Of a DNA stretch of 64,000 nt, positions 1 through 64,000 are shown one piece after another. The translations under genes and the position numbers were made by a program. Position 1 is the stretch's first letter, and the number at the start of each line of letters is the position of its first letter. Under the pieces are notes generated by a model, which was not told where the DNA came from, did no database searches, and saw nothing but the letters and a program-made list of their open reading frames with translations. The stretch is from NCBI RefSeq assembly GCF_000744815.1, contig NZ_JQMQ01000005.1, positions 1,682,055 to 1,746,054 of the forward strand. The letters run 5' to 3'. This DNA comes from Phaeacidiphilus oryzae TH49. Lineage in GTDB: Bacteria; Actinomycetota; Actinomycetes; Streptomycetales; Streptomycetaceae.

Positions 1-1
1 G

Positions 2-961
2 GCGATCGCCGGCGACCCGGCCGACCTCCAGATCATGTACGGGGTGGCCGGCGAGCGCCGGCTGCCGGAGACCCTCGCCGACTGGCTGCCCGGCTACGAG
101 GGCTCCTCGCCGGTCCGCTTCGGCAACGCCGCCGTCGACCAGCTCCAGCTGGACGTCTACGGAGAGGTGGTGCAGACCCTCTATCTGGCGCTCTGCGCCG
201 GCATCCCGATGGAGCGCCATGTCTGGTCGCTGCTGCGGGCCCTGATGGACTTCCTGACCAAGCACTGGCAGGAGCCCGACGAGGGGCTGTGGGAGGTGCG
301 CGGCGGACGCCGGCACTTCGTCCACTCCAAGGTGATGTGCTGGGTGGCCGCCGACCGCGCGGTGCGGATGGCCGAGGCCACCGGCCTGCCGGCGCCGCTC
401 GACGCCTGGCGGAGGATGCGCGACGACGTCCACGCCGATGTGCTGAAGCACGGCTACGACGCCGAGCGCGGGGTCTTCACCCAGTACTACGGCGGCACCG
501 AGCTGGACGCGGCCACCCTCTTCGTCGTCAAGACCGGCTTCCTGCCGCCGGACGACCCCCGGGTGGTGCGCACCGTCGAGGCGATCCAGCGGGAGCTGGA
601 CCACGGCGGCTTCATCGCCCGCTACCAGATCGCCGACGAGGCCGCCGGCGGCGGGAGCCAGGACGAGGTGGACGGGCTGAGCGGCCGCGAGGGCGCGTTC
701 CTGGCCTGCTCGCTCTGGCTGGCCGACGCGCTGATCGCGATGGGCCGCCGGGACGAGGCGGTGGACATCTTCGAACGGGTGCTGGCGCTGGCCAACGACG
801 TCGGGCTGCTCTCCGAGGAGTGGGACCCGGTGAACGGCCGTCAGCTCGGCAACACCCCGCAGGCGTTCACCCACGTGGCACTGGTCAACACCGCGATGGG
901 GCTGGACGCGGGCGCCTCACCGGACGGCCCCGGCCGACTGGCGGACCCGCTCGATCGCTGA
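2..961 (+). CDS. Glycoside hydrolase family 15 protein, C-terminal part
   Basis: This is the 3' end of a gene that starts before the window; the frame is open from base 2. The visible 319 residues match the C-terminal (alpha/alpha)6-barrel half of GH15 enzymes (glucoamylase/trehalase type): an LQIMYGVAGERRLPE stretch near the left edge, aromatic- and acid-rich helices, and a GREGAFLACSLWLADALIAMG helix late in the protein. GH15 family members in actinomycetes usually hydrolyse alpha-glucosidic bonds of trehalose, maltooligosaccharides or glucan; substrate cannot be told from this fragment. No signal peptide can be judged because the N-terminus is missing. An SDR gene follows 26 bp downstream on the same strand. 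Confidence 0.85.
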   Translation, partial: AIAGDPADLQIMYGVAGERRLPETLADWLPGYEGSSPVRFGNAAVDQLQLDVYGEVVQTLYLALCAGIPMERHVWSLLRALMDFLTKHWQEPDEGLWEVRGGRRHFVHSKVMCWVAADRAVRMAEATGLPAPLDAWRRMRDDVHADVLKHGYDAERGVFTQYYGGTELDAATLFVVKTGFLPPDDPRVVRTVEAIQRELDHGGFIARYQIADEAAGGGSQDEVDGLSGREGAFLACSLWLADALIAMGRRDEAVDIFERVLALANDVGLLSEEWDPVNGRQLGNTPQAFTHVALVNTAMGLDAGASPDGPGRLADPLDR

Positions 962-987
962 ACCCGGCCGGCGGGCAGGATTGGCCC

Positions 988-1749
988 ATGGATCTCGGAC
1001 TTCAGGATCGCGTGTACATCGTCACCGCCGCCTCCCGCGGGCTCGGCCTGGCCACCGCGCACGCGCTGGTCGCCGACGGCGCGAAGGTCGTCGTCACCGG
1101 ACGCGAGCAGGACACCCTCGACCAGGCCGTGGCCGAACTCGGCGGCCTCGACCAGGCGTTGGGCGTGGTCGCGGACAACGGCGCGGAGGACACCCCGGGC
1201 CGGCTGATCGGCGCCGCGAAGGAGCGCTTCGGCCGGCTGGACGGGGTACTGATCAGCGTGGGCGGCCCGCCCGCCGGGCCCGCGCTGGGCGCGACCGACG
1301 AGCAGTGGCGGTCCGCGTTCGAGACGGTGTTCCTGGGCGCGGTGCGGCTGGCCAGGTCGGTGGCGGCCGAGTTGGGCGAGGGCGGGGCGATCGGCTTCGT
1401 GCTGTCCTCGTCGGTCCGGCAGCCGCTGAGTCATCTGGGGATCTCCAACGGACTGCGGCCGGGCCTCGGCATGGTGGCCAAGACCCTGGCCGACGAGCTG
1501 GGGCCGCGCGGGATCCGGGTCTTCGGCCTGCTGCCGGGAAGGATCGACACCGAGCGGGTGCGAGCGCTGGACGCCCTCTCCGGCGACCCGGAGAAGGCCC
1601 GCGAGACCTCCTCCGCCGCCATCCCGCTGGGCCGCTACGGCGCCCCGGAGGAGTTCGGCCGCGCGGCCGCCTTCCTCCTCTCCCCCGCCGCCGGCTACCT
1701 CACCGGCCTGATGCTCCCGGTCGACGGCGGGCTGCTGCGCGGGCTGTGA
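988..1749 (+). CDS. SDR-family oxidoreductase with atypical active site
   Basis: A 253-residue short-chain dehydrogenase/reductase with a Rossmann fold. The N-terminal TAASRGLGLA is a variant of the TGxxxGxG dinucleotide loop and the DN motif (VVADNGAE) follows. The usual Ser (S140-S142 region) is present, but the catalytic YxxxK is replaced by S153-N-G-L-R157, so both Tyr and Lys are missing. This pattern belongs to a known subgroup of BKR-like SDRs with imperfect tetrads; such proteins may be catalytically different or non-catalytic. The start was chosen at ATG 988, immediately before the canonical N-terminal strand; longer in-frame starts run through the GH15 gene. Substrate unknown. It converges with the enoyl-CoA hydratase gene, 19 bp away. 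Confidence 0.85.
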   Translation: MDLGLQDRVYIVTAASRGLGLATAHALVADGAKVVVTGREQDTLDQAVAELGGLDQALGVVADNGAEDTPGRLIGAAKERFGRLDGVLISVGGPPAGPALGATDEQWRSAFETVFLGAVRLARSVAAELGEGGAIGFVLSSSVRQPLSHLGISNGLRPGLGMVAKTLADELGPRGIRVFGLLPGRIDTERVRALDALSGDPEKARETSSAAIPLGRYGAPEEFGRAAAFLLSPAAGYLTGLMLPVDGGLLRGL

Positions 1750-1768
1750 GCCGCGGCCGGCCTCCGGG

Positions 1769-2608
1769 TCAGTCGCCCAGGTTGGCCAGGTCGCGGAGGC
1801 GGCGGAGCTGGGCGGCCCGCTCGGCCGCGCGCTGGTCGTCGTAGGCGCGGGAGGGGGCGTCGGCGAGGAGGGACTTGGTCTCGATGAGGGCGTTGCGGGG
1901 CGCGGCCAGAAGCGCGGCGACCAGGTCGCCGGTCGCGCCGTCCAGCTCCTTCGCCGGGACGACGAGGTTGGCGAGGCCGATCCGCTCCGCCTCCTCCGCG
2001 GCGACCCATCGGCCGGTCGCGCAGATCTCCAGCGCCCGCGCCGGCCCGACCAGCTCGACCAGCGGCTTGGTGCCCGCCAGGTCCGGCACCAGGCCCAGCG
2101 AGGTCTCACGCATCGCGAACCGCGCGTCCTCGGCGCAGACCCGGAGGTCGCAGGCGAGGGCGAGCTGGAAGCCGGCCCCGACCGCGTGCCCCTGCACGGC
2201 GGCGACGGTGATCACGTCCGGCCGCCGCCACCAGGTGAACGCCTCCTGGTAGCCGGCGATGACGGCGTCCGCCACCGCGTCGTCCCCGCGCGCCAGGTCG
2301 GTCAGCGAACGCTCGCCGGGGATGCCCTCCGGGCTGAACGCCGCCCGGTCCAGGCCCGCCGAGAAGGAGGGGCCCTCGGAGCGCAGCACGACCGCCCGTA
2401 CGCTGCCCGGCAGCTCTCGGCCGACGGCGGCCAGCGCGCGCCACAGCGCGGGCGTCTGGGAGTTGCGGCGCTCGGGGCGGCAGAGGGTCACGGTCGCGGT
2501 CGCACCGTCGACCTCGAGTCGAAGACCCGCCTCCGCCCAGTCCTCACGGGCGGCACCGGGGCCGTCCTGCATGGTGTGGGCCTTTGCGGCGGGCGAGTCA
2601 TCGGCCAT
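1769..2608 (-). CDS. Enoyl-CoA hydratase/isomerase family protein
   Basis: A 279-residue crotonase-fold protein. The core begins near residue 28 (LRLEVDGATATVTLCRPERRN, read in pieces), with an oxyanion-hole segment around SFSAGLD and a second one at GHAVGAGFQLALACDLR, both typical of the family. The helix corresponding to the catalytic-acid region reads MRETSLGLVPDLAGT; the second hydratase Glu position is not the usual one, so hydratase versus isomerase activity cannot be assigned. The first ~25 residues are polar and may be over-annotated; an internal Met at residue 13 is an alternative start. Transcribed leftward, it is the last gene before the convergent SDR gene. The small HTH gene and the ABC-F gene lie upstream on the same strand. 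Confidence 0.85.
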   Translation of the reverse strand: MADDSPAAKAHTMQDGPGAAREDWAEAGLRLEVDGATATVTLCRPERRNSQTPALWRALAAVGRELPGSVRAVVLRSEGPSFSAGLDRAAFSPEGIPGERSLTDLARGDDAVADAVIAGYQEAFTWWRRPDVITVAAVQGHAVGAGFQLALACDLRVCAEDARFAMRETSLGLVPDLAGTKPLVELVGPARALEICATGRWVAAEEAERIGLANLVVPAKELDGATGDLVAALLAAPRNALIETKSLLADAPSRAYDDQRAAERAAQLRRLRDLANLGD

Positions 2609-2746
2609 GGTTACCTCCGGCGCGGGAGCGGTGGGACGGGCCGATGCTACCGAAGAGTCAAAAGCGCCCCGCGCATGGGACGGCGGCCGGAGGGCGGTCC
2701 GGCCGCCGACTCGTCTGGAGCCGTGGTGTAGCTGGGTGAAGTGCCG

Positions 2747-2974
2747 TCAGGAACCGGCGCTGGACTTGGCCTTGCCGCGCGTCGCTCCACCCCGGCCGCG
2801 GAGGGTGACACCGGATTCGCTCAGCATGCGGTGAACGAAGCCGTAGGAGCGGCCCGTCTCCTCCGCAAGCGCGCGGATGCTGGCGCCGGAGTCGTACTTC
2901 CGCTTCAGCTCGGAAGCGAGCTTCTCACGTGCGGCACCGGTTACCCGGCTGCCCTTTTTCAGAGTCTCGGCCAC
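2747..2974 (-). CDS. Small helix-turn-helix protein
   Basis: A 75-residue basic protein starting at GTG 2974. Residues 15-58 form a compact HTH (KLASELKRKYDSGASIRALA... SYGFVHRMLSESG), followed by a short Gly/Arg/Lys-rich tail that could contact the DNA backbone. This is a highly conserved small protein of streptomycetes (family knowledge), usually annotated as HTH domain-containing; no specific regulon can be read here. The leftward gene is preceded by about 400 bp of gene-free, locally AT-rich sequence that should hold its promoter. The start is supported by the conserved VAETLKKGSRV N-terminus; the frame is open far upstream but without family similarity. Confidence 0.8.
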   Translation of the reverse strand: MAETLKKGSRVTGAAREKLASELKRKYDSGASIRALAEETGRSYGFVHRMLSESGVTLRGRGGATRGKAKSSAGS

Positions 2975-3375
2975 CCGTGCCTCCTCGTAGCAGTGCTCGG
3001 TCGGATTCCCATGATCACCCATGGCGCGCATCCTGGCCACCCGTTCCGCAAGGTCGATTCGGGAATTTCCGGTGTCCCGAAGCGGACCGCACATGCGAGA
3101 GCCGTCCGAAGGTCCCGCACACCTCCTGGCTTTCGCCCCGGCATCCAGAAGAAAACCCTGATCAGGTGCGGTAATTGAGAAATTGTCAACGATTTGCAGA
3201 CGTTCCTGCCGCTGCCTGTGGCAACTGTCTGCGGAGGCGGTCTCCCGCTCGGCCGATATGAACTCTTCTGGTCCAGATGCATGATCGGGTGTCCAGAAAT
3301 GGCGAACCGCGTGCCCGCCCGTGCCAGGGGCGGCACACGCGGGGCGCGGCCGGGAAACCTCGTCGAATGCGCTGG
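2975..3375. other. Gene-free region upstream of the small HTH gene
   Basis: About 400 bp between the HTH start and the ABC-F stop, both genes reading leftward. It is the most AT-rich part of the first 10 kb. On the minus strand a TTGACA hexamer (plus 3184-3189) could be a -35 box for the HTH gene, but I see no convincing -10 at the right distance. No recognisable RNA gene or repeat. Confidence 0.4.
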
Positions 3376-4974
3376 TCAGGCCAGGGAGACCAGTTCGGCG
3401 TAGTCCTCGTTCCAGAGGTCCTCGACCCCGTCCGGAAGGAGGATGATCCGCTCCGGCTGGAGGGCGTCCACCGCGCCCTCGTCGTGGGTGACCAGCACGA
3501 CCGCGCCGGTGAAGGTGTGCAGCGCGTCCAGGATCTCCGCGCGGCTGGCCGGGTCCAGGTTGTTGGTGGGCTCGTCGAGGAGCAGCACGTTGGCGCTGGA
3601 CACGACCAGGGTGGCCAGCGCCAGCCGGGTCTTCTCGCCGCCGGAGAGGACGCCGGCGGGCTTGTCCACGTCGTCCCCGGAGAAGAGGAAGGACCCCAGG
3701 ATCTTGCGGATGTCCACCAGGTCCATGTCCGGGGCCGCGGAGCGCATGTTCTCCAGGACGGTGCGCTCCGGGTCCAGGGTCTCGTGCTCCTGGGCGTAGT
3801 AGCCGAGCTTGAGGCCGTGGCCGGGGACGACGCTGCCGGTGTCCGGCTTCTCCTGGCCGGCCAGCAGGCGCAGCAGGGTGGTCTTGCCGGCGCCGTTGAG
3901 GCCCAGGACGACGACCCGGGAGCCCTTGTCGATGGCCAGGTCGACGTCGGTGAAGATCTCCAGGGATCCATACGACTTGGACAGGCCCTCCGCGGTGAGC
4001 GGGGTCTTTCCGCAGGGCGCGGGTTCCGGGAAGCGAAGCTTGGCGACCTTGTCGGAACGGCGTTCGGCTTCCAGACCGGAGAGGAGTTTCTCCGCCCGGC
4101 GGGCCATGTTCTGCGCCGCCACCGTTTTCGTGGCCTTTGCACGCATCTTGTCGGCCTGCGCGTTCAGAGCGGCGGCCTTCTTCTCCGCGTTCGCCCGCTC
4201 GCGCTTGCGCCGCTTCTCGTCCGCTTCGCGCTGCTGGAGGTACTGCTTCCAGCCCATGTTGTAGATGTCGATCGTCGATCGATTGGCATCCAGGTAGAAC
4301 ACCTTGTTGACGACGGTCTCGACCAGGTTGATGTCGTGCGAGATGACGATGAATCCGCCGCGATAGGTCTTCAGGAAGTCGCGCAGCCAGATGATGGAGT
4401 CGGCGTCCAGGTGGTTCGTGGGTTCGTCGAGCAGCAGGATGTCGGAATCCGAGAAGAGGATCCGGGCGAGTTCCACGCGGCGGCGCTGACCGCCGGAAAG
4501 GGTGTGCAGCGGCTGGTTCAGGATCCGGTCCGGAAGGCCGAGGCTGGCCGCGATGGTCGCGGCCTCCGCCTCGGCGGCGTAACCGCCCTTGGTGAGGAAC
4601 TCGGTCTCCAGGCGGGAGTACTTCTTCATCGCCTGTTCCTGGGTGGCGCCCTTGCCGGTGGCGATCCGCTGCTCGGCGGCGCGCATCTTCTCCAGCACCG
4701 AGTCCAGGCCGCGGGCGGAGAGGATCCGGTTCTTGGCCAGGACGTCGAGGTCGCCGGTCCGCGGGTCCTGCGGGAGGTAGCCGACCTGGCCCGAGCGGAC
4801 CACCGTGCCATCGGCCGGGATGCCCTCGCCGGCGAGCACCTTGGTGAGGGTCGTCTTTCCGGCGCCGTTGCGGCCGACCAGGCCGATCCGGTCGCCCTCG
4901 GCGATCCGGAACGAGGCGGACTCGATGAGGATCCGGGCGCCGGCGCGCAGTTCCAGGGCGTTGGCGGCGATCAC
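3376..4974 (-). CDS. ABC-F family ATPase (ribosome-associated type)
   Basis: A 532-residue protein with two ABC nucleotide-binding domains and no membrane segment, the ABC-F layout. Domain 1 (about 1-240) has Walker A GRNGAGKTT, signature LSGGQRRR and Walker B LLLDEPTNHLD. A charged linker (about 245-320, Lys/Arg/Ala-rich) is the P-site tRNA interaction motif region. Domain 2 (about 325-530) has GLNGAGKTT, LSGGEKTR and LLLDEPTNNLD. ABC-F proteins act on translating ribosomes, either as translation factors or in antibiotic resistance; the short linker and absence of resistance context favour a housekeeping role, though this is inference. GTG 4974 is preceded by AGGAGAA at 8-nt spacing, which fixes the start. 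Confidence 0.9.
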   Translation of the reverse strand: MIAANALELRAGARILIESASFRIAEGDRIGLVGRNGAGKTTLTKVLAGEGIPADGTVVRSGQVGYLPQDPRTGDLDVLAKNRILSARGLDSVLEKMRAAEQRIATGKGATQEQAMKKYSRLETEFLTKGGYAAEAEAATIAASLGLPDRILNQPLHTLSGGQRRRVELARILFSDSDILLLDEPTNHLDADSIIWLRDFLKTYRGGFIVISHDINLVETVVNKVFYLDANRSTIDIYNMGWKQYLQQREADEKRRKRERANAEKKAAALNAQADKMRAKATKTVAAQNMARRAEKLLSGLEAERRSDKVAKLRFPEPAPCGKTPLTAEGLSKSYGSLEIFTDVDLAIDKGSRVVVLGLNGAGKTTLLRLLAGQEKPDTGSVVPGHGLKLGYYAQEHETLDPERTVLENMRSAAPDMDLVDIRKILGSFLFSGDDVDKPAGVLSGGEKTRLALATLVVSSANVLLLDEPTNNLDPASRAEILDALHTFTGAVVLVTHDEGAVDALQPERIILLPDGVEDLWNEDYAELVSLA

Positions 4975-5112
4975 GTGCGGGTTCTCCTGGGCATTCGAAA
5001 GCGGATGCGGTCGGCTGGGGACCGCGGGGCGGCTGGGCGGCAGTGCGGCGCGAGGCTGTCAGCAGGCCGGCTCGTCTACCCGGGGAACTGTGGCATGTCG
5101 CCAGTCTAACGG

Positions 5113-6102
5113 TCAGCCGGTTTTCCCTTGGGGGGCCTCGGTACGGGGGCCGGCGGGACGGGGGCGGGCGGGACGGGGGTCCGCGCAGCCGCCGGCGAGG
5201 AGGCGGGCGGTGGCGGCGGCGCAGGGCGGCAGCCGGCGGCCGGTGTCGGCGTCCACCACCAGGGGCCGGACGGCCGGCAGCGGGAGGTCGGCGATCTCGA
5301 TCAGACGGCGGCCGAGGGCGTCCTGATAGACCCGGGGCGGGGTGCCGAGCATCGGCGGGCGGAACGCGGGCGGGTGCGGGGGCGGGACTGCGGTCCCGGT
5401 GAAGAGGGACGGACGGGCGTGCGGGCCGGCCGCGATCTGCCAGCGGCGGCCGGCGCCGTCGAAGGCCTCGACCGTGCTGTGCCCGGCGCCGGCCGAGCCG
5501 CCCGGGCCACCGCCGGGACAGGCGCGCGGCAGGACCACCGAGCCGTCGGTGACCAGCATCCGCTGCGGGAGGTAGCGGCAGCCGGGGCCGGCGGCGGTGT
5601 CCCAGCGGAGGTTGCCGTCCCGGGTGCGGAAGTCCATCACCAGGCCGGGGGTGACGACGAGGAGGCCCGGGCCCGCCGGCAGCACGACGGGGGTGCCGGC
5701 GGGCCGCGCCCGCAGCCACAGGGCCAGGCCGGGGACGAACCGGTGCCAGCTCACCCGGGGGCGGGGGCCGCGCGGGTCCACGGCGGTGAGCATGCCGTCC
5801 GACCAGACGCCGACCACCGCGCCGGGGCCGCCGCGGACCGCGTCCGCCGGGGTGACCGGGGGCTGGGCGCTGCCATGGGGGGTGCGGCGGTAGAGCCAGC
5901 CGGGGCCCTCCAGGGCGTCGCCGCGGGGGCGGACCCCGCCTTCGGCGGCGGGACGGGAGGTGCGGAGCTCGATGTGGTCGCCGAAGGGGGGCGGGCGGTG
6001 GGCGCGGAGTGCCGCACCGGCGCAGGCTCCCGCGGCGGCGAGGAGGAGGGTGGCGGCGAGGGCGGTGGTCGCGGCGAAGGGCGGGCGCGGGCGGATGCGC
6101 AT
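5113..6102 (-). CDS. Secreted or membrane-anchored PQQ-repeat-like protein
   Basis: A 329-residue protein. Residues 1-32 are Arg/Pro followed by a long Ala/Leu hydrophobic stretch (ATTALAATLLLAAAGA), a signal peptide or N-terminal anchor. The remainder shows repeated short blocks of the type GVWSDGMLTAVD, NLRWDTA and VEAFDGAGRRWQIA, reminiscent of PQQ/WD-like beta-propeller blades, and is rich in Pro and Gly. No catalytic motif is visible. The start at ATG 6102 directly precedes the signal sequence; the longer reading from 6156 adds a polar 18-residue segment that would disrupt it. It lies upstream of the ABC-F gene on the same strand with 138 bp between them, so it is probably a separate unit. 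Function unknown. Confidence 0.7.
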   Translation of the reverse strand: MRIRPRPPFAATTALAATLLLAAAGACAGAALRAHRPPPFGDHIELRTSRPAAEGGVRPRGDALEGPGWLYRRTPHGSAQPPVTPADAVRGGPGAVVGVWSDGMLTAVDPRGPRPRVSWHRFVPGLALWLRARPAGTPVVLPAGPGLLVVTPGLVMDFRTRDGNLRWDTAAGPGCRYLPQRMLVTDGSVVLPRACPGGGPGGSAGAGHSTVEAFDGAGRRWQIAAGPHARPSLFTGTAVPPPHPPAFRPPMLGTPPRVYQDALGRRLIEIADLPLPAVRPLVVDADTGRRLPPCAAATARLLAGGCADPRPARPRPAGPRTEAPQGKTG

Positions 6103-6319
6103 GCGCGGAGCGTAGTCATGTGATCGCCCTGGGTCGGTGATGCCGGCGGACGCCATTCGGGTGGACGTCTTCCGGGGCTGCCGCCCGGCCCCGGCCTCGG
6201 CGGCCCCGCGCCGCGAGTCGCGGAGCGGCTGAAGGGGCGCGGGGAAGCCCGCGGCCCTCGCCTCCGCCCGGCGGCGCTGCGCTCCGGGCGGGTCAGGTGG
6301 GCTCGCATACCCTGCGGGG

Positions 6320-6652
6320 GTGATGGTCGGGCGGTCTGTGGGGTTGTTCGTGGTGGCGGCGGTGGCGGAGATCGGCGGGTGCTGGCTGATCTGGCAGGCC
6401 GTGCGGGAGCATCGCGGTTGGTGGTTCGCGGTGGGGGGCGTGCTCGCCCTGGGGGCCTACGGGTTCGTCGCCTGCGCTCAGCCGTCCTCCGCGTTCGGGC
6501 GGGTGCTCGCGGCGTACGGCGGGGTGTTCGTCGCTGGGTCGCTGATCTGGGGGGTCGTCATGGACGGCTTCCGGCCGACGCGGTGGGACGTGCTGGGCGC
6601 GCTGGTCTGCCTGGCCGGGGTCGGCCTGATCATGTACGCCCCGCGAAGGTGA
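6320..6652 (+). CDS. YnfA/UPF0060 family membrane protein
   Basis: A 110-residue protein with four predicted hydrophobic helices (about 5-25, 32-52, 60-80 and 88-107), typical of the YnfA family of the drug/metabolite transporter superfamily, related in fold to small multidrug-resistance proteins. The [10 protein letters not shown] motif in the first helix is the family hallmark. Members are generally uncharacterised, with some reports of efflux. GTG 6320 and ATG 6323 are adjacent possible starts. The 3' end overlaps the convergent LD-carboxypeptidase gene by 23 bp, so the two mRNAs are complementary at their ends. Confidence 0.85.
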
Positions 6653-7592
6653 GGACGCCGTCCGCGAGGACGGCCGGCACGCCGAGCGGGACCGTGGCGC
6701 TGCTCGGGCCGTGGCCGAACGGGAGGTCCACGGCGATCGGGATGCCGAGCGGGCGGAGGCGGTCCGCCAGGACCCGGTCCACCAGCTCGGGGGTCTGCCG
6801 CTCGCACCGCTCCCAGCTGCCGAGGGCGAACCCGGCGACGCCGTCGAAGGCGCCCGCGCGCAGGAGCTGGGTGAGCCAGCGGTCGATGGCGTAGGCGGGC
6901 TCGCCGACGTCTTCGAGGCAGACGATGGTGCCCGCGTAGGCGCCCGCGGCCTCCGCGGCCGCGGAGGGCGTGCCCGGCGCGCCCGCGGAGGGCGTGCCCG
7001 GCGCGCCCGCGGAGGGCGTGCCCAGATCGGTGGCGAGCAGCGCCAGGCAGCCGCCTGAGGTCGGGGCCTCGGCCCGGCCGGGGGTGAGGGCACGGCCGCG
7101 CAGCTCCACCGGCTTGCCGAAGAGGGCGTCGCGCAGTCCGTCGGCGGTGTCGGCGTCGGTGGTGAAGACCTGGGCGGCGGCCATCGGGCCGTAGAGGGTG
7201 GCCAGTCCGAGACGGGTGGAGATCGCCTGGTGGAGGGCGGTGGCGTCGCTGTACCCGACGAACCACCGGGGGCCGGCCGCGGCCAGCGCCGGCCAGTCCA
7301 GCCGGTCGACGATCCGCTGCGCCCCGTAGCCGCCGCGGGCGCAGACCACCGCCGCGACGGACGGGTCGGTCCACGCGGCCTGCAGGTCGGCGGCCCGCTG
7401 CCGGTCCGTGCCGGCCAGGTACGGGAGGACCGGGTCGCGGGTCAGGACGTGGTCGCCGAGGACGACGTCGAGGCCCCAGGAGCGGAGGATCCGGACCCCG
7501 GCCTCCAGGCGCTCGGGGGAGACGGGGCCGCTGGGGGCGACGACGGCCACCCGGTCTCCGGGGCGGAGCGGACGCGGCTGACGCGGCGTCAT
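6630..7592 (-). CDS. LD-carboxypeptidase (peptidase family S66, MccF-like)
   Basis: A 320-residue S66 serine peptidase. The nucleophile motif GYSDATALH is near residue 114, and the C-terminal domain carries [10 protein letters not shown] (Glu) and LPFGHG (His), the Ser-Glu-His triad of this family. S66 enzymes cleave L,D-bonds in murein tetrapeptides or hydrolyse microcin C-type compounds; the former is the likelier role here. Start ATG 7592 overlaps the stop of the upstream M20 peptidase gene by 4 bp (ATGA), implying translational coupling. A 24-bp tandem repeat inserts a Pro/Ser/Ala/Gly linker between the two domains. The 3' end overlaps the YnfA gene tail to tail. Confidence 0.9.
6961..7023. 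repeat. 24-bp tandem repeat inside the LD-carboxypeptidase gene
   Basis: Two complete 24-bp units (6961-6984, 6985-7008) and a partial third (7009-7023) repeat exactly. Because 24 is divisible by three, the reading frame is kept, and each unit adds eight residues of the kind TPSAGAPG to the inter-domain linker of the S66 peptidase. Copy-number change would lengthen or shorten the linker without breaking the gene. Confidence 0.9.
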
Positions 7593-8965
7593 GCGGGGGG
7601 CCCGCCCGTCGACTCGGAGAGAAAGGCGTCCAGGACGCGGGTGCCGAACTCGATCGCGTCGACCGGAACCCGTTCGTCCACGCCGTGGAAGAGGCCCTGG
7701 TAGTCGAAGCCGGGCGGCAGGCGCAGCGGGGAGAAGCCGTAGCCGGTGATGCCGAGGCGGGAGAACTGCTTGGCGTCGGTGCCGCCGCTCATGCACATCG
7801 GGACCACATGGGCGCCCGGGTCGTGGGCGCGCAGGGCCGCCGCCAGCGCGGCGAAGGTCGGCGAGTCGACGGGGGCGGCGAGCGCGGTCTCCCGGTGCTC
7901 GTACTCCCACTCGACGTCGGGGCCGGTGAGGGCGTCGAGAGTGGACTCGAACTCGGCGGCGGACTCGGTGCCCGGGAGCACCCGGCCGTCCACCCGGCCG
8001 GCGGCGGTGCCGGGGATGACGTTGGTCTTGTAGCCGGCGGCCAGGACCGTGGGGTTGGCGCTGTTCCGCAGGGTGGCCTCGACCAGCCGGGCGGCGGCCG
8101 GGTCGGTGGCGGCGAGGAAGGCGTCCGGGCCGTGCGGGCCCTCGGGATCGTCGAGGTCGAGCGGCGTTCCGGTGATCTCGGCGAGGGCGAGGAGGGCGGC
8201 CCGGACGGTGGGGGTGAGCCTGAGCGGCCAGCGGTGCTCGCCGATCCTGGCCATCGCGGCGGAGAGCCGGGTGACGGCGTTCTCCCGGTTCGGCTTGGAG
8301 CCGTGGCCGGCCCGGCCGCGGGCGGTCAGCCGCAGCCAGGCGGTGCCCCGCTCGCCGGCGGCGACCGGGTAGACGCGGGCGCCGGAGGCGAGGTGGACGG
8401 TGTACGCGCCGGACTCGCTGATGCCCTCGGTGCAGCCCTCGAAGAGGTCCGGGTGCTTGCGGACCAGCCAGTCGGAACCGGCCTCCGCGCTGTCCTCCTC
8501 GTCGGCGGTGAAGGCGAGGACGACGTCCCGGCGGGGGCGGCGGCCGTCCCGCGCCCAACTCCGGGCCACGGCGAGCATCATGGCGTCCATCGACTTCATG
8601 TCGACCGCGCCGCGGCCCCAGACGACGCCGTCGCGGATCTCCCCGGAGAAGGGGTGGGTGCTCCACTCGGCGGGGTCGGCGGGAACCACGTCCAGGTGGC
8701 CGTGGACCAGGATCGCCGGGAGGCCCGGCTCGCTGCCAGGGATGCGGGTGACGACGTTGGCCCGGCCGGGGGCGGACTCCAGCAGCAGCGGGTCGAGGCC
8801 CGCCTCGGAGAGCCGCTCCGCGACGAACTCGGCGGCCGGCCGCTCCCTGCCGTCGCCGCCACCGCGGTTGGTGGTGTCGATCCGGATCAGCCGGGCCGTG
8901 AGGTCCACGGCCTCGGCCTCGGCCACCGCCGGTCCGGCGGGCGCGGGTGGCTGGCGGGGGGTCAC
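7589..8965 (-). CDS. M20 family metallopeptidase (dipeptidase/acylase type)
   Basis: A 458-residue M20/M25/M40 peptidase. Zinc-binding and catalytic signatures are visible in order: HGHLDVVP, GRGAVDMKS (bridging Asp), TADEEDSA (general-base Glu), and a late GGTDAKQFSRLG with the C-terminal metal His region. A dimerisation domain sits between about residues 200 and 315 (RGRAGHGSKP). These enzymes hydrolyse N-acyl amino acids or small peptides in the cytoplasm. GTG 8965 has GGGAG six bases upstream; an in-frame GTG at 9001 is a possible longer start. Its stop overlaps the start of the LD-carboxypeptidase gene, so the pair may act together in peptide or murein-peptide turnover (inference). Confidence 0.88.
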   Translation of the reverse strand: MTPRQPPAPAGPAVAEAEAVDLTARLIRIDTTNRGGGDGRERPAAEFVAERLSEAGLDPLLLESAPGRANVVTRIPGSEPGLPAILVHGHLDVVPADPAEWSTHPFSGEIRDGVVWGRGAVDMKSMDAMMLAVARSWARDGRRPRRDVVLAFTADEEDSAEAGSDWLVRKHPDLFEGCTEGISESGAYTVHLASGARVYPVAAGERGTAWLRLTARGRAGHGSKPNRENAVTRLSAAMARIGEHRWPLRLTPTVRAALLALAEITGTPLDLDDPEGPHGPDAFLAATDPAAARLVEATLRNSANPTVLAAGYKTNVIPGTAAGRVDGRVLPGTESAAEFESTLDALTGPDVEWEYEHRETALAAPVDSPTFAALAAALRAHDPGAHVVPMCMSGGTDAKQFSRLGITGYGFSPLRLPPGFDYQGLFHGVDERVPVDAIEFGTRVLDAFLSESTGGPPA

Positions 8966-9042
8966 GCGGCTCCCATCCACGGGCGGGCGATCTTCGGGCA
9001 CACCCTAACCCCGGGCCCGCCCTCCGGCGCTGCGGTGGCCGC

Positions 9043-9774
9043 TCAGCGCCTGGCCACCAGGTAGCGCATCGGCAGGACCACCTGGGCGCCCGCGGGGGTG
9101 GCCTGGGTGGAGTGGAGAGGGGTGTCGCCGACCCGGAGGACGGTGAGCCCCGCCTCCCGGAAGAGCGCGGGGAAGGCCTCGTCGGGGGCGTCCGCCGGGG
9201 TGAGGCCGTGCTGCATCAGGGCGGCGAACTTCGGCAGCGCGCCGCCGGCCGCGGTCGCGTACCGCTGGATCTCCGGCTTGGCCGCGGCGGCCATCTCGAC
9301 GTCGAAGGCCAGCCCGCGCCGGCCGACGAGGACCGCGACCGCCTCGGCGACCGCCGGCCGGTCCTGCGGGCGGGACTGGTGGAGGATGCCGCGGAGGTAG
9401 ACGTTGGCGTCGCCGAGCTCCTCGTGGAGAGCACGGATGCCGTCCCGGTCGAGGGCGCTCCGCACGCGGAAGTCGACCTCGCCGTCCGGGGTCTCGGAGC
9501 GGGCGTGCTCGATCGCGGTGGGCGAGAGGTCGATGCCGACCACCCGGCCGAAGCGGCGGGCCAGATAGCGGGACTGGGTGCCGTTGCCGCAGCCCAGGTC
9601 GACCCAGGGCAGGCCGTCGCCGCCGCCCGCGGCCAGCAGGTCGGCGAAGAGGGGGACGTGGAGGGCGGCGGCCTCCTCGGGGGCGGAGTCCCAGGCGGCC
9701 TCGCCGCGGCCGGGCTTGGTGTCCCGCCAGAAGCCCTCCCACGCCGCCGCGTAGCCGTCCTCGGTCTCCGCCAT
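9043..9774 (-). CDS. Class I SAM-dependent methyltransferase
   Basis: A 243-residue protein with the SAM-binding motif I WVDLGCGNGTQSRYLA near residues 57-72 and an acidic motif II VVGIDLSPTAIEHA. The rest lacks substrate-specific signatures, so the methyl acceptor is unknown. It reads leftward; the M20 peptidase start lies some 80 bp downstream, so co-transcription is possible. The start at ATG 9774 gives a typical short lead helix (YAAAWEGFWRDT) before the fold. A gap of about 130 bp separates it from the PP2C phosphatase gene. Confidence 0.85.
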   Translation of the reverse strand: MAETEDGYAAAWEGFWRDTKPGRGEAAWDSAPEEAAALHVPLFADLLAAGGGDGLPWVDLGCGNGTQSRYLARRFGRVVGIDLSPTAIEHARSETPDGEVDFRVRSALDRDGIRALHEELGDANVYLRGILHQSRPQDRPAVAEAVAVLVGRRGLAFDVEMAAAAKPEIQRYATAAGGALPKFAALMQHGLTPADAPDEAFPALFREAGLTVLRVGDTPLHSTQATPAGAQVVLPMRYLVARR

Positions 9775-9905
9775 GGCCCCTCCCCGGGCGCGGCTCAGGG
9801 GTGCTGACGGAATGTCAGGCCCCGGTCGCGGAAGGAGACACTACGCGCCGCGGGTCGTCCCGTCAGGGGGTGGCGCGGGTGGCGAAACGCGATCTCCCGC
9901 CACCT

Positions 9906-12506
9906 TCACCCCCGGTGCACCGGCAGTTCGCACCAGACCGTCTTGCCCGGGCCGTCGGAGGCCGGGGTGGCGCCCCAGCGGGCCGCCAGGCGGGTGACGA
10001 TCCGCAGACCGCGGCCCCGGTCCGGGATCTCGCCGCCGTCGCCTTCGGTCGTACCGGCCGAACCGGTCGTGCCGGCCGTACCGGCGGCGCCGGGGAGCAG
10101 CACCGGCAGGGCGGGGTCGCCGTCCCGCACCTCGACGACCAGGGCGTCGGCGCGGACCAGGCGGAGCCGGACCACGGCGGTGCGATCCGCCGCGTGCCGC
10201 ACCGAGTTGGCCACCAGCTCGTCGACGACCTGCACCACCGCGTCCACGTCGCAGGCATCCTGGAGTTTCCACTCCAGGAGGGTGCTGCGGGCCAGCACCC
10301 TGGCCCGGCGGACCTCGGCCGGGTCCGGGGTGAAGGACCACTCGGCGACCGACTCCGCCGGTATCCCGTCCAGCCGGGCCATCAGCAGTGCCACGTCGTC
10401 CCGCCGGCCGACCGCGTTGAGGGCGCGGATCAGCGCGTCGCAGGAGGCCTCCAGGGGCGCGCCCGGGCGGGAGAGGTTCTCGGTGAGCGCGGCCAGGCCG
10501 AGGCCGATGTCCTCGCCGCGCACCTCCACCAGGCCGTCGGTGCAGAGCAGCAGCCGGCTGCCGTCCTCCACCGGGACCGAGACGGTCTCGAAGGGGACGC
10601 CCCCGACCCCGATCGGGGCGCCGGACGGAAGGTCGAGCAACCTGGTCTCGCCGTCCGGGAGTTGGAGGACCGGCGGGACATGGCCGGCGTTGGCCAGCCG
10701 GAGTTCCCGGCCGATCGGGTCGTAGACCGCGTAGAGGCAGGTCGCGAGGTAGTTCTCGCCGAGCCGGAGGGCGAGGTCGTCGAGCCGCCGGAGCACCTGG
10801 TCCGGCGGCAGGTCGAGGGAGGCCAGGGTCTGTACGGCGGTGCGGAGCTGGCCCATCATCGCGGCCGAGTTGATGCCGTGGCCCATCACGTCGCCGACCA
10901 CCAGCGCCACCCGGGAGCCGGTCAGCGGGACGGTGTCGAACCAGTCGCCGCCGACCTTGCCGAGGAGTGCGCCGGGGAGGTAGCGGTAGGCGGCGGTGAG
11001 GCCGGGCGGCTGCGGGAGGTTCTTCGGGAGCATGCTGTCCTGAAGGGTCTCCGCCGCGTTCTCCTGGTAGGTGTAGAGCCGGGCGTTGTCCAGCACCAGG
11101 CCCGCCCGGGCGGCGAGTTCGGCCGCCGTGGCGCGGTCCATCTCGTCGAAGGGCTCGCGATCGGCCCGGCGCAGCAGCACCATGAAGCCGAGCACCACCC
11201 GGCGCGCCTTGAGCGGGACGATCAGCAGCGAGCGGCCGTTGATCAGCGGGCGGAGGTCGCGCTTCTCGAACTCGGCGGAGATCCGGTTGCCCAACTCCTC
11301 GGAGATGGTGGGGATCAGCACCGGCTCGCCGGTGGCCATGCACCGGTAGAACGGGGTGTGCTCGGGGAAGGCGAAGGTCTCGCCGACCGGCACGGTGTCG
11401 TCCCAGCGGCCCGGCTCGTCGGTGTGGGTCACCCAGACCCTGTGCATCACGGTGGCGGTGTCCGGCGGGCCGTCCGGGAAGCCCTCGCCGGCCAGCACCT
11501 GCTCGCGCAGATGGGTGCCGGCGAAGTCCGCGAAGCGCGGCACGGCGGCCTCGGTGACCTCGCGGATGGTCCGGGCGAGGTCGAGGGAAGAGCCGATCCG
11601 GGCGCTGGTCTCGTTGAGGAACTCCAGCCGCTCGCGGGCGGCGGCGTACTCCAGGTCGCCCGCGTAGTCCGGGAGTCGGGGGCGGCCGGGGCCGGCGGTC
11701 CCGCCCGGGGCGCCGGTACGGGTGGCCGCGGCCCGGCGGGCGCGGGGGTCCAGGCCGGGGTGGACCGCCCGGGCCGGCTCCCCCCAGTACGGGGTGACCG
11801 GGACGGCCCGGCGGAGGCTGTAGTCCAGCACCGGGTAGCCGAGGCCGAGGGCCCAGGCGACGATCCGCTCGGCGGCCCGCGGGCCCATCCTGGGCATCAT
11901 CTCGGCGAAGCCGCGGGCCAGCTCGGCGGCCTCGGGCAGCCGCTCCAGGGGCAGGAAGCCCGGGGCCAGTTCGCGCTGCTCGGCGCCGCTGCGCCGGGAG
12001 CCGCCGCCGACCCGGGCGGCGTCGGTGGCCAGCACCAGGGTGCGTTCGCGCCAGATGACCGGCAGCGGGTAGGCCCACCAGAGCACCTCGCGGGCACCCG
12101 TCCGGGGCTCGGCCCCGGCCCCGGCGCCGCCCGCGGCCTCGCCGCCCGCGCCCTCGGGGTCCCGCGCGGGGATGCGGGCCCAGCCGGAGCGGGGGGCGGG
12201 GGCGAGCACCCTCGGATCGCCCTGCGGCTCCCGGGGCTCGCAGTCGCCTGGGAAGGCCGGCTCGCCGCGCTCCAATCCGCCCAGCACCGGCAGGAGTTCG
12301 CTGAGCTCGGCGCCGACCGCCTGGGCGTGCGGGCAGCCGAAGAGCCGGACCGCGCCGCGCGACCAGTGGGTCACCCGGCCGTCGGCGTCCACGATCGCGA
12401 CGGCCAGCGGAAGGCGGCCGGTGGGCAGGCCGGGGCCGGCGCCCGGCGGGTGCGCCGGCGCCCGCTCGTGGTCCTGGTCCGGGCTGGTGTTCTGCTGGAT
12501 CGTCAT
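9906..12506 (-). CDS. PAS-GAF-PP2C phosphatase with C-terminal HATPase (anti-sigma regulator type)
   Basis: An 866-residue multidomain signalling protein. A PAS domain (about 30-85) is followed by a Pro/Ala-rich linker, a GAF domain (about 295-475), a PP2C/SpoIIE phosphatase (about 505-730; GGDWFD, GDVMGHG, CTDGLVE and RRDDVALL metal/active-site motifs all present) and an RsbW-like HATPase (about 745-865; N-box VDELVANSVRHA and GRGLRIV). Such proteins dephosphorylate anti-sigma antagonists and may phosphorylate them through the HATPase, controlling alternative sigma factors; partners are not encoded nearby. Start ATG 12506 is chosen at MTIQQN; the upstream extension lacks domain similarity. 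Confidence 0.9.
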   Translation of the reverse strand: MTIQQNTSPDQDHERAPAHPPGAGPGLPTGRLPLAVAIVDADGRVTHWSRGAVRLFGCPHAQAVGAELSELLPVLGGLERGEPAFPGDCEPREPQGDPRVLAPAPRSGWARIPARDPEGAGGEAAGGAGAGAEPRTGAREVLWWAYPLPVIWRERTLVLATDAARVGGGSRRSGAEQRELAPGFLPLERLPEAAELARGFAEMMPRMGPRAAERIVAWALGLGYPVLDYSLRRAVPVTPYWGEPARAVHPGLDPRARRAAATRTGAPGGTAGPGRPRLPDYAGDLEYAAARERLEFLNETSARIGSSLDLARTIREVTEAAVPRFADFAGTHLREQVLAGEGFPDGPPDTATVMHRVWVTHTDEPGRWDDTVPVGETFAFPEHTPFYRCMATGEPVLIPTISEELGNRISAEFEKRDLRPLINGRSLLIVPLKARRVVLGFMVLLRRADREPFDEMDRATAAELAARAGLVLDNARLYTYQENAAETLQDSMLPKNLPQPPGLTAAYRYLPGALLGKVGGDWFDTVPLTGSRVALVVGDVMGHGINSAAMMGQLRTAVQTLASLDLPPDQVLRRLDDLALRLGENYLATCLYAVYDPIGRELRLANAGHVPPVLQLPDGETRLLDLPSGAPIGVGGVPFETVSVPVEDGSRLLLCTDGLVEVRGEDIGLGLAALTENLSRPGAPLEASCDALIRALNAVGRRDDVALLMARLDGIPAESVAEWSFTPDPAEVRRARVLARSTLLEWKLQDACDVDAVVQVVDELVANSVRHAADRTAVVRLRLVRADALVVEVRDGDPALPVLLPGAAGTAGTTGSAGTTEGDGGEIPDRGRGLRIVTRLAARWGATPASDGPGKTVWCELPVHRG

Positions 12507-12668
12507 CCGGGGCGCTCCCTCGGACCGTCCGACGGCCGTCGGGGACCACCGTAGGGGGTGCCGGCCCGGGTGGGACGGTCTTCGCACCATTTCTCCACCC
12601 TGCGGGTGGCGGCGGTCCCCCGGCGGTCGGCGGCGGTCTCCCGCGGGTCGGCGAGAACCCGGCGGCTT

Positions 12669-13631
12669 TCAGGCCTCCGGGTCGTGGGCGAGGCGGAGAT
12701 CGCGCTCGTTGGGGCCGTCCTCGATCCGCAGCGCGGTGGCCACCGGCGAGTAGCCGGAGGCGATGACGGTGTAGTCGCCCGGCTCCAGGTCGGTGAAGCG
12801 GAAGCGGCCGTCCTCACCGGTCACCACCGCCGCCACCACCTCGCCCGAGGTGTCCAGCAGGGTCACCCTGGCCTCCGGGACCGGCCGCCCGCCGGCCGTG
12901 CGGACGGTGCCGCGCAGGGTGCCGCTGCCGGTGAGGACGACGTCCTGCCGGCTGCCTCCGCTGGGCGCGACGCCGACCGCCAGCGCGGCCGGTCGGAAGG
13001 CCCGGGCGCTCACCGCCAGGGTGTAGTCGCCGGGCACCAGCTCGGTGAACTCGTAGCCGCCGTCCGGCCGGGTGCGGGTGGTGGCGGCGACCTCGCCGCG
13101 CGGGTCGGTGAGGATCACCGCGGCGTCCGAGACCGGGGTGCCGTCGCTGCTGCACACCCGCCCGCGGAGCCGGCCGGTGCCGCCGAGCAGCACGTCCAGC
13201 TCGACCGGGCGGGCGCCCACGGCCAGGGTGACGGCCTGCGGCTGGTGGCCCTGGGCGGCGGCGATCAGCACGTACGAGCCGGGCCCGGGGGCCGCGAAGA
13301 CCCACTGGCCGTCGGAGTCGGTGGCGGCACGGGCGGCCTGGCGGCCGGACATGTCGATCAGGGTGAGGACCGCACGGGGCACGCCGCTGCGGTCCGGCAC
13401 CCGGACCGTGCCGCGGACCACAGGACCGATCGCGGGGGCGGACGGTGCGGTGGCGGCGGGCGGTGCGGTCGGCGCCTCGGCGCCGGGGGCGGTGCCCGGC
13501 GCCGCGCTCCGGCCGATCGGCACGTACGCGCGGCCCGGGTCCGGGGGCGGGCCCGGCGGCACGGACTGCATGGGCAGCACCGGGCCGTCCGGCACGGGCT
13601 CCGGACCTTCGGCCGAGGAGGGGGGCGTCAT
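12669..13631 (-). CDS. Three-repeat carboxypeptidase-regulatory-like domain protein
   Basis: A 320-residue protein with a Pro/Ala-rich first 70 residues and then three consecutive carboxypeptidase-regulatory-like beta-sandwich repeats of about 80 residues. Each shows the pattern G-x-V-x-x-x-x-G-x-P-V/A-x-x-A-x-V ending in DGxYxFxxLxPGDYTL (TRPDGGYEFTELVPGDYTL and EDGRFRFTDLEPGDYTV are clear). No signal peptide, membrane helix or sortase motif is visible, odd for a fold usually found outside the cell. In streptomycetes these domains are also known fused to MFS transporters; this copy has none. ATG 13631 is preceded by AAGGAG at about 9-nt spacing. Role unknown. Confidence 0.75.
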   Translation of the reverse strand: MTPPSSAEGPEPVPDGPVLPMQSVPPGPPPDPGRAYVPIGRSAAPGTAPGAEAPTAPPAATAPSAPAIGPVVRGTVRVPDRSGVPRAVLTLIDMSGRQAARAATDSDGQWVFAAPGPGSYVLIAAAQGHQPQAVTLAVGARPVELDVLLGGTGRLRGRVCSSDGTPVSDAAVILTDPRGEVAATTRTRPDGGYEFTELVPGDYTLAVSARAFRPAALAVGVAPSGGSRQDVVLTGSGTLRGTVRTAGGRPVPEARVTLLDTSGEVVAAVVTGEDGRFRFTDLEPGDYTVIASGYSPVATALRIEDGPNERDLRLAHDPEA

Positions 13632-13821
13632 CGGCGGCATCTCCTTCACTGGACACGCCGATGATTGCCCAGGGAACCGGCCTCCCGGGTCCGCCGCCGG
13701 ACCGGCGCGTACCGGGTTTCCGCTGGTCGAGCGGGCAACGCCCGGCCCAGCGGATCACCCGAAAGAGATCACCGTCGGATGGCTGTGCGTTGCCGATGGA
13801 GACCGACGGCCTGAGCCGGCG

Positions 13822-14265
13822 TCAGGAGTTCATCTCCGCGGCCAGCTTGGCCAGCATCTGGTCGTGGATCCGGTTGATGCCCTTGGGGGCGAAGGTCCGC
13901 TCGAAGAAGCCGCCGATGCCGCCGGCGCCCGTCCACACCGTCTCGATCCGCACCTTGGAGCCGGCCTCCCCGGCCGGGGCGACGGTCCAGGTGATCACCA
14001 TCGAGGAGTTGGCGTCGGTCTCCACCAGGGTGCCCGGGGCCGGCACGGTGACCCGCATCAGGCAGTCCCGCACCCGCTTCTCGGTGGCCTGGAGCTTCCA
14101 GTGGACGAGGGTGCCCTCGCCCTCGCCGCCCTCCCGCACCTCGTACTCGCTGTACTGCGGGGGCAGCAGATCGCCCCGGGTGTGCGCATAGTCGGCGACG
14201 GCCTCGAAGACCTCTTCCGGCTTGCCCTCCACGACCCGTTCGGTCACCGCGCGGACCTGCCCCAT
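13822..14265 (-). CDS. SRPBCC-family (START-like) protein
   Basis: A 147-residue protein of the SRPBCC/polyketide-cyclase-like hydrophobic-pocket superfamily. It begins with the typical strand-helix VRAVTERVVEGKPEEVFEAV and ends with a long amphipathic helix (RIHDQMLAKLAAEM) that closes the pocket. Ligand and activity cannot be read. ATG 14265 has GGGAG upstream, fixing the start. It is divergent from the Nudix gene, sharing about 140 bp of promoter region, and reads toward the carboxypeptidase-regulatory-like gene. Confidence 0.8.
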   Translation of the reverse strand: MGQVRAVTERVVEGKPEEVFEAVADYAHTRGDLLPPQYSEYEVREGGEGEGTLVHWKLQATEKRVRDCLMRVTVPAPGTLVETDANSSMVITWTVAPAGEAGSKVRIETVWTGAGGIGGFFERTFAPKGINRIHDQMLAKLAAEMNS

Positions 14266-14404
14266 GGCTGTACTCCCTACATCGACGGAACATCGACGGA
14301 CGTCGGGGCCCAAGCCAACCACCAGCCGGGTCGCTCGGCCAAAACGGGCCGCGCGCATACCGGGCCGCAAGCCCGACGGCCGGCGGCCGCGCCGGGATGG
14401 TGTG

Positions 14405-15022
14405 ATGGGTGCCATGACCGACTCCCCCGACTCCCCCTCGGACTCCCCCTCGGACTCCCCCTCCCCCTCCGCCTCGCCCGCCTCGTCGGCCCCGGCCGCG
14501 ACCCCGGCCCCGCTGACCGGGCTCGACGCCGACGAGGTCCTGGACGTGGTCGACGAGCGGGACGAGGTGGTCGGCCGGGCCCCGCGCGGCCGGGTCTACG
14601 CCGAGCGCCTCCGCCACCGCTGCACCTTCGTCCTTCCGCGCACCGCCGACGGCCGGTACTTCGTCCACCGCAGGACCGCCCGGAAGCTGGTCTTCCCCCG
14701 GCACTACGACATGTTCGTCGGGGGCGTGGTCGGCGCCGGCGAGACCTACGACCGGGCCGCCCTGCGGGAGGCCGAGGAGGAGCTCGGGATGACCGGACTG
14801 CCCGCGCCCGAGCCGCTCTTCAGCTTCCTCTACCGGGGCGAGCAGGGCGAATGGTGGTCCTCGGTCTACCGGGTGGTGTGCCCGGACGAGGTGCACCCGC
14901 AGCCGGCCGAGGTGGAGTGGCACGCGTTCCTGACCGAGGACGAACTGCTGGCCCGGATCCCGGAGTGGCCGTGGGTCCCGGACGGCCTGGCCGCCTGGGA
15001 GCGGCTGCGCGCCCGGGGCTGA
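14405..15022 (+). CDS. Nudix hydrolase
   Basis: A 205-residue protein whose Nudix box GxxxxxE...REAEEELGM is intact (GGVVGAGETYDRAALREAEEELGM region, about residues 115-138), so Mg-dependent hydrolysis of a nucleoside diphosphate linked to another moiety is expected. The domain arrangement VLDVVDERDEVVGRAPRGRVYAE before the box is typical of the IDI-like/YfcD Nudix branch. The first 35 residues are a Ser/Pro/Asp low-complexity tail encoded by short tandem repeats (SDSPSDSPS), probably disordered. Starts at ATG 14405 and ATG 14414 are both possible. It is divergent from the SRPBCC gene. Confidence 0.85.
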   Translation: MGAMTDSPDSPSDSPSDSPSPSASPASSAPAATPAPLTGLDADEVLDVVDERDEVVGRAPRGRVYAERLRHRCTFVLPRTADGRYFVHRRTARKLVFPRHYDMFVGGVVGAGETYDRAALREAEEELGMTGLPAPEPLFSFLYRGEQGEWWSSVYRVVCPDEVHPQPAEVEWHAFLTEDELLARIPEWPWVPDGLAAWERLRARG

Positions 15023-15030
15023 GGCGCGGC

Positions 15031-15087
15031 GGCCCGGAGCCGAGGGGGCGGCCCGGGGCCGAGGGGGCGGCCCGGGGCCGAGGCGCG
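15031..15087. repeat. 19-bp tandem repeat, three copies
   Basis: Immediately after the Nudix stop, a GC-only 19-bp unit is repeated three times (15031-15049, 15050-15068, 15069-15087) with one or two differences in the first and last copies. It is non-coding and of unknown role; transcript-end structure is possible. Confidence 0.8.
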
Positions 15088-15149
15088 GCGCGCGCGGTGC
15101 CGGCGCCACGACCCCCGCTGCGAGCTGGGCTGATCGATCGGCCGAGGGG

Positions 15150-15179
15150 TTACTGGCGGGTCGCGCGGCAGGCTATCGT
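15150..15179 (+). promoter_or_regulatory. Candidate promoter for the 3-hydroxyacyl-CoA dehydrogenase gene
   Basis: TTACTG (15150-15155) and TATCGT (15174-15179) are separated by 18 bp and lie about 120 bp before the ATG at 15301. The hexamers resemble vegetative sigma-factor boxes of streptomycetes but the match is modest. Confidence 0.3.
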
Positions 15180-15300
15180 GAGAACGCGCGCCGCCGCCGG
15201 GCATGGGAGCTGCCCCGGCTGGAGCGCCTCTCATCCGCGCGACGCGCGGTCTTCGGTCGCCTCAGGACCACTTCACGCCCGTCTTGAGGAGACACCAGCC

Positions 15301-17157
15301 ATGAGCACCCGACCCAGCAGCACCCCCTCCGCCTCCGCCGCCCCCGCGCCCTTCCCGGTCGTGGCCGTGGTCGGCCTCGGCACCATGGGCGCCGGGATCG
15401 CCGAGACCACCGCCCGCAGCGGGCGCGAGGTGATCGGCATCGAGGCGGACGCCGCCTCGGCGGCCGCCGCCCGCCGGCGGATCGAGGACGCCACCGCCCA
15501 CGCCGTGGAGCGCGGGCGGATCACCGACGAGGAGCGCCGCGGACTCCTCGACCGGATCACCGTCACCAGCGTGCTGGCCTCCGCGGCCCGCGCCGATCTG
15601 GTGATCGAGGAGATCCCGGAGGACCTGGAGCAGAAGCGCCGGCTCTTCGCCGAACTGGACCGGCTCTGCCCCCCGGAGACCGTCCTGGCCACCGGCACCA
15701 CCGCGTTGTCGGTGACCCGGATCGCCGCCGCCACCCAGCGCCCGGAGCGGGTCCTCGGCCTCCACTTCTTCAACCCGGCCCCGGTGATGAAGCTGGTCGA
15801 GGTGGTCGGCACGGTGCTGACGCAGCGTCAGTCCATCGAGGCGGCAAGCGAGTTCACCCGCCAGCTGGGCAAGTCGCCGGTCACCGCCGGGGACCGGGCC
15901 GGCTTCATCGTCAACGGCCTCCTCTTCGGCTATCTGAACCAGGCCGCCGCGATGTACGAGGCGCGGTACGCCGGCCGGGAGGACATCGACGCGGCGATGC
16001 GGCTGGGCTGCGGGCTGCCGATGGGGCCGCTGGCACTGCTGGACCTGATCGGCATCGACACCGCCCGCACCGTGCTGGAGGCGATGTACCAGCAGTCCGG
16101 CGACCGGCTGCACTCCCCCGCGCCGATCCTCGGCCAGCTCACCGCGGCCGGCCTGACCGGGCGGAAGGCCGGCCGCGGCTTCTACCGCTACGCGGCGGCG
16201 GGCTCCTCCCAGGTGGTGCCGGACGAGGGGCCGGTCGACAGCGCCGGCGCGGGCGAGGCGGGCACTGCGGCCGCCGCCGCCCGCACCGCCCCCCGCACCC
16301 GCGAGGTCGGCGCGGTGGGGGTGTGCGGCTCCGGGACGATGGCCTCCGGCATCGCCGAGGTCTTCGCCAAGGCCGGCTATCCGGTGACGCTGGTGGCGCG
16401 CAGTCAGGAGAAGGCCGAGCGGGCCAAGGCGGCGATCGCCAAGTCGCTCGGCCGGATGGTCGCCAAGGGGCGGCTGAGCGAGGAGGACCGGGACGCGGCA
16501 CTGGCCAGGATCGCCCCCACCGACGTCCTGGCCGACCTGGAACCGACCGACCTGGTGGTCGAGGCGGTGGCCGAACAGCTGGACGTGAAGCGGGAGTTGT
16601 TCACCTCGCTGGACAAGGTCTGCAAGCCGGGCGCGATCCTGGCCACCACCACCTCCAGCCTGCCGGTGGTGGAGTGCGCCACCGCGACCGGCCGGCCGCA
16701 GGACGTGGTCGGGCTGCACTTCTTCAACCCGGCGCCGGCCATGAAGCTGGTCGAGGTGGTCTCCACGGTGCTCACCGCGGAGGACGTCACCGAGACGGCG
16801 GTGGAGCTCTGCCGGAAGCTCCGCAAGCACCCGGTGCGCTGCGGCGACCGGGCCGGCTTCATCGTGAACGCGCTGCTCTTCCCGTACCTGAACGACGCGG
16901 TGCGGATGATCCAGGAGCACTACGCCAGCGTGGACGACGTGGACACCGCGATGCGGCTCGGCTGCGGCTACCCCATGGGCCCGTTCGACCTGCTGGACGT
17001 GGTCGGCCTGGACGTCTCGCTGGCCATCGAGCGGGTGCTGCACCGGGAGTTCCGGGAGCCGGGGCTGGCACCGGCGCCGCTGCTGGAGCACCTGGTGGCG
17101 GCGGGCTGCCTCGGCCGCAAGACCGGCCGGGGCTTCCGCGACCACGCGCGCCGGTGA
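15301..17157 (+). CDS. Duplicated 3-hydroxyacyl-CoA (3-hydroxybutyryl-CoA) dehydrogenase
   Basis: A 618-residue protein made of two complete 3-hydroxyacyl-CoA dehydrogenases in tandem. Copy 1 (about 18-300) has the NAD loop GLGTMGAG, HFFNPAPVMKLVEVV with the catalytic His, and AGFIVNGLLF. Copy 2 (about 338-618) has GSGTMASG, HFFNPAPAMKLVEVV and AGFIVNALLF. Both keep the His and the downstream Asn-containing segment, so both look active. A 35-residue Ala-rich linker joins them. It would reduce acetoacetyl-CoA or oxidise 3-hydroxybutyryl-CoA, feeding crotonyl-CoA to the ccr pathway encoded next door. GAGGAGAC upstream fixes the ATG. Confidence 0.92.
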   Translation: MSTRPSSTPSASAAPAPFPVVAVVGLGTMGAGIAETTARSGREVIGIEADAASAAAARRRIEDATAHAVERGRITDEERRGLLDRITVTSVLASAARADLVIEEIPEDLEQKRRLFAELDRLCPPETVLATGTTALSVTRIAAATQRPERVLGLHFFNPAPVMKLVEVVGTVLTQRQSIEAASEFTRQLGKSPVTAGDRAGFIVNGLLFGYLNQAAAMYEARYAGREDIDAAMRLGCGLPMGPLALLDLIGIDTARTVLEAMYQQSGDRLHSPAPILGQLTAAGLTGRKAGRGFYRYAAAGSSQVVPDEGPVDSAGAGEAGTAAAAARTAPRTREVGAVGVCGSGTMASGIAEVFAKAGYPVTLVARSQEKAERAKAAIAKSLGRMVAKGRLSEEDRDAALARIAPTDVLADLEPTDLVVEAVAEQLDVKRELFTSLDKVCKPGAILATTTSSLPVVECATATGRPQDVVGLHFFNPAPAMKLVEVVSTVLTAEDVTETAVELCRKLRKHPVRCGDRAGFIVNALLFPYLNDAVRMIQEHYASVDDVDTAMRLGCGYPMGPFDLLDVVGLDVSLAIERVLHREFREPGLAPAPLLEHLVAAGCLGRKTGRGFRDHARR

Positions 17158-17288
17158 CCGTGCGGGCGTCGGCCCGGACGGCGGCCCGGACATCGGCCCC
17201 GGCCCCGGCTCGGACCTCGGCCCGGCCGGCCGCGCGGGCCCCCGCTCGCCCGGCCGGGTCGGCCACCTGCACGTGTACCGTTCCCACC

Positions 17289-18218
17289 ATGGAGAAGGGC
17301 ACCCAGGAGACCCCGGCCACCCCGTCCGGCGCGAGCGGCGCCGGCGGCGCGGGCGGTTCCAACGGCGCGGGCGGTTCGAACGGCGCGAGCGGTTCCAACG
17401 GCAACGGCGGCGGCCGGCGGGCCTCCGCCCAGCGGCTGCAGATGCGGCAGGAACTGGCGGCGGCCGCGATGGAGCTCTTCTCCACCCAGGGGTACGAGGA
17501 GACCACGGTCGACCAGATCGCCGCCGCCGCCGGGGTGGCCCGGCGCACCTTCTTCCGGTACTTCCGGTCCAAGGAGGAGGCGATCTTCCCGGACCACGAG
17601 GAGACCCTGGTCCGGGTGGCCGACCTGCTGGCCGCCTCGGACCCGGACGAGCACCCGATCGACGTGGTCTGCCGGGGCATCAAGGAGGTGCTGCGGATGT
17701 ACGCCGCGGCGCCGGCCGTCTCGGTGGCCCGCTACCGGCTGATCCGCCAGGTGCCGACGCTGCGCGAGCGGGAGATCACCGTGGTCGCCCGGTACGAGCG
17801 GCTGTTCACCCGCTACCTCCTGGGCCGCTTCGGCGAGCCCTCCCTGGGGGGCCGCGCGGGCCGCGGGGACGACACCATGCTGGCCGAGGTGTCCGCCGCC
17901 GCCGTGGTCGCCGCCCACAACCACGTGCTGCGGCGCTGGCTGCGGGCGGGCGGCAAGGGGGACCCGGAGGCGCAGCTTGACCACGCCTTCCGGGTGATCC
18001 GCCGGACCTTCTGGGCGGGCGCCCCCGGCGAGAGCACTGTGGCACGCAGTGCCATGGACGGGGTCCAAGGGGCCCTGGAGGAGGCCGTCCAGTCCGCCGT
18101 GACGCCCAGCCCGTCGGGCGAGGTACTGATCACGGTGGCCCGTACCGACGCCCCGCTGAGCGAGGTGCTGGAGAGCGTCAGGTCCGCGCTCGACGGTGCC
18201 GGACGGCCCGCCCGATGA
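17289..18218 (+). CDS. TetR-family regulator of the ethylmalonyl-CoA cluster
   Basis: A 309-residue TetR-type regulator. The HTH (about residues 55-100) reads AAAMELFSTQGYEETTVDQIAAAAGVARRTFFRYFRSKEEA (in pieces), an excellent match to the TetR N-terminal domain with the FFRYF recognition-helix end. The first 45 residues are Gly/Ser/Asn repeats (GGSNGAGGSNGASGSNG) and probably disordered. The C-terminal ligand-binding half is not diagnostic; acyl-CoA sensing is an inference from context. It lies directly between the dehydrogenase gene and ccr on the same strand, as in other streptomycetes. A 15-bp palindrome in the ccr promoter is its best candidate operator. Confidence 0.9.
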   Translation: MEKGTQETPATPSGASGAGGAGGSNGAGGSNGASGSNGNGGGRRASAQRLQMRQELAAAAMELFSTQGYEETTVDQIAAAAGVARRTFFRYFRSKEEAIFPDHEETLVRVADLLAASDPDEHPIDVVCRGIKEVLRMYAAAPAVSVARYRLIRQVPTLREREITVVARYERLFTRYLLGRFGEPSLGGRAGRGDDTMLAEVSAAAVVAAHNHVLRRWLRAGGKGDPEAQLDHAFRVIRRTFWAGAPGESTVARSAMDGVQGALEEAVQSAVTPSPSGEVLITVARTDAPLSEVLESVRSALDGAGRPAR

Positions 18219-18264
18219 TCGCCGAATGATCGCCAACTGATCGATCGGGGCTGGTGAAACCGGA

Positions 18265-18306
18265 GGCCGGAGGGGTTCGACGATCGATCGTCGAACCCCT
18301 CCGGCC
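18265..18306. terminator. 42-bp perfect palindrome, likely transcription terminator
   Basis: The sequence 18265-18306 is identical to its own reverse complement over all 42 bases (centre between 18285 and 18286, inside CGATCG). As RNA it would fold into a near-perfect 19-20-bp stem. It starts 47 bp after the tetR stop and has no U-tract, which is common for streptomycete terminators. It would separate tetR from ccr transcription. Confidence 0.6.
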
Positions 18307-18426
18307 GGTGCGGCGGCCATCCGGGTGACGGTCCGCGGAAGAGCGCCGGGAGCGCCGCCGCACCTACCCCGGCGGGCCCTCCGCGCGCCACGTGACACGC
18401 ATCGCAGATTCCTGGCACGCGGTGTC

Positions 18427-18456
18427 TTTACGGATGGCACGGCGTGCCAGTACCTT
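18427..18456 (+). promoter_or_regulatory. ccr promoter with TetR-type operator in the spacer
   Basis: TTTACG (18427-18432) and TACCTT (18451-18456) are spaced by 18 bp. The spacer contains the 15-bp palindrome TGGCACG-G-CGTGCCA (18435-18449), arms perfect. Repressor bound there would occlude RNA polymerase, the classic TetR arrangement, and a TetR gene lies just upstream. Assignment is by pattern only. Confidence 0.5.
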
Positions 18457-18635
18457 GTTACCCACCGGTCACGGCGCAGCGGCTCCCACCAGGTGCGCCA
18501 CCGGTATGCGCGACCGAAGACGCCGACTGCACCCACCGCAGGTACGCACGTACTGCGACCACCGCACGCCAATCCTTCGACGAGCACCCTCACCCTCACC
18601 CCTTCACCGCCGGACCACCGCCGGAGGCAACCGCC

Positions 18636-20006
18636 ATGAACGAGATCCTCGACGCCGCCCTCAGCGGCCAGGCCAGTTCCGAGGACTGGGCCGCGATCCA
18701 GATCCCCGACCACTACCGCGCCGTGACGCTCCACAAGGACGAGCAGGAGATGTTCGCCGGCCTCGACAGCCGGGACAAGGACCCCCGCAAGTCCCTCCAC
18801 CTGGACGACGTGCCGGTGCCCGAACTCGGCCCGGGCGAGGCACTGGTGGCGGTGATGGCCAGCTCGGTCAACTACAACACCGTCTGGTCGGCCATCTTCG
18901 AGCCGGTCTCCACCTTCAACTTCCTCTCCCGCTACGGGAAGAGCTCGCCACTGGGGGCCCGGCACGACCTGCCGTACCACATCCTCGGCTCCGACCTGGC
19001 CGGCGTGGTGCTGCGCACCGGCCCCGGAGTGCAGCGCTGGAAGGCCGGTGACGAGGTGGTGGCGCACTGCCTCTCCGTGGAGCTGGAGAGCGCCGACGGC
19101 CACAACGACACGATGCTCGACCCAGAGCAGCGGATCTGGGGCTTCGAGACCAACTTCGGCGGCCTGGCCGAGATCGCCCTGGTCAAGAGCAACCAGCTGA
19201 TGCCCAAGCCGGACCACCTCAGCTGGGAGGAGGCCGCCTCCCCCGGCCTGGTGAACTCCACCGCCTACCGGCAGCTGGTCTCCCGCAACGGCGCCGGGAT
19301 GAAGCAGGGCGACAACGTCCTGATCTGGGGGGCCAGTGGCGGCCTCGGCTCGTACGCCACCCAGTTCGCGCTGGCCGGCGGTGCCACCCCGATCTGTGTG
19401 GTCTCCAGTGAGGCCAAGGCGGAGATCTGCCGGGCGATGGGGGCGGAGGCGGTGATCGACCGCCGGGCCGAGGACTTCCGCTTCTGGAAGGACGAGCGGA
19501 CCCAGGACCCGCGGGAGTGGAAGCGCTTCGGCAAGCGGATCCGCGAGTTCACCGACGGCGAGGACGTCGACATCGTCTTCGAGCACCCGGGCCGGGAGAC
19601 CTTCGGCGCCAGCGTCTATGTGACCCGCAAGGGCGGCACCATCGTCACCTGCGCCTCCACCTCGGGCTATATGCACGAGTACGACAACCGCTACCTGTGG
19701 ATGTCGCTGAAGCGGATCATCGGCTCGCACTTCGCCAACTACCGGGAGGCCTGGGAGGCGAACCGGCTGATCGCCAAGGGGAAGATCCACCCGACGCTGT
19801 CCAAGGTCTACCCGCTGGAGGAGTCCGGGCAGGCCGCGCTGGACGTCCACCACAACCGGCACCAGGGCAAGGTCGGCGTGCTGTGCCTCGCCCCGCAGGA
19901 GGGCCTGGGCGTGCGCGACCAGGAGAAGCGGGCGAAGCACCTGGACGCCATCAACCTGTTCCGCGAGCGCAGCGAGCGGACCATCGAGCACAGCCGCAAC
20001 GTCTGA
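18636..20006 (+). CDS. ccr: Crotonyl-CoA carboxylase/reductase
   Basis: A 456-residue medium-chain dehydrogenase that uses NADPH and CO2 to convert crotonyl-CoA to (2S)-ethylmalonyl-CoA, the committing step of the ethylmalonyl-CoA pathway and a source of the polyketide extender unit. Family-specific blocks are present: SSVNYNTVWSAIFEP, the NADPH loop WGASGGLGSYATQ, CASTSGYMHEYDNRYLW and the conserved C-terminal HHNRHQGKVGVLCLAP. Length matches the family. Start ATG 18636 follows CGGAGG at 8 nt. The mutase gene begins 11 bp after its stop, so ccr-ecm-mcl form one operon, probably under the TetR-type operator upstream. Confidence 0.96.
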   Translation: MNEILDAALSGQASSEDWAAIQIPDHYRAVTLHKDEQEMFAGLDSRDKDPRKSLHLDDVPVPELGPGEALVAVMASSVNYNTVWSAIFEPVSTFNFLSRYGKSSPLGARHDLPYHILGSDLAGVVLRTGPGVQRWKAGDEVVAHCLSVELESADGHNDTMLDPEQRIWGFETNFGGLAEIALVKSNQLMPKPDHLSWEEAASPGLVNSTAYRQLVSRNGAGMKQGDNVLIWGASGGLGSYATQFALAGGATPICVVSSEAKAEICRAMGAEAVIDRRAEDFRFWKDERTQDPREWKRFGKRIREFTDGEDVDIVFEHPGRETFGASVYVTRKGGTIVTCASTSGYMHEYDNRYLWMSLKRIIGSHFANYREAWEANRLIAKGKIHPTLSKVYPLEESGQAALDVHHNRHQGKVGVLCLAPQEGLGVRDQEKRAKHLDAINLFRERSERTIEHSRNV

Positions 20007-20017
20007 ACAGGGGGCGC

Positions 20018-22066
20018 ATGATGACGGATCGTCAGACCGGACGGGAGCGGGAGCGGGACCGGCCCTGGCTGATGCGGACCTACGCGGGCCACTCCACCGC
20101 GGCCGCGTCCAACGCGCTCTACCGGCGCAACCTCGCCAAGGGGCAGACGGGTCTCTCGGTCGCCTTCGACCTGCCGACCCAGACCGGCTACGACCCGGAC
20201 CACATCCTCGCCCGCGGCGAGGTCGGCCGGGTCGGCGTGCCGGTCTCCCACCTCGGTGACATGCGCGCCCTCTTCGACGGCATCCCGCTGGAGAAGACCA
20301 ACACCTCGATGACCATCAACGCCACCGCCATGTGGCTGCTGGCGCTCTACCAGGCGGTCGCCGAGGAGCAGGGCGCGGACGTCGCCAAGCTCACCGGGAC
20401 GGTGCAGAACGACATCGTCAAGGAGTACCTCTCCCGGGGGACGCACGTGTTCCCGCCCGGGCCCTCGCTCCGGCTGACGACCGACACCATCGCCTACGCG
20501 GTGGCGAACATCCCCAAGTGGAACCCGATCAACATCTGCAGCTACCACCTCCAGGAGGCCGGGGCCACCCCGGTCCAGGAGCTGGCGTACGCGATGTGCA
20601 CGGCGATCGCCGTGCTGGACGCGGTCCGCGACTCCGGGCAGGTGCCCGAGGAGCGGATGGGCGACGTGGTCGGGCGGATCTCCTTCTTCGTCAACGCGGG
20701 CGTCCGCTTCGTCGAGGAGATGTGCAAGATGCGGGCCTTCACCCGGATCTGGGACCGCGTCACCTTCGAGCGCTACGGCGTCCGGGACGAGAAGCAACGT
20801 CGTTTCCGGTACGGGGTGCAGGTCAACTCGCTGGGGCTGACCGAGGCCCAGCCGGAGAACAACGTCCAGCGGATCGTGCTGGAGATGCTCGCGGTGACAC
20901 TGTCCAAGGACGCCCGCGCTCGTGCCGTCCAGCTCCCGGCCTGGAACGAGGCCCTGGGCCTCCCCCGGCCGTGGGACCAGCAGTGGTCGCTGCGGATCCA
21001 GCAGGTGCTGGCCTACGAGTCCGACCTGCTGGAGTACGGGGACCTCTTCGAGGGCTCCAAGGTCGTCGAGGCCAAGACCGAGGAGCTGGTCGAGGGCGCC
21101 GAGGAGGAGATCGAGCGGGTGCTGGAGATGGGCGGGGTCATCCCGGCCGTCGAGTCCGGCTACCTCAAGGCGCAGCTGGTCTCCTCGCACGCGGAGCGGC
21201 GGGCCCGGATCGAGTCCGGCGAGGACACCGTGGTCGGCGTCAACGCCTTCACCGGCACCGAGCCCAACCCGCTGACCGCGGACCTGGACGCCGCGGTCCA
21301 GCAGGTCGACCCGGCGCACGAGAAGGCGACCGTCGAGGCCCTGCAGCGCTGGCGCAAGGAGCGCGACCCGTCCGCGGTCGCCGACGCGCTCGGCGACCTC
21401 AAGCGGGCGGCCGCGACCGAGCAGAACCTCATGCATTGGACGCTGGCCTGCGTGAAGGCCGGGGTGACCACCGGCGAGTGGGCGCAGGCGCTGCGCGAGG
21501 TGTTCGGCGAGTACCGGGCGCCGACCGGCGTCTCCTCGGCCCCGGTGGCCGTCTCCGCGGAGACCGACGCCGAGCTGGCCGAGGTGCGGGAGGCCGTACG
21601 GGCGACGGCGGAGGAGCTGGGGGTCGGCGCGCTGCGGCTGCTGGTCGGCAAGCCGGGCCTGGACGGCCACTCCAACGGCGCCGAGCAGATCGCCGTGCGG
21701 GCGCGGGACGCCGGCCTGGAGGTCGTCTACCAGGGCATCCGGCTGACCCCCGAGCAGATCGCGGCGGCGGCCGTGGCCGAGGACGTCCACTGCGTCGGCC
21801 TGTCCATCCTCTCCGGGGCACACGCCGAGCTTGTGCCGGACGTCATACGGCGCCTGCGGGCGGCCGGAGGGGAGGATGTGCCCGTGGTGGTCGGCGGCAT
21901 CATCCCGGCCGCGGACGAGCGGGCCCTGATCGCCGAGGGGGTGGCGGCCGTGTTCACCCCCAAGGACTTCGGCATCACCGCGATCATCGGCCGGATCGTC
22001 GACCACATCCGCGCCGCGAACCAGCTGGCGCCGTACGCGAAGCGAAAGGAAGCCCACGCAGCATGA
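20018..22066 (+). CDS. ecm: Ethylmalonyl-CoA mutase (coenzyme B12-dependent)
   Basis: A 682-residue single-chain mutase that rearranges (2R)-ethylmalonyl-CoA to (2S)-methylsuccinyl-CoA. The N-terminal TIM barrel (about 20-520) has GLSVAFDLPTQTGYDPDH and NDIVKEYLSRGTHVFPP, typical of the MeaA/Ecm branch. The C-terminal B12-binding domain (about 540-680) has the base-off motif D-x-H-x-x-G in GLDGHSNG with the lower-ligand His near residue 551. Paired ATGs at 20018 and 20021 both could start translation. The stop overlaps the mcl start by 4 bp. Its cofactor would come from cobalamin synthesis, part of which is encoded at the right end of the window. Confidence 0.93.
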   Translation: MMTDRQTGRERERDRPWLMRTYAGHSTAAASNALYRRNLAKGQTGLSVAFDLPTQTGYDPDHILARGEVGRVGVPVSHLGDMRALFDGIPLEKTNTSMTINATAMWLLALYQAVAEEQGADVAKLTGTVQNDIVKEYLSRGTHVFPPGPSLRLTTDTIAYAVANIPKWNPINICSYHLQEAGATPVQELAYAMCTAIAVLDAVRDSGQVPEERMGDVVGRISFFVNAGVRFVEEMCKMRAFTRIWDRVTFERYGVRDEKQRRFRYGVQVNSLGLTEAQPENNVQRIVLEMLAVTLSKDARARAVQLPAWNEALGLPRPWDQQWSLRIQQVLAYESDLLEYGDLFEGSKVVEAKTEELVEGAEEEIERVLEMGGVIPAVESGYLKAQLVSSHAERRARIESGEDTVVGVNAFTGTEPNPLTADLDAAVQQVDPAHEKATVEALQRWRKERDPSAVADALGDLKRAAATEQNLMHWTLACVKAGVTTGEWAQALREVFGEYRAPTGVSSAPVAVSAETDAELAEVREAVRATAEELGVGALRLLVGKPGLDGHSNGAEQIAVRARDAGLEVVYQGIRLTPEQIAAAAVAEDVHCVGLSILSGAHAELVPDVIRRLRAAGGEDVPVVVGGIIPAADERALIAEGVAAVFTPKDFGITAIIGRIVDHIRAANQLAPYAKRKEAHAA

Positions 22067-23046
22067 CTGCTTCGAACGAGACCGCTGAGGGCGTGAGCCG
22101 GCTCCGTCCGCGCCGTTCCTGCCTGGCCGTGCCGGGCAGCAACCCGCGGTTCCTGGAGAAGGCCCAGGGGCTGGCCGCGGACCAGGTGTTCCTGGACCTG
22201 GAGGACGCGTGCGCGCCCGGGGTCAAGGAGAAGGCCCGGCACATGATCGTGGACGCGCTGAACACCGGTGACTGGAGCGGCAAGACGCGCGTGGTGCGGG
22301 TGAACGACTGGACCACCCACTGGACCTACCGCGACGTGGTCACGGTGGTCGAGGGCGCCGGGGCGAACCTGGACTGCATCATGCTGCCGAAGGTGCAGGA
22401 CGCCGCCCAGGTGCAGGCGCTGGACCTGATGCTGACCCAGATCGAGAAGACGATGGGCTTCGAGGTCGGGCGGATCGGCATCGAGGCGCAGATCGAGAAC
22501 GCCAAGGGCCTGGTGAACGTCGACGAGATCGCGGCCGCCTCGCCGCGGATCGAGACGATCATCTTCGGCCCGGCCGACTTCATGGCGTCCATCAACATGA
22601 AGTCGCTGGTGGTCGGGGAGCAGCCGCCCGGGTACGGCGCGGACGCCTACCACTACATCCTGATGCGGATCCTGATGGCCGCGCGGACGCACGACGTGCA
22701 GGCGATCGACGGGCCGTACCTCCAGGTGCGCAACCCGGAGGGGTTCCGGGAGGTCGCCGGGCGGGCGGCGGCGCTGGGCTTCGACGGGAAGTGGGTGCTC
22801 CACCCGGACCAGGTCGCGATCGCGAACGAGCTGTTCTCGCCCTCTCAGGAGGACTTCGACCACGCCGAGATGATCCTCGACGCCTACGAGTGGTGCACGT
22901 CCGAAGCCGGGGGCTTCAAGGGTTCCGCGATGCTGGGCGACGAGATGATCGACGAGGCCTCGCGCAAGATGGCGCTGGTCATCTCGGGGAAGGGCCGGGC
23001 GGCCGGCATGCAGCGTACGACGACGTTCACCCCACCGCAGAGCTGA
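22063..23046 (+). CDS. mcl: Malyl-CoA/beta-methylmalyl-CoA lyase (CitE-like)
   Basis: A 327-residue HpcH/HpaI-CitE-family lyase. The opening CLAVPGSNPRFLEKA and VFLDLEDACAP give the metal/acetyl-CoA site (DLED), and IGIEAQIENAKGLVN carries the catalytic-site Glu. GPADFMASINM is characteristic of the L-malyl-CoA/beta-methylmalyl-CoA lyase branch. It splits beta-methylmalyl-CoA to propionyl-CoA and glyoxylate and can act on malyl-CoA. ATG 22063 overlaps the ecm stop (ATGA), so expression is translationally coupled. Downstream, a GC hairpin precedes the MaoC gene. Confidence 0.93.
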   Translation: MTASNETAEGVSRLRPRRSCLAVPGSNPRFLEKAQGLAADQVFLDLEDACAPGVKEKARHMIVDALNTGDWSGKTRVVRVNDWTTHWTYRDVVTVVEGAGANLDCIMLPKVQDAAQVQALDLMLTQIEKTMGFEVGRIGIEAQIENAKGLVNVDEIAAASPRIETIIFGPADFMASINMKSLVVGEQPPGYGADAYHYILMRILMAARTHDVQAIDGPYLQVRNPEGFREVAGRAAALGFDGKWVLHPDQVAIANELFSPSQEDFDHAEMILDAYEWCTSEAGGFKGSAMLGDEMIDEASRKMALVISGKGRAAGMQRTTTFTPPQS

Positions 23047-23091
23047 GCGGGGCGCCTGCCCGAGCCCCGGTGAGGCCCGAAGGGCCGGTTC

Positions 23092-23117
23092 AGGGGCGCG
23101 GGGTTCCCCGCGCCCCT
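23092..23117. repeat. GC-rich hairpin of the dispersed repeat family
   Basis: Perfect 12-bp arms (23092-23103 and 23106-23117) with a 2-nt loop, built on the GGGGCGCGGGG core seen elsewhere in the window. It sits between mcl and the MaoC gene and could partly terminate or stabilise the operon mRNA. Confidence 0.8.
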
Positions 23118-23183
23118 TGAGTCGCTGCGCCACTCGCGGGGCCGGGGGCGGAGCCCTGGGAGACGACACTGTTGGGAGCAACC

Positions 23184-23693
23184 ATGCAATTCGGCCGCAC
23201 ATACGAAGAGTTCGAGGTCGGAGCGATCTACAAGCACTGGCCCGGGAAGACCGTCACGGAGTATGACGATCATCTCTTCTGTCTGCTGACGATGAATCAC
23301 CATCCGCTCCACCTGGACGCCAACTACGCCGAGGAGACCACCGACTTCAAGCGGAACGTCGTGGTCGGGAACTACGTCTACTCGCTGCTGCTCGGGATGT
23401 CCGTGCCGGACGTCTCCGGCAAGGCGATCGCCAACCTGGAGGTGGAGTCGCTGAAGCACGTCGCTCCCACCTTCCACGGGGACACGATCTACGGCGAGAC
23501 GACCGTGCTGGACAAGACCCCGTCGAGGTCGAAGACCGACCGCGGCATCGTGTACGTCGAGACCAGGGGCTACAAGCAGGACGGGACGCTGGTCTGCGTC
23601 TTCCGCCGCAAGGTGATGGTGCCGACCGCCGAGTACATCGAGGCGCGCGGCGGCGAGCAGCCGGGCCGCCCCGAGCCGCGAGAGGGGAAGTGA
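23184..23693 (+). CDS. MaoC-family dehydratase (probable mesaconyl-CoA hydratase)
   Basis: A 169-residue hot-dog-fold MaoC protein. It contains the hydratase-2-like segment FCLLTMNHHPLHLDANYAEET, where Asp/His-type residues sit in the usual hydratase position, and YVYSLLLGMSVPDVSG. Next to ccr-ecm-mcl it should hydrate mesaconyl-C1-CoA to beta-methylmalyl-CoA, the step between the dehydrogenase and the lyase; activity is inferred from context. The true start is ATG 23184, preceded by GGGAG at 6 nt; a TTG 12 bases earlier contains that site. The acyl-CoA dehydrogenase gene starts 1 bp after its stop. Confidence 0.88.
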   Translation: MQFGRTYEEFEVGAIYKHWPGKTVTEYDDHLFCLLTMNHHPLHLDANYAEETTDFKRNVVVGNYVYSLLLGMSVPDVSGKAIANLEVESLKHVAPTFHGDTIYGETTVLDKTPSRSKTDRGIVYVETRGYKQDGTLVCVFRRKVMVPTAEYIEARGGEQPGRPEPREGK

Positions 23694-23694
23694 C

Positions 23695-24918
23695 ATGGCC
23701 GGCGGACGCCTGCAGCAGACGGACGGGCTGACCGAGGTCCAGCGGGACATCCTGGCCACGGTCCGGGACTTCGTCGACAAGGAGATCATTCCGGTCGCCA
23801 CCGAGCTGGAGCACCGGGACGAGTACCCCACGAAGATCGTCGAGGGGATGAAGGAGCTCGGCCTGTTCGGGCTGACCATCCCCGAGGAGTTCGGCGGGCT
23901 GGGCGAGTCCCTCCTCACCTACGCGCTGGTGGTCGAGGAGATCGCCCGCGGCTGGATGTCGGTGTCCGGCATCGTGAACACCCACTTCATCGTCGCCCAC
24001 ATGATCAACGCCCACGGCACCCAGGAGCAGAAGGAGTACTTCCTGCCCCGGATGGCCGCCGGCGAGGTCCGCGGCGCCTTCTCGATGTCCGAGCCGGGCC
24101 TCGGCTCGGACGTGGCCGCCATCCGCACCAAGGCGGTCCAGGACGGCGAGGGCGGCGACTGGGTGGTCAACGGCCAGAAGATGTGGCTGACGAACGGGGG
24201 TTCGTCAACCCTGGTCGCGCTCCTTGCTCACACGGACGAGGGAGACCCCGAGAACACAGCCGCCCACCGCAACATGACCACCTTCCTGATCGAGAAGGAG
24301 CCCGGCTTCGGGGAGAACGAGAAGGTCCCCGGCCTCACCGTGCCCGGCAAGATCGAGAAGATGGGCTACAAGGGCGTCGACACCACCGAGCTCGTCCTCC
24401 AGGACGTCCGGGTCCCGGCCGACCGCGTCCTGGGCGGCGCCAGCGGCCGCGGCTTCTACCAGATGATGGACGGCGTCGAGGTCGGCCGGGTGAACGTGGC
24501 CGCGCGCGGCTGCGGGGTCGCCCGCCGGGCCTTCGAACTGGGGATCGCCTACGCCCAGCAGCGGGAGACCTTCGGCAAGAAGATCGCCCAGCACCAGGCG
24601 ATCCAGTTCAAGCTCGCCGAGATGGCCACCAAGGTGGAGGCGGCCCACCAGATGATGGTGATGGCCGCCCGCAAGAAGGACTCCGGGGAGCGCAACGACC
24701 TGGAGGCCGGGATGGCCAAGTACCTCGCCTCCGAGTACTGCAAGGAGGTCGTCGAGGACGCCTTCCGCATCCACGGCGGCTACGGCTTCTCCAAGGAGTA
24801 CGAGATCGAGCGCCTCTACCGGGAGGCCCCCATGCTCCTGATCGGTGAAGGTACTGCGGAGATCCAGAAAATGATCGTCGGACGGCGTCTCCTGGAGGAG
24901 TACCGGCTGGAGGGCTGA
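23695..24918 (+). CDS. Acyl-CoA dehydrogenase (probable methylsuccinyl-CoA dehydrogenase)
   Basis: A 407-residue FAD-dependent acyl-CoA dehydrogenase. FAD/substrate motifs FSMSEPGLGSDVAAI and KMWLTNGG are intact, the arginine-rich RQxxFGK-like QQRETFGKKIAQHQ is present, and the catalytic-base Glu sits at about residue 385 in LIGEGTAEIQ. In this operon it most likely oxidises (2S)-methylsuccinyl-CoA to mesaconyl-CoA. It is shorter than the proteobacterial methylsuccinyl-CoA dehydrogenases, which carry an N-terminal extension, so assignment rests on synteny as much as sequence. It is the last gene of the cluster, translationally close to the MaoC gene. Confidence 0.9.
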   Translation: MAGGRLQQTDGLTEVQRDILATVRDFVDKEIIPVATELEHRDEYPTKIVEGMKELGLFGLTIPEEFGGLGESLLTYALVVEEIARGWMSVSGIVNTHFIVAHMINAHGTQEQKEYFLPRMAAGEVRGAFSMSEPGLGSDVAAIRTKAVQDGEGGDWVVNGQKMWLTNGGSSTLVALLAHTDEGDPENTAAHRNMTTFLIEKEPGFGENEKVPGLTVPGKIEKMGYKGVDTTELVLQDVRVPADRVLGGASGRGFYQMMDGVEVGRVNVAARGCGVARRAFELGIAYAQQRETFGKKIAQHQAIQFKLAEMATKVEAAHQMMVMAARKKDSGERNDLEAGMAKYLASEYCKEVVEDAFRIHGGYGFSKEYEIERLYREAPMLLIGEGTAEIQKMIVGRRLLEEYRLEG

Positions 24919-25271
24919 GGCGGGCTGAGCGCCGGTCGTGGGGCGGCAGCGCGTCAAAGTTGCGCCGATCATGGCACCCTTGCAGGGCGCGTGCGCTATT
25001 GTGCGGGCCCCGCGGGGGCCTGAGACCGGCCACAAGTCAGGTTCAGGCCAACCGGAGCTTGCCCCGCGCCCACCCGCTGCCGATAGCATCCCCCGGGACA
25101 GCAACCAGTAGTTGAGAATCCCAGCCACGAACCCCAAGAGCCCGCGGCCCCGCCTGCTGCCGACCGCGGCGTTACCCGAACTCATCAGCTCCGCACGGCA
25201 CCCCCCGAGCGGCAGGAGGCCGGGTACCGCGCAAGGCAGTTCGGCACCGCGACCGCGACCAAAGGTCTTCG
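24919..25271. other. Intergenic region before psd
   Basis: 353 bp between the acyl-CoA dehydrogenase stop and the psd start. It must contain the psd-pssA promoter, but I see no pair of hexamers at convincing spacing (a TATTGT at 24997-25002 is the best -10-like string). No repeat, terminator or small gene is recognisable. Confidence 0.35.
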
Positions 25272-25937
25272 ATGCCCTTCAGCCCGTCCCCAACCCCTCC
25301 GGCGCCCAGGAAGCCCCGCGCCGGCTACAGCCTCGCCCGGGGCGCATCCCCCTGGCTGCTGCCCACCGCGCTCACCGCGGCCGCCTGCACCGCCCTCACC
25401 CGGCGCAGCGGACGCTGGGCGGCCGCGGCGGTGCCCAGCGTGGCGCTCACCGCCGGAATGCTCTGGTTCTTCCGTGACCCGGAGCGCGCCCCCGGAGCCG
25501 GGCGGGTGCTCTGCCCCGCCGACGGCGTGGTGCAGTCGATCGACGCCTGGCCGGACGGCCGGACCCGGGTGGCGGTCTTCATGAGCCCGCTCAACGTCCA
25601 CGTGAACCGCGCCCCGCTGGACGGCACGGTGACGTCGGTCGAACACGTGCCCGGCGGCTACGTCCCCGCCTTCAACAAGGACAGCGACCGCAACGAGCGG
25701 GTCGTCTGGCACTTCGACACCGAGCTCGGCGACGTCGAGATGGTGCAGATCGCCGGCGCCGTGGCCCGGCGGATCGTGCCGTATCTGGAGCCGGGCGCCA
25801 AGGTGGAGCGGGGTGACCGGGTGGGTCTGATCCGGTTCGGCTCGCGGGTCGACACCTATCTCCCGCCGGGGATCGAGCCCGGAGTCGAGGTCGGACAGCG
25901 AACGAGCGCCGGGGTGACTCGCCTTGACCGTGACTGA
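25272..25937 (+). CDS. psd: Phosphatidylserine decarboxylase, short form
   Basis: A 221-residue pyruvoyl-dependent decarboxylase that makes phosphatidylethanolamine from phosphatidylserine at the membrane. An N-terminal hydrophobic region (about 28-65) would associate with membrane. WFFRDPER, LCPADGVV and MSPLNVHVNRAP are family hallmarks. Self-cleavage is expected at the Gly190-Ser191 bond in RFGSRVDTYLP, giving a large beta chain and a small pyruvoyl alpha chain. The short form lacking a long N-terminal domain is common in actinobacteria. The pssA start lies inside its 3' end, so the consecutive steps of PE synthesis are translationally coupled. Confidence 0.93.
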   Translation: MPFSPSPTPPAPRKPRAGYSLARGASPWLLPTALTAAACTALTRRSGRWAAAAVPSVALTAGMLWFFRDPERAPGAGRVLCPADGVVQSIDAWPDGRTRVAVFMSPLNVHVNRAPLDGTVTSVEHVPGGYVPAFNKDSDRNERVVWHFDTELGDVEMVQIAGAVARRIVPYLEPGAKVERGDRVGLIRFGSRVDTYLPPGIEPGVEVGQRTSAGVTRLDRD

Positions 25938-26802
25938 TCCGGAATCCCTGACCAGCCGGCAGGACGAGGACGACGAGGTGCTGGACACCCGTCTGGTCCG
26001 GCTCCGCTGGCAGCGCGACCGCGAGCTGCGCGAGCCGCTCGGCCCGCAGCAGCTCTCCACCGCGGACATGCTCACCCTGGGCAACGCCGTCTGCGGGTTC
26101 CTCGCGATCTACTGCATGACCACCCGGGTGCTGATCCCGCACCTGGAGGGGGTCGACGTGGGCAGCTCGCGGCGGTCGGCGGCGACCGCGGTGATCCTGC
26201 TGCTGATCGGCGCCACCTGCGACCTCTTCGACGGGCTGGTGGCCCGCAAGCTGCGCGGCTCGGCGCTCGGCGCCGAGCTGGACAACCTCGCCGACCTGAT
26301 CAGCTTCGGACTCGCCCCCGCCTACTTCGTGCTGGTGTGGGGGATGGTCTCGGACAGCGGGCACCAGAAGGTGTCGGTGCTCACCGCGATCGTGGTGATG
26401 ATCGCCGTGGTGCTGCGGCTGGCCAGATTCTCCTGCGTGAAGCTGCGGCCCGGGGTGTTCCAGGGCATGCCCTGCCCGATGGGCGCGCTCACGGTGATCT
26501 CCATCGTGCTGCTGAACCCGCCGTTCGTGCCGGCCGTGATCGGCATCGCGGCGGTGGCCGGACTGATGGTCAGCCGGGTCGAGTACCCGAAGCCGCGCGG
26601 GATGCTCGCGGTGGCCACGCTGTGCTGGATCGTGGTCGCGGTGGGCTGCCTGGCGGCCTGGGCCTCCGGGGCGCCGGACGGGTTCGCGCTGCTGAAGGTC
26701 GGCGCCGGACTCCAGGTGGCGCTGGCGCTGATGGCCCCGCTGCTGGTGCTGCGCCGGAAGGTCGGCGCGGTCCGGGCCAGGCGCGCGGCCTCGCGGGCCT
26801 AG
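25924..26802 (+). CDS. pssA: CDP-diacylglycerol-serine O-phosphatidyltransferase
   Basis: A 292-residue integral membrane CDP-alcohol phosphatidyltransferase that makes phosphatidylserine, substrate of the preceding decarboxylase. The catalytic motif is DG-x2-AR-x7-G-x3-D-x3-D (D103-G104...D124 in DLFDGLVARKLRGSALGAEL and after); the middle spacer is one residue shorter than the general consensus. About six to eight transmembrane helices follow. TTG 25924 is seven bases after GGGGTGA; GTG 25930 is an alternative. Both lie within psd. A hairpin terminator follows 17 bp after the stop. Confidence 0.92.
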   Translation: MTVTDPESLTSRQDEDDEVLDTRLVRLRWQRDRELREPLGPQQLSTADMLTLGNAVCGFLAIYCMTTRVLIPHLEGVDVGSSRRSAATAVILLLIGATCDLFDGLVARKLRGSALGAELDNLADLISFGLAPAYFVLVWGMVSDSGHQKVSVLTAIVVMIAVVLRLARFSCVKLRPGVFQGMPCPMGALTVISIVLLNPPFVPAVIGIAAVAGLMVSRVEYPKPRGMLAVATLCWIVVAVGCLAAWASGAPDGFALLKVGAGLQVALALMAPLLVLRRKVGAVRARRAASRA

Positions 26803-26819
26803 TCCCCTTCGCCCCCTCT

Positions 26820-26855
26820 CCGCCCCGGAACGGCAGGTTGCCCGTTCCGGGGCGG
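26820..26855 (+). terminator. Hairpin terminator after pssA
   Basis: Perfect 14-bp arms (26820-26833 and 26842-26855) with an 8-nt loop, 17 bp beyond the pssA stop. There is no U-run. Its last two bases overlap the GGATTGCATAC motif before the downstream GntR gene. Confidence 0.7.
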
Positions 26856-26864
26856 ATTGCATAC
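26854..26864. promoter_or_regulatory. GGATTGCATAC half-site upstream of the GntR gene
   Basis: These 11 bases are identical to the left half of the palindromic motifs at 37348 and 38801. They lie 23-33 bp before the GntR ATG at 26887, a position suited to autoregulation. The right half is not conserved here. Confidence 0.35.
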
Positions 26865-26886
26865 GACGGCCTCTACCCTGTTGGCC

Positions 26887-27576
26887 ATGGCCGACTCAGT
26901 GTCCGTGAACGACGCCCGTTCCCGCCGGGTCGCCCGGCCCGCGCCGCTGCGCCAGGCCGTCTACGACGCACTGGTGGAGCTGATCATCAAGGGCGAGCTG
27001 CGGCCGGGGGCGCACCTCGTGGAGGCCGAGCTGGCCGAGCAGCTGGGCGTCAGCCGGCAGCCCGTACGGGAGGCGCTGCAGCGGCTGCAGACCGACGGCT
27101 GGGTGGACCTGCGCCCGGCGCAGGGCGCGTTCGTCCACACCCCGACCGCCGAGGAGGCGGAGCAACTGCTCAGCGTGCGGGGCATGTTGGAGACCCACTC
27201 GGCGCGGCTGGCCGCCGGGGCCGGGCTGGACGAGGCGGCCATCGCCGGCCTGTGGGAGCGTCAGGACGAGGGGCTGGCCGCGCTGGCGGCGGGGGACGTC
27301 GAGCGGCTGGTGGCGGCCAACTCGGCGCTCCACGCGGCGATCACGGAGCTGGCCGGGAACATGGTGCTGAGCGAGCTGATCGCGCTGGTGGACCGGCGGG
27401 TGCGGTGGTACTACACCCCGCTGGCGAAGCCGCGCGGCAAGGACGCCTGGAACGAGCACGCGCGGCTGATCCGCGCGATCTCCAAGGGCGAGGGCGACCG
27501 CGCGGCGGACATCATGTCCCGCCACACCGCTCGCACGACGGCGGCGTACACACGGCACCTCCGCGCCGGGATGTAG
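26887..27576 (+). CDS. GntR-family regulator (FCD/FadR-like)
   Basis: A 229-residue FadR-subfamily regulator. The winged HTH (about 20-88) reads LVEAELAEQLGVSRQPVREALQRLQTDGW, and the FCD ligand-binding helices follow (RGMLETHSARLAA, NSALHAAITELAGN, WNEHARLIRAI) with conserved Asn/His residues that typically hold a metal and a carboxylate ligand. The start ATG 26887 is the first Met with family similarity. It stands alone between pssA and a repeat-filled region. The sequence match between its upstream half-site and the oxalate-module operators suggests it may control those genes 10 kb away (inference). Confidence 0.88.
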   Translation: MADSVSVNDARSRRVARPAPLRQAVYDALVELIIKGELRPGAHLVEAELAEQLGVSRQPVREALQRLQTDGWVDLRPAQGAFVHTPTAEEAEQLLSVRGMLETHSARLAAGAGLDEAAIAGLWERQDEGLAALAAGDVERLVAANSALHAAITELAGNMVLSELIALVDRRVRWYYTPLAKPRGKDAWNEHARLIRAISKGEGDRAADIMSRHTARTTAAYTRHLRAGM

Positions 27577-27582
27577 CCCGAA

Positions 27583-27800
27583 GGGCGAACCCGGGGGGAA
27601 CTGCGCGGCCCGCGATGCCGCCGCCCCGGATGCAGCGCCGCAGGCGCGCATCAGGGGCGCGGGGAACTGCGCGGCCAGCGGCTTACGGCGCCGCAGCCGG
27701 GTGCGGAGTTCGGGTTGCAGTCCAGGCGCCCGTGGCCGGATGCAGCGCCGTGGAGGGCTGGGCTCGCAGTTCCCCGCGCCCCCTGATGCGCGCCTGCGGC
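27583..27800. repeat. Inverted copies of the dispersed GC-rich repeat
   Basis: Between two convergent GntR genes are copies of the GGGGCGCGGGGAACTGCGCG element in both orientations (forward around 27653-27672, reverse around 27769-27785, plus a partial copy near 27590-27605). The arms could fold into a large stem-loop that would end transcripts from both sides. No gene is supported here. Confidence 0.75.
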
Positions 27801-27815
27801 GCCGCCTCCGGGGCG

Positions 27816-28553
27816 TCACTCCGGGTGCTGGATGCGGGCCGCCAAGCGGCGGAGGGCCTCCTCGGTGATGCCGAAGTGAGCGCGGGCGACCTTCGCGGCC
27901 TGGTCCGCGTCGCCGGCGAGAACGGCCCGCGCCAGCGCATGATGCTGGGGAGCGGCCTCGTGGTAGATGGCCCAGGTGTACGGCTCGGCGGAGACGCCGA
28001 GGCTGACCTCCCACAGCAGGCGCTCATGCAGTTCGATCAGGCGCGGGTTGTGGGTGGCCCGGGCGACGGCGAGATGCAGCGCGGTGTCGTGGCCGCGGGC
28101 CTCGTCCGGTGAGGCGGCCGCGTCGAACGCCGCCAGCGCGGCGGTGATCGCCTCGCGGTCCTCCGGCGTCGCCCGCTCCGCCGCGGTCCGCGCCACCAGG
28201 CTCTCCACCAGCCGCCGGTAGTCGAAGAGCGCCTCGAAGTCCGGCCACCGGTCGACCAGCGCGGCCCGCACCGCGCTCTCCGTGCCGGCCGCCCAGTCGG
28301 CGCGGACGAACGCGCCGCCGCCGCGGCCCCGGCGGATCTCCAGCTGCCCGGACTCGGCCAGCGAGCGCAGGGCCCCGCGTACGCTCTCCCGGCTGACCTC
28401 CAGGGTCGCCGCCAGCTCGCGCTCGCTCGGCAGCCGCTCCCCCACGCTGAACTCGCCCAGCGCGATCGCGGTGGCCAGCCGGTGGGCGATCTGCTCCGCG
28501 GTGCTGGGCGCGTGCAGGGGACCCAGCGGCTGCCGATGCCGTTCCTCGCTCAC
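27816..28553 (-). CDS. GntR-family regulator (FCD/FadR-like) of the amide operon
   Basis: A 245-residue FadR-type regulator. The HTH region LPSERELAATLEVSRESVRGALRSLAESGQLE is clear (about 40-75), followed by RRGRGGGAFVRA as the wing. FCD helices include LFDYRRLVESLVARTAAERA, GHDTALHLAVARATHNPRL and HHALARAVLAGDADQA, with the metal-binding His pattern. GTG 28553 has GGAGG at about 7 nt upstream; longer readings run into the divergent operon. It is transcribed away from the peptidase-permease-amidase operon, and a perfect 9-bp inverted repeat between them is its probable operator. Confidence 0.88.
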   Translation of the reverse strand: MSEERHRQPLGPLHAPSTAEQIAHRLATAIALGEFSVGERLPSERELAATLEVSRESVRGALRSLAESGQLEIRRGRGGGAFVRADWAAGTESAVRAALVDRWPDFEALFDYRRLVESLVARTAAERATPEDREAITAALAAFDAAASPDEARGHDTALHLAVARATHNPRLIELHERLLWEVSLGVSAEPYTWAIYHEAAPQHHALARAVLAGDADQAAKVARAHFGITEEALRRLAARIQHPE

Positions 28554-28593
28554 GACCACCTCCTGTCCACGGGGAAACCTACACGTTACAGAA

Positions 28594-28616
28594 AAAGGTC
28601 TAGGCAGTAGACCTTT
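28594..28616. promoter_or_regulatory. Inverted-repeat operator between GntR gene and amide operon
   Basis: AAAGGTCTA (28594-28602) and TAGACCTTT (28608-28616) are perfect inverted repeats separated by 5 bp, in the divergent promoter region between the GntR gene (start 28553, minus) and the hydrolase gene (start 28668, plus). FadR-type regulators bind such GGTC..GACC-like palindromes, so this is a strong candidate site for the adjacent regulator. Confidence 0.65.
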
Positions 28617-28667
28617 AACCGCATACGCTGCCGTGACGTCCCACCCCACCGCTCTCCGAGGAGGATC

Positions 28668-29573
28668 GTGACCGAGGGATACCTGCCCTTCCGCGGCCAC
28701 CGCACCTGGTACCGGGTGTCCGGCTCGCTGGACTCGCCGCTGACCCCGCTGGTCGTGCTGCACGGCGGCCCCGGCTGCACCCACGACTACGTGGAGTCCT
28801 TCGCCGAGCTGACCGCCGCCACCGGCCGCCCGGTCGTCCACTACGACCAGCTGGGCAACGGCCGCTCCAGCCACCTCCCCGAGGCCGGCCCGGAGTTCTG
28901 GACCGTCCAGCTCTTCCTCGACGAACTCGACGCCCTGCTGCGGCATCTGGGCATCGAGCGGGACTACCACCTGCTCGGCCAGTCCTGGGGCGGGATGCTC
29001 GGCGCCGAGCACGCGGTGACCGCGCCCGCCGGGCTGCGCTCGCTGGTGATCGCCGACTCCCCCGCCTCGATGCCGCTCTGGCTGGCCGCCGCCCAGGAGC
29101 TGCGCTCCCGCCTGCCGGAGGACGTCCAGCGGACGCTGACCGAGCACGAGGCGGCCGGCACCACCGACTCCCCCGAGTACGCCGCCGCCGTCCGGGTCTT
29201 CTACGACCGGCACGTCTGCCGGATCCCCTGGCCGGACGGGGTGGCCCGGACCTTCGCCGCCATCGACGAGGACCCGACGGTCTACCACACCATGAACGGG
29301 CCCAGCGAGTTCCACGTGGTCGGCACTCTCCGGGACTGGACGGTGATCGACCGGCTGGACCGGATCACCGCGCCCACCCTGCTGATCACCGGCCGCCACG
29401 ACGAGGCCACCCCGGAGACCGTCCGGCCGTACGCCGAGCGGATCGCGGACGTCCGCTGGGAGGTCTTCGAGGACTCCAGCCACATGCCGCACGTCGAGGA
29501 GAAGGAGGCCTGCCTGCGGGTGGTCGCCGAGTTCCTCGCCCACCACGACGAGCAGACGGAGGAGACCGGATGA
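28668..29573 (+). CDS. Proline iminopeptidase-like alpha/beta hydrolase (S33)
   Basis: A 301-residue alpha/beta hydrolase of the prolyl-iminopeptidase/tricorn-interacting-factor F1 group. The oxyanion motif [10 protein letters not shown], the nucleophile elbow GQSWGG (Ser about residue 105), GRHDEATPE (Asp) and a late SSHMPHVEE (His) complete the triad. The family removes N-terminal Pro or hydrolyses small amides. GTG 28668 follows GAGGAGGATC. The gene overlaps the permease start by 4 bp and is first in an operon with an APC transporter and an amidase, suggesting uptake and hydrolysis of a small amide or peptide. Confidence 0.9.
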
Positions 29574-30961
29574 CGACGGCACCGCAGCAGGACGCCGAGG
29601 CCGCCCTCGGCTCCTTCGGCTACGCCCAGGAGCTCAAGCGCTCCCTCTCGCTGGCCGATCTGATGATCTACGGCCTGGTCTTCATGGTGCCGATCGCGCC
29701 GTTCGCGATCTTCGGCGTGGTCTACAACGGCGCCAAGGGCATGGTCCCACTGACCTATCTGATAGGTCTGGTCGCGATGCTCTTCACGGCGTACAGCTAC
29801 CGGGAGATGTCCCGCGCCTTCCCGATCGCCGGCTCGGTCTACGCGTACGCCGGCCGCGGCATCAACGACAAGGTCGGCTTCCTGGCCGGCTGGGCGATCC
29901 TGCTGGATTACCTGCTGATCCCCACCCTCCTCTACGTGATGAGCGCGGCGGCGCTGAACTCGCTGGTCCCCGGGATCCCGCCGTGGCTCTGGGTGGTGGC
30001 GTTCGTACTGGTCAACACCTCGGTCAACTTCTTCGGGATCGAGTCCACCGCGCGGCTCAACAAGATCTTCCTGATCGCCGAACTCGTGGTGCTGGCGCTC
30101 TTCACGGTCTTCGGCCTGATCGCCGTGGCGCAGGGGAAGAACGGCGCCCACTTCTCCTTCGCGCCCCTCCTCCAGCCCAAGCTGGTGACCCCGGGGCTCA
30201 TCTTCGGGGCACTGTCGGTGGCGGTGCTGAGCTTCCTCGGCTTCGACGGCATCTCGACACTGTCGGAGGAGGTCAAGAGCGGGGACCGGCGGCTGGTCGG
30301 CAAGGCCACCGTACTGGCCCTGCTGGTGGTCGCGGGCCTCTTCGTGATCCAGACCTATGTGGCGGCGCTGCTGGTCCCCGGCAAGACGGCGTTCGCCGAC
30401 GGGGACGCCACCAACTCCGCCTTCTACGACATCGCGCGGATCGCGGGCGGCAGCTGGCTGAAGATCACCGTCGCGGTGGCCTCCGCGCTGGCCACCGGAA
30501 TCGCCAACTCGCTGGTCGCCCAGGCGGCCACCTCGCGGCTGCTCTTCTCGATGGCGCGGGACCGGAAGCTGCCGGCCTTCCTCGCCCACATCCACCCGGT
30601 GCGGAAGGTGCCGGAGCGGGCGCTGCTCCTCGTCGGCGGGCTGTCGCTGGTGATGGGACTGGTCTTCGTCGGCCAGGTCGACCTCCTCTCCTCGCTGGTG
30701 AACTTCGGCGCCCTCTTCTCCTTCCTGCTGCTGCACGTCTCGGTGGTCACCCACTTCGTGCTGCGCAACCGCAGCCGGCGCTGGGGGCTCCACCTGGTGA
30801 TGCCCGCGGTCGGCTTCGTGGTCATCGGCTACGTGCTGGTGAACATGGACGGCCGGGCGCAGCTCGGCGGGATCGCCTGGCTCTGCGTGGGCGGGCTGAT
30901 CCTGCTGTACCACCGCTTCTCGGGGCGGAACACCGAACTGGCCATGAACCTGGAGGGCTGA
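29570..30961 (+). CDS. APC-superfamily amino acid/amine permease
   Basis: A 463-residue integral membrane transporter with about 12 helices. The first half has the APC signature near residues 30-50 ([22 protein letters not shown]) and [11 protein letters not shown]; the [12 protein letters not shown] element in the middle is typical of APC amino-acid transporters. The C-terminal tail is short. It is coupled to the preceding hydrolase (ATGA overlap) and followed 6 bp after its stop by the acetamidase gene. Substrate is probably an amino acid, amine or amide, judged only from the operon. Confidence 0.9.
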
Positions 30962-30967
30962 GGACCG

Positions 30968-31885
30968 ATGCGTTTCTCCCGAAGCGGCGACTCGCTGCAC
31001 AACGCCTGGGACCGGACGATCCCGCCGATCGCGGAGATCGAGCCCGGCGCCGAACTCACCGTGGAGACCGCCGAGTCCAGCGGCGGCCAGCTGACCGCCG
31101 GCTCTGCGGCGGCCGAGCTGGCCGGGATGGACTTCGGACGGCTCAACCCGGTCACCGGACCGTTCCGGATCGCGGGCGCCCGGCCCGGGGACGCGCTGGT
31201 CGTCGACATCCTGGAGATGGGGACCGGGAGTTGGGGCTGGACCGGCTGCATCCCCGGCTTCGGTCTGCTGGCCGAGGACTTCCCTGAGCCGCATCTGCGG
31301 GTCTCCACCATCGGGGCGGACGCGGCCGAACTGCTGCCGGGCCTCCAGATCCCGCTGCTGCCGATGGTCGGCACCATCGGGGTGGCGCCGCCGGAGGACG
31401 GTCCCCACTCGGTGGTCCCGCCGCGCCGGTGGGGCGGCAACATGGACATCCGCCATGTCGGCGCGGGCGCCCGGCTGGTGCTGCCGGTCGGCGTCGAGGG
31501 CGGGCTGCTGTCGCTCGGCGACGTCCACGCGGCGATGGGCGACGGGGAGGTCGCCGGCACCGGTGTGGAGACCGACGGGCTGGTCCGGCTGCGGGTCGGG
31601 CTGCGCCCGGGCGAGGCGCCGGTCACCCCGTACGTCGAGACCTCGGCCCGCTCCCAGCGCGAGGGGCGGGCGCTGGCCACCACCGGCATCGGCCCGGACC
31701 TGATGATCGCGAGCAAGGACGCCGCGCGAGCGCTGGTCGACGAGATCGTCCGCCGGACCGGGCTGGCGCCCGAGGACGCGTATCTCCTCGCCAGTGTGGC
31801 GGCGGACCTGAAGATCTCCGAGATCGTGGACGCGCCGAACTGGGTGGTGACGGCCCACTTGCAGTTGGAGCTGCTGGCCGACTGA
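30968..31885 (+). CDS. Acetamidase/formamidase family protein
   Basis: A 305-residue protein of the FmdA/AmdA fold. The family blocks NPVTGPFRIAGARPGDALVVDI, the WGGNMDIRH metal-site segment and GLLSLGDVHAAMGDGEV are intact, so hydrolysis of formamide, acetamide or a related short amide to ammonia and the acid is expected. It is the third gene of the operon, 6 bp downstream of the permease. With the hydrolase it could process an amide whose product is formate, and a formate/oxalate module lies immediately downstream on the other strand (context, not proof). A large inverted repeat follows its stop. Confidence 0.9.
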   Translation: MRFSRSGDSLHNAWDRTIPPIAEIEPGAELTVETAESSGGQLTAGSAAAELAGMDFGRLNPVTGPFRIAGARPGDALVVDILEMGTGSWGWTGCIPGFGLLAEDFPEPHLRVSTIGADAAELLPGLQIPLLPMVGTIGVAPPEDGPHSVVPPRRWGGNMDIRHVGAGARLVLPVGVEGGLLSLGDVHAAMGDGEVAGTGVETDGLVRLRVGLRPGEAPVTPYVETSARSQREGRALATTGIGPDLMIASKDAARALVDEIVRRTGLAPEDAYLLASVAADLKISEIVDAPNWVVTAHLQLELLAD

Positions 31886-31900
31886 GCGCCGCTGATCTGC

Positions 31901-32244
31901 GCCCCGCGATCGCGTAGCGATCAAGGGGCGCGGGGAACGGCGCCGCACCCGGCAACGGAGATCGGATTGCAACCCATTCGCCATTGCCGAGTGCGGCACC
32001 GTCGCGGCCGGGCCGCGCAGTTCCCCGCGCCCCTGGTTCTGCGGCCCCGCCGCGACAACCCGCAGGCGGGTCAGGCCCGCCCGCTGAGGTAGCGCCGAAG
32101 GCGCGCACGAAGGGGCGCGGGGAACTGCGCGGCCCGCGGCGAACGGCGCCGCACCCGGCAACGGACATCGGGTTGCAACCCGTTCGCCATTGCCGGGTGC
32201 GGCGCCATTCCCCGCGCCCCTTGATCGCTACGCGATCGCGGGGC
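31901..32244. repeat. 344-bp region bounded by 55-bp inverted repeats, with nested copies
   Basis: The arms 31901-31955 and 32190-32244 match in inverse orientation at 54 of 55 positions. Inside are further copies of the GGGGCGCGGGGAACTGCGCG element (reverse near 32016-32034, forward near 32111-32130) and smaller palindromes. The whole lies between the convergent amidase and OFA transporter genes and could form a large hairpin or cruciform. No gene is supported within it. Confidence 0.85.
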
Positions 32245-32256
32245 GGCGAAAGCGGG

Positions 32257-33672
32257 TCAGGCCGTCTTGCTGCCTGCCAGCGCGCGCGCCGGGCTGCGCT
32301 TGCCGCGCGGAGCGCCCGGCTGGCGCAGGCACAGGGCCAGGAGGGCCGAGAGGAGGGCTATGCCGAAGGCCAGGTAGTAGCCGCCGGAGTAGCCCCAGGC
32401 GCTGATCACGCTCGCTGCGAGGCCGCCGCCGCCGACGCCGCCGACCAGCTTCGCGCTGTAGACCAGCCCGTAGTTCTGCGCGTTGTTGTTCTCACCGAAG
32501 TAGTCCGGTACGAGTGCCGCGAAGAGCGGGTAGAACGCGCCCCCGCCGAAGCCGTTGATGAAGGCGAAGATCAGGAAGAACGGCTCGTTGTGGGCCTGAC
32601 CGCTCCACAGCACCCCGACCTGTGCGCCCGCGGCCACCAGCAGCACCAGTACCAGGGTGGTGCGCCGCCCCAGGTAGTCGGAGAGCCAGCCGACGGCCGC
32701 CCGGCCGACCCCGTTGACCACCGCGAGGACACCCGCGGAGGACGCGGCGACCAGGGGGCCGAAGCCGAGCGACTTGGCGAACGGCACCTGGAAGTTGATG
32801 CCGAACAGCGACACTCCGCCGATGCAGACCAGTGCCACCCACATCAGCGGCAGCTGACCGGTCTTGATCGCCTCCTTCGGGGTGAACTGCCGCATCGCCG
32901 GCGGGTTCTTCTCCATCCGCCTGGCCGCCCGGGCGTCGCTCACCGACCGGCCGCGGTTCAGCGGGTCGACGTCGTCGGGCCACCAGTTCTTCGGCGGGTC
33001 CTTGAAGAAGAAACCGCTGACCCCGACGACCACCAGCATCCCCAGCGCGATCACGTTGAGCACCACGCGGAAGTCGGAGGGGTGGAACCAGTAGGAGAAC
33101 ACGAAGATCAGCGGCAGGGTGCCGTAGGCGAAGCCGCCGTTGACGAAGCCGGTGCGGGCTCCGCGGTTCTCCGGGTACCACTTGCCGACCATGTTGATGC
33201 AGGTCGCGTAGACCAGACCGGCGCCGGCGCCGCCCAGGACGGAGTACCCGATCATCGCCAGGACGTAGTTGCTCACCTCGGCCAGCGAGGCGAAGCCGAT
33301 TCCGGCGAGCACCGCACCGAGCAGCATGCAGGTGCGGGCGGAGAGGACGTCCTTCTCCCGCAGCCGGCCGGCCGGGAAGGCCACCCCGGCCTGGAAGACC
33401 GCCCAGATGCTGGCGATCCAGAACGACTCCGTCAGCGTCCAGCCGTGGACGTGCTGCAGGGTGTCCTCGGCGGAGCTGAAGCCGTACTCGAAGACGCTGA
33501 CGCCCATCATCGCGATCCAGGGCAGCCAGACCATCCACGCCCGGCCCATTCCGAGCAGGGAGTGTGCCGTCTCCCCGACCCGGAAGGTCCGGCCTCTGGC
33601 GTCTGTCACCTCGCGATACGGGAGGGCGGCCGGGCCGCCCGATCTCTCTCCAGTCGTGCCGTCCGTCGTCAT
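32257..33672 (-). CDS. OFA-family MFS transporter (oxalate/formate type)
   Basis: A 471-residue major facilitator with 12 predicted helices and a longer cytoplasmic loop after helix 6. The OFA-family signature around WLPWIAMMGVSVFEYGFSS and GGAGAGLVYATCINMVGKWYPENRG is present; the second half has GVGRAAVGWLSDYLGRR, the A-motif repeat. OFA transporters exchange oxalate, formate or other short carboxylates. It is the third gene of a minus-strand operon after the CaiB-type CoA-transferase and the CoA ligase, 47 bp from the latter, which supports an oxalate or similar acid as substrate. Confidence 0.9.
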   Translation of the reverse strand: MTTDGTTGERSGGPAALPYREVTDARGRTFRVGETAHSLLGMGRAWMVWLPWIAMMGVSVFEYGFSSAEDTLQHVHGWTLTESFWIASIWAVFQAGVAFPAGRLREKDVLSARTCMLLGAVLAGIGFASLAEVSNYVLAMIGYSVLGGAGAGLVYATCINMVGKWYPENRGARTGFVNGGFAYGTLPLIFVFSYWFHPSDFRVVLNVIALGMLVVVGVSGFFFKDPPKNWWPDDVDPLNRGRSVSDARAARRMEKNPPAMRQFTPKEAIKTGQLPLMWVALVCIGGVSLFGINFQVPFAKSLGFGPLVAASSAGVLAVVNGVGRAAVGWLSDYLGRRTTLVLVLLVAAGAQVGVLWSGQAHNEPFFLIFAFINGFGGGAFYPLFAALVPDYFGENNNAQNYGLVYSAKLVGGVGGGGLAASVISAWGYSGGYYLAFGIALLSALLALCLRQPGAPRGKRSPARALAGSKTA

Positions 33673-33719
33673 TGACGAGCCTCGATTCTGGGGTTGGCGT
33701 TGCGGGTGGGTGGTGGCTC

Positions 33720-35885
33720 TCAGTGCTCCCCGGCCGCCGGCTTCGGCGGGATCAGGCCCGCGGCCCGGGCCCAGCGGTACTTGGCGCCGAGCACCGCGAC
33801 CGGCTTCTCGGTGGTGTAGGGGTAGGCCACCACCCCGTGCCGGTACAGGTAGTCGGAGGCCTCCTCGACCTGGACGTCGCCGGCCAGCGAGGCCACCACG
33901 GGCTTGCGGACACCGCGTTCGGCGGCGGCCGCCACCTCCTCGGCGAGGAGTTCGGCGAAGACCATCGGCGGGGTGACGATGGTGTGCCAGTAGCCGACCA
34001 CCAGGGCGTGGATCCGCTCGTCCTCAAGGGCCAGCCGGATGGTGTTGCGGTAGGTGGACGGCGGCTCCCCGCCGGTGATGTCCACCGGGTTCCCGGCCGC
34101 GCCGAACGGCGGGATGTACGCCCGGAAGGCCTCGTCCAGGTCGGCCGGCATCTTCATCAGGCTGAGCCCGTTGTCGGTGCAGGCGTCGGAGAGGAGGACC
34201 CCGGAGCCGCCGGCGCCGGTGAGGATGAGGACGTTCTCGCCGGCCGGGGCGGGCAGCACCGGCAGGCCGCGGGCGTACTCCAGCATGTCGTTGAGGCCGG
34301 GCGCGCGGACCACGCCGACCTGCCGCAGGACGTCGTCGTAGACCTTGTCGTCGCCGGCCAGGGCGCCGGTGTGGGAGCCGGCGGCCTTGGCGCCCGCGGC
34401 GGTGCGGCCGGCCTTGAGGACCACCACCGGCTTGCTCTTGACGACCCGTCGGGCGGTCTCGGCGAAGCCCCGGCCGTCCTTGAGGTCCTCCAGGTGCATG
34501 GCCACGCAGTTGGTGTTGGGGTCCTGCTCGAAGAAGGTGAGGAGGTCGTCCTCGTCCAGGTCGGCCTTGTTGCCGACGCCGACGATGGCCGAGACGCCCA
34601 TCCCGGTGGACCGGCTGAAGCCGAGGACGGCCATCCCGATGCCGCCGCTCTGCGAGCTCAGCGCCACCCCGCCGCGGACGTCGTAGGGGGTGCAGAAGGT
34701 CGCGCAGAGGTTCTCCGGCGTGTAGTAGTAGCCGTAGATGTTGGGGCCGAGCACCCGGACCCCGTACTCCCGGGCGATGGCCACCACCTCGTCCTGGAGC
34801 TCCACCTGGCCGGTCTCGGCGAAGCCGGAGGGGATCAGGACGGCGCCCGCCACCCCCTTCTTGCCGGCCTCCCGCAGGGCCTGCGGGACCAGCTTGGCGG
34901 GGACGGCGAAGACCGCCACGTCCACCTCGCCGGGGATCTCGCCGATCGAGGTGTAGGAGGCCCGGCCGAGCACCTCGCCGCCGCGCGGGTTGACCGGGTG
35001 GATCTCGCCGGCGTAGCCGCCGTCCACCAGGTTGCGCATCACCGAGTTGCCGATCTTGCCGGCCTGGTCGGAGGCGCCGATCACGGCGACCGAGCGGGGG
35101 TGCATGATGCGGTTCATCGAGGCCAGGATCTCCTCCTGGCTGAACCGCTGGACCGGCTCGGCGGCCTGCTCGTCGATGATGATCCGGATGTCCACGGCGG
35201 TGGCCCCGTCCGGTCCGGCCAGCACCGGGTTGAGGTCCACCTCGCTCAGCTCGGGGAAGTCGGTGATCAACGCCGAGACCCTGGTGAGGAGTTGGATCAG
35301 CGCCTGGCGGTCGGCGGCCGGCTTGCCGCGCACCCCGCGGAGGAGTTCGGCGGAGGCGATGGAGTCCAGCATGCTCGCGGCCTCGGCCTCGTCCAGCGGG
35401 GCGAGCCGGAAGGTGACGTCCTTCAGCACCTCGACCAGGGTGCCGCCGAGGCCGAAGGCCACCAGCTTGCCGAAGGTGGGGTCGGTGACCGAGCCGACGA
35501 TCACCTCCTGCGCCTCGTCCAGCGCCAACTGCCGCTGGATCTGCACCCCTTCGATCCGCGCGCCGGAGCGGTAGGCGGCCGCGTTGGCGGTGATCCGGCC
35601 GAAGGCCTCGCGGACGGCGGCCGCGTCGGCGAGTCCGGTGAGGACGCCGCCGGCCTCGGTCTTGTGGAGGATGTCCGGGGAGACGATCTTCGCCACCACC
35701 GGGAAGCCGATCTTCTCGGCGAGCCGGACCGCCTGGTCGGCGTCCTTGGCGAGCCCCTCGTCCGGGGTGTCGATGCCGTAGGCGCGGCAGACCGCGCGGC
35801 CCTCGGGGGCGGTCAGCGAGTCCCGGCCCTGGGCCTTCGCCCGGTCCAGGACCCGGCGTACGGCTTCCTTGTCTGCACCCAGCAC
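33720..35885 (-). CDS. ADP-forming acyl-CoA synthetase (acetate-CoA ligase family)
   Basis: A 721-residue NDP-forming CoA ligase in the beta-alpha order. An ATP-grasp domain (about 1-230; LHKTEAGGV, GVQIQRQ, FGLGGTLVE) precedes a CoA-binding Rossmann domain (about 262-385; SVAVIGASDQAGKIGNSV) and a succinyl-CoA-ligase-like domain with the phospho-His at about residue 505 in GSHTGALAGDD. It would activate a carboxylate to its CoA thioester with release of ADP. GTG 35885 abuts the CoA-transferase stop with no gap. Next to an Frc-like transferase and an OFA transporter it may activate oxalate, formate or an alternative acid; specificity is not readable. Confidence 0.9.
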   Translation of the reverse strand: MLGADKEAVRRVLDRAKAQGRDSLTAPEGRAVCRAYGIDTPDEGLAKDADQAVRLAEKIGFPVVAKIVSPDILHKTEAGGVLTGLADAAAVREAFGRITANAAAYRSGARIEGVQIQRQLALDEAQEVIVGSVTDPTFGKLVAFGLGGTLVEVLKDVTFRLAPLDEAEAASMLDSIASAELLRGVRGKPAADRQALIQLLTRVSALITDFPELSEVDLNPVLAGPDGATAVDIRIIIDEQAAEPVQRFSQEEILASMNRIMHPRSVAVIGASDQAGKIGNSVMRNLVDGGYAGEIHPVNPRGGEVLGRASYTSIGEIPGEVDVAVFAVPAKLVPQALREAGKKGVAGAVLIPSGFAETGQVELQDEVVAIAREYGVRVLGPNIYGYYYTPENLCATFCTPYDVRGGVALSSQSGGIGMAVLGFSRSTGMGVSAIVGVGNKADLDEDDLLTFFEQDPNTNCVAMHLEDLKDGRGFAETARRVVKSKPVVVLKAGRTAAGAKAAGSHTGALAGDDKVYDDVLRQVGVVRAPGLNDMLEYARGLPVLPAPAGENVLILTGAGGSGVLLSDACTDNGLSLMKMPADLDEAFRAYIPPFGAAGNPVDITGGEPPSTYRNTIRLALEDERIHALVVGYWHTIVTPPMVFAELLAEEVAAAAERGVRKPVVASLAGDVQVEEASDYLYRHGVVAYPYTTEKPVAVLGAKYRWARAAGLIPPKPAAGEH

Positions 35886-37187
35886 TCAGATCACTCCCTC
35901 GGCCCGCAGAGCGGCCAGTTCCTGCTCGTCGACGCCGAGTTCGGCGTACACCTGGTCGTTGTGCTCGCCCAGCAGGGGCGAGGTCCGCACGTCCACCGGG
36001 GAGTCGGACAGCCGCAGCGGGCAGCCGACGGTGCGGAAGGTGCCGCGCTCGGGGTGGTCGACCTCGACCACGGCTCCGAGTTCGGCGAGGGTCTCGTCCT
36101 CGATCAGCTCGCGGGTGGACATGATCGGGCCGCACGGGATGTCGTGGGCGTTGAGCGCCTCCATCACCTCGCGCTTGGAGTGGTGCTCGGTCCACTCCTC
36201 GACCATCGCGAACATCTTGTCCAGCTTGGGCAGCCGGGCCTGCGGGGTCGCCCACTCCGGGTCCTCGACCAGCTCGGGACGGCCGATCAGGCGGGCCAGC
36301 GGGGCCCAGCCCTGGGGTTGGACGATCACGTAGATGTAGTCGTTCGGGCCGCCGGGGGCGCAGCGCACCGCCCAGCCGGGCTGGCCGCCGCCGGAGGCGT
36401 TGCCGGAGCGGGGCACCTCGTCGCCGAAGGACTCGTTGGGGTACTCGCCGAGCGGGCCGTGGGCGAGCCGCTGCTGGTCGCGGAGCTTGACCCGGCAGAG
36501 GTTCAGCACCGCCTCCTGCATGGCGACCTGGACCCGCTGGCCCTTTCCGGTCTGCTCGCGCTGGAGCAGTGCGGCGAGGATGCCGGCCACCAGGTGGATG
36601 CCGGTGCCGGAGTCGCCGATCTGGGCGCCGGTCGCGGTCGGCGGGCCGTCCTCGAAGCCGGTGGTGGCCATCGAGCCGCCCATCGCCTGGGCGATCACCT
36701 CGTACGCCTTGAAGTGGGCGTATTTCCCCGGGCCGAAGCCCTTGATGGAGGCGTAGACCAGCCGGGGGTTGAGGGCGTGGAGGGTCTCCCAGTCGAAGCC
36801 GAAGCGGTCGACGACGCCCGGGCCGAAGTTCTCCACCAGCACGTCCGAGCGGCGGACCAGCTCGCGGAAGAGCTCCTTGCCCTTCTCCGACTTCATGTTG
36901 AGGGTGATGCTGCGCTTGTTGCAGTTGAGCATCGTGAAGTAGAGGCTGTCGACGTCCGGGAGGTCGCGGAGCTGACCCCGGGTCACGTCGCCCCTTCCGG
37001 GGGCCTCCAGCTTCACCACGTCGGCACCCAGCCAGGCCAGCAACTGCGTCGCGCTGGGCCCGGACTGAACGTGGGTCATGTCCAGCACCCGCACTCCGGC
37101 GAGCGCCTTCCCGGCACTGCTGCCGCCGCCGGCTCCGGCCGTGGCAGCGGTCTCTGCGGTCGTCTCGGTCACAGTCGTCTCGGTCAC
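35886..37187 (-). CDS. frc: CaiB/BaiF-family CoA-transferase (formyl-CoA:oxalate type)
   Basis: A 433-residue family III CoA-transferase. [20 protein letters not shown] and [10 protein letters not shown] are hallmark sequences of formyl-CoA:oxalate transferase; the catalytic Asp is D192 in IGDSGTGIH, and the glycine loop SGGGQPGWA, which shields the aspartyl-CoA intermediate in Frc, is present. It should transfer CoA from formyl-CoA or a similar donor to oxalate. The first 25 residues are Thr/Ala/Gly-rich. GTG 37187 overlaps the stop of a 39-codon ORF (GTGA). Oxalyl-CoA decarboxylase, the usual partner, is not in the window, so the name is a good but unproven match. Confidence 0.85.
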
Positions 37188-37303
37188 AGCGGTCGCCTCC
37201 CTCGCTGCTGCGCGGCCCGGTTCCGGGTGTCGGTGCGCACGTCGATCAGTGGCGGACGCCCGCCGTTGGACGCCGACTCGGTGCCGGCGCTCTCGCTCTG
37301 CAC
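37184..37303 (-). CDS. Putative 39-residue small protein coupled to frc
   Basis: GTG 37303 is preceded by AAGGGAG eight bases upstream and opens a 39-codon frame ending in TGA that overlaps the frc GTG by 4 bp, exactly the coupling pattern used between confirmed genes in this window. The peptide is Ser/Glu/Gly-rich in its first half and Arg-rich at the end ([17 protein letters not shown]), with PPLIDVRTD in the middle. I recognise no family. It could be a small protein of the oxalate module, or a leader peptide that feeds ribosomes to frc. Its position downstream of the candidate operator is consistent with being first in the operon. Confidence 0.5.
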
Positions 37304-37347
37304 TGGTTCAACTCCCTTGCTCGCGGGTGCTCGCCTGAGGCGGCCCC

Positions 37348-37368
37348 GGATTGCATACCGTATGGAGT
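37348..37368. promoter_or_regulatory. Palindromic operator upstream of the oxalate module
   Basis: GGATTGCATAC-C-GTATGG and the following AGT form a 21-bp element with a CATAC-N-GTATG core. It lies 45 bp upstream of the 39-codon ORF and is nearly identical to the element at 38801-38821. A GntR-type (FCD) regulator is a plausible ligand because these bind ATAC/GTAT palindromes and a GntR gene with the same half-site is 10 kb away. Confidence 0.55.
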
Positions 37369-37451
37369 AGACCCCATGGTTGACCCCCGGGGGCGGGCTC
37401 GTCCAGACCTCTGCGCGAATTTCTGGCGGATCGACGGCGGCCGGGGGCCGC

Positions 37452-38788
37452 TCAGCCGGGAAGGACGGGGCGGCGCACCTCGCGGGTGGCCCGGACGGCG
37501 AGCGCGGACGCCAGGGCGAGGGCGGCGCCGGTCGCCGCGGCGGCGGCCGGCGGCAGGGCGGCGGCCGCGAGACCCGCGCCGATCGGGGCGCCCAGCGCCT
37601 TGGCGCTGTACACCGCCGCGCAGGTGCCGGCGGAGTCCTCGTCCGCGTCCCCGAACCGGCGCCTGACCAGCGCCACCAGCAAGGGATAGCAGGCGCCCGT
37701 GCCGGCCCCGGCGAGGAGCGCGAAGGGCGCGGCCGCGAGCTCACCGAGGAGGGCGGGCGGCACCGGGGCCGTGGCCGGCCCCCGCCCGAGCCGGCGAAGA
37801 GGCCGAGCTGGCCGACCGCCGCCAGGGCCAACCCCGCCGCCGGGGCCCGCCGTTGGCCCAGCCGCCCGGAGACCCGGCCGGAGGCCAGCCGGCCGAGGAC
37901 GCTGCCGGCCGCCAGCACCCCCGCGAGCGCGGGATGCGAGGTGCCGAGCCGCCCCAGATCGAGCACCGCGACCGCGGTGGTTCCGAGGACCGCCGCGAAG
38001 AGCAGCCGTCCGGCCCCGGTGGCCAGCGCCTGGCGCGGCGAACGCCCTTGCCGGGCACGCCGGTTGGCCCGCGCCAGGGCCCAGGCCCTGGGGTCGGTGC
38101 CGGCCGGCCACCAGCCGGGCGGCGGTTCCGGGGCGAGCAGCGCGTAGCCCAGCAGGGTGCAGCCGAAGGCCCCGGCCAGGGCGAGGCGGAGGAACGGCGG
38201 CCGGCCGTCCGCCCCGGCGAGCAGCAGCAGCGCGGCGCCCGCCGGATAGGCGGCGGTCACCAGCCCGGCCGCGGTCCGCACCCGCTCCGGGTACCAGCGG
38301 ACGGCGCTGCCGAGGCAGTAGGAGTAGAGCACTCCGGCACCGAGCCCGCCGAGGGCGCAGGCGACCAGGGCCGCGAGCCCCGCCGGACCTCCGCCGCCGG
38401 CGAGCGCCGTGCCGGTCGTGAGTACCGTGCCGGTGAGCCCCGCGCCGCCGGCGAGCGCCGTGCCGCCGACCGCGCACGCCCCGGCGGCGGCGAGGACACC
38501 GGCGCGCGGCCCCCGCTCAGCCGTGGAGGCGCGGGCCCCGAGCAGCGCGCCCAGCCCCTGCGTGAACATCCACAGGCCCAGCGCGCACAACACCCTCACG
38601 CGCCCGGCGCCCTGAACCTCCGTCGCGCCCCCGCCGAAGACCATCCCGAACCCGTACTGCGGAAGTCCCGCGCAGGCCATCACCGCACACCCGGCGACCA
38701 GGACCCACCTGCGCGAACAGCCCAGCAGCGCACGGTCGTCCAGGCCGACCAACCGCCGGCGCCCGTAGTAGTCGCCGATCACCCGCAC
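37452..38788 (-). pseudogene. Frameshifted OFA-like MFS transporter
   Basis: Two adjoining minus-strand frames together give a complete 12-helix transporter. The N-terminal part (to about 37785) ends in VGQLGLFAGSGGG and then reads into nonsense. The C-terminal part resumes one frame over with PATAPVPPALLGELAAAPFALL and ends at 37452 (REVRRPVLPG). Adding one base to the C5 run at 37779-37783 restores one open frame. The protein is related to the OFA transporter at 32257 (YYGRRR start, GAGVLYSYCLGSAVRWYPERVR, YSAKALGAPIGAG). Start is uncertain: GTG 38788 is used because the ATG at 38809 lies inside a putative operator. It may be a true pseudogene or an assembly error. Confidence 0.75.
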
Positions 38789-38800
38789 CGCATGCCCAGA

Positions 38801-38821
38801 GGATTGCATACAGTATGGGGT
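38801..38821. promoter_or_regulatory. Palindromic operator upstream of the broken OFA-like gene
   Basis: GGATTGCATAC-A-GTATGG followed by GGT matches the 37348-37368 element at 19 of 21 positions. It sits just before the transporter gene, so both transporter units appear to answer to the same regulator. Confidence 0.55.
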
Positions 38822-39061
38822 CCCCCTGGAGCACGATCCCTACACATCCGCCCGAACGCCCGGCGAACATCGGGGACCCACAACAAACAGTTGTTCCATT
38901 GGTCTCAAAACCGGACTTATATACCACCGACTCGCTCACGGCGTCGGCGTTTTCCTCCAACTCTGGCATATGCGCTCGCCAGTGGCCGAACGGGTCTACG
39001 CTGACGCGCCATCAGGATCAGATCGCTGACAGATACCGAGACCACCTCCGAGGGATCGCCG

Positions 39062-40918
39062 ATGGTTCGCTCCGGATCCTCCCCAGGCCCCGACCCCGCC
39101 CACCCGTACGCCCCGCATCCGGCGATCGAACCGGCACTGCCCCCGGCCCCACCCGCGCGCTCCGCCCGCTGGATATCCGTCCTCGCCTGGCTGGTCCCGC
39201 CCGCGCTCACCGCGGCGGCCACCGCCGTCGCCGTGCCCTACCTCCCCGCCGACTCCCGGTCGGCGATCGGCTGGGCAGGCGGCATCGCCACCCTCGTGGT
39301 GCTGTTGGTCTCCTTCGAGGCCGGCCGCCGCGGGCGCCGGATGATCGCCCTGCGGCGGGCCGACGCCGAGCACAGCCGCCAGCTGACGGACCATCAGACC
39401 CTCCAGGCGGCCGAGGCCATCCGGCTCTCCGGGCTGCTGCCGGAGGCGATCGCCCGGCTGAGCGAGGGCGAGGCGCCGGACGAGATCGTCAACAGCCTCG
39501 CGCAGCCCCGCCCGCCGGAGAACACCCCACTGCCCGGCCCGTACCGGACCGTGCTGCGGTCCGTGGTCCAGGCGATCAAGAACGAGGCCGACCTCCGCGA
39601 CTCGGCCCAGCACGCCTTCGTCAACATCGCCCGCCGGGTGCAGGCCATCGTCCACCAGCAGGCCAAGGACCTGCGGGAGATGGAGGACAGGCACGGCCGC
39701 AACCCGGAGGTCTTCGGCGACCTGCTGCGGATCGACCACGGGACCGCCCTGGTCGGCCGGCTCGCCGACTCCATCGCGGTGCTCGGCGGGGCCCGCCCGG
39801 GCCGGCAGTGGCACCGCGACATCCCGCTCTACAGCGTGCTGCGCGGAGCGATGTCCCGGATCCTCGACTACCAGCGGGTGGACCTCCACTCGGTGGCAGA
39901 GGTCGCCATCAAGGGCCAGACGGTCGAACCGCTCATCCACGCACTGGCCGAGCTGCTGGACAACGCGACCCGCTACTCGCCCCCGCAGACCCGCGTCCAC
40001 CTCACCGCGGTCGAGGTGCAGGCGGGGGTCGCAGTGGAGATAGAGGACGGCGGCGTAGGCCTCAGCGACGAGGCCCAGGCGCGTGCCGAACTGGTGCTGC
40101 GGCAGGCCGGAGAGGCGGCCGGCTTCGACCTCTCCGACCTCGGCGAGACCCCGAGGCTCGGCCTCTCGGTGGCCGGTCGGCTGGCCAAGTCGCACCGCTT
40201 CCAGATCTCGCTGCGGCCCTCCGCGTACTCCGGGGTCCGCGCCGTGCTGGTGGTCCCGCAGGAGCACCTGGCCCCGACGCAGCCGGACACCCGCGGACCG
40301 CGCTGGATGGCGGCCGGCCAGCAGCCGCCCCAGGGCGCGCCGCGGCGGGGCGGCGGCTCCCCGTGGGTGCCCCGGGTCGAGGACCCGGACCAGGCACTCA
40401 GGCACCCGAAGCTCCCCAGGACCCCGTACGAGGAGACCCCGGAGGCCGTGCCCTCCGTTCTCCAGGAGGCCATGCCGCGGGCCCAGGCCGCCGCCCGGCG
40501 CCGCGAGCAGCGGCCGGCGAGGCCGAAGCAGCAGCCGTCCCAGTCCCCGATGGTCGGCCTCCTCGACGAGCAGCCGGTCGAGCCCTACACCATCAACGAC
40601 AACGGGCTGCCGCAGCGCCGCCGGCACTCCTTCGGCACCAACCCGTACGGGGCGGCCGGACCGGCCCTTCCGGGCACCCGCTCCGCCGCCGGCGGGCCGG
40701 CGGGCGGTGCGGCGGGCAACGACGTCGAGCCCGGGCTCTGGCTGGCCGCCTTCACCGAGGGCATCTCCGGCGGCAACCCGGGGGCCGACGAGGCCGCTCC
40801 GGCGTCCGGCTCCGGGACCGGGACCGGGAGCGGGACCTCTGCCGGGAACGTGACCGACCAGGAGCACCACGCCGAAGGCCCCACAGGCTCTGACGACGAG
40901 GAGGGCAGGCAGTCGTGA
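39062..40918 (+). CDS. cvnA: Conservon sensor histidine kinase-like protein
   Basis: A 618-residue CvnA-type protein, the first gene of a conservon. Two transmembrane helices (about 38-58 and 67-86) enclose a very short external loop, so it probably senses signals in or at the membrane. A cytoplasmic helical region follows (QHAFVNIARRVQAIVHQQ), then an HATPase domain (about 280-400) with the N-box LAELLDNATRYSPP and EDGGVGLSD. The C-terminal 200 residues are low-complexity, rich in Pro, Gly, Ala and Arg, and probably bind partners. GAGGG precedes ATG 39062. The 3' end overlaps cvnB by 4 bp. Confidence 0.9.
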   Translation: MVRSGSSPGPDPAHPYAPHPAIEPALPPAPPARSARWISVLAWLVPPALTAAATAVAVPYLPADSRSAIGWAGGIATLVVLLVSFEAGRRGRRMIALRRADAEHSRQLTDHQTLQAAEAIRLSGLLPEAIARLSEGEAPDEIVNSLAQPRPPENTPLPGPYRTVLRSVVQAIKNEADLRDSAQHAFVNIARRVQAIVHQQAKDLREMEDRHGRNPEVFGDLLRIDHGTALVGRLADSIAVLGGARPGRQWHRDIPLYSVLRGAMSRILDYQRVDLHSVAEVAIKGQTVEPLIHALAELLDNATRYSPPQTRVHLTAVEVQAGVAVEIEDGGVGLSDEAQARAELVLRQAGEAAGFDLSDLGETPRLGLSVAGRLAKSHRFQISLRPSAYSGVRAVLVVPQEHLAPTQPDTRGPRWMAAGQQPPQGAPRRGGGSPWVPRVEDPDQALRHPKLPRTPYEETPEAVPSVLQEAMPRAQAAARRREQRPARPKQQPSQSPMVGLLDEQPVEPYTINDNGLPQRRRHSFGTNPYGAAGPALPGTRSAAGGPAGGAAGNDVEPGLWLAAFTEGISGGNPGADEAAPASGSGTGTGSGTSAGNVTDQEHHAEGPTGSDDEEGRQS

Positions 40919-41361
40919 CGACTCCGCTCCGTCCGCAGATGGACTGGATGCTCAAGGACCTAATCAACGGCGTACCGCAGACCCGCCATGTGGTGCTGCT
41001 CTCCTCGGACGGCCTGCGGATGGCCCAGTGCTCCGCGGAACCGGACGCGACGGCCGCCTCGGACGCGGCCGACCGCCTGGCCGCGGCCTGCGCCGGACTG
41101 CAGAGCCTCTCCACCGCCGTGGCGCGGGAGTTCCCGCACAGCGACGGCCGGATGCGTCTTGTGGTCATCGAGGTCAACGGCGGCTTCTTCTACCTGATGG
41201 CGGCCGGCCCGGGAGCGTACCTCGCGGTGCTCGCCGACGAGGGCGTGGACGCCGGCCTGATGGGGATGCAGATGCGCGACCTGGTGGCCAGGATCGGCGG
41301 CCACCTCACCGCGCCTCCCAGGTCCGGCGCCGCCCGGACGGAGGGCAGGGTGACCTCGTGA
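40915..41361 (+). CDS. cvnB: Conservon roadblock/LC7 protein
   Basis: A 148-residue roadblock/LC7-domain protein, CvnB in the conservon scheme. MDWMLKDLINGVPQTRHVVLLSSDGL is the family start and GMQMRDLVARIGGHL the end of the domain. Roadblock proteins act as regulators or nucleotide-exchange partners of small GTPases; here the partner would be the GTPase two genes downstream. GTG 40915 overlaps the cvnA stop and its own stop overlaps cvnC, so all members are stoichiometrically coupled. Confidence 0.93.
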   Translation: MTTPLRPQMDWMLKDLINGVPQTRHVVLLSSDGLRMAQCSAEPDATAASDAADRLAAACAGLQSLSTAVAREFPHSDGRMRLVVIEVNGGFFYLMAAGPGAYLAVLADEGVDAGLMGMQMRDLVARIGGHLTAPPRSGAARTEGRVTS

Positions 41362-42110
41362 GCTCCGACCATCCCGACGGTCGTTCGGAGTTCCCGGACC
41401 TCCCGGAGCTCCCCGACCGCCGCAGCCATCGCCCCGGCGGGTCCCCGCCGGGGCTGCCCGGCCGCCACGGCCGCCGTCCGGCCCAGGAGGGCGGCGGCGC
41501 CGGCCGGGCCGGGCCCGACCGGCCGGCGGACCGCCCGCTGAACCGCGAGTTCGACCGCGGCACCGGCCGCGGCGGCCGCGACTTCGACGCCGAGTTCGGT
41601 CCCGGCCTCGGGGCCGACTTCGGCTCCGACCTCGGCCCCGACCTGGGCACCGGTCTGGGTCCCGACTTCGGGCGGAGCTTCGGCTCGGACTTCGACCCGG
41701 ACTTCGACCCGGCCGGCGGAGCCGCCGACGGCTCCCTCACCGGCGCCGGCGGCGAGGGCGAGGGCTCCGGCGGCGAGGCCGAGGACCCCGAGCGGCTGTA
41801 CGTCATCACCGGCGGCCGCAGCGGCTCCCGCGGCCAGGCGCCCCTCGACCTGGTCACCCTGATCGTCGCCCGCGCGGTACCCGAGCCGAGGATGCAGCCG
41901 GAGCACGTCGCCATCCTGCGGATGTGCCAGTACCCGCTGTCCGTCGCGGAGTTGTCGGCGTACCTCCAGCTGCCCGCCACCGCGCTCACGGTGCTGCTGA
42001 CCGACCTGCTGTCGGACGGCCGGGTGGAGTCCCGCGCCCCCGTACCGACCGCCTCGCTGCCCGACCCCGACCTCCTCGAAGCGGTGATCCATGGACTCCA
42101 GAAGCTCTGA
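41358..42110 (+). CDS. cvnC: Conservon DUF742 protein with disordered N-terminal repeat region
   Basis: A 250-residue CvnC. The DUF742 domain occupies about residues 145-250 (LYVITGGRSG... LDLVTLIVAR... CQYPLSVAELSAYLQLP... LLSDLL-like end) and resembles a winged helix. The N-terminal half is unusually long: residues 75-119 repeat Phe-Gly/Phe-Asp units (FGPGLGADFGSDLGPDLG and FGSDFDPDFDP), preceded by Pro/Arg/Gly-rich sequence. Usual CvnC proteins are about 120-200 residues. GTG 41358 overlaps cvnB by 4 bp, so the extension belongs to the gene. Its last codons overlap cvnD by 20 bp. Confidence 0.88.
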   Translation: MSSDHPDGRSEFPDLPELPDRRSHRPGGSPPGLPGRHGRRPAQEGGGAGRAGPDRPADRPLNREFDRGTGRGGRDFDAEFGPGLGADFGSDLGPDLGTGLGPDFGRSFGSDFDPDFDPAGGAADGSLTGAGGEGEGSGGEAEDPERLYVITGGRSGSRGQAPLDLVTLIVARAVPEPRMQPEHVAILRMCQYPLSVAELSAYLQLPATALTVLLTDLLSDGRVESRAPVPTASLPDPDLLEAVIHGLQKL

Positions 42111-43008
42111 TCCGCACGGCGGCCTGCCCGGCCACGGGGCCCCGAGCGGCTCTGCCGGCCACGGCGCCGCCGACGGTTCGTCCTATCCCCAGCGGCCGCC
42201 CGAGCACGGGCATGTCGGGCCGCACTCGGAGGTCTCGGCGGAGATATCGAAGCGGATCGGGGAGCGGCTCGGCGACCGGCTGGCCACCGCCGGTCCGGCC
42301 CCCGAGGACACCCTCCCGGAGACCGCCGCCGCGGCGGTGAAGATCGTGATCGTCGGCGGCTTCGGCGTGGGCAAGACCACCATGGTCGGCTCGGTCAGCG
42401 AGATCCGCCCGCTCACCACCGAGGAGACGATGACCACCGCCGGGGTCGGCATCGACGACCTCGAGGGCCTGGAGCACAAGACCGAGACCACGGTGGCCAT
42501 GGACTTCGGCCGGATCAGCCTCAACGAGCGGCTGATCCTCTATCTGTTCGGGACCCCCGGCCAGGAGCGGTTCTGGTTCCTCTGGCACGGCCTCTTCGAG
42601 GGCGCGCTGGGCGCGGTCGTCCTGGTCGACACCCGCCGGCTGGAGGTGAGCTTCGACGTCCTCGGGCGGCTGGAGGAGCGCGGGGTCCCGTTCGTGGTGG
42701 CGGTGAACGCCTTCCCGCAGTCCCCTCAGCACCCGATCTCCGCGCTGCGCTCCGCCCTCGACCTGGGGCCGCACGTGCCGATCCTGGAGATGGACGCGCG
42801 GCTGCGCGCCTCCAGCCGGGACGTGCTCATCGAACTCGTCCGCCACCTGCGGACCCTGGCCCGCACCGGTGGCGCGCCCGGCGCCGGACCGGGCCGCCCC
42901 GCCCCGGACACGGGCGCGGGCGCCGCACCGAACGGCGCCGCCGCCGGCGGGTACGCCGCCGCCTCCACCGGCTCTCCCTCCCGTCCCTTCCCCTCGGAGC
43001 AGCTGTGA
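42091..43008 (+). CDS. cvnD: Conservon Ras-like GTPase
   Basis: A 305-residue ATP/GTP-binding protein of the conservon. P-loop GGFGVGKTT is at about residues 88-96; the switch-II motif FGTPGQERF and VNAFPQ (a degenerate NKxD-like position) follow. This is the small-GTPase family that couples the CvnA sensor to downstream responses in Streptomyces. N-terminal (about 1-60) and C-terminal (about 255-305) extensions are Pro/Gly/Ala-rich and flexible. ATG 42091 overlaps the end of cvnC; the stop overlaps the P450 start by 4 bp. Confidence 0.92.
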   Translation: MDSRSSDPHGGLPGHGAPSGSAGHGAADGSSYPQRPPEHGHVGPHSEVSAEISKRIGERLGDRLATAGPAPEDTLPETAAAAVKIVIVGGFGVGKTTMVGSVSEIRPLTTEETMTTAGVGIDDLEGLEHKTETTVAMDFGRISLNERLILYLFGTPGQERFWFLWHGLFEGALGAVVLVDTRRLEVSFDVLGRLEERGVPFVVAVNAFPQSPQHPISALRSALDLGPHVPILEMDARLRASSRDVLIELVRHLRTLARTGGAPGAGPGRPAPDTGAGAAPNGAAAGGYAAASTGSPSRPFPSEQL

Positions 43009-44468
43009 GCACCGACCAGACCGAAGTCGTACCCCGCAGAACCACCCCGCCGGAGGTCTCGCCCCCGCCCTCCTGCCCCGCGCACGGCTCCTACGCCGAG
43101 GTTGCGAAGGAGGGCCTGCCGAGGCTGTACGGCCCGGTGGCCGAGGCCGATCCGGAGGGGATCTACAACCATCTCCGTGAGCAGTACGGCTCGGTGGCGC
43201 CGGTCGCCCTGAACGGAGACGTGCCGGCCTGGCTGGTGCTCGGCTACCGGGAGGCGATGGACGTCGCCCGCACGCCGACCCGGTTCACCCGGGACGCCCG
43301 GCTCTGGACCGACCTGCTGCAGGGCCTGCTGCCGTCCGACTCCCCGCTGATCCCGATGGTCGGCTGGCGGCCGGACGCGGTCTCCCAGGACGGCCCCGAG
43401 CACCGCCGGCTGCGGTCGGCCCTCAACGACTCGATCAACCGCTTCGACCGGCTCGGCATGCGGCGGTTCATCCGGCACTACAGCGAGCAGCTGATCGACG
43501 GCTTCGCCGGGGACGGGCAGGCCGACCTGGCCGCCCAGTACGCCGGCTACCTGCCGATGATGGTGATGACCCGGATGGTGGGGCTCTCCGAGGAGTACGG
43601 CCCCCGGCTCGTCCAGGCCAGCTCGGACATGGTCTCCGGCACCGAACGGGCCCTGACCGCCAACCAGTTCGTCGGCGACACCCTCACCGAGCTGGTCCGC
43701 GAGCGCCACCACGCACCCGGCTACGACCTGGCCAGCTGGCTGATCGAGCACGAGGCCGCGCTCAACGACGACGAGGTGATGAACCACCTCCGGCTGGTGA
43801 TGATCGCCGCCAACGAGACCACCACCACGCTGATCGCCAACACCCTGCGGATGGTGCTCACCGACCCGCGCTTCCGCGCCTCGCTCACCGGCGGCCTGAT
43901 GACCGTGCCGGACGCGGTCGAGCAGGTGCTGTGGGACGAGCCGCCGCTGCAGGTCTGCCCGGCCCGGTTCGCCACCGAGGACACCGAGTTGGCGGACCGG
44001 CGGATCAGGGCCGGCGACATCCTGCTGCTGGGCCTCGCGGCCGGGAACACCGATCCGTACATCCGCCCCGACCCGGCGAAGCCGATGGAGGGGAACCGGG
44101 CGCACCTGGCCTTCAGCCGGGGCCCGCACGAGTGCCCCGGGCAGGACATCGGGCGTGCGATCACCGAGATCGCGGTGGACACCCTGCTCGCCCGGCTGCC
44201 GGACATCCGGCTCGCCGTCCCCGAGGAGGAGTTGAGCTACACGTCCTCGACCTGGGCGCGGCATCTGGACGCGCTGCCGGTGCGCTACGCGCCGACCGAG
44301 AACCAGCCGCGGCGGCCGATCTCCTCCGCCGCGGCGACGGCCGCCGCGGTGAGCGAGGCGCTGGCCTCCTCCGAGGAGGCCGTGGCCGCGGCGGCGCCCG
44401 CCCCGGTGCCGCCGCCCGCGCACTCCCGGATGCGGGCCTTCTGGCAGCGCCTCAAGGCCTGGTGGTGA
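43005..44468 (+). CDS. cvnE: Conservon cytochrome P450, CYP157-like
   Basis: A 487-residue P450. The haem-binding loop FSRGPHECPG carries the proximal Cys at residue 377 and the I-helix reads ANETTTT. At the K-helix, where ExxR is almost universal, the sequence is E306-Q-V-L-W310: no Arg. Loss of ExxR is the known hallmark of the CYP157 family in Streptomyces conservons. The last 45 residues are an Ala/Pro-rich tail. GTG 43005 overlaps cvnD. It ends the conservon and converges with a terpene synthase gene; whether it modifies that terpene is untested. Confidence 0.92.
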   Translation: MSTDQTEVVPRRTTPPEVSPPPSCPAHGSYAEVAKEGLPRLYGPVAEADPEGIYNHLREQYGSVAPVALNGDVPAWLVLGYREAMDVARTPTRFTRDARLWTDLLQGLLPSDSPLIPMVGWRPDAVSQDGPEHRRLRSALNDSINRFDRLGMRRFIRHYSEQLIDGFAGDGQADLAAQYAGYLPMMVMTRMVGLSEEYGPRLVQASSDMVSGTERALTANQFVGDTLTELVRERHHAPGYDLASWLIEHEAALNDDEVMNHLRLVMIAANETTTTLIANTLRMVLTDPRFRASLTGGLMTVPDAVEQVLWDEPPLQVCPARFATEDTELADRRIRAGDILLLGLAAGNTDPYIRPDPAKPMEGNRAHLAFSRGPHECPGQDIGRAITEIAVDTLLARLPDIRLAVPEEELSYTSSTWARHLDALPVRYAPTENQPRRPISSAAATAAAVSEALASSEEAVAAAAPAPVPPPAHSRMRAFWQRLKAWW

Positions 44469-44510
44469 CGGGCTGAACCCGCCGGGTGACGGGCTGAACC
44501 CGCCGTCCCG

Positions 44511-44575
44511 CAGGGGCCGGACACCGCGCGGCGAGGGGGCCGAACTCCCTTTCCGCGCGCGGTGTCCGGCCCCTG
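44511..44575. terminator. Bidirectional terminator between cvnE and terpene synthase
   Basis: Perfect 20-bp inverted repeats (44511-44530 and 44556-44575) enclose a 25-nt loop between convergent genes. It would end both transcripts. Just before it, a 21-bp sequence is repeated in tandem (44464-44484, 44485-44505) across the cvnE stop codon. Confidence 0.8.
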
Positions 44576-44597
44576 CCGGCTGTCGGTCCGCCGGGCG

Positions 44598-45623
44598 CTA
44601 GACCGCCGTCAGCAGGTCCTCGCCGGTGCCGGGGTGGTCCGTGGACGCGTAGCGACCGGTGGAGCGGGCCCAGTCGTGGTTGCCGCGGATCCAGTTGCGG
44701 ATGCCCTCGACGCAGGCGTCGACCGCCATCCGCTCGTCCGCGTCCAGGCCCAGTTCCACGCAGACCTTGGGCAGCCGCTCCTCCAGCCGCAGGTACTCGT
44801 CCAGCTCCGCGCGGGCCATCCGGATCGCCTCGGCGACGGCGTCCTCACGCGCCAGCCGACGCTCCCGGCGCAGCACCAGCACCAGGTTGTGCGGGTCGCC
44901 GCGGTACTCCTCGCGCTCCAGCGAGTGGATGTCGTTCATATAGGCGATGGTGTCGGTCGCGCAGCGGCGCATCGCCCGCATCACCTCGTGCGCCGCCACC
45001 TGCGGCGGCAGCTCGCAGTGCCGGGAGCGCTCGACCACGTCCAGCGCGTGGTACATGCCGACGGTCTGCCGGCGCAGCGTCCGGTACTCGTCCAGGTTGA
45101 GCGCCGGCGCGCGGTGGTCGGCGGAGCGCCGGACCTCGTACGCGTGCGCGGCCATGAAGCGGCCCCAGGAGGAGCCGAAGCGGTTCACCCAGGTCTCCGA
45201 CATCCCGGCGCCGAGCCCCGCCCAGACCTCCGCCCAGGCGGCGGTGATCGGGCAGTCCACCTCGGTCGGCGCGCCCGCCGGCCGGTAGGGGACGACGATC
45301 ATCTCGCGGCAGACCTCGGCCACCCGCTCGGCCCGCGGCCGCCCACCGCCGGCCGGTCCCTCCGCCAGGTCGGCGAACTGGTCGTCCAGGAGGAAGGACA
45401 CCGCGAACCAGTTCATCAGCAGCACGGTGTCCCGGTACGAGGCGTCCGGGTAGTTCCGGGCCACCATCTGCGGGAGGTCCCAGGCGAGGTACTCGGCCAA
45501 CCCCCGTTCGCTGCGGGTCAGTCCGCGTGCGCGGACCCATTCGACGTGCTCGTTCCTGGCCGGCTCCAGGTACCCGCTCAGGCGGGCCTGGAACGGTATT
45601 GCGAAGTACACGTCCTGCGGCAT
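44598..45623 (-). CDS. Class I terpene synthase (probable sesquiterpene cyclase)
   Basis: A 341-residue class I terpene cyclase. The aspartate-rich motif is D80-D81-Q-F-A-D85 and the NSE triad is N230-D-I-H-S234-L-E-R-E238, both intact for Mg-diphosphate ionisation; WARSTGRY near the C-terminus supplies the RY pair. The N-terminal PQDVYFAIPF resembles pentalenene-synthase-like cyclases. Length and motifs fit a sesquiterpene synthase, but the product cannot be predicted. ATG 45623 has GGGA upstream. It faces the conservon P450, an association known from some Streptomyces genomes, which suggests a P450-modified terpenoid (inference). Confidence 0.9.
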   Translation of the reverse strand: MPQDVYFAIPFQARLSGYLEPARNEHVEWVRARGLTRSERGLAEYLAWDLPQMVARNYPDASYRDTVLLMNWFAVSFLLDDQFADLAEGPAGGGRPRAERVAEVCREMIVVPYRPAGAPTEVDCPITAAWAEVWAGLGAGMSETWVNRFGSSWGRFMAAHAYEVRRSADHRAPALNLDEYRTLRRQTVGMYHALDVVERSRHCELPPQVAAHEVMRAMRRCATDTIAYMNDIHSLEREEYRGDPHNLVLVLRRERRLAREDAVAEAIRMARAELDEYLRLEERLPKVCVELGLDADERMAVDACVEGIRNWIRGNHDWARSTGRYASTDHPGTGEDLLTAV

Positions 45624-45833
45624 CGGTCCCTGCCTCTCGCACCCGTGGTCTCGCGCCGCCGCGGCCTGTCCCGTCACATCCTGCGCACGTGTCAAACGCA
45701 TATGTCACACCACGGCGCCGCTCTGGTCCCCGCTCCCCGTGCGAAGTACGCCCCTCACGATGCCCGATCGATGCCCGTGATTGCTGCATGTAACCCAGTA
45801 ACTTTACGAACCAGAACGGAAACTGACCGAATG

Positions 45834-46787
45834 TCACCTGGTCCGCTGGAGCCGGTGGCCTTCGTCCAGAATCGCCGCGGCCAGTGAGCGGGCCGGCTCG
45901 CGTACCGCGGCCCGCCCGCCGGTGAGGACGAACTCGGTCTGGCCCAGCTCCGGCAGCCCGGCCGCGGCCGCCGAGGGCAGCTGCCGCAGGCCCGCCGGCA
46001 CCAGGCCGCGGGCGTGCGCCATCACGCCGAGCCCGGCCAGCGCGGCGGCGGTCACCCCGGTGAGGGAGCCGCTGGTGCAGGCGATCCGCCAGGGCCGGCC
46101 GGCCCGCTCCAGCGCGTCCAGCGCCCGGGCCCGGGTGATCGACGGCGGGGGGTAGGCGATCAGCGGCAGCGGCTGGCCCGGGTCCGGGACGAAGTCCTCG
46201 GCGGCGATCCACACCAGCCGGTCCCGCCACACCACCCGGCCCGAGCGGCCCGCCGGAGCCCGTCCGCCGCCGCCCTGGTCCGCCGGGCGCTCCAACGGCC
46301 GCTTGGCGAGCACCAGATCCAGCCCGCCGTCGGCCAGCTGCTCGTGGAGGAGACCGCTCAGACCCACCGTCAGCTCCAGGTCCACCTGCGGATGGGCGCG
46401 CCGGAAGGTCCGCAGTACCTGCGGCAGCTCGGTCAGCACGAAGTCCTCGGAGACCCCGAACCGCAGCCGCCCGCGCACCTCGCTGCGCGCGAAGTACGCC
46501 GAGGCCTGCTCGTGCGCCGCGAGGATGCCCCGGGCGAAGCCGAGCATCACCTCGCCCTCGCCGGTCAGCTCCACGGTGTGGGTGTCCCGGACGAAGAGCC
46601 GCCGGCCGGACGCGTCCTCCAGCCGCCGGACGTGCTGGCTGACCGTCGACTGGCGCAGCCCGAGCCGGCGGGCCGCGCTGGTGAACCCGCCGGTCTGGGC
46701 CACCGCCAGGAACGAGCGCAACTGCACGGGGTCGAACACGTCCGGAACCGGACGCGCGGGGTGGGCGGCGTCGTCGAGTGGAGACAT
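45834..46787 (-). CDS. LysR-family transcriptional regulator
   Basis: A 317-residue LysR-type regulator. The HTH (about 18-78) reads LRSFLAVAQTGGFTSAARRLGLRQSTVSQHVRRLE, and the periplasmic-binding-like effector domain follows (RGRLRFGVSEDF..., LVWIAAED, TSGSLTGVTAAALAGLGV). A Gly/Arg-rich insertion lies around residues 178-192. It is divergent from the BASS-family transporter gene and probably regulates it; an 8-bp inverted repeat with 15-bp spacing lies between them. Confidence 0.9.
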   Translation of the reverse strand: MSPLDDAAHPARPVPDVFDPVQLRSFLAVAQTGGFTSAARRLGLRQSTVSQHVRRLEDASGRRLFVRDTHTVELTGEGEVMLGFARGILAAHEQASAYFARSEVRGRLRFGVSEDFVLTELPQVLRTFRRAHPQVDLELTVGLSGLLHEQLADGGLDLVLAKRPLERPADQGGGGRAPAGRSGRVVWRDRLVWIAAEDFVPDPGQPLPLIAYPPPSITRARALDALERAGRPWRIACTSGSLTGVTAAALAGLGVMAHARGLVPAGLRQLPSAAAAGLPELGQTEFVLTGGRAAVREPARSLAAAILDEGHRLQRTR

Positions 46788-46795
46788 GCGGCCAC

Positions 46796-46826
46796 GCTAT
46801 CGCCGCTCATCACGCAGCGCGATAGC
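46796..46826. promoter_or_regulatory. Inverted repeat between LysR and BASS transporter genes
   Basis: GCTATCGC (46796-46803) and GCGATAGC (46819-46826) are perfect arms 15 bp apart, beginning 9 bp upstream of the LysR start codon. The location fits a LysR binding site for autoregulation and for control of the divergent transporter. Confidence 0.5.
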
Positions 46827-47002
46827 AGTGAGCTCGCCAAGAGCGGTTCACAATCAACGGAATACCTCTCACACTGGGAGGCGGAACGCCGACCGGCGTA
46901 GATGCCGCCGCTGAGACGACCCTGGAGCTCACCAGTTCCCCCGCTCAGACGGGCAGGCGCGCAGAGACGCCCAGACGACGCCCAGCCAGAAAGGCCGCCC
47001 CC

Positions 47003-48088
47003 GTGCCCAGTCGCCCTCGTCCGAGCCTCCCGACACGCTCGCGTGCGCTCGCCCGCCTGCGGACGCGGCTGCCGCGCCGGTGGCCGCTCGACCCGTTCAT
47101 CACCGCGCTCCTCTGCATCGTGGCGCTGGCCTCGCTGCTGCCCGCGCGGGGCGTTGGCGCGACGGGGGTGTCCGACCTCGGCAAGATCGCTGTGGCCCTC
47201 CTCTTCTTCATCTACGGCGCGCGGCTGTCGGCGCGCGAGGCGCTGGACGGGCTGCGGGTCTGGCGGCTGCACGGCACCGTCTTCCTGGCCACCTTCGCCC
47301 TGTTCCCGCTGGTCGGGCTGGGCTGCCGGTTCCTGGTGCCGTGGCTGCTGACCCCGCAGCTCTACCAGGGGGTGCTCTTCCTCTGCCTGCTGCCCTCCAC
47401 CGTCCAGTCCTCCATCGCCTTCACCTCCATCGCCCGCGGAAACGTCGCGGCGGCGGTCTGCAGCGCCACCTTCTCCAGCCTCTTCGGCATCGTCCTGACG
47501 CCGCTGCTGGCGGCGGCGCTGCTGTCGGTGAACGGGGCGGCGGGGTTCTCGGCGGGGTCCATCCTCGGCATCGTGCTGCAACTGCTGGTGCCGTTCGTGG
47601 CCGGGCAGTTCGCCCGGCGGTGGATCCACGGCTGGATGGCCCGGCACAAGAAGGCGCTGACCCTGGTCGACCGCGGGTCGATCGTCATCGTCGTCTACGG
47701 CGCGTTCAGCGAGGGCGTCACCGGCGGGATCTGGGGAATGCTCTCCGTTCCCCGGCTGCTGGGGCTGCTCGCGGTGTGCGTGGCGATCCTCGCGGTGCTG
47801 CTGGTGGCGACGACTGCGGGGGCGAAGCGGCTGGGCTTCGGCCGGGAGGACCGGATCACCATCGTCTTCTGCGGCTCCAAGAAGAGCCTGGCCAGCGGGG
47901 TCCCGATGGCCTCGGTCCTGTTCCCGGGGCCGCTGGCCGGGCTGATGGTCCTCCCCCTGATGCTGTTCCACCAGATCCAGCTGATGGTCTGCGCGTACCT
48001 GGCGCGCCGCTGGGCCGCGCAGCCGACCGCCGCTGCCCCGGAACCCCACGCCGCGGCGCCGCCACCCCGCGAACTCTCCCGCCTCTGA
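47003..48088 (+). CDS. Bile acid:sodium symporter (BASS) family transporter
   Basis: A 361-residue membrane protein with nine or ten predicted helices, of the SBF-like/BASS family. Characteristic pieces are FFIYGARLSAREALDGLR, LPSTVQSSIAFTSIARGNVAAA and FCGSKKSLASGVPMASVLF; these crossover regions bind sodium in the family. Substrates are organic anions; this branch (YfeH-like) has no known substrate that I can assign. Start GTG 47003 is followed by a basic 25-residue N-terminus. Its divergent LysR neighbour is the likely regulator. A repeat-filled region follows the stop. Confidence 0.9.
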   Translation: MPSRPRPSLPTRSRALARLRTRLPRRWPLDPFITALLCIVALASLLPARGVGATGVSDLGKIAVALLFFIYGARLSAREALDGLRVWRLHGTVFLATFALFPLVGLGCRFLVPWLLTPQLYQGVLFLCLLPSTVQSSIAFTSIARGNVAAAVCSATFSSLFGIVLTPLLAAALLSVNGAAGFSAGSILGIVLQLLVPFVAGQFARRWIHGWMARHKKALTLVDRGSIVIVVYGAFSEGVTGGIWGMLSVPRLLGLLAVCVAILAVLLVATTAGAKRLGFGREDRITIVFCGSKKSLASGVPMASVLFPGPLAGLMVLPLMLFHQIQLMVCAYLARRWAAQPTAAAPEPHAAAPPPRELSRL

Positions 48089-48464
48089 CCTCCGCGGTCG
48101 GCGCAGCGGACGGCGACGGCCAGTCGGCTGCAACCCGAACTCCGCCGCCAGGTGCGGCGCCGTAACCGGCGGGCCGCGCAGTTCCCCGCGCCCCTGACGC
48201 GCGCCTACGGCGCCACGCCCGACGCCCGGCGATTTGCGCAGCAAATCAAGGGGCGCGGGGAACTGCGCGCCCAGGCGACTGCGGCGCAGCGGACGGCAAC
48301 GGCCAGTCCGCTGCAACCCCAACTCCGCCGCCAGACGCGGCGCCGCAACCGGCCGGCCGCGCAGTTCCCCGCGCCCCTGACACGCGCCTACGGCGCCGTC
48401 GGCGACGGCCGGTCGGTTGCACCCCGGGCTCCGCCGCGGAGTGCCGCGCCGTGGACGGCGGGTC
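48089..48464. repeat. Repeat-filled intergenic region with three copies of the dispersed element
   Basis: Between the BASS transporter and the convergent ThuA gene, the GC-rich element occurs in reverse (near 48175-48195 and 48358-48378) and forward orientation (near 48248-48268). The two reverse copies extend into a direct repeat of about 45 bp including a CGCGCCTACGGCGCC stretch. No gene is supported. Stem-loops here could terminate both flanking genes. Confidence 0.75.
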
Positions 48465-49133
48465 TCAGTTCGCGAGGCGGGTGACCCAGCGGAGCGCGCC
48501 GCGCAGGTGCTCGCGGAAGGCGGGCTGGGCGTAGGACTCCGCCGCATGCCCCAGCGCCGTGTACAGCGCGCGGCCGCCGCAGCGCTCGTGGCACCAGACC
48601 AGCGGGTGGTCGGCGCCCATGCCGCCGCCCCGGTACGTGGACTCGTCCACCCCCGCCAGCACCCGCACCGCCCCGCGCGGGTTGGCGCGGAAGCCGTACC
48701 ACTCGTCGGTCCACTCCCAGCGCGCGGGCAGATGCGCGGTCGCGGGGTGGTCGGCGTCCTCGACGGTGACGACCGCCGGCTGGATCTCCGGGTGCCCGTC
48801 GAAGCGCGCGCCGACCAGCTCGCCGTAGTACGGCCAGTCGTACTCCGTCGTGCTGGCGCCGTGGACGCCGAGGTAGCCGCCGCCGGAGGCGACAAAGCCG
48901 GTCAGCGCCTCCCGCCCCTCCGGGTCGAGGACCTCGCCGCTGGTGGAGAGGAAGACCACCGCCGCACAGTCCCGCAGCGACCGCGCGCGGAAGGCGGCCG
49001 GGTCCTCGGTGTGCTCGGCCCGCAGCCCGGCCCCCTCGGCGAGTTCGGCCAGCGCCGCCGCCCCCGCGGGGATGGACGCGTGGCGGTAGCCGGTGGTGCG
49101 GGTGTAGACGAGGACGCGGTCGGCGGCTGGCAT
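48465..49133 (-). CDS. ThuA domain protein (class I glutamine-amidotransferase-like fold)
   Basis: A 222-residue ThuA-like protein. VLVYTRTTGYRHASI at the start, FLSTSGEVLD, and SGGGYLGVHGAST in the middle are family hallmarks, as are GHPEIQPAVV and HPLVWCHERCGGRALYTALGHAAESY near the end. ThuA proteins have a glutamine-amidotransferase-like fold but usually no catalytic Cys triad, and are linked to trehalose or other sugar utilisation. A LacI-family operator-like core sits 50 bp upstream. Reaction unknown. Confidence 0.88.
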   Translation of the reverse strand: MPAADRVLVYTRTTGYRHASIPAGAAALAELAEGAGLRAEHTEDPAAFRARSLRDCAAVVFLSTSGEVLDPEGREALTGFVASGGGYLGVHGASTTEYDWPYYGELVGARFDGHPEIQPAVVTVEDADHPATAHLPARWEWTDEWYGFRANPRGAVRVLAGVDESTYRGGGMGADHPLVWCHERCGGRALYTALGHAAESYAQPAFREHLRGALRWVTRLAN

Positions 49134-49182
49134 CAGGCGGTCTCCGGACGGCTCGGCATCTGCGGCGTCCGACCATCCTAGA

Positions 49183-49190
49183 AAACGCTT
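49183..49190. promoter_or_regulatory. LacI-type operator core upstream of the ThuA gene
   Basis: AAACGCTT fits the AAnCGnTT core of LacI/GalR-family operators (wider context GAAAACGCTTACCAA). It lies 50 bp before the ThuA start and just upstream of the end of dppA. Sugar-responsive control of ThuA is therefore possible. Confidence 0.4.
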
Positions 49191-49197
49191 ACCAACC

Positions 49198-50049
49198 TCA
49201 ACAGTACGGATGCTGGTTGGTGAGGTTGGACGCCACCCGCATGAAGACCCCGAAGAGGGCGAAGAGGTCCGGCGCCGTCCCGTGCACCACCACGGTCCTG
49301 TCGTCCCGCAGCGAGACCCCCGGCACCGCCGTCAACTGGCTCGCCACCGAGGCGTTCTGCCAGCGCACGGCCAGTTCCACCGCCCGTCCGTCGGCCCCGA
49401 CCGCCTGGTCCGCCGGGCGCGCCCCGCCCGCCGCCGCGCGCACGCCCTCGGCGCACGCCTCCTCGATCGCCTTCCGCGCCTCCGCCGGCGGCACCAGCCG
49501 CGCGGCGAACCGGTCCTTGGCGTGCTTCACCACCGCCCGGCTGATCCGCGGCTCCCACTCCGCCGCCTCCGCGCAGGCCGCGTCGTCCCCGCTGACCGCG
49601 ACCACCGGCACCCCGTGCGCCGCCGCGACGGCATGGGCGAAGCCGAACTCGCCGGTGGGCCGGCCGTCCAGCCACATGTCCTCGATCTCATGGCCCATAT
49701 AGCTGTGGCTGAGCACGCCCAACCGCCCGGCGCGGGCGTGGTAGCCGATGCACAGCATCGCGTCGTACGAGCCGTCCAGACCCTCGACCATGCCGTGCCG
49801 CTTCGGCTTCCCCCGCTGGAGGACGGCCTCCGGGTGGATCCGGTCGGGGAGGAGGTTCCGCATCGTCATATGGGAGTCGTTGACCAGCACGTACTCGGCC
49901 CCGGCGGCCAGCGCGCCGCGCACCGCCGCGTTGACGTCCTCGGTCATCATCGCCCGACCGTACTCGTACTCCCCGCCGCCCAGTTGGACGTCCTGCGAGT
50001 CGACGAGCCCGGTGACGCCCTCCATGTCCGCGCTGATGTAGACCCGCAT
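49198..50049 (-). CDS. M55 D-aminopeptidase (DppA-like)
   Basis: A 283-residue zinc D-aminopeptidase. Metal ligands are in SADMEGVTG (Asp8, Glu10), NDSHMTMRNL and GYHAR, and GHEIEDMWL is conserved. DppA enzymes release D-amino acids from the N-terminus of peptides and are tied to murein-peptide scavenging. It is the last gene of a run reading leftward: GS-like gene, frameshifted amidohydrolase, dppA. The amidohydrolase stop is 22 bp upstream. ATG-containing start 50049 leads straight into the catalytic motif. Confidence 0.92.
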   Translation of the reverse strand: MRVYISADMEGVTGLVDSQDVQLGGGEYEYGRAMMTEDVNAAVRGALAAGAEYVLVNDSHMTMRNLLPDRIHPEAVLQRGKPKRHGMVEGLDGSYDAMLCIGYHARAGRLGVLSHSYMGHEIEDMWLDGRPTGEFGFAHAVAAAHGVPVVAVSGDDAACAEAAEWEPRISRAVVKHAKDRFAARLVPPAEARKAIEEACAEGVRAAAGGARPADQAVGADGRAVELAVRWQNASVASQLTAVPGVSLRDDRTVVVHGTAPDLFALFGVFMRVASNLTNQHPYC

Positions 50050-50071
50050 CGGTGCTGGACCCCCTGGCCGA

Positions 50072-51255
50072 CTAGTAGCGCTGCCGTTCCGGGAGAGCGT
50101 ACAGCCGGCGGGCGTTGGCGGAGCGGATCATCACCGCGACCCGGGAGGCGTCCGCCGGGGACCAGGCGCCGGCCCCCGTCCACTCCCCCAGCACCCCGTC
50201 CAGCGCCGCCTCGAACTGGGCCGTGCCGACCAGGAAGAGCTCCGGCAGGCCGTAGGCGTCGGTGGAGAAGAGCAGCTTGCCGAAGGGCGCCAGCTCCAGC
50301 GTCTCGGCGAGGATCCGCCGGGCGCCCGCGCCGGCGTAGGAGACGGCGAGGCCGATGTCCGCGTAGACGTGCGGAAAGGCCTGCGCCAGCCAGGCCGCCT
50401 GCCGGTGGTACGGGTAGCTGTGCAGCAGGACCAGGCGGGCTCCGGTGGGCTCGACCGCCCGTATGAAAGGGGTGAGCAGCGAAGGGTCAGCCCGGTGGAG
50501 GGTCAGGTCCGGGTCCCCGAAGCCGGTGTGGAGTTGCAGCGGCAGCCCCAACTCGACCCCCCGCCACAGGAGATGGCGGAGGAGCACCGGATCGGTGAGC
50601 CGGGGCGGGCGGCCGGCCGGCCGCCGCCGGTCTCGGCCTTCTCCAGGGTGCGCAGCCAGGCGCCGGCGGCCGCGGTGACCTCGCGCGGGGACGGCGGCTC
50701 GGGGCTGATGTCCAGGCCGTGCCGGTAGGCCAGCACCGACTTGACCGCGACCGCCTCGCCGACCGCCGCGTGGAGGGCGTCGTCCAGGGCGGTGGCGTAG
50801 GTCTCGGCGGTGCAGGCGGGGGCGGTGCGCTCGGCCACCGTCTCCAGCCGGACCACCTCGAAGGCGCGGGCGTCCGCCGCCTCGGCGAGGTCCCGCAGCG
50901 GCAGCAGCGGGGCGTTGGGACCGGGGGCGGTGCCGATCCGCCGCTCGGCCGGGGCGGAGGGGCCGGGCAGGCCGGTGTCGACCAGCAGGGTGTCCAGGTC
51001 GGCGGCGCGCAGCAGCCGGGTGGTGGCCTCGGCGTGGCCGAGGGCCCGGCGGGCGGCGAGGTAGTCGGCGGCCGAGGCGTGCTGCGGTAGTTCCAGCAGC
51101 GGCGCGCAGAACCGCCGGACGGCGAAGCCGAGTTGGCTGTCCCACGGACTGGTGGCCGGGGCCGGCGGGCGGTCCGACTCGGTGAGGAGGGCGGCGAAGG
51201 CGCGGTCGTCCAGTTGGCCGGACACGACCGAATGGCAGTGCTGATCGACCGTCAT
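50072..51255 (-). pseudogene. Frameshifted amidohydrolase (Amidohydro_2 / FluG N-domain type)
   Basis: Two minus-strand frames make one amidohydrolase of about 390 residues. The N-terminal part starts at GTG/ATG 51255 with the metal motif DQHCH. It runs to LRTLEKAETGGG and then loses similarity. The C-terminal part continues one frame over from GRPPRLTDPVLL with LHTGFGD, LLHSYPYHR and STDAYG, the remaining metal-ligand motifs, ending at 50072. The break is at 50601-50630 within GGCC tandem repeats; loss of one base or one GGCC unit would explain it. Metal-dependent hydrolysis would be expected if intact. It is the immediate neighbour of a glutamine-synthetase-like gene. Confidence 0.8.
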
Positions 51256-51355
51256 GCTGTCCTGCTGCCCCCTTCGGCTGCGCGTACACGAGCGAAAGCA
51301 GTGCGATGCGGTGCTGTGCGGTGCGGGCTGTACGGGTTGTGCGGGCGTGCCTGGT

Positions 51356-52747
51356 TCAGTATCTCCAGCGGGTCGCCGCCGCGGTCTCCTCCGGACCGCG
51401 GCCGGCGAACAGCTCGATCTCGGCGGCGCGGACGGCGGCCACCGTGTCGTGGAGCACCTCGCCGAGCGCCTCCGCGAGGACCCGGGAACCGCGGAACGCG
51501 GCCAGCGACTCGTCGAGCGAGACCGGCAGCCGGGCCGGGCGCCGGTCCTCGGGCAGCGCGGCCGGATCGCCGTCCACCTCCGGCGGCAGCTCGGCCTTCC
51601 CCCGCAGCCCGGCCAGGCCCGCCGCGATCACGGCGCCGACCAGGAGGTACGGATTGGCCGCCTGGTCCACGCACTTGAGTTCGGCGTTGGCGGCCCGGGC
51701 CTCCTCGCCGGTGCTGCCGGTGACCAGCCGCAGCGCGGCCTCCCGGTTCTCCAGCCCCCAGCAGGAGAAGGCGCCGGCCCAGTGCGAGGGGACCAGCCGG
51801 AGGTAGCTGGCGGGGGTGGGCGCGCCGACGGCGAGGAGGGCGGGCAGTTCGGCCAGCACCCCGGCGAGGAAGGCCTCGGCCTCCGCGGTGAGCCCGTGCC
51901 GGCCGGGGCCGCCGGCGGAGAGGTTGCGGCCCTCCTGCCACAGGCTGAGGTGGAGGTGGCCGCCGTTGCCGACCCCGCCGGGCTCGAAGACCGGGGCGAA
52001 GGAGGCGCGCAGCCCGTGCCGGGCCGAGACGGCCCGCACGGTGTCCCGGACCAGTACGGCGGTGTCGGCGGCGCCGACCGGGTCCTCCGGCGCGAGGGAG
52101 AGTTCGAACTGGCCGGGCGAGTACTCCGGGTGCAGCTGAAGGACCGTCATCTCCTGGGCGCGGAAGGCGCGGAGGAGGTCGGCGAGGTAGTCCGAGAGGT
52201 CGGTGACCCGGTGCATCCCGTAGGCGGGTCCGTCGGTGGGGTACGCGAACGGCGGCCCGCCGTCGCCCTCCTGCCCCCTGGTGACGATCCACTCGGTCTC
52301 GAAGCCCGCGCGCAGTTCCAGGCCGGCCTCGGCCGCGGCCTCCACCATCCGGGCCGCGAACCGCCGCTGGCAGGCGGGGTGCGGCAGACCGTCCTGGCGC
52401 CGGCGGTCGACCGGCGCCCAGGCCCAGCCCGGTTGGCCGGCGAGGACGGTGAGGCGGTCCAGATCGGGGAAGAGCCGCAGGTCGCCGGAGGGCCCGCCGA
52501 GGTGGCGGCCGCGGGTCGCGGAGTCGTCGACCAGGTAGGTGTCGAAGACCGGGGACATCCCCACGCCCCAGGCGCAGGCCTCCGGGAGGCGCGCGGTCGG
52601 CACGGTCTTCACCCGTTGCAGTCCGGCGTTGTCCACCCAGACCAGGGCGACGCCGTGGACCTCCTCCGCGACGAGTCGCGCGGCGGCGGTACGAGCATCG
52701 GCTTCACGCGCGCGGTGGTCCCCGCTCTCGAATACCACGGGCCCCAT
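51356..52747 (-). CDS. Glutamine synthetase-like (GlnA-type ligase) protein
   Basis: A 463-residue member of the glutamine synthetase fold. N-terminal beta-grasp: VALVWVDNAGLQRVKTVP. Catalytic barrel: GFETEW, LHPEYSPGQFELSLAPEDP, the GNGGHLHLSLW segment, and ENREAALRL. Many such GS-like proteins do not make glutamine but gamma-glutamylate amines or other amino compounds. The linked amidohydrolase reproduces, as separate genes, the two halves of the FluG protein. Start ATG 52747 (MGPVVFESGDHRARE) is preferred; an in-frame GTG at 52792 is possible but immediately follows the upstream gene's stop. Confidence 0.88.
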   Translation of the reverse strand: MGPVVFESGDHRAREADARTAAARLVAEEVHGVALVWVDNAGLQRVKTVPTARLPEACAWGVGMSPVFDTYLVDDSATRGRHLGGPSGDLRLFPDLDRLTVLAGQPGWAWAPVDRRRQDGLPHPACQRRFAARMVEAAAEAGLELRAGFETEWIVTRGQEGDGGPPFAYPTDGPAYGMHRVTDLSDYLADLLRAFRAQEMTVLQLHPEYSPGQFELSLAPEDPVGAADTAVLVRDTVRAVSARHGLRASFAPVFEPGGVGNGGHLHLSLWQEGRNLSAGGPGRHGLTAEAEAFLAGVLAELPALLAVGAPTPASYLRLVPSHWAGAFSCWGLENREAALRLVTGSTGEEARAANAELKCVDQAANPYLLVGAVIAAGLAGLRGKAELPPEVDGDPAALPEDRRPARLPVSLDESLAAFRGSRVLAEALGEVLHDTVAAVRAAEIELFAGRGPEETAAATRWRY

Positions 52748-52798
52748 GGTGCCATGCGCACCGGCCGCGCGGGGCCGGCCCGGCGGCCGCACCTGCCG

Positions 52799-54103
52799 TT
52801 ACGCGCCACCCTGGTGGACGCTGAAGGCGCTGCGCCGGGCCGCGCGGGCGATCGCGGGGTCGGGATGGGCGGAGGCCACCGCGGCCAGCACCTGACCGGC
52901 CCGCGGGTGGCCGGTGGCCCGCACGCTGGCGAAGAGGCCCGCCGGGTCGGCGCTCACCGCGCCCTGCACATGCTGCACCAGCATCGCGGTGTCGCCGTGC
53001 TCCAGGACCGCCGCCCCCGTGTCGACCCACAGCCAGGTCGCGTCCTCGGCGTCCAGCACCTCGGACGGGTCGATCCCCTCGTCGGCCTGCTCGGCCAGCC
53101 AGAGCAGCGCGTACGGCCGCAGCGCCGGCTCGTCGGCGGCGGCGCGCACGGCGGGCTCGGCCGGGTGGCCGGCGACCCGGAGGGTCTCGAAGGCGAGCCC
53201 GCGCAGCAGCGGGTCGTCCCCGCGTGCCACCTCCAGCAGCTCGGCGACCGCCCGGTCCACCGGCCTGGCCGCGACCCACGCCCGGTACTCGGCGCGGGCC
53301 GGCCCGGGGGTGTAGCCGGCGCAGGCGCCGAGCATCTCGGCGGCGCTCTTCTCGATGTGGCCGGCGGCGGTCTGCGCGACCACGCAGATCTCCTCCAGCT
53401 TGGCCCGGACCGCCCAGTGGCCCAGCGGGGAGAGCTCGATCAGCTGCTCCTCGCCGGCCGCCGGCCGATGCCTGACCAGCGCGCCGACCGCGGCGAAGCC
53501 GTCCACCATCCACTGCAGGACCTCGGCGACCTCGCCGGGCTCCGGCGGGTCGCCCCGCCCGGCGCCGCGCACCGCGTGGACCGCGGAGGCGGCATGCGGC
53601 ACGGGGCTGTGCGCGGCCCCGCCCGGGCCCGCTCCCCCCGCCATCGCCGGGCCGCCGCGCCACTGCTCGTCCAGGCCCCGGCGGAGCAGTTCGAGGAGCT
53701 CGGCGACGGCCACCGGACCGTCCACCAGGTGGACGAAGGAGAGGAGTTGCGGGGCGTGGTCCACGGACATCCCGGCCAGCGCGGCCGGAACCGCGCTCGG
53801 CACGGGCACCAGCAGCGTCCAGGCGTCGAAGAGCGCCGCCCAGCCGCGGAGCACCGCGTCGTCGTCGTGCTCCCAGGCGTGCAGCCGCCAGCCGGGGCCG
53901 GCGCCGGCCCCGCGCAGCTCGACCAGGCCGACCAGCCGGGCCCGCTCCCAGGACTCGGCGGCGGCGCCGACGGTCATCCCGAGCGCCCGTCCGGCCGCCT
54001 GGGCGTCGTCCGGCAGCAGGTCGCCGCGGCGGTCGACGGCCGGCAGTTCGCCGGCCCAGCGGGCGACCCGTACGGCGTCCGCGAGGAGCCGCCTGGCCAG
54101 CAT
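52799..54103 (-). CDS. Conserved hypothetical helical protein
   Basis: A 434-residue, Ala/Leu-rich mostly helical protein. No catalytic motif is evident. The last ~150 residues show HEAT-like helix pairs (LLEVARGDDPLLRGLAFETLRVAGHPAEPAVRAAA, ...GHPRAGQVLAAVASAHPDPAIARAARRSA), suggesting a scaffold. It seems to be a conserved streptomycete protein of unknown function. The ATG 54103 start is doubtful: an overlapping plausible N-terminus (MTSRNSRDRDARPRS..., starting GTG 54435) lies in another frame and may be cut off by a frameshift near 54110-54170. It is upstream of the GS-like gene with 51 bp between. Confidence 0.6.
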   Translation of the reverse strand: MLARRLLADAVRVARWAGELPAVDRRGDLLPDDAQAAGRALGMTVGAAAESWERARLVGLVELRGAGAGPGWRLHAWEHDDDAVLRGWAALFDAWTLLVPVPSAVPAALAGMSVDHAPQLLSFVHLVDGPVAVAELLELLRRGLDEQWRGGPAMAGGAGPGGAAHSPVPHAASAVHAVRGAGRGDPPEPGEVAEVLQWMVDGFAAVGALVRHRPAAGEEQLIELSPLGHWAVRAKLEEICVVAQTAAGHIEKSAAEMLGACAGYTPGPARAEYRAWVAARPVDRAVAELLEVARGDDPLLRGLAFETLRVAGHPAEPAVRAAADEPALRPYALLWLAEQADEGIDPSEVLDAEDATWLWVDTGAAVLEHGDTAMLVQHVQGAVSADPAGLFASVRATGHPRAGQVLAAVASAHPDPAIARAARRSAFSVHQGGA

Positions 54104-54613
54104 GGCGAGGGCGGCCGGTCCAGGCTGCCCGTGCGGCGGAGGGGTGGGGCCGTTGCCGTGCCGCGCGGCCGGGTGGCTGGGCCGGGCGGCGCGGCCGGCG
54201 CCGCCGCCCGGGGGGCGGGGGCCGGATGGTTCACGGCGGTGGGACGGTTCGCGGCAGGCTCTCCGGCGGGGCCCCCGCCGGGGAGGCGGGTCACGGCCCG
54301 CATCGGGGCGGTCGCCGGTCCGGCCCGCAACGGGGCGGGCGCCGATCCGGCCCCCTCCGAATCGGAGGGACGCTCGGCGGCGCCCCGAGCGGAACGGGGA
54401 CGGGCATCACGGTCGCGCGAGTTCCGGGACGTCACGCCGTGCAGTCTTCCCCCTACCCGGGCCCGTTGTCACATCGCGGGATCTTCCGGCATGGACGAAG
54501 CGGACCAAAGCGCCGTCATGCCCCAGGAGTCACAGGGCCGGAGACCGTTCGGCGGACGATCGCCCGTCCGGCCGCACGGAACCGGCCGGCGTCTCACATC
54601 CCGGACGAGGAGT
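54104..54613. other. Region between hydrolase and hypothetical gene
   Basis: About 510 bp. It contains an open minus-strand frame from GTG 54435 whose Ala/Pro/Arg-rich translation could be the lost N-terminus of the hypothetical protein at 52799. Its GTG is preceded by GGGGGAAG. Otherwise no gene, terminator or repeat is clear. Confidence 0.4.
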
Positions 54614-55756
54614 TCAGACCAGCGGGGTGAAGAACCTGCTCAGCGCCGTCTCGTAGCCGTCCTGGTCGACGTTCCACAGCGCCGCGTGCGCCCCGTGCGG
54701 GAACTCGTTCAGCACGGCCTGGTCGTGGTGCCGGCCGACCAGCCGCCGGACGGGGGCGATCGGCGCGATCGGGTCGTCCGGGCTGTGCAGCGCCAGGATC
54801 GGCGCGTTGACGCCCTCCCCGAGCCGGTCGAAGACCCGCTGGTCGACTCCGGCCCTCCCCTCGGCGGCCAGCACCCCGAGCTCGGCCAGCGGCCCCGGGA
54901 CGCCCCGGCGGCGGCTGACGGCCTGCGCGGTGGCCCTCCAGTCCAGCACCGCCGAGTCCAGCACGACGCCCCGGACGAGGTCCTTCCAGGAGGACTCGGC
55001 CGCCGCCTGGAGGACCATCGCGGCCCCCAGCGACCAGCCGTAGAGGACGATCCGGGTGGCCCCGCTGTCCACCGCCAGCCGGATCGCCGCCTCGACGTCC
55101 CGCCACTCGGTGCTGCCGAAGTGCCCGAGGCCGTCCGGCGAGCGGGGCGCCCCGGGGTCGTTGCGATAGGTGATCGCCAGCACCGGGACGCTGATCCGGG
55201 AGAACACCGGCAGCACCGGCAGCACCTGCTCGCGGTCGGCGCCGAGCCCGTGCACCGCGATCACCCACGGCTCCCGCAGCCCCGGCACGTACCAGGCGGG
55301 CATCGGGCCCAGCTCACCGCGGACGGCGGTGTCGGAGTACTCCAGGCCGAAGGCGGAGTCGGGGGTGCCGGTGTGCACCCGGGGCGTCAGGGTGGCCCGG
55401 GCGCCGATCGCCAGCTCCCCGCGGTCCACCCGCTCCAGCCGGCGGACGGAGGTCTGCGCGGTGGTCTCCAGCAGGTCGCCGACGACCGCGTGGCCGGTCA
55501 GGCCGGGATCCACGCCGTCCCCGGGGTCCGGCCACTCCAGGCCGTAGCGGCCGGGGCGCTGGGTGTCCTCGGTGCGGGTCAGGGCCACCCGCCCGGCCGC
55601 GGTGGCGTGCACCCGCAGCCCGTCGGCCGCCGCCGGGTCGCCGCCGCGCTGGCGGACCGAGAGGTCCGAGACGGCACGACCGGCGAGCACCGCGGCGACC
55701 GCCCCGGCGCCCACCGCCGAAGCCGTCGCCAGCACCGCTGTCTTGCCCCACCGCAT
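54614..55756 (-). CDS. Membrane-anchored alpha/beta hydrolase
   Basis: A 380-residue hydrolase with an N-terminal membrane anchor or signal peptide (MRWGKTAVLATASAVGAGAVAAVL, in pieces). The domain has AVHGLGADREQV (oxyanion), YGWSLGAAMVL with nucleophile Ser, LHSPDDPIAPI with Asp and PHGAHAALWN with His. It is therefore an extracytoplasmic or membrane-bound esterase/lipase-like enzyme; substrate unknown. Two starts are possible, ATG 55756 immediately before the anchor and ATG 55795; the former is chosen because it begins with a charged-hydrophobic signal. It is divergent from the FAD oxidoreductase gene 150 bp away. Confidence 0.85.
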   Translation of the reverse strand: MRWGKTAVLATASAVGAGAVAAVLAGRAVSDLSVRQRGGDPAAADGLRVHATAAGRVALTRTEDTQRPGRYGLEWPDPGDGVDPGLTGHAVVGDLLETTAQTSVRRLERVDRGELAIGARATLTPRVHTGTPDSAFGLEYSDTAVRGELGPMPAWYVPGLREPWVIAVHGLGADREQVLPVLPVFSRISVPVLAITYRNDPGAPRSPDGLGHFGSTEWRDVEAAIRLAVDSGATRIVLYGWSLGAAMVLQAAAESSWKDLVRGVVLDSAVLDWRATAQAVSRRRGVPGPLAELGVLAAEGRAGVDQRVFDRLGEGVNAPILALHSPDDPIAPIAPVRRLVGRHHDQAVLNEFPHGAHAALWNVDQDGYETALSRFFTPLV

Positions 55757-55906
55757 CGCGCACCCCGCTTCCGCCGTCGATGTTCCGTCAGCCATCCCAA
55801 TACCCGGGGAGCGGCACCGCCATCGCAGTACGGCCGTCCGAGATGAAGGTCGGACCCTTCCCGACCCCCTTCCCGCAGGCCGGAGCGGCGGGTAGCGTCC
55901 GGCGGC

Positions 55907-57337
55907 GTGAGCAAAGTGATCAACGGCGGCGTGTCGTACTGGTTCTCCTCGATCGGGCTGCCCAGGCCCCGGCCGGCCCTGGACGGTTCGGCCGAGGCCG
56001 ACGTGTGCATCGTCGGCGGCGGCTTCACCGGGCTGTGGACCGCGTACTACCTGCGCAAGGCCGATCCGGGGCTGCGGATCACCGTGCTGGAGCGGCGGTT
56101 CTGCGGCTTCGGCGCCTCGGGCCGGAACGGCGGCTGGCTCTACAACGGCTTCGCCGGCCGCGGGGTCTTCGCCAAGCGGTACGGCCGGGCCGCCGCCGGT
56201 GATCTGCAGCGGGCCATGGACGGCACGGTGGACGAGGTGATCCGGGCAGCCCGCGAGGAGTCGATCGAGGCCGACATCCGCAAGGGCGGGGTACTCGAAG
56301 TCGCCCGCACCCCGGCCCAGTTGGCCCGCCTCCGGTCGTTCGCCCAGGAGGAGTACGGCTACGGCGACCGGGAGCGGCTGGTGCTGGACGCCGCCGGGAC
56401 CCGGGAGCGGATCGCGGTCGAGGGCGCCCTCGGCGGGACCTGGACCCCGCACGGCGCCCGGATCCAGCCCGCCAAGCTGGTCACCGGACTGGCCCGGACG
56501 GTGGAGCGGATGGGGGTGCGGATCCACGAGTCCACCCCGGTGGAGCGGATCCTGCCGGCCCAGGGGCAGCCGGACGGGAAGGCCCGCGCGGTCACCCCCT
56601 ACGGCACCGTCTCGGCCCGCTACGTGCTGCGGCTGACGGAGGGGTTCACCGCGGACCTGGCCGGGGAGCGGCGGACGTGGCTGCCGATGAACTCCTCGAT
56701 CGTGCTGACCGAGCCGCTGCCGGAGTCCTTCTGGGCGGAGGCCGGCTGGGGCGAGTCCGGCACCGTGCTGGGCGACTTCGCCCACGCGTACATGTACGCC
56801 CAGCGGACCGCGGACGACCGGATCGCGCTGGGCGGCCGGGGCGTCCCCTACCGCTACGGCTCACGGACCGACCACGACGGGACCACCCGGGAGCGGGCGG
56901 TGCGCCAGCTGCGCGGGATCGTCCGCGACTTCTTCCCGGCGCTGGGCGCGCGGGCCGCGGACGTGCCGCTCAGCCACACCTGGTCGGGGGTGCTCGGGGT
57001 GCCCCGGGACTGGTGCACCACGGTGCAGCTGGACCGGGCGAGCGGGCTCGGCGCGGCCGGCGGCTACGTCGGCTCGGGGGTGGCCACCACCAACCTGGCC
57101 GCCCGGACCCTCCGCGACCTGGTGCTGCGCGCCGAGGGGCAGGGCGGGGACACCGAGCTGACCGCGCTGCCCTGGGTGGACCACGCGGTGCGCCGCTGGG
57201 AGCCGGAGCCGCTGCGCTGGATCGGCGTGCAGGGGATGTACGCGGCGTACCACGCGGCGGACCGGGCCGAGGCCGCCGGGCGCGGGGAGCGGACCAGCAC
57301 CATCGCCCGGATCGCGGACCTCGTCTCGGGCCGCTGA
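55907..57337 (+). CDS. FAD-dependent oxidoreductase (DAO family)
   Basis: A 476-residue flavoprotein. CIVGGGFTGLWTAYYL is the FAD-binding dinucleotide fold, and FCGFGASGRNGG the second FAD contact typical of the D-amino-acid oxidase/glycine oxidase branch. The C-terminal SGLGAAGGYVGSGVATTNLAARTL closes the FAD site. It probably oxidises a primary or secondary amine (sarcosine- or gamma-glutamylputrescine-oxidase-like), given its membership of this branch. Starts at GTG 55907. Expressed away from the hydrolase gene; no operon partner downstream. Confidence 0.9.
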   Translation: MSKVINGGVSYWFSSIGLPRPRPALDGSAEADVCIVGGGFTGLWTAYYLRKADPGLRITVLERRFCGFGASGRNGGWLYNGFAGRGVFAKRYGRAAAGDLQRAMDGTVDEVIRAAREESIEADIRKGGVLEVARTPAQLARLRSFAQEEYGYGDRERLVLDAAGTRERIAVEGALGGTWTPHGARIQPAKLVTGLARTVERMGVRIHESTPVERILPAQGQPDGKARAVTPYGTVSARYVLRLTEGFTADLAGERRTWLPMNSSIVLTEPLPESFWAEAGWGESGTVLGDFAHAYMYAQRTADDRIALGGRGVPYRYGSRTDHDGTTRERAVRQLRGIVRDFFPALGARAADVPLSHTWSGVLGVPRDWCTTVQLDRASGLGAAGGYVGSGVATTNLAARTLRDLVLRAEGQGGDTELTALPWVDHAVRRWEPEPLRWIGVQGMYAAYHAADRAEAAGRGERTSTIARIADLVSGR

Positions 57338-57822
57338 GGGCCGTTCCGGGCCGGGGGGCCGCGCGGGGCCCGCACCGGGCGGGATCCGGACATTCTGACC
57401 TCCGCCGGGCCGCGGAAGCCCCGTACCGGGAACCACAGGGTTCCCTCGGGTCACGGGCCCGAGCGGGGCGGCGAGGCCGGCCCCCTGCCCCCGGCCACCG
57501 CCGGTGAGCTGGGGCGATACTCCGTATCGGTGATCCTCGGGGCCCCGGATCCCGGGCTTTCTCCGGGGCGGGGCGGGCGCCCCGGGCACGGGCCCCGGGG
57601 CCGCTTCGGCGCGGCCGAAACCGAGTGCTCGGGCGGTGAAGCGTCGGGCCGCCGCGGGTGGCCCCGCGTCCCAGGGGCAGGCGATTGCCCAGGGTGACCG
57701 CGACGCGACTCGACGTGCGGATTCGCGCTGGAGGCCTGAGGCTGGTTTCCGGACGCCTCGCGACTTGGGGGCAGGCGGAGGCGGGCGTCCCGGTCGGAGC
57801 ACTCGACAGCGAGGCGGTGCCC
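57338..57822. other. Intergenic region before the small membrane protein
   Basis: 485 bp without a supported gene. It holds a 15-bp palindrome CGATAC-TCC-GTATCG at 57515-57529, a possible operator or promoter element, and several short GC-rich inverted repeats. No RNA gene or insertion element is visible. Confidence 0.4.
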
Positions 57823-58254
57823 ATGATGTCCGTTCTTCTCGGCCTTTTGATACCCCCCGTCGCCCTTCTGGTGATTCTGATCCTGTCCTGGTTCGAGGAT
57901 CACGTGCTGGTGCCCCCGGGCGGGTACGCGTCGCTGTCCGCGGAGGGCCGGGAGGCCCAGGAGGCCCTCGGCGAGGCGGAGTTGAGCGGGACACCCGGAG
58001 CCGCCGAACCGGTGGGCGGTGCCCCGGGGGCGGGCCTCGCGCCCTCGCCCGCCGAGCCGGGGCGGACGGCCGAACCGGAGCCCCAGCACGGACGGACCCC
58101 CGACCCCATGCCGCGCCCGCTGCCGATCGGACTGCGCGGGCGCCCGTGGCGGGGGCATCCGGCCTCCGGCGCCCGGCCGGGCTACCGGCCGCCGCTGCTG
58201 CCGGACACCGGCACCGGCGCCCAGCATCCGACGATCCGGGCGCTGCGCAGGTAG
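57823..58254 (+). CDS. Small single-helix membrane protein
   Basis: A 143-residue protein with one strong transmembrane helix at residues 4-23 (VLLGLLIPPVALLVILILSW), then an acidic/Pro/Ala/Gly-rich cytoplasmic or external tail (EDHVLVPPGG..., PEPQHGRTPDP, RGRPWRG). No enzymatic motif. Similar proteins occur next to cobalamin genes in streptomycetes, but no function is known to me. The paired ATGs at 57823 and 57826 are both possible. A 17-bp-arm hairpin 84 bp after its stop ends the transcript before the cobalamin riboswitch. Confidence 0.65.
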   Translation: MMSVLLGLLIPPVALLVILILSWFEDHVLVPPGGYASLSAEGREAQEALGEAELSGTPGAAEPVGGAPGAGLAPSPAEPGRTAEPEPQHGRTPDPMPRPLPIGLRGRPWRGHPASGARPGYRPPLLPDTGTGAQHPTIRALRR

Positions 58255-58337
58255 CCCGGCACTCCCCCCGCGGCCACGCGCACCGCGCGTTTCGCACCGC
58301 ACACCGCATACCGCGCGCCGAGGACCGAGGAGCGGCA
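58255..58337. other. Short intergenic stretch before terminator
   Basis: Eighty-three bases after the small membrane gene, with no gene or motif; it leads into the terminator at 58338. Confidence 0.4.
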
Positions 58338-58382
58338 ACGGCCGGGGTGCGGCCCCCACCAGGGCGGCCGCACCCCGGCCGT
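58338..58382 (+). terminator. Hairpin terminator before the cob operon
   Basis: 17-bp arms (58338-58354 and 58366-58382) match perfectly with an 11-nt loop, directly upstream of a promoter-like sequence. It separates the small membrane gene from the cobalamin operon. Confidence 0.75.
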
Positions 58383-58383
58383 G

Positions 58384-58413
58384 TTGACGCTGCGCGGGCC
58401 CGCGTGGTGGGAT
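58384..58413 (+). promoter_or_regulatory. Promoter of the cobalamin operon
   Basis: TTGACG (58384-58389) and TGGGAT (58408-58413) have an 18-bp spacer and lie just upstream of the riboswitch aptamer, between it and the preceding terminator. The -35 is close to consensus. Confidence 0.55.
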
Positions 58414-58427
58414 TTGTCCGCCATACG

Positions 58428-58570
58428 GAGGCATGGAGAGGAAGCCGGTGCGAATCCGGCGCGGTCCCGCCACTGTCACCGGGGAGCCCTCCTCCGCTCG
58501 TCGCCACGGCCGCCGCAAGGCGGCTGGAAGGCCGGAGGAAGCGCAGATCCGGGAGCCAGGAGACTCTCAC
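58428..58570 (+). promoter_or_regulatory. Cobalamin (adenosylcobalamin) riboswitch
   Basis: The B12-riboswitch core is clear: a GGAAGCCGGTGCGAATCCGG stretch (58439-58458), the B12 box GCCACTGTCACCGGGGAG (58469-58486) and a closing ATCCGGGAGCCAGGAGACTC segment (58547-58566). The aptamer precedes cbiB by about 120 bases, so high cobalamin should turn off the cob operon. A 14-bp palindrome GGACCCGCGGGTCC (58636-58649) and a neighbouring near-copy in the leader could provide the expression platform, but the switching pairs are not proven. Confidence 0.9.
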
Positions 58571-58692
58571 CTCCGTTCTCGTCGAGCCAGGGCGCGGACC
58601 CTGAGTGAGGACACTTCGCCATGCCTGCTGCGCGCGGACCCGCGGGTCCTTTCCCTGTCGACCGGCCCGCCGCACGGCGGAGCTGACGGGAC

Positions 58693-59682
58693 GTGGACCG
58701 ACTCCTTCTCGGGGCGCCGCTCGGCTACGCCCTGGACGCGGTGATCGGCGACCCGCGCCGCGGCCACCCGGTGGCGGCCTTCGGACGCGCCGCCACCCGC
58801 CTCGAACACCGTCTCTACGCCGACCGCCGGGCTGCCGGCGTGCTCTTCACCGCCGTCTCCACCGGCACCGTGGCGGCGGGGGCGCTGCTCGCGGAGCGCG
58901 CGCTGCGCCGCCGGCCCCCGGCCGGGACCGCCCTCGCCGGGGCCGCCGCCTGGGCGGTGCTCGGCGGCGCGACCCTGGTACGGGAGGCGCGGGCGATCGA
59001 CGGGCTGCTGGCGGGGGGCGACCTCGCGGCGGCCAGGGCGCGGCTGCCCCATCTCTGCGGGCGGGATCCGCACGGGCTGGACGAGGCGGGGATCGCTCGC
59101 GCGGTCGTCGAGTCGGTGGCCGAGAACACCGCGGACGCGGTGGTGAACGCGCTGGTGTGGGGCGCTCTGGCGGGCGCACCCGGGCTGCTCGCCTTCCGGG
59201 CCGTCAACACCCTGGACGCGATGGTGGGCCACCGCTCCCCCAGGTACGAGCGGTTCGGCTGGGCCTCCGCCCGGCTGGACGACCTCGCCGGCTGGCCGGG
59301 GGCGCGGCTGACCGCACTCCTCACGGCCGCCGCGGCCGGGCCGGGCGCGCGGCGGCGCGCGCTGCGGGTCTGGCGGCGGGACGGGGGCGCCCACCCGAGC
59401 CCGAACGCCGGACAGGCCGAGTCGGCCTTCGCGGGAGCGCTGGGGGTGCGCCTCGGGGGCGAGTTGGCGTACGGGGAGAGGGTCGAGCGGCGACCCGTGC
59501 TCGGCGCCGAGTTGCGTGCGCCGGAGCGCGCGGACATCGAGCGTGCCTGTGTGCTGTCGCGGCGGGTGGGGGCGCTGGCGCTGGGGACGGCGCTGGTCGG
59601 CCGTGCTGCCGTGCGGGCGGGAGCGCGGGCCGGAGCGCGGGCCGTCGGCCGGCGGGCCGTGCGGACGGGGGCCCGCCGATGA
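58693..59682 (+). CDS. cbiB: Adenosylcobinamide-phosphate synthase
   Basis: A 329-residue integral membrane enzyme that joins aminopropanol to adenosylcobyric acid (CbiB/CobD), a late B12 step. It has [29 protein letters not shown] (family start), [29 protein letters not shown] (active-site helix with conserved acidic residues) and [19 protein letters not shown]. Start GTG 58693 is used; upstream there is only a weak GACGGGAC site, so regulation may be at initiation. It is the first gene after the riboswitch and overlaps cobQ by 4 bp. Its tail is Arg/Ala-rich. Confidence 0.93.
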
Positions 59683-61205
59683 GCGGGGCGCTGCTGGTGG
59701 CGGGGACCACCTCGGACGCGGGCAAGAGCGTGGTGACCGCCGGGATCTGCCGCTGGCTCAGCCGGCAGGGCGTGCGGGTGGCGCCCTTCAAGGCGCAGAA
59801 CATGTCGCTGAACTCCTTCGTCACCCTGGACGGCGCCGAGATCGGCCGCGCCCAGGCGATGCAGGCGGCGGCCTGCCGGATCGAGCCGTCCGCGGCGATG
59901 AACCCGGTACTGCTCAAGCCGGGTGGGGACGGCCGCAGCCAGGTGGTGCTGCGCGGCCGGGCGGTCGCCGAGGTCAGCGCGCTGGACTACCGGGAGCGCA
60001 AGCCCGCGCTGCTGGAGGCCGCCCTGGAGTGCCTGGCCGAACTGCGGGCCGGGTACGAGGTGGTGGTCTGCGAGGGGGCCGGCTCCCCCGCCGAGATCAA
60101 CCTCCGCTCCGGGGACATCGCCAACATGGGGCTGGCCACCGCGGCCGGCCTGCCGGTGGTGGTGGTCGGGGACATCGACCGGGGCGGGGTCTTCGCGGCG
60201 ATGTACGGCACGCAGGCCCTGCTGAGCGCGGAGGACCAGGCCCAGCTGGCGGGCTGGGTGGTCAACAAGTTCCGCGGCGACGCCCGGCTGCTGGAACCCG
60301 GACTGGAGATGCTGCGCGGGCTCACCGGCCGTCCGGTGCTCGGCGTCCTGCCGATGCTGAACGGGCTGTGGCTGGACGCCGAGGACTCGCTGGCGCTGGA
60401 CGCCCGCCCGGGCGTCCTCAGCGGCGGCGCCCCGGTCGGGCGGGAGGTGCTGGACGTGGCCGTGCTGCGGCTGCCCCGGCTCTCCAACTTCACCGACGTG
60501 GACGCGCTGGCCCAGGAGCCGGGCGTGCTGGTGCGGTTCGTGACCCGGCCCGAGGAGCTGGCCGGGGCGGACGCCCTGGTGCTGCCCGGGACCAGGGCCA
60601 CCGTCGCCGACCTGGAATGGCTGAGGGGGCGTCGGCTCGACCGCGCGGTGGGCGCCTTCGCCGCCTCCGGGCGCTCGGTGCTCGGGGTCTGCGGCGGCTA
60701 CCAGATGCTCGGCAGGGAGATCTCGGACCGGGTGGAGTCGAAGGCCGGGGACGTGCCCGGGCTGGGGCTGCTGCCGCTGCGGTTCGACTTCGCCCGGGAG
60801 AAGACGCTGGCCCGGCCGAGCGGCACGGTGGACGGGCGGCCGGTGCTGGGCTACGAGATCCACCACGGGGTGGCGGAGGTTGAGGGCGGGGAGCCGTTCA
60901 TCGTGGACCCCCGCCACGGCCGTCCCGAGGACGGTTGCCGGGTGGGCTCGGTCTGGGGCACCACCTGGCACGGGCTGCTGGAGAACGACGGGTTCCGGCG
61001 GGACTGGCTGCGGCAGGCGGCGTCCGCCGCGGGCCGGGACTTCAGGCCGGCCCCCGACGTCTCCTTCGCGGCCCGCCGCGAGGAGCAACTCGACCGGCTC
61101 GGCGATCTGGTCGGGGAGCACATGGACACCAAGGCGCTGCTGCGCCTGATCGAGGACGGCGTGCCGCGCGGACTGCCGTTCGTACCGCCGGGGGCACCGG
61201 CGTGA
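59679..61205 (+). CDS. cobQ: Cobyric acid synthase
   Basis: A 508-residue glutamine-dependent amidotransferase that amidates four side chains of adenosylcobyrinic acid a,c-diamide. The N-terminal ATPase (about 1-235) has GTTSDAGKS and [12 protein letters not shown]; the C-terminal glutamine amidotransferase domain (about 265-480) has the catalytic Cys in [10 protein letters not shown] and a His/Glu-containing end ([16 protein letters not shown]). ATG 59679 overlaps the cbiB stop, and its own stop is within 30 bp of the cobN start. It therefore belongs to the riboswitch-controlled operon. Confidence 0.95.
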
Positions 61206-61231
61206 ACGGCGAGCGAGAGAAGGTAGTCAGG

Positions 61232-64000
61232 GTGACGGATACGGCGACCCGCACGGCGCGGGTCCTGCTGCTGTCGACGGCGGACACGGATCTGCTGGCG
61301 GCCAGGGCGTCCGGGGCGGACTACCGCATCGGCAACCCCTCCCGGGTGGACGCCGAGGAGGACCTGCCGGGGCTGCTGGACGGCGCCGAGGTGGTCGTCG
61401 TACGGCTGCTCGGCGGGCGGCGTGCCTGGGAGGACGGGCTGGCGGCGATCGCCGCCTCCGGGCTGCCGGCGGTGCTGCTGGGCGGCGAGTCGGTGCCGGA
61501 CGCCGAGCTGATGGGGATGTCCACGGTGCCGGCCGGGGTGGTCGCGGAGGCGCTGGGCTACCTGGTCGAGGGCGGCCCGGCGAACCTGCGGGAGCTGGCC
61601 CGGTTCCTCGGCGACACGGTGCTGATGCGGGGCGAGGGCTTCGAGCCGGCCCGCGCGATGCCGGCCTACGGGGTGCACGGGTCGTACGCGGTGGCGGAGG
61701 GCCGGCCGACGGTCGGGGTGCTCTTCTACCGGGCGCACGAGCTCTCCGGGAACACCGGGTTCGTGGACGTGCTGTGCGCGGCGATCGCCGAGCGGGGCGC
61801 CAACCCCCTTCCGGTGTACTGCGGTTCGCTGCGCGGGGCCGAGCCGGGGCTGTACGAGCTGCTGGGCCGGTGCGACGCCCTCGTCACCACCGTGCTGGCC
61901 GCCGGGGGTTCGGTGGCGGCCGAGGCCTCGGCGGGGGGCGAGGAGGAGGCCTGGGACGTCGGCGCGCTGGCCGAGTTGGACGTTCCGGTGCTGCAGGGGC
62001 TCTGCCTGACCTCCAGCCGTGCCGCCTGGGAGGCCTCGGACGCGGCGCTCTCGCCGATGGACGCGGCGATGCAGGTGGCCATCCCGGAGTTCGACGGGCG
62101 GATCGTCACCGTGCCGTTCTCCTTCAAGGAGATGGGCGAGGGGGACGTCCCGGTGTACGTGGCCGACCCGGAGCGGGCCGCCCGGGTGGCCGGGATCGCC
62201 GTGCGGCATGCGGCGCTGGCGCACAAGGAGAACGCGGAGAAGCGGATCGCGCTGGTCTTCACCGCGTACCCGACCAAGCACTCGCGGGTCGGCAACGCGG
62301 TGGGCCTGGACACCCCCGTCTCGGCGGTGCGGCTGCTGGAGGCGCTGCGCGAGGCCGGCTATGTCACCGGTGAACTGCCGGAGACCGGCGACGAGTTGAT
62401 CCACCGGCTGATCGCGGCCGGCGGGCACGACGTGGAGTGGCTGACCGAGGAGCAGCTGGCCGCCGCGCCGGCCCGGGTGCCGCTGAAGGACTACCAGGAG
62501 TGGTTCGGCCGGCTGGACCCCGAACTGCGGGACGGCGTACTGGAGAAGTGGGGCCCGGCGCCCGGCGAGCTGTACGTGGACGGGGACGAGATCGTCCTCG
62601 CGGCGCTGCGGTTCGGCAACGTGATGGTGATGATCCAGCCGCCGCGCGGCTTCGGGGAGAACCCGATCGCGATCTACCACGACCCCGACCTGCCGCCCTC
62701 CCACCACTATCTGGCGGCCTACCGCTGGCTGGAGAACTCCTTCGGCGCGGACGCGATCGTTCACATGGGCAAGCACGGGACGATGGAGTGGCTGCCGGGC
62801 AAGGGCCTCGGGCTGTCGCGCGGCTGCGCGCCGGACGCGGTGCTGGGCGAACTGCCGCTGGTCTACCCGTTCATCGTCAACGACCCCGGTGAGGGGACGC
62901 AGGCCAAGCGGCGCGGGCACGCGACCGTGGTGGACCACCTGGTGCCGCCGATGGCCCGGGCCGACACCTACGGGGACCTGGCCAAGCTGGAGCAACTCCT
63001 CGACGAGTACGCCCTGGTGAGCGATCTGGACCCGACGAAGGCCCCGGCCGTGCGGGCGCAGATCTGGACCCTGGTGAAGGCCGCCGAGCTCCACCACGAC
63101 CTCCATGTGGACGAGCAGCCGGAGGCGGACGAGTTCGACTCCTTCGTGATGCACATCGACGGCTACCTCTGCGAGATCAAGGACGTGCAGATCCGGGACG
63201 GGCTGCATGTGCTGGGCGGGGGGCCGGTCGGCGAGGCGCGGGTCAACCTGGTGCTGGCGGTGCTGCGGTCGGCGCAGGTGTGGGGCGGGCAGGCGGCCGC
63301 GCTGCCGGGGCTGCGGGCGGTGCTCGCGGCCAGGTTCGGGCTGAGCGAGAAGGCGCTGCTCGCCGAGCCCGGGGCGGCGGTGGAGGTCTCCGGGGAGCTG
63401 CGGTCGCTGGTGGAGGGTCCGGCGCGGACCGGCTCCGACGCGATCGACCTACTGGAGCGGCTGTGCCGGCGGATCGCGGAGGCGATGGAGGAGGACGGCT
63501 GGGCGGCGGAGGCCGTCGGGCCCACCCTGTCCCGGATCTTCGGACAGGTCGGGGTGCCCGAAGGGGCCGCGCCCGTGGTGGAGTTCGCCTGCCGGGAGGT
63601 GGTGCCGCGGCTGGCGCGGACCACGGACGAGATCGGGCACGTGCTGCGCGCGCTGCGCGGCGGGTACGTCCCGGCGGGGCCGTCCGGCTCGCCGACCCGG
63701 GGGCTGGTGAACGTGCTGCCGACCGGGCGGAACTTCTACTCGGTCGACCCCAAGGCGATTCCCTCCCGGCTGAGTTGGGAGGTCGGGCAGTCGCTGGCGG
63801 ACTCGCTGATCGCCCGCTACCGGGCGGACAACGGCGGGGAGTACCCGCGCTCGGTGGGCCTGACGGTGTGGGGCACCTCCTGCATGCGGACGCAGGGCGA
63901 CGACATCGCGGAGATCCTGGCGCTGCTGGGCTGCCGGCCGGTGTGGGACGACGCCTCGCGGCGGGTGACCGGCTTCGAGGTGGTGTCGATCGAGGAGCTC
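61232..64000 (+). CDS. cobN: Cobaltochelatase subunit CobN (5' part)
   Basis: The gene runs off the right edge; about 923 residues are visible, out of an expected 1200 or so. ILL-type start ARVLLLSTADTDLLAARASGADYRIGNPSRVDAEEDLP and later HMGKHGTMEWLPGKGLGLSRGCAPDAVLGELPLVYPFIVNDPGEGTQAKRRGHATVVDHLVPP are signatures of the large CobN chelatase, which inserts Co2+ into hydrogenobyrinic acid diamide with ATP. GTG 61232 follows GAGAAGG; GTG 61202, overlapping the cobQ stop, is a possible longer start. It is third in the cob operon. Confidence 0.93.
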   Translation, partial: MTDTATRTARVLLLSTADTDLLAARASGADYRIGNPSRVDAEEDLPGLLDGAEVVVVRLLGGRRAWEDGLAAIAASGLPAVLLGGESVPDAELMGMSTVPAGVVAEALGYLVEGGPANLRELARFLGDTVLMRGEGFEPARAMPAYGVHGSYAVAEGRPTVGVLFYRAHELSGNTGFVDVLCAAIAERGANPLPVYCGSLRGAEPGLYELLGRCDALVTTVLAAGGSVAAEASAGGEEEAWDVGALAELDVPVLQGLCLTSSRAAWEASDAALSPMDAAMQVAIPEFDGRIVTVPFSFKEMGEGDVPVYVADPERAARVAGIAVRHAALAHKENAEKRIALVFTAYPTKHSRVGNAVGLDTPVSAVRLLEALREAGYVTGELPETGDELIHRLIAAGGHDVEWLTEEQLAAAPARVPLKDYQEWFGRLDPELRDGVLEKWGPAPGELYVDGDEIVLAALRFGNVMVMIQPPRGFGENPIAIYHDPDLPPSHHYLAAYRWLENSFGADAIVHMGKHGTMEWLPGKGLGLSRGCAPDAVLGELPLVYPFIVNDPGEGTQAKRRGHATVVDHLVPPMARADTYGDLAKLEQLLDEYALVSDLDPTKAPAVRAQIWTLVKAAELHHDLHVDEQPEADEFDSFVMHIDGYLCEIKDVQIRDGLHVLGGGPVGEARVNLVLAVLRSAQVWGGQAAALPGLRAVLAARFGLSEKALLAEPGAAVEVSGELRSLVEGPARTGSDAIDLLERLCRRIAEAMEEDGWAAEAVGPTLSRIFGQVGVPEGAAPVVEFACREVVPRLARTTDEIGHVLRALRGGYVPAGPSGSPTRGLVNVLPTGRNFYSVDPKAIPSRLSWEVGQSLADSLIARYRADNGGEYPRSVGLTVWGTSCMRTQGDDIAEILALLGCRPVWDDASRRVTGFEVVSIEEL

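Follow-up and report, generated by a model that had tools for sequence, protein, structure and literature searches.

Tandem TetR-type operators in the ccr promoter of Phaeacidiphilus oryzae and a probable acetate-assimilation regulon in Streptomycetaceae

The window considered here is a stretch of 64,000 nucleotides from the genome of Phaeacidiphilus oryzae TH49 (contig NZ_JQMQ01000005.1). In this stretch, the gene of a TetR-type regulator stands directly upstream of ccr, as the first-pass annotation had proposed and as was confirmed by the match of its product to PF00440, the TetR N-terminal DNA-binding domain TetR_N (60.3 bits, E 1.5e-16, cut-off 24). The same product matches the MftR C-terminal domain PF17754 (E 1.6e-5). 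Pfam searches also revealed two 3-hydroxyacyl-CoA dehydrogenase domains on the upstream side of tetR and a CitE-like lyase and an acyl-CoA dehydrogenase on the downstream side of ccr. This gene order matches that of SCO6475 (FadB-like), SCO6474 (TetR) and SCO6473 (crotonyl-CoA reductase) of S. coelicolor, as described in the available parts of PMC7324645 and PMC3087709, and, judging by order and name, these three are the apparent orthologues of the window genes. The features of the locus, in window coordinates, are as follows.

17289 to 18218, + strand: tetR, 309-aa TetR regulator with an MftR-like C-terminal domain
18040 to 18054, no strand: third, perfect operator TGGCACGCAGTGCCA inside tetR, with rare codons fixed
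18265 to 18306, no strand: perfect 21-nt inverted repeat without a loop, located after tetR and before the ccr promoter, possible terminator (putative function)
18413 to 18427, no strand: distal operator TGGCACGCGGTGTCT, overlapping the first base of the -35
18427 to 18432, + strand: -35 hexamer TTTACG
18435 to 18449, no strand: proximal operator TGGCACGGCGTGCCA within the spacer, perfect palindrome TGGCACG-G-CGTGCCA
18451 to 18456, + strand: -10 hexamer TACCTT
18457 to 18635, + strand: ccr leader, putative 5' untranslated region
18636 to 20006, + strand: ccr, crotonyl-CoA carboxylase/reductase, 456 aa (TIGR01751, 626.1 bits, cut-off 378.55)

The inverted repeat is not followed by a T run, and a rule-based terminator scan gave no terminator at this place. 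An RNA element in the ccr leader was rejected owing to the absence of any matching family in an Rfam search of positions 16000 to 20500. The TetR protein (P0001) carries a conserved C-terminal tail, approximately residues 276 to 301 with the consensus GEVLVTVARTDAPLDEVM, that extends beyond the TetR fold and is badly modelled in the predicted structure (mean pLDDT 71).

The hexamers TTTACG and TACCTT are separated by a spacer of 18 nt, GATGGCACGGCGTGCCAG. The first-pass annotation had given their sequence and coordinates correctly and had placed them at the ccr start; in fact, the start codon ATG at 18636 lies 179 nt beyond the -10. The palindrome that it had noticed in the spacer is indeed perfect. 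What had been taken for a second half-site 22 bp upstream, the TGGCACG at 18413, proved to belong, as the left arm, to a full operator, TGGCACGCGGTGTCT, a weaker copy with two mismatches to TGGCACNNNGTGCCA and a centre 22 bp upstream of that of the proximal one. A generic sigma-70 consensus scan detected no promoter; the ccr promoter was assigned by conservation. No operator was seen upstream of tetR itself in the search of the window.

The motif TGGCACNNNGTGCCA occurs three times in the genome of 7,806,543 bases, vs about 0.8 occurrences expected from the base composition of the window, and two of the three copies are located 395 bp apart at the tetR-ccr locus. Its relaxed form, TGRCACNNNGTGYCW, was found at five places in the 7.8-Mb genome, three of them within 410 bp at the same locus. 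The palindrome at ccr is not a product of chance. The perfect site at C5:6832987, where a bioF-like reading frame (identified by eye) begins, was rejected as a regulatory one and is probably fortuitous.

The comparison with orthologous ccr promoters that the first-pass annotation had suggested was carried out on 80 fetched loci of related TetR genes. In 77 of them ccr is the next gene, and together with the window's own locus these make 78; L059, L065 and L068 were left out of this count, since no ccr was detected in the DNA retrieved for them. Absence of the palindrome from such promoters would have refuted the first-pass annotation by its own criterion; 78/78 loci have it, everywhere as a member of a tandem pair of operators exactly 22 bp apart, and both sites fit TGRCACNNNGTGYCW in 72 of the 78. 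The -35 is kept in register, as TTTACG or TTTACT in 28/78 loci and as TTG-type hexamers at the same position in the other 50/78, and a -10 of the form TA(C/G/A)(C/G)(T/G)T follows the operator immediately or one base further in all 78. Information per base over these loci amounts to 1.69 and 1.64 bits in the two operators vs 0.53 upstream and 0.70 downstream. In Markov-resampled intergenic sequence, the operator pair did not appear in any of 50 rounds.

In our opinion, it is quite probable, judging from this arrangement, that the upstream TetR represses ccr by covering its promoter until a metabolite releases it. TetR dimers would bind the two 15-bp operators that overlie the -35 and the -35/-10 spacer; with their centres 22 bp or two helical turns apart, these would lie on the same face of DNA. 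The bound protein would keep RNA polymerase off ccr, and a metabolite of C2/C4 acyl-CoA metabolism would cause its release. The simplest reading is steric repression, given that one DNA face carries operators across both the -35 and the spacer. We infer both that this TetR acts as a repressor and that it is the binder at every site. An acyl-CoA as the inducer is plausible in view of the gene context and of the MftR and FadR-like relatives; FadR-like 3anp with lauroyl-CoA is among the fold matches.

CcrR of Methylobacterium extorquens AM1 reportedly belongs to the TetR family and activates a gene of the ethylmalonyl-CoA pathway, and by analogy with it the TetR protein considered here could activate ccr. 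The likeness, drawn by description only, is in the protein family and the pathway, while CcrR differs in being an activator and in belonging to an alphaproteobacterium. Activation seems highly improbable, since in 78/78 loci the operators occupy the -35 and the spacer, a position that suits blocking and not activating.

Beside the pair at the promoter, the proposed regulation by TetR may involve the third operator, TGGCACGCAGTGCCA, inside tetR. With at most one mismatch, it was found in 28/28 loci of the window's clade (26 perfect) and in 79/80 further regions, some of which are duplicates; 85 distinct sequences remained in all after removal of regions with identical last 300 nt and of L195, which is without the intragenic site. 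On the Streptomyces side, 0/50 loci have an operator within tetR. Together with its location in coding sequence, this could mean that the intragenic copy is a by-product of the protein sequence without a regulatory role. Such an origin is distinctly unlikely, for the copy lies in a linker that varies in protein, yet its DNA is conserved on the Kitasatospora/Streptacidiphilus side of the family and its codons are fixed in the clade, Ala being encoded by the rare GCA in 74/74 Ala rows (background 6.9%) and Gly by GGT in 61/62 Gly rows (background 16%). The intragenic operator is taken as a selected DNA site, and it may act as an auxiliary one, either as a roadblock of tetR transcription or by loop formation with the promoter. 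Two of the Streptomyces-side loci, L044 and L072, possess an extra perfect site that precedes the proximal operator by 187 bp.

The distance between the intragenic and proximal operators ranges from 248 to 395 bp in the 85 sequences. In a tree test, 25 changes of at least 4 bp followed a 10.5-bp period, with a mean cosine of 0.43 (p about 0.001) vs 0.02 in the Streptomyces-side control, and the phase test on clustered distances gave p about 0.05. Helical phasing was nevertheless rejected as a proof of looping: larger steps are unphased, and the signal comes from steps of approximately 10 bp, of which the control has many too.

The distribution of sites across genomes bears on the nature of the binder. 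An orthologue of the TetR is present in 191/200 genomes of the family (E up to 1e-60), and in a wider sample it was found in 132/132 family members and in 0/15 representatives of other families of the order. The 191 TetR-bearing genomes contain on average 2.84 perfect sites vs 0.72 for a reversed-pattern control, and the nine TetR-less genomes, a small set clustered in four genera, contain 1.11 vs 1.00; the difference gives p = 2.5e-4 in a test that treats related genomes as independent. Seven of the nine TetR-less genomes possess ccr, at eight loci, and none of these loci (0/8) has the operator in a search with up to two mismatches, although ccr occupies a different locus there, which means that two different promoters are being compared. 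In most of the TetR-less ccr loci read, a methylmalonyl-CoA epimerase-like gene is a neighbour; in L108-L112, L114 and L115, ccr adjoins, by eye, this gene and that of a coiled-coil protein. Binding of a TetR-family protein at the ccr operators is supported by co-occurrence and by the operators of its nearest relatives, MftR and SCO3201.

Some sites have other surroundings. In a genome without the ccr-associated TetR, a perfect site (L102, 2029-2043) is flanked by an MFS-transporter-like gene and by the gene of another TetR, and the perfect palindrome TGGCACTATGTGCCA is kept before the gene of a ROK-like regulator (by eye) in three genomes (L094, L095 and L096).

The promoters of pyruvate phosphate dikinase (ppdK) and isocitrate lyase came to attention through other perfect sites found in relatives, and the systematic checks that followed allowed up to one mismatch upstream of the first matched codon. 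For isocitrate lyase, the site was found in all eight TetR-bearing genomes that have the gene, 110-261 bp upstream, and in 0/1 TetR-less genome. For ppdK, it was found in 15/20 TetR-bearing genomes, 265-328 bp upstream, in 0/2 second copies of the gene in such genomes and in 0/7 TetR-less loci, two of which are only about 62% identical and are probably paralogues. The citrate synthase gene is preceded by the site in 12/21 TetR-bearing genomes and in 1/9 TetR-less ones (G009). The window's own genome belongs to the 12, its fourth relaxed site standing before citrate synthase; it has no ppdK site (0/1) and no isocitrate lyase match, and the latter fits reliance on the ethylmalonyl-CoA route. These sites, the second full operator at ccr and the operator inside tetR go beyond the first-pass annotation. 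It may be suggested from the distribution of sites that the neighbouring TetR probably switches a small acetate-assimilation regulon in the family.

Two TetR paralogues are encoded in the window's genome. One of them, 49% identical to the ccr-adjacent TetR of the same genome, precedes a promoter of the same architecture, with TGGTACTCAGTGCCT, 7 bases, AGGAACTGAGTGTCA and TACATT. A near-perfect site is also located where the reading frame of this paralogue begins. The paralogue (L085 1560-2416, i.e., G000:C5:707559-708415) is followed by the tandem layout and then by a small protein for which neither Pfam nor NCBIfam gave a match. The paralogues and the similar operator pair at one of them, the perfect site retained before citrate synthase in G009, which is without a TetR orthologue, and the binding of SCO3201 to TGGCAGATTCTGCCA (PMC7324645, in its available part) favour a scheme in which the ccr sites are bound by another MftR/SCO3201-type TetR or by a paralogue, the neighbouring TetR being one of several binders. 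We consider it rather unlikely, because the ccr operators and the motif excess follow the presence of the neighbouring TetR, and the order TetR-ccr is kept in 77/80 fetched loci. Some regulon sites may belong to a paralogue, in view of the citrate synthase site in the TetR-less G009.

With the neighbouring TetR as the binder, a broader generalization can be offered as a tentative and somewhat doubtful one, namely that a single TetR would be the acetate switch of Streptomycetaceae, governing ccr, isocitrate lyase, citrate synthase and ppdK on one acyl-CoA signal, and that the Kitasatospora/Streptacidiphilus lineage would also use the intragenic operator for looping or as a roadblock.

The proposed regulation bears on how streptomycetes switch on acetate assimilation and the supply of ethylmalonyl-CoA, a polyketide extender unit. 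According to the available passages of PMC4606968, ccr1 did not reach the limits of quantification on glucose/dextrin medium; these passages name no regulator for it. A search in a limited library of literature gave no paper on the motif, on this TetR as a regulator of ccr or on the regulon, which is apparently undescribed within the library searched. The gain of the present analysis is a named protein, exact predicted operators and a list of targets, which offer a handle on precursor supply.

Among known systems, AccR of S. avermitilis is similar in that it is a Streptomyces repressor of the TetR type and acts on short-chain acyl-CoA metabolism. It was rejected as the ccr regulator by its motif, GTTAA-N6-TTAAC, which differs from TGGCAC-N3-GTGCCA found here; ccr is absent from its targets listed in the available part of the review PMC10933834. 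In S. venezuelae, the ccr promoter (Sven_6307) was among GlnR-enriched fragments and is without a GlnR motif, as stated in the accessible part of PMC3087709.

MftR is the closest named family by HMM, and 2rae and 8x0a are among the top folds; the score with TIGR03968, 102.7 bits, is below the equivalog cut-off of 224.9. The MftR consensus T-N2-GGCA-N5-TGCC-N2-A, described in the available part of PMC8728441 along with long-chain acyl-CoA effectors, has a core, GGCA-N5-TGCC, that is contained in TGGCACNNNGTGCCA. The differences are that the neighbour here is ccr and not mft genes, and that there are two operators with TGGCAC-N3-GTGCCA arms. In addition, His68 of MftR, needed for oleoyl-CoA binding, is replaced by Thr106 in a pairwise alignment via 2rae read by hand, and for this reason the MftR ligand cannot be carried over directly to this protein.

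SCO3201 of S. coelicolor is a related TetR, which is among the best sequence and fold matches. The available passages of PMC7324645 report no SCO3201 site at sco6475/sco6474. The 15-bp site of SCO3201 described there shares the core GGCA-N5-TGCC with the operators of the ccr locus and differs from them in the inner bases, G..C vs C..G here.
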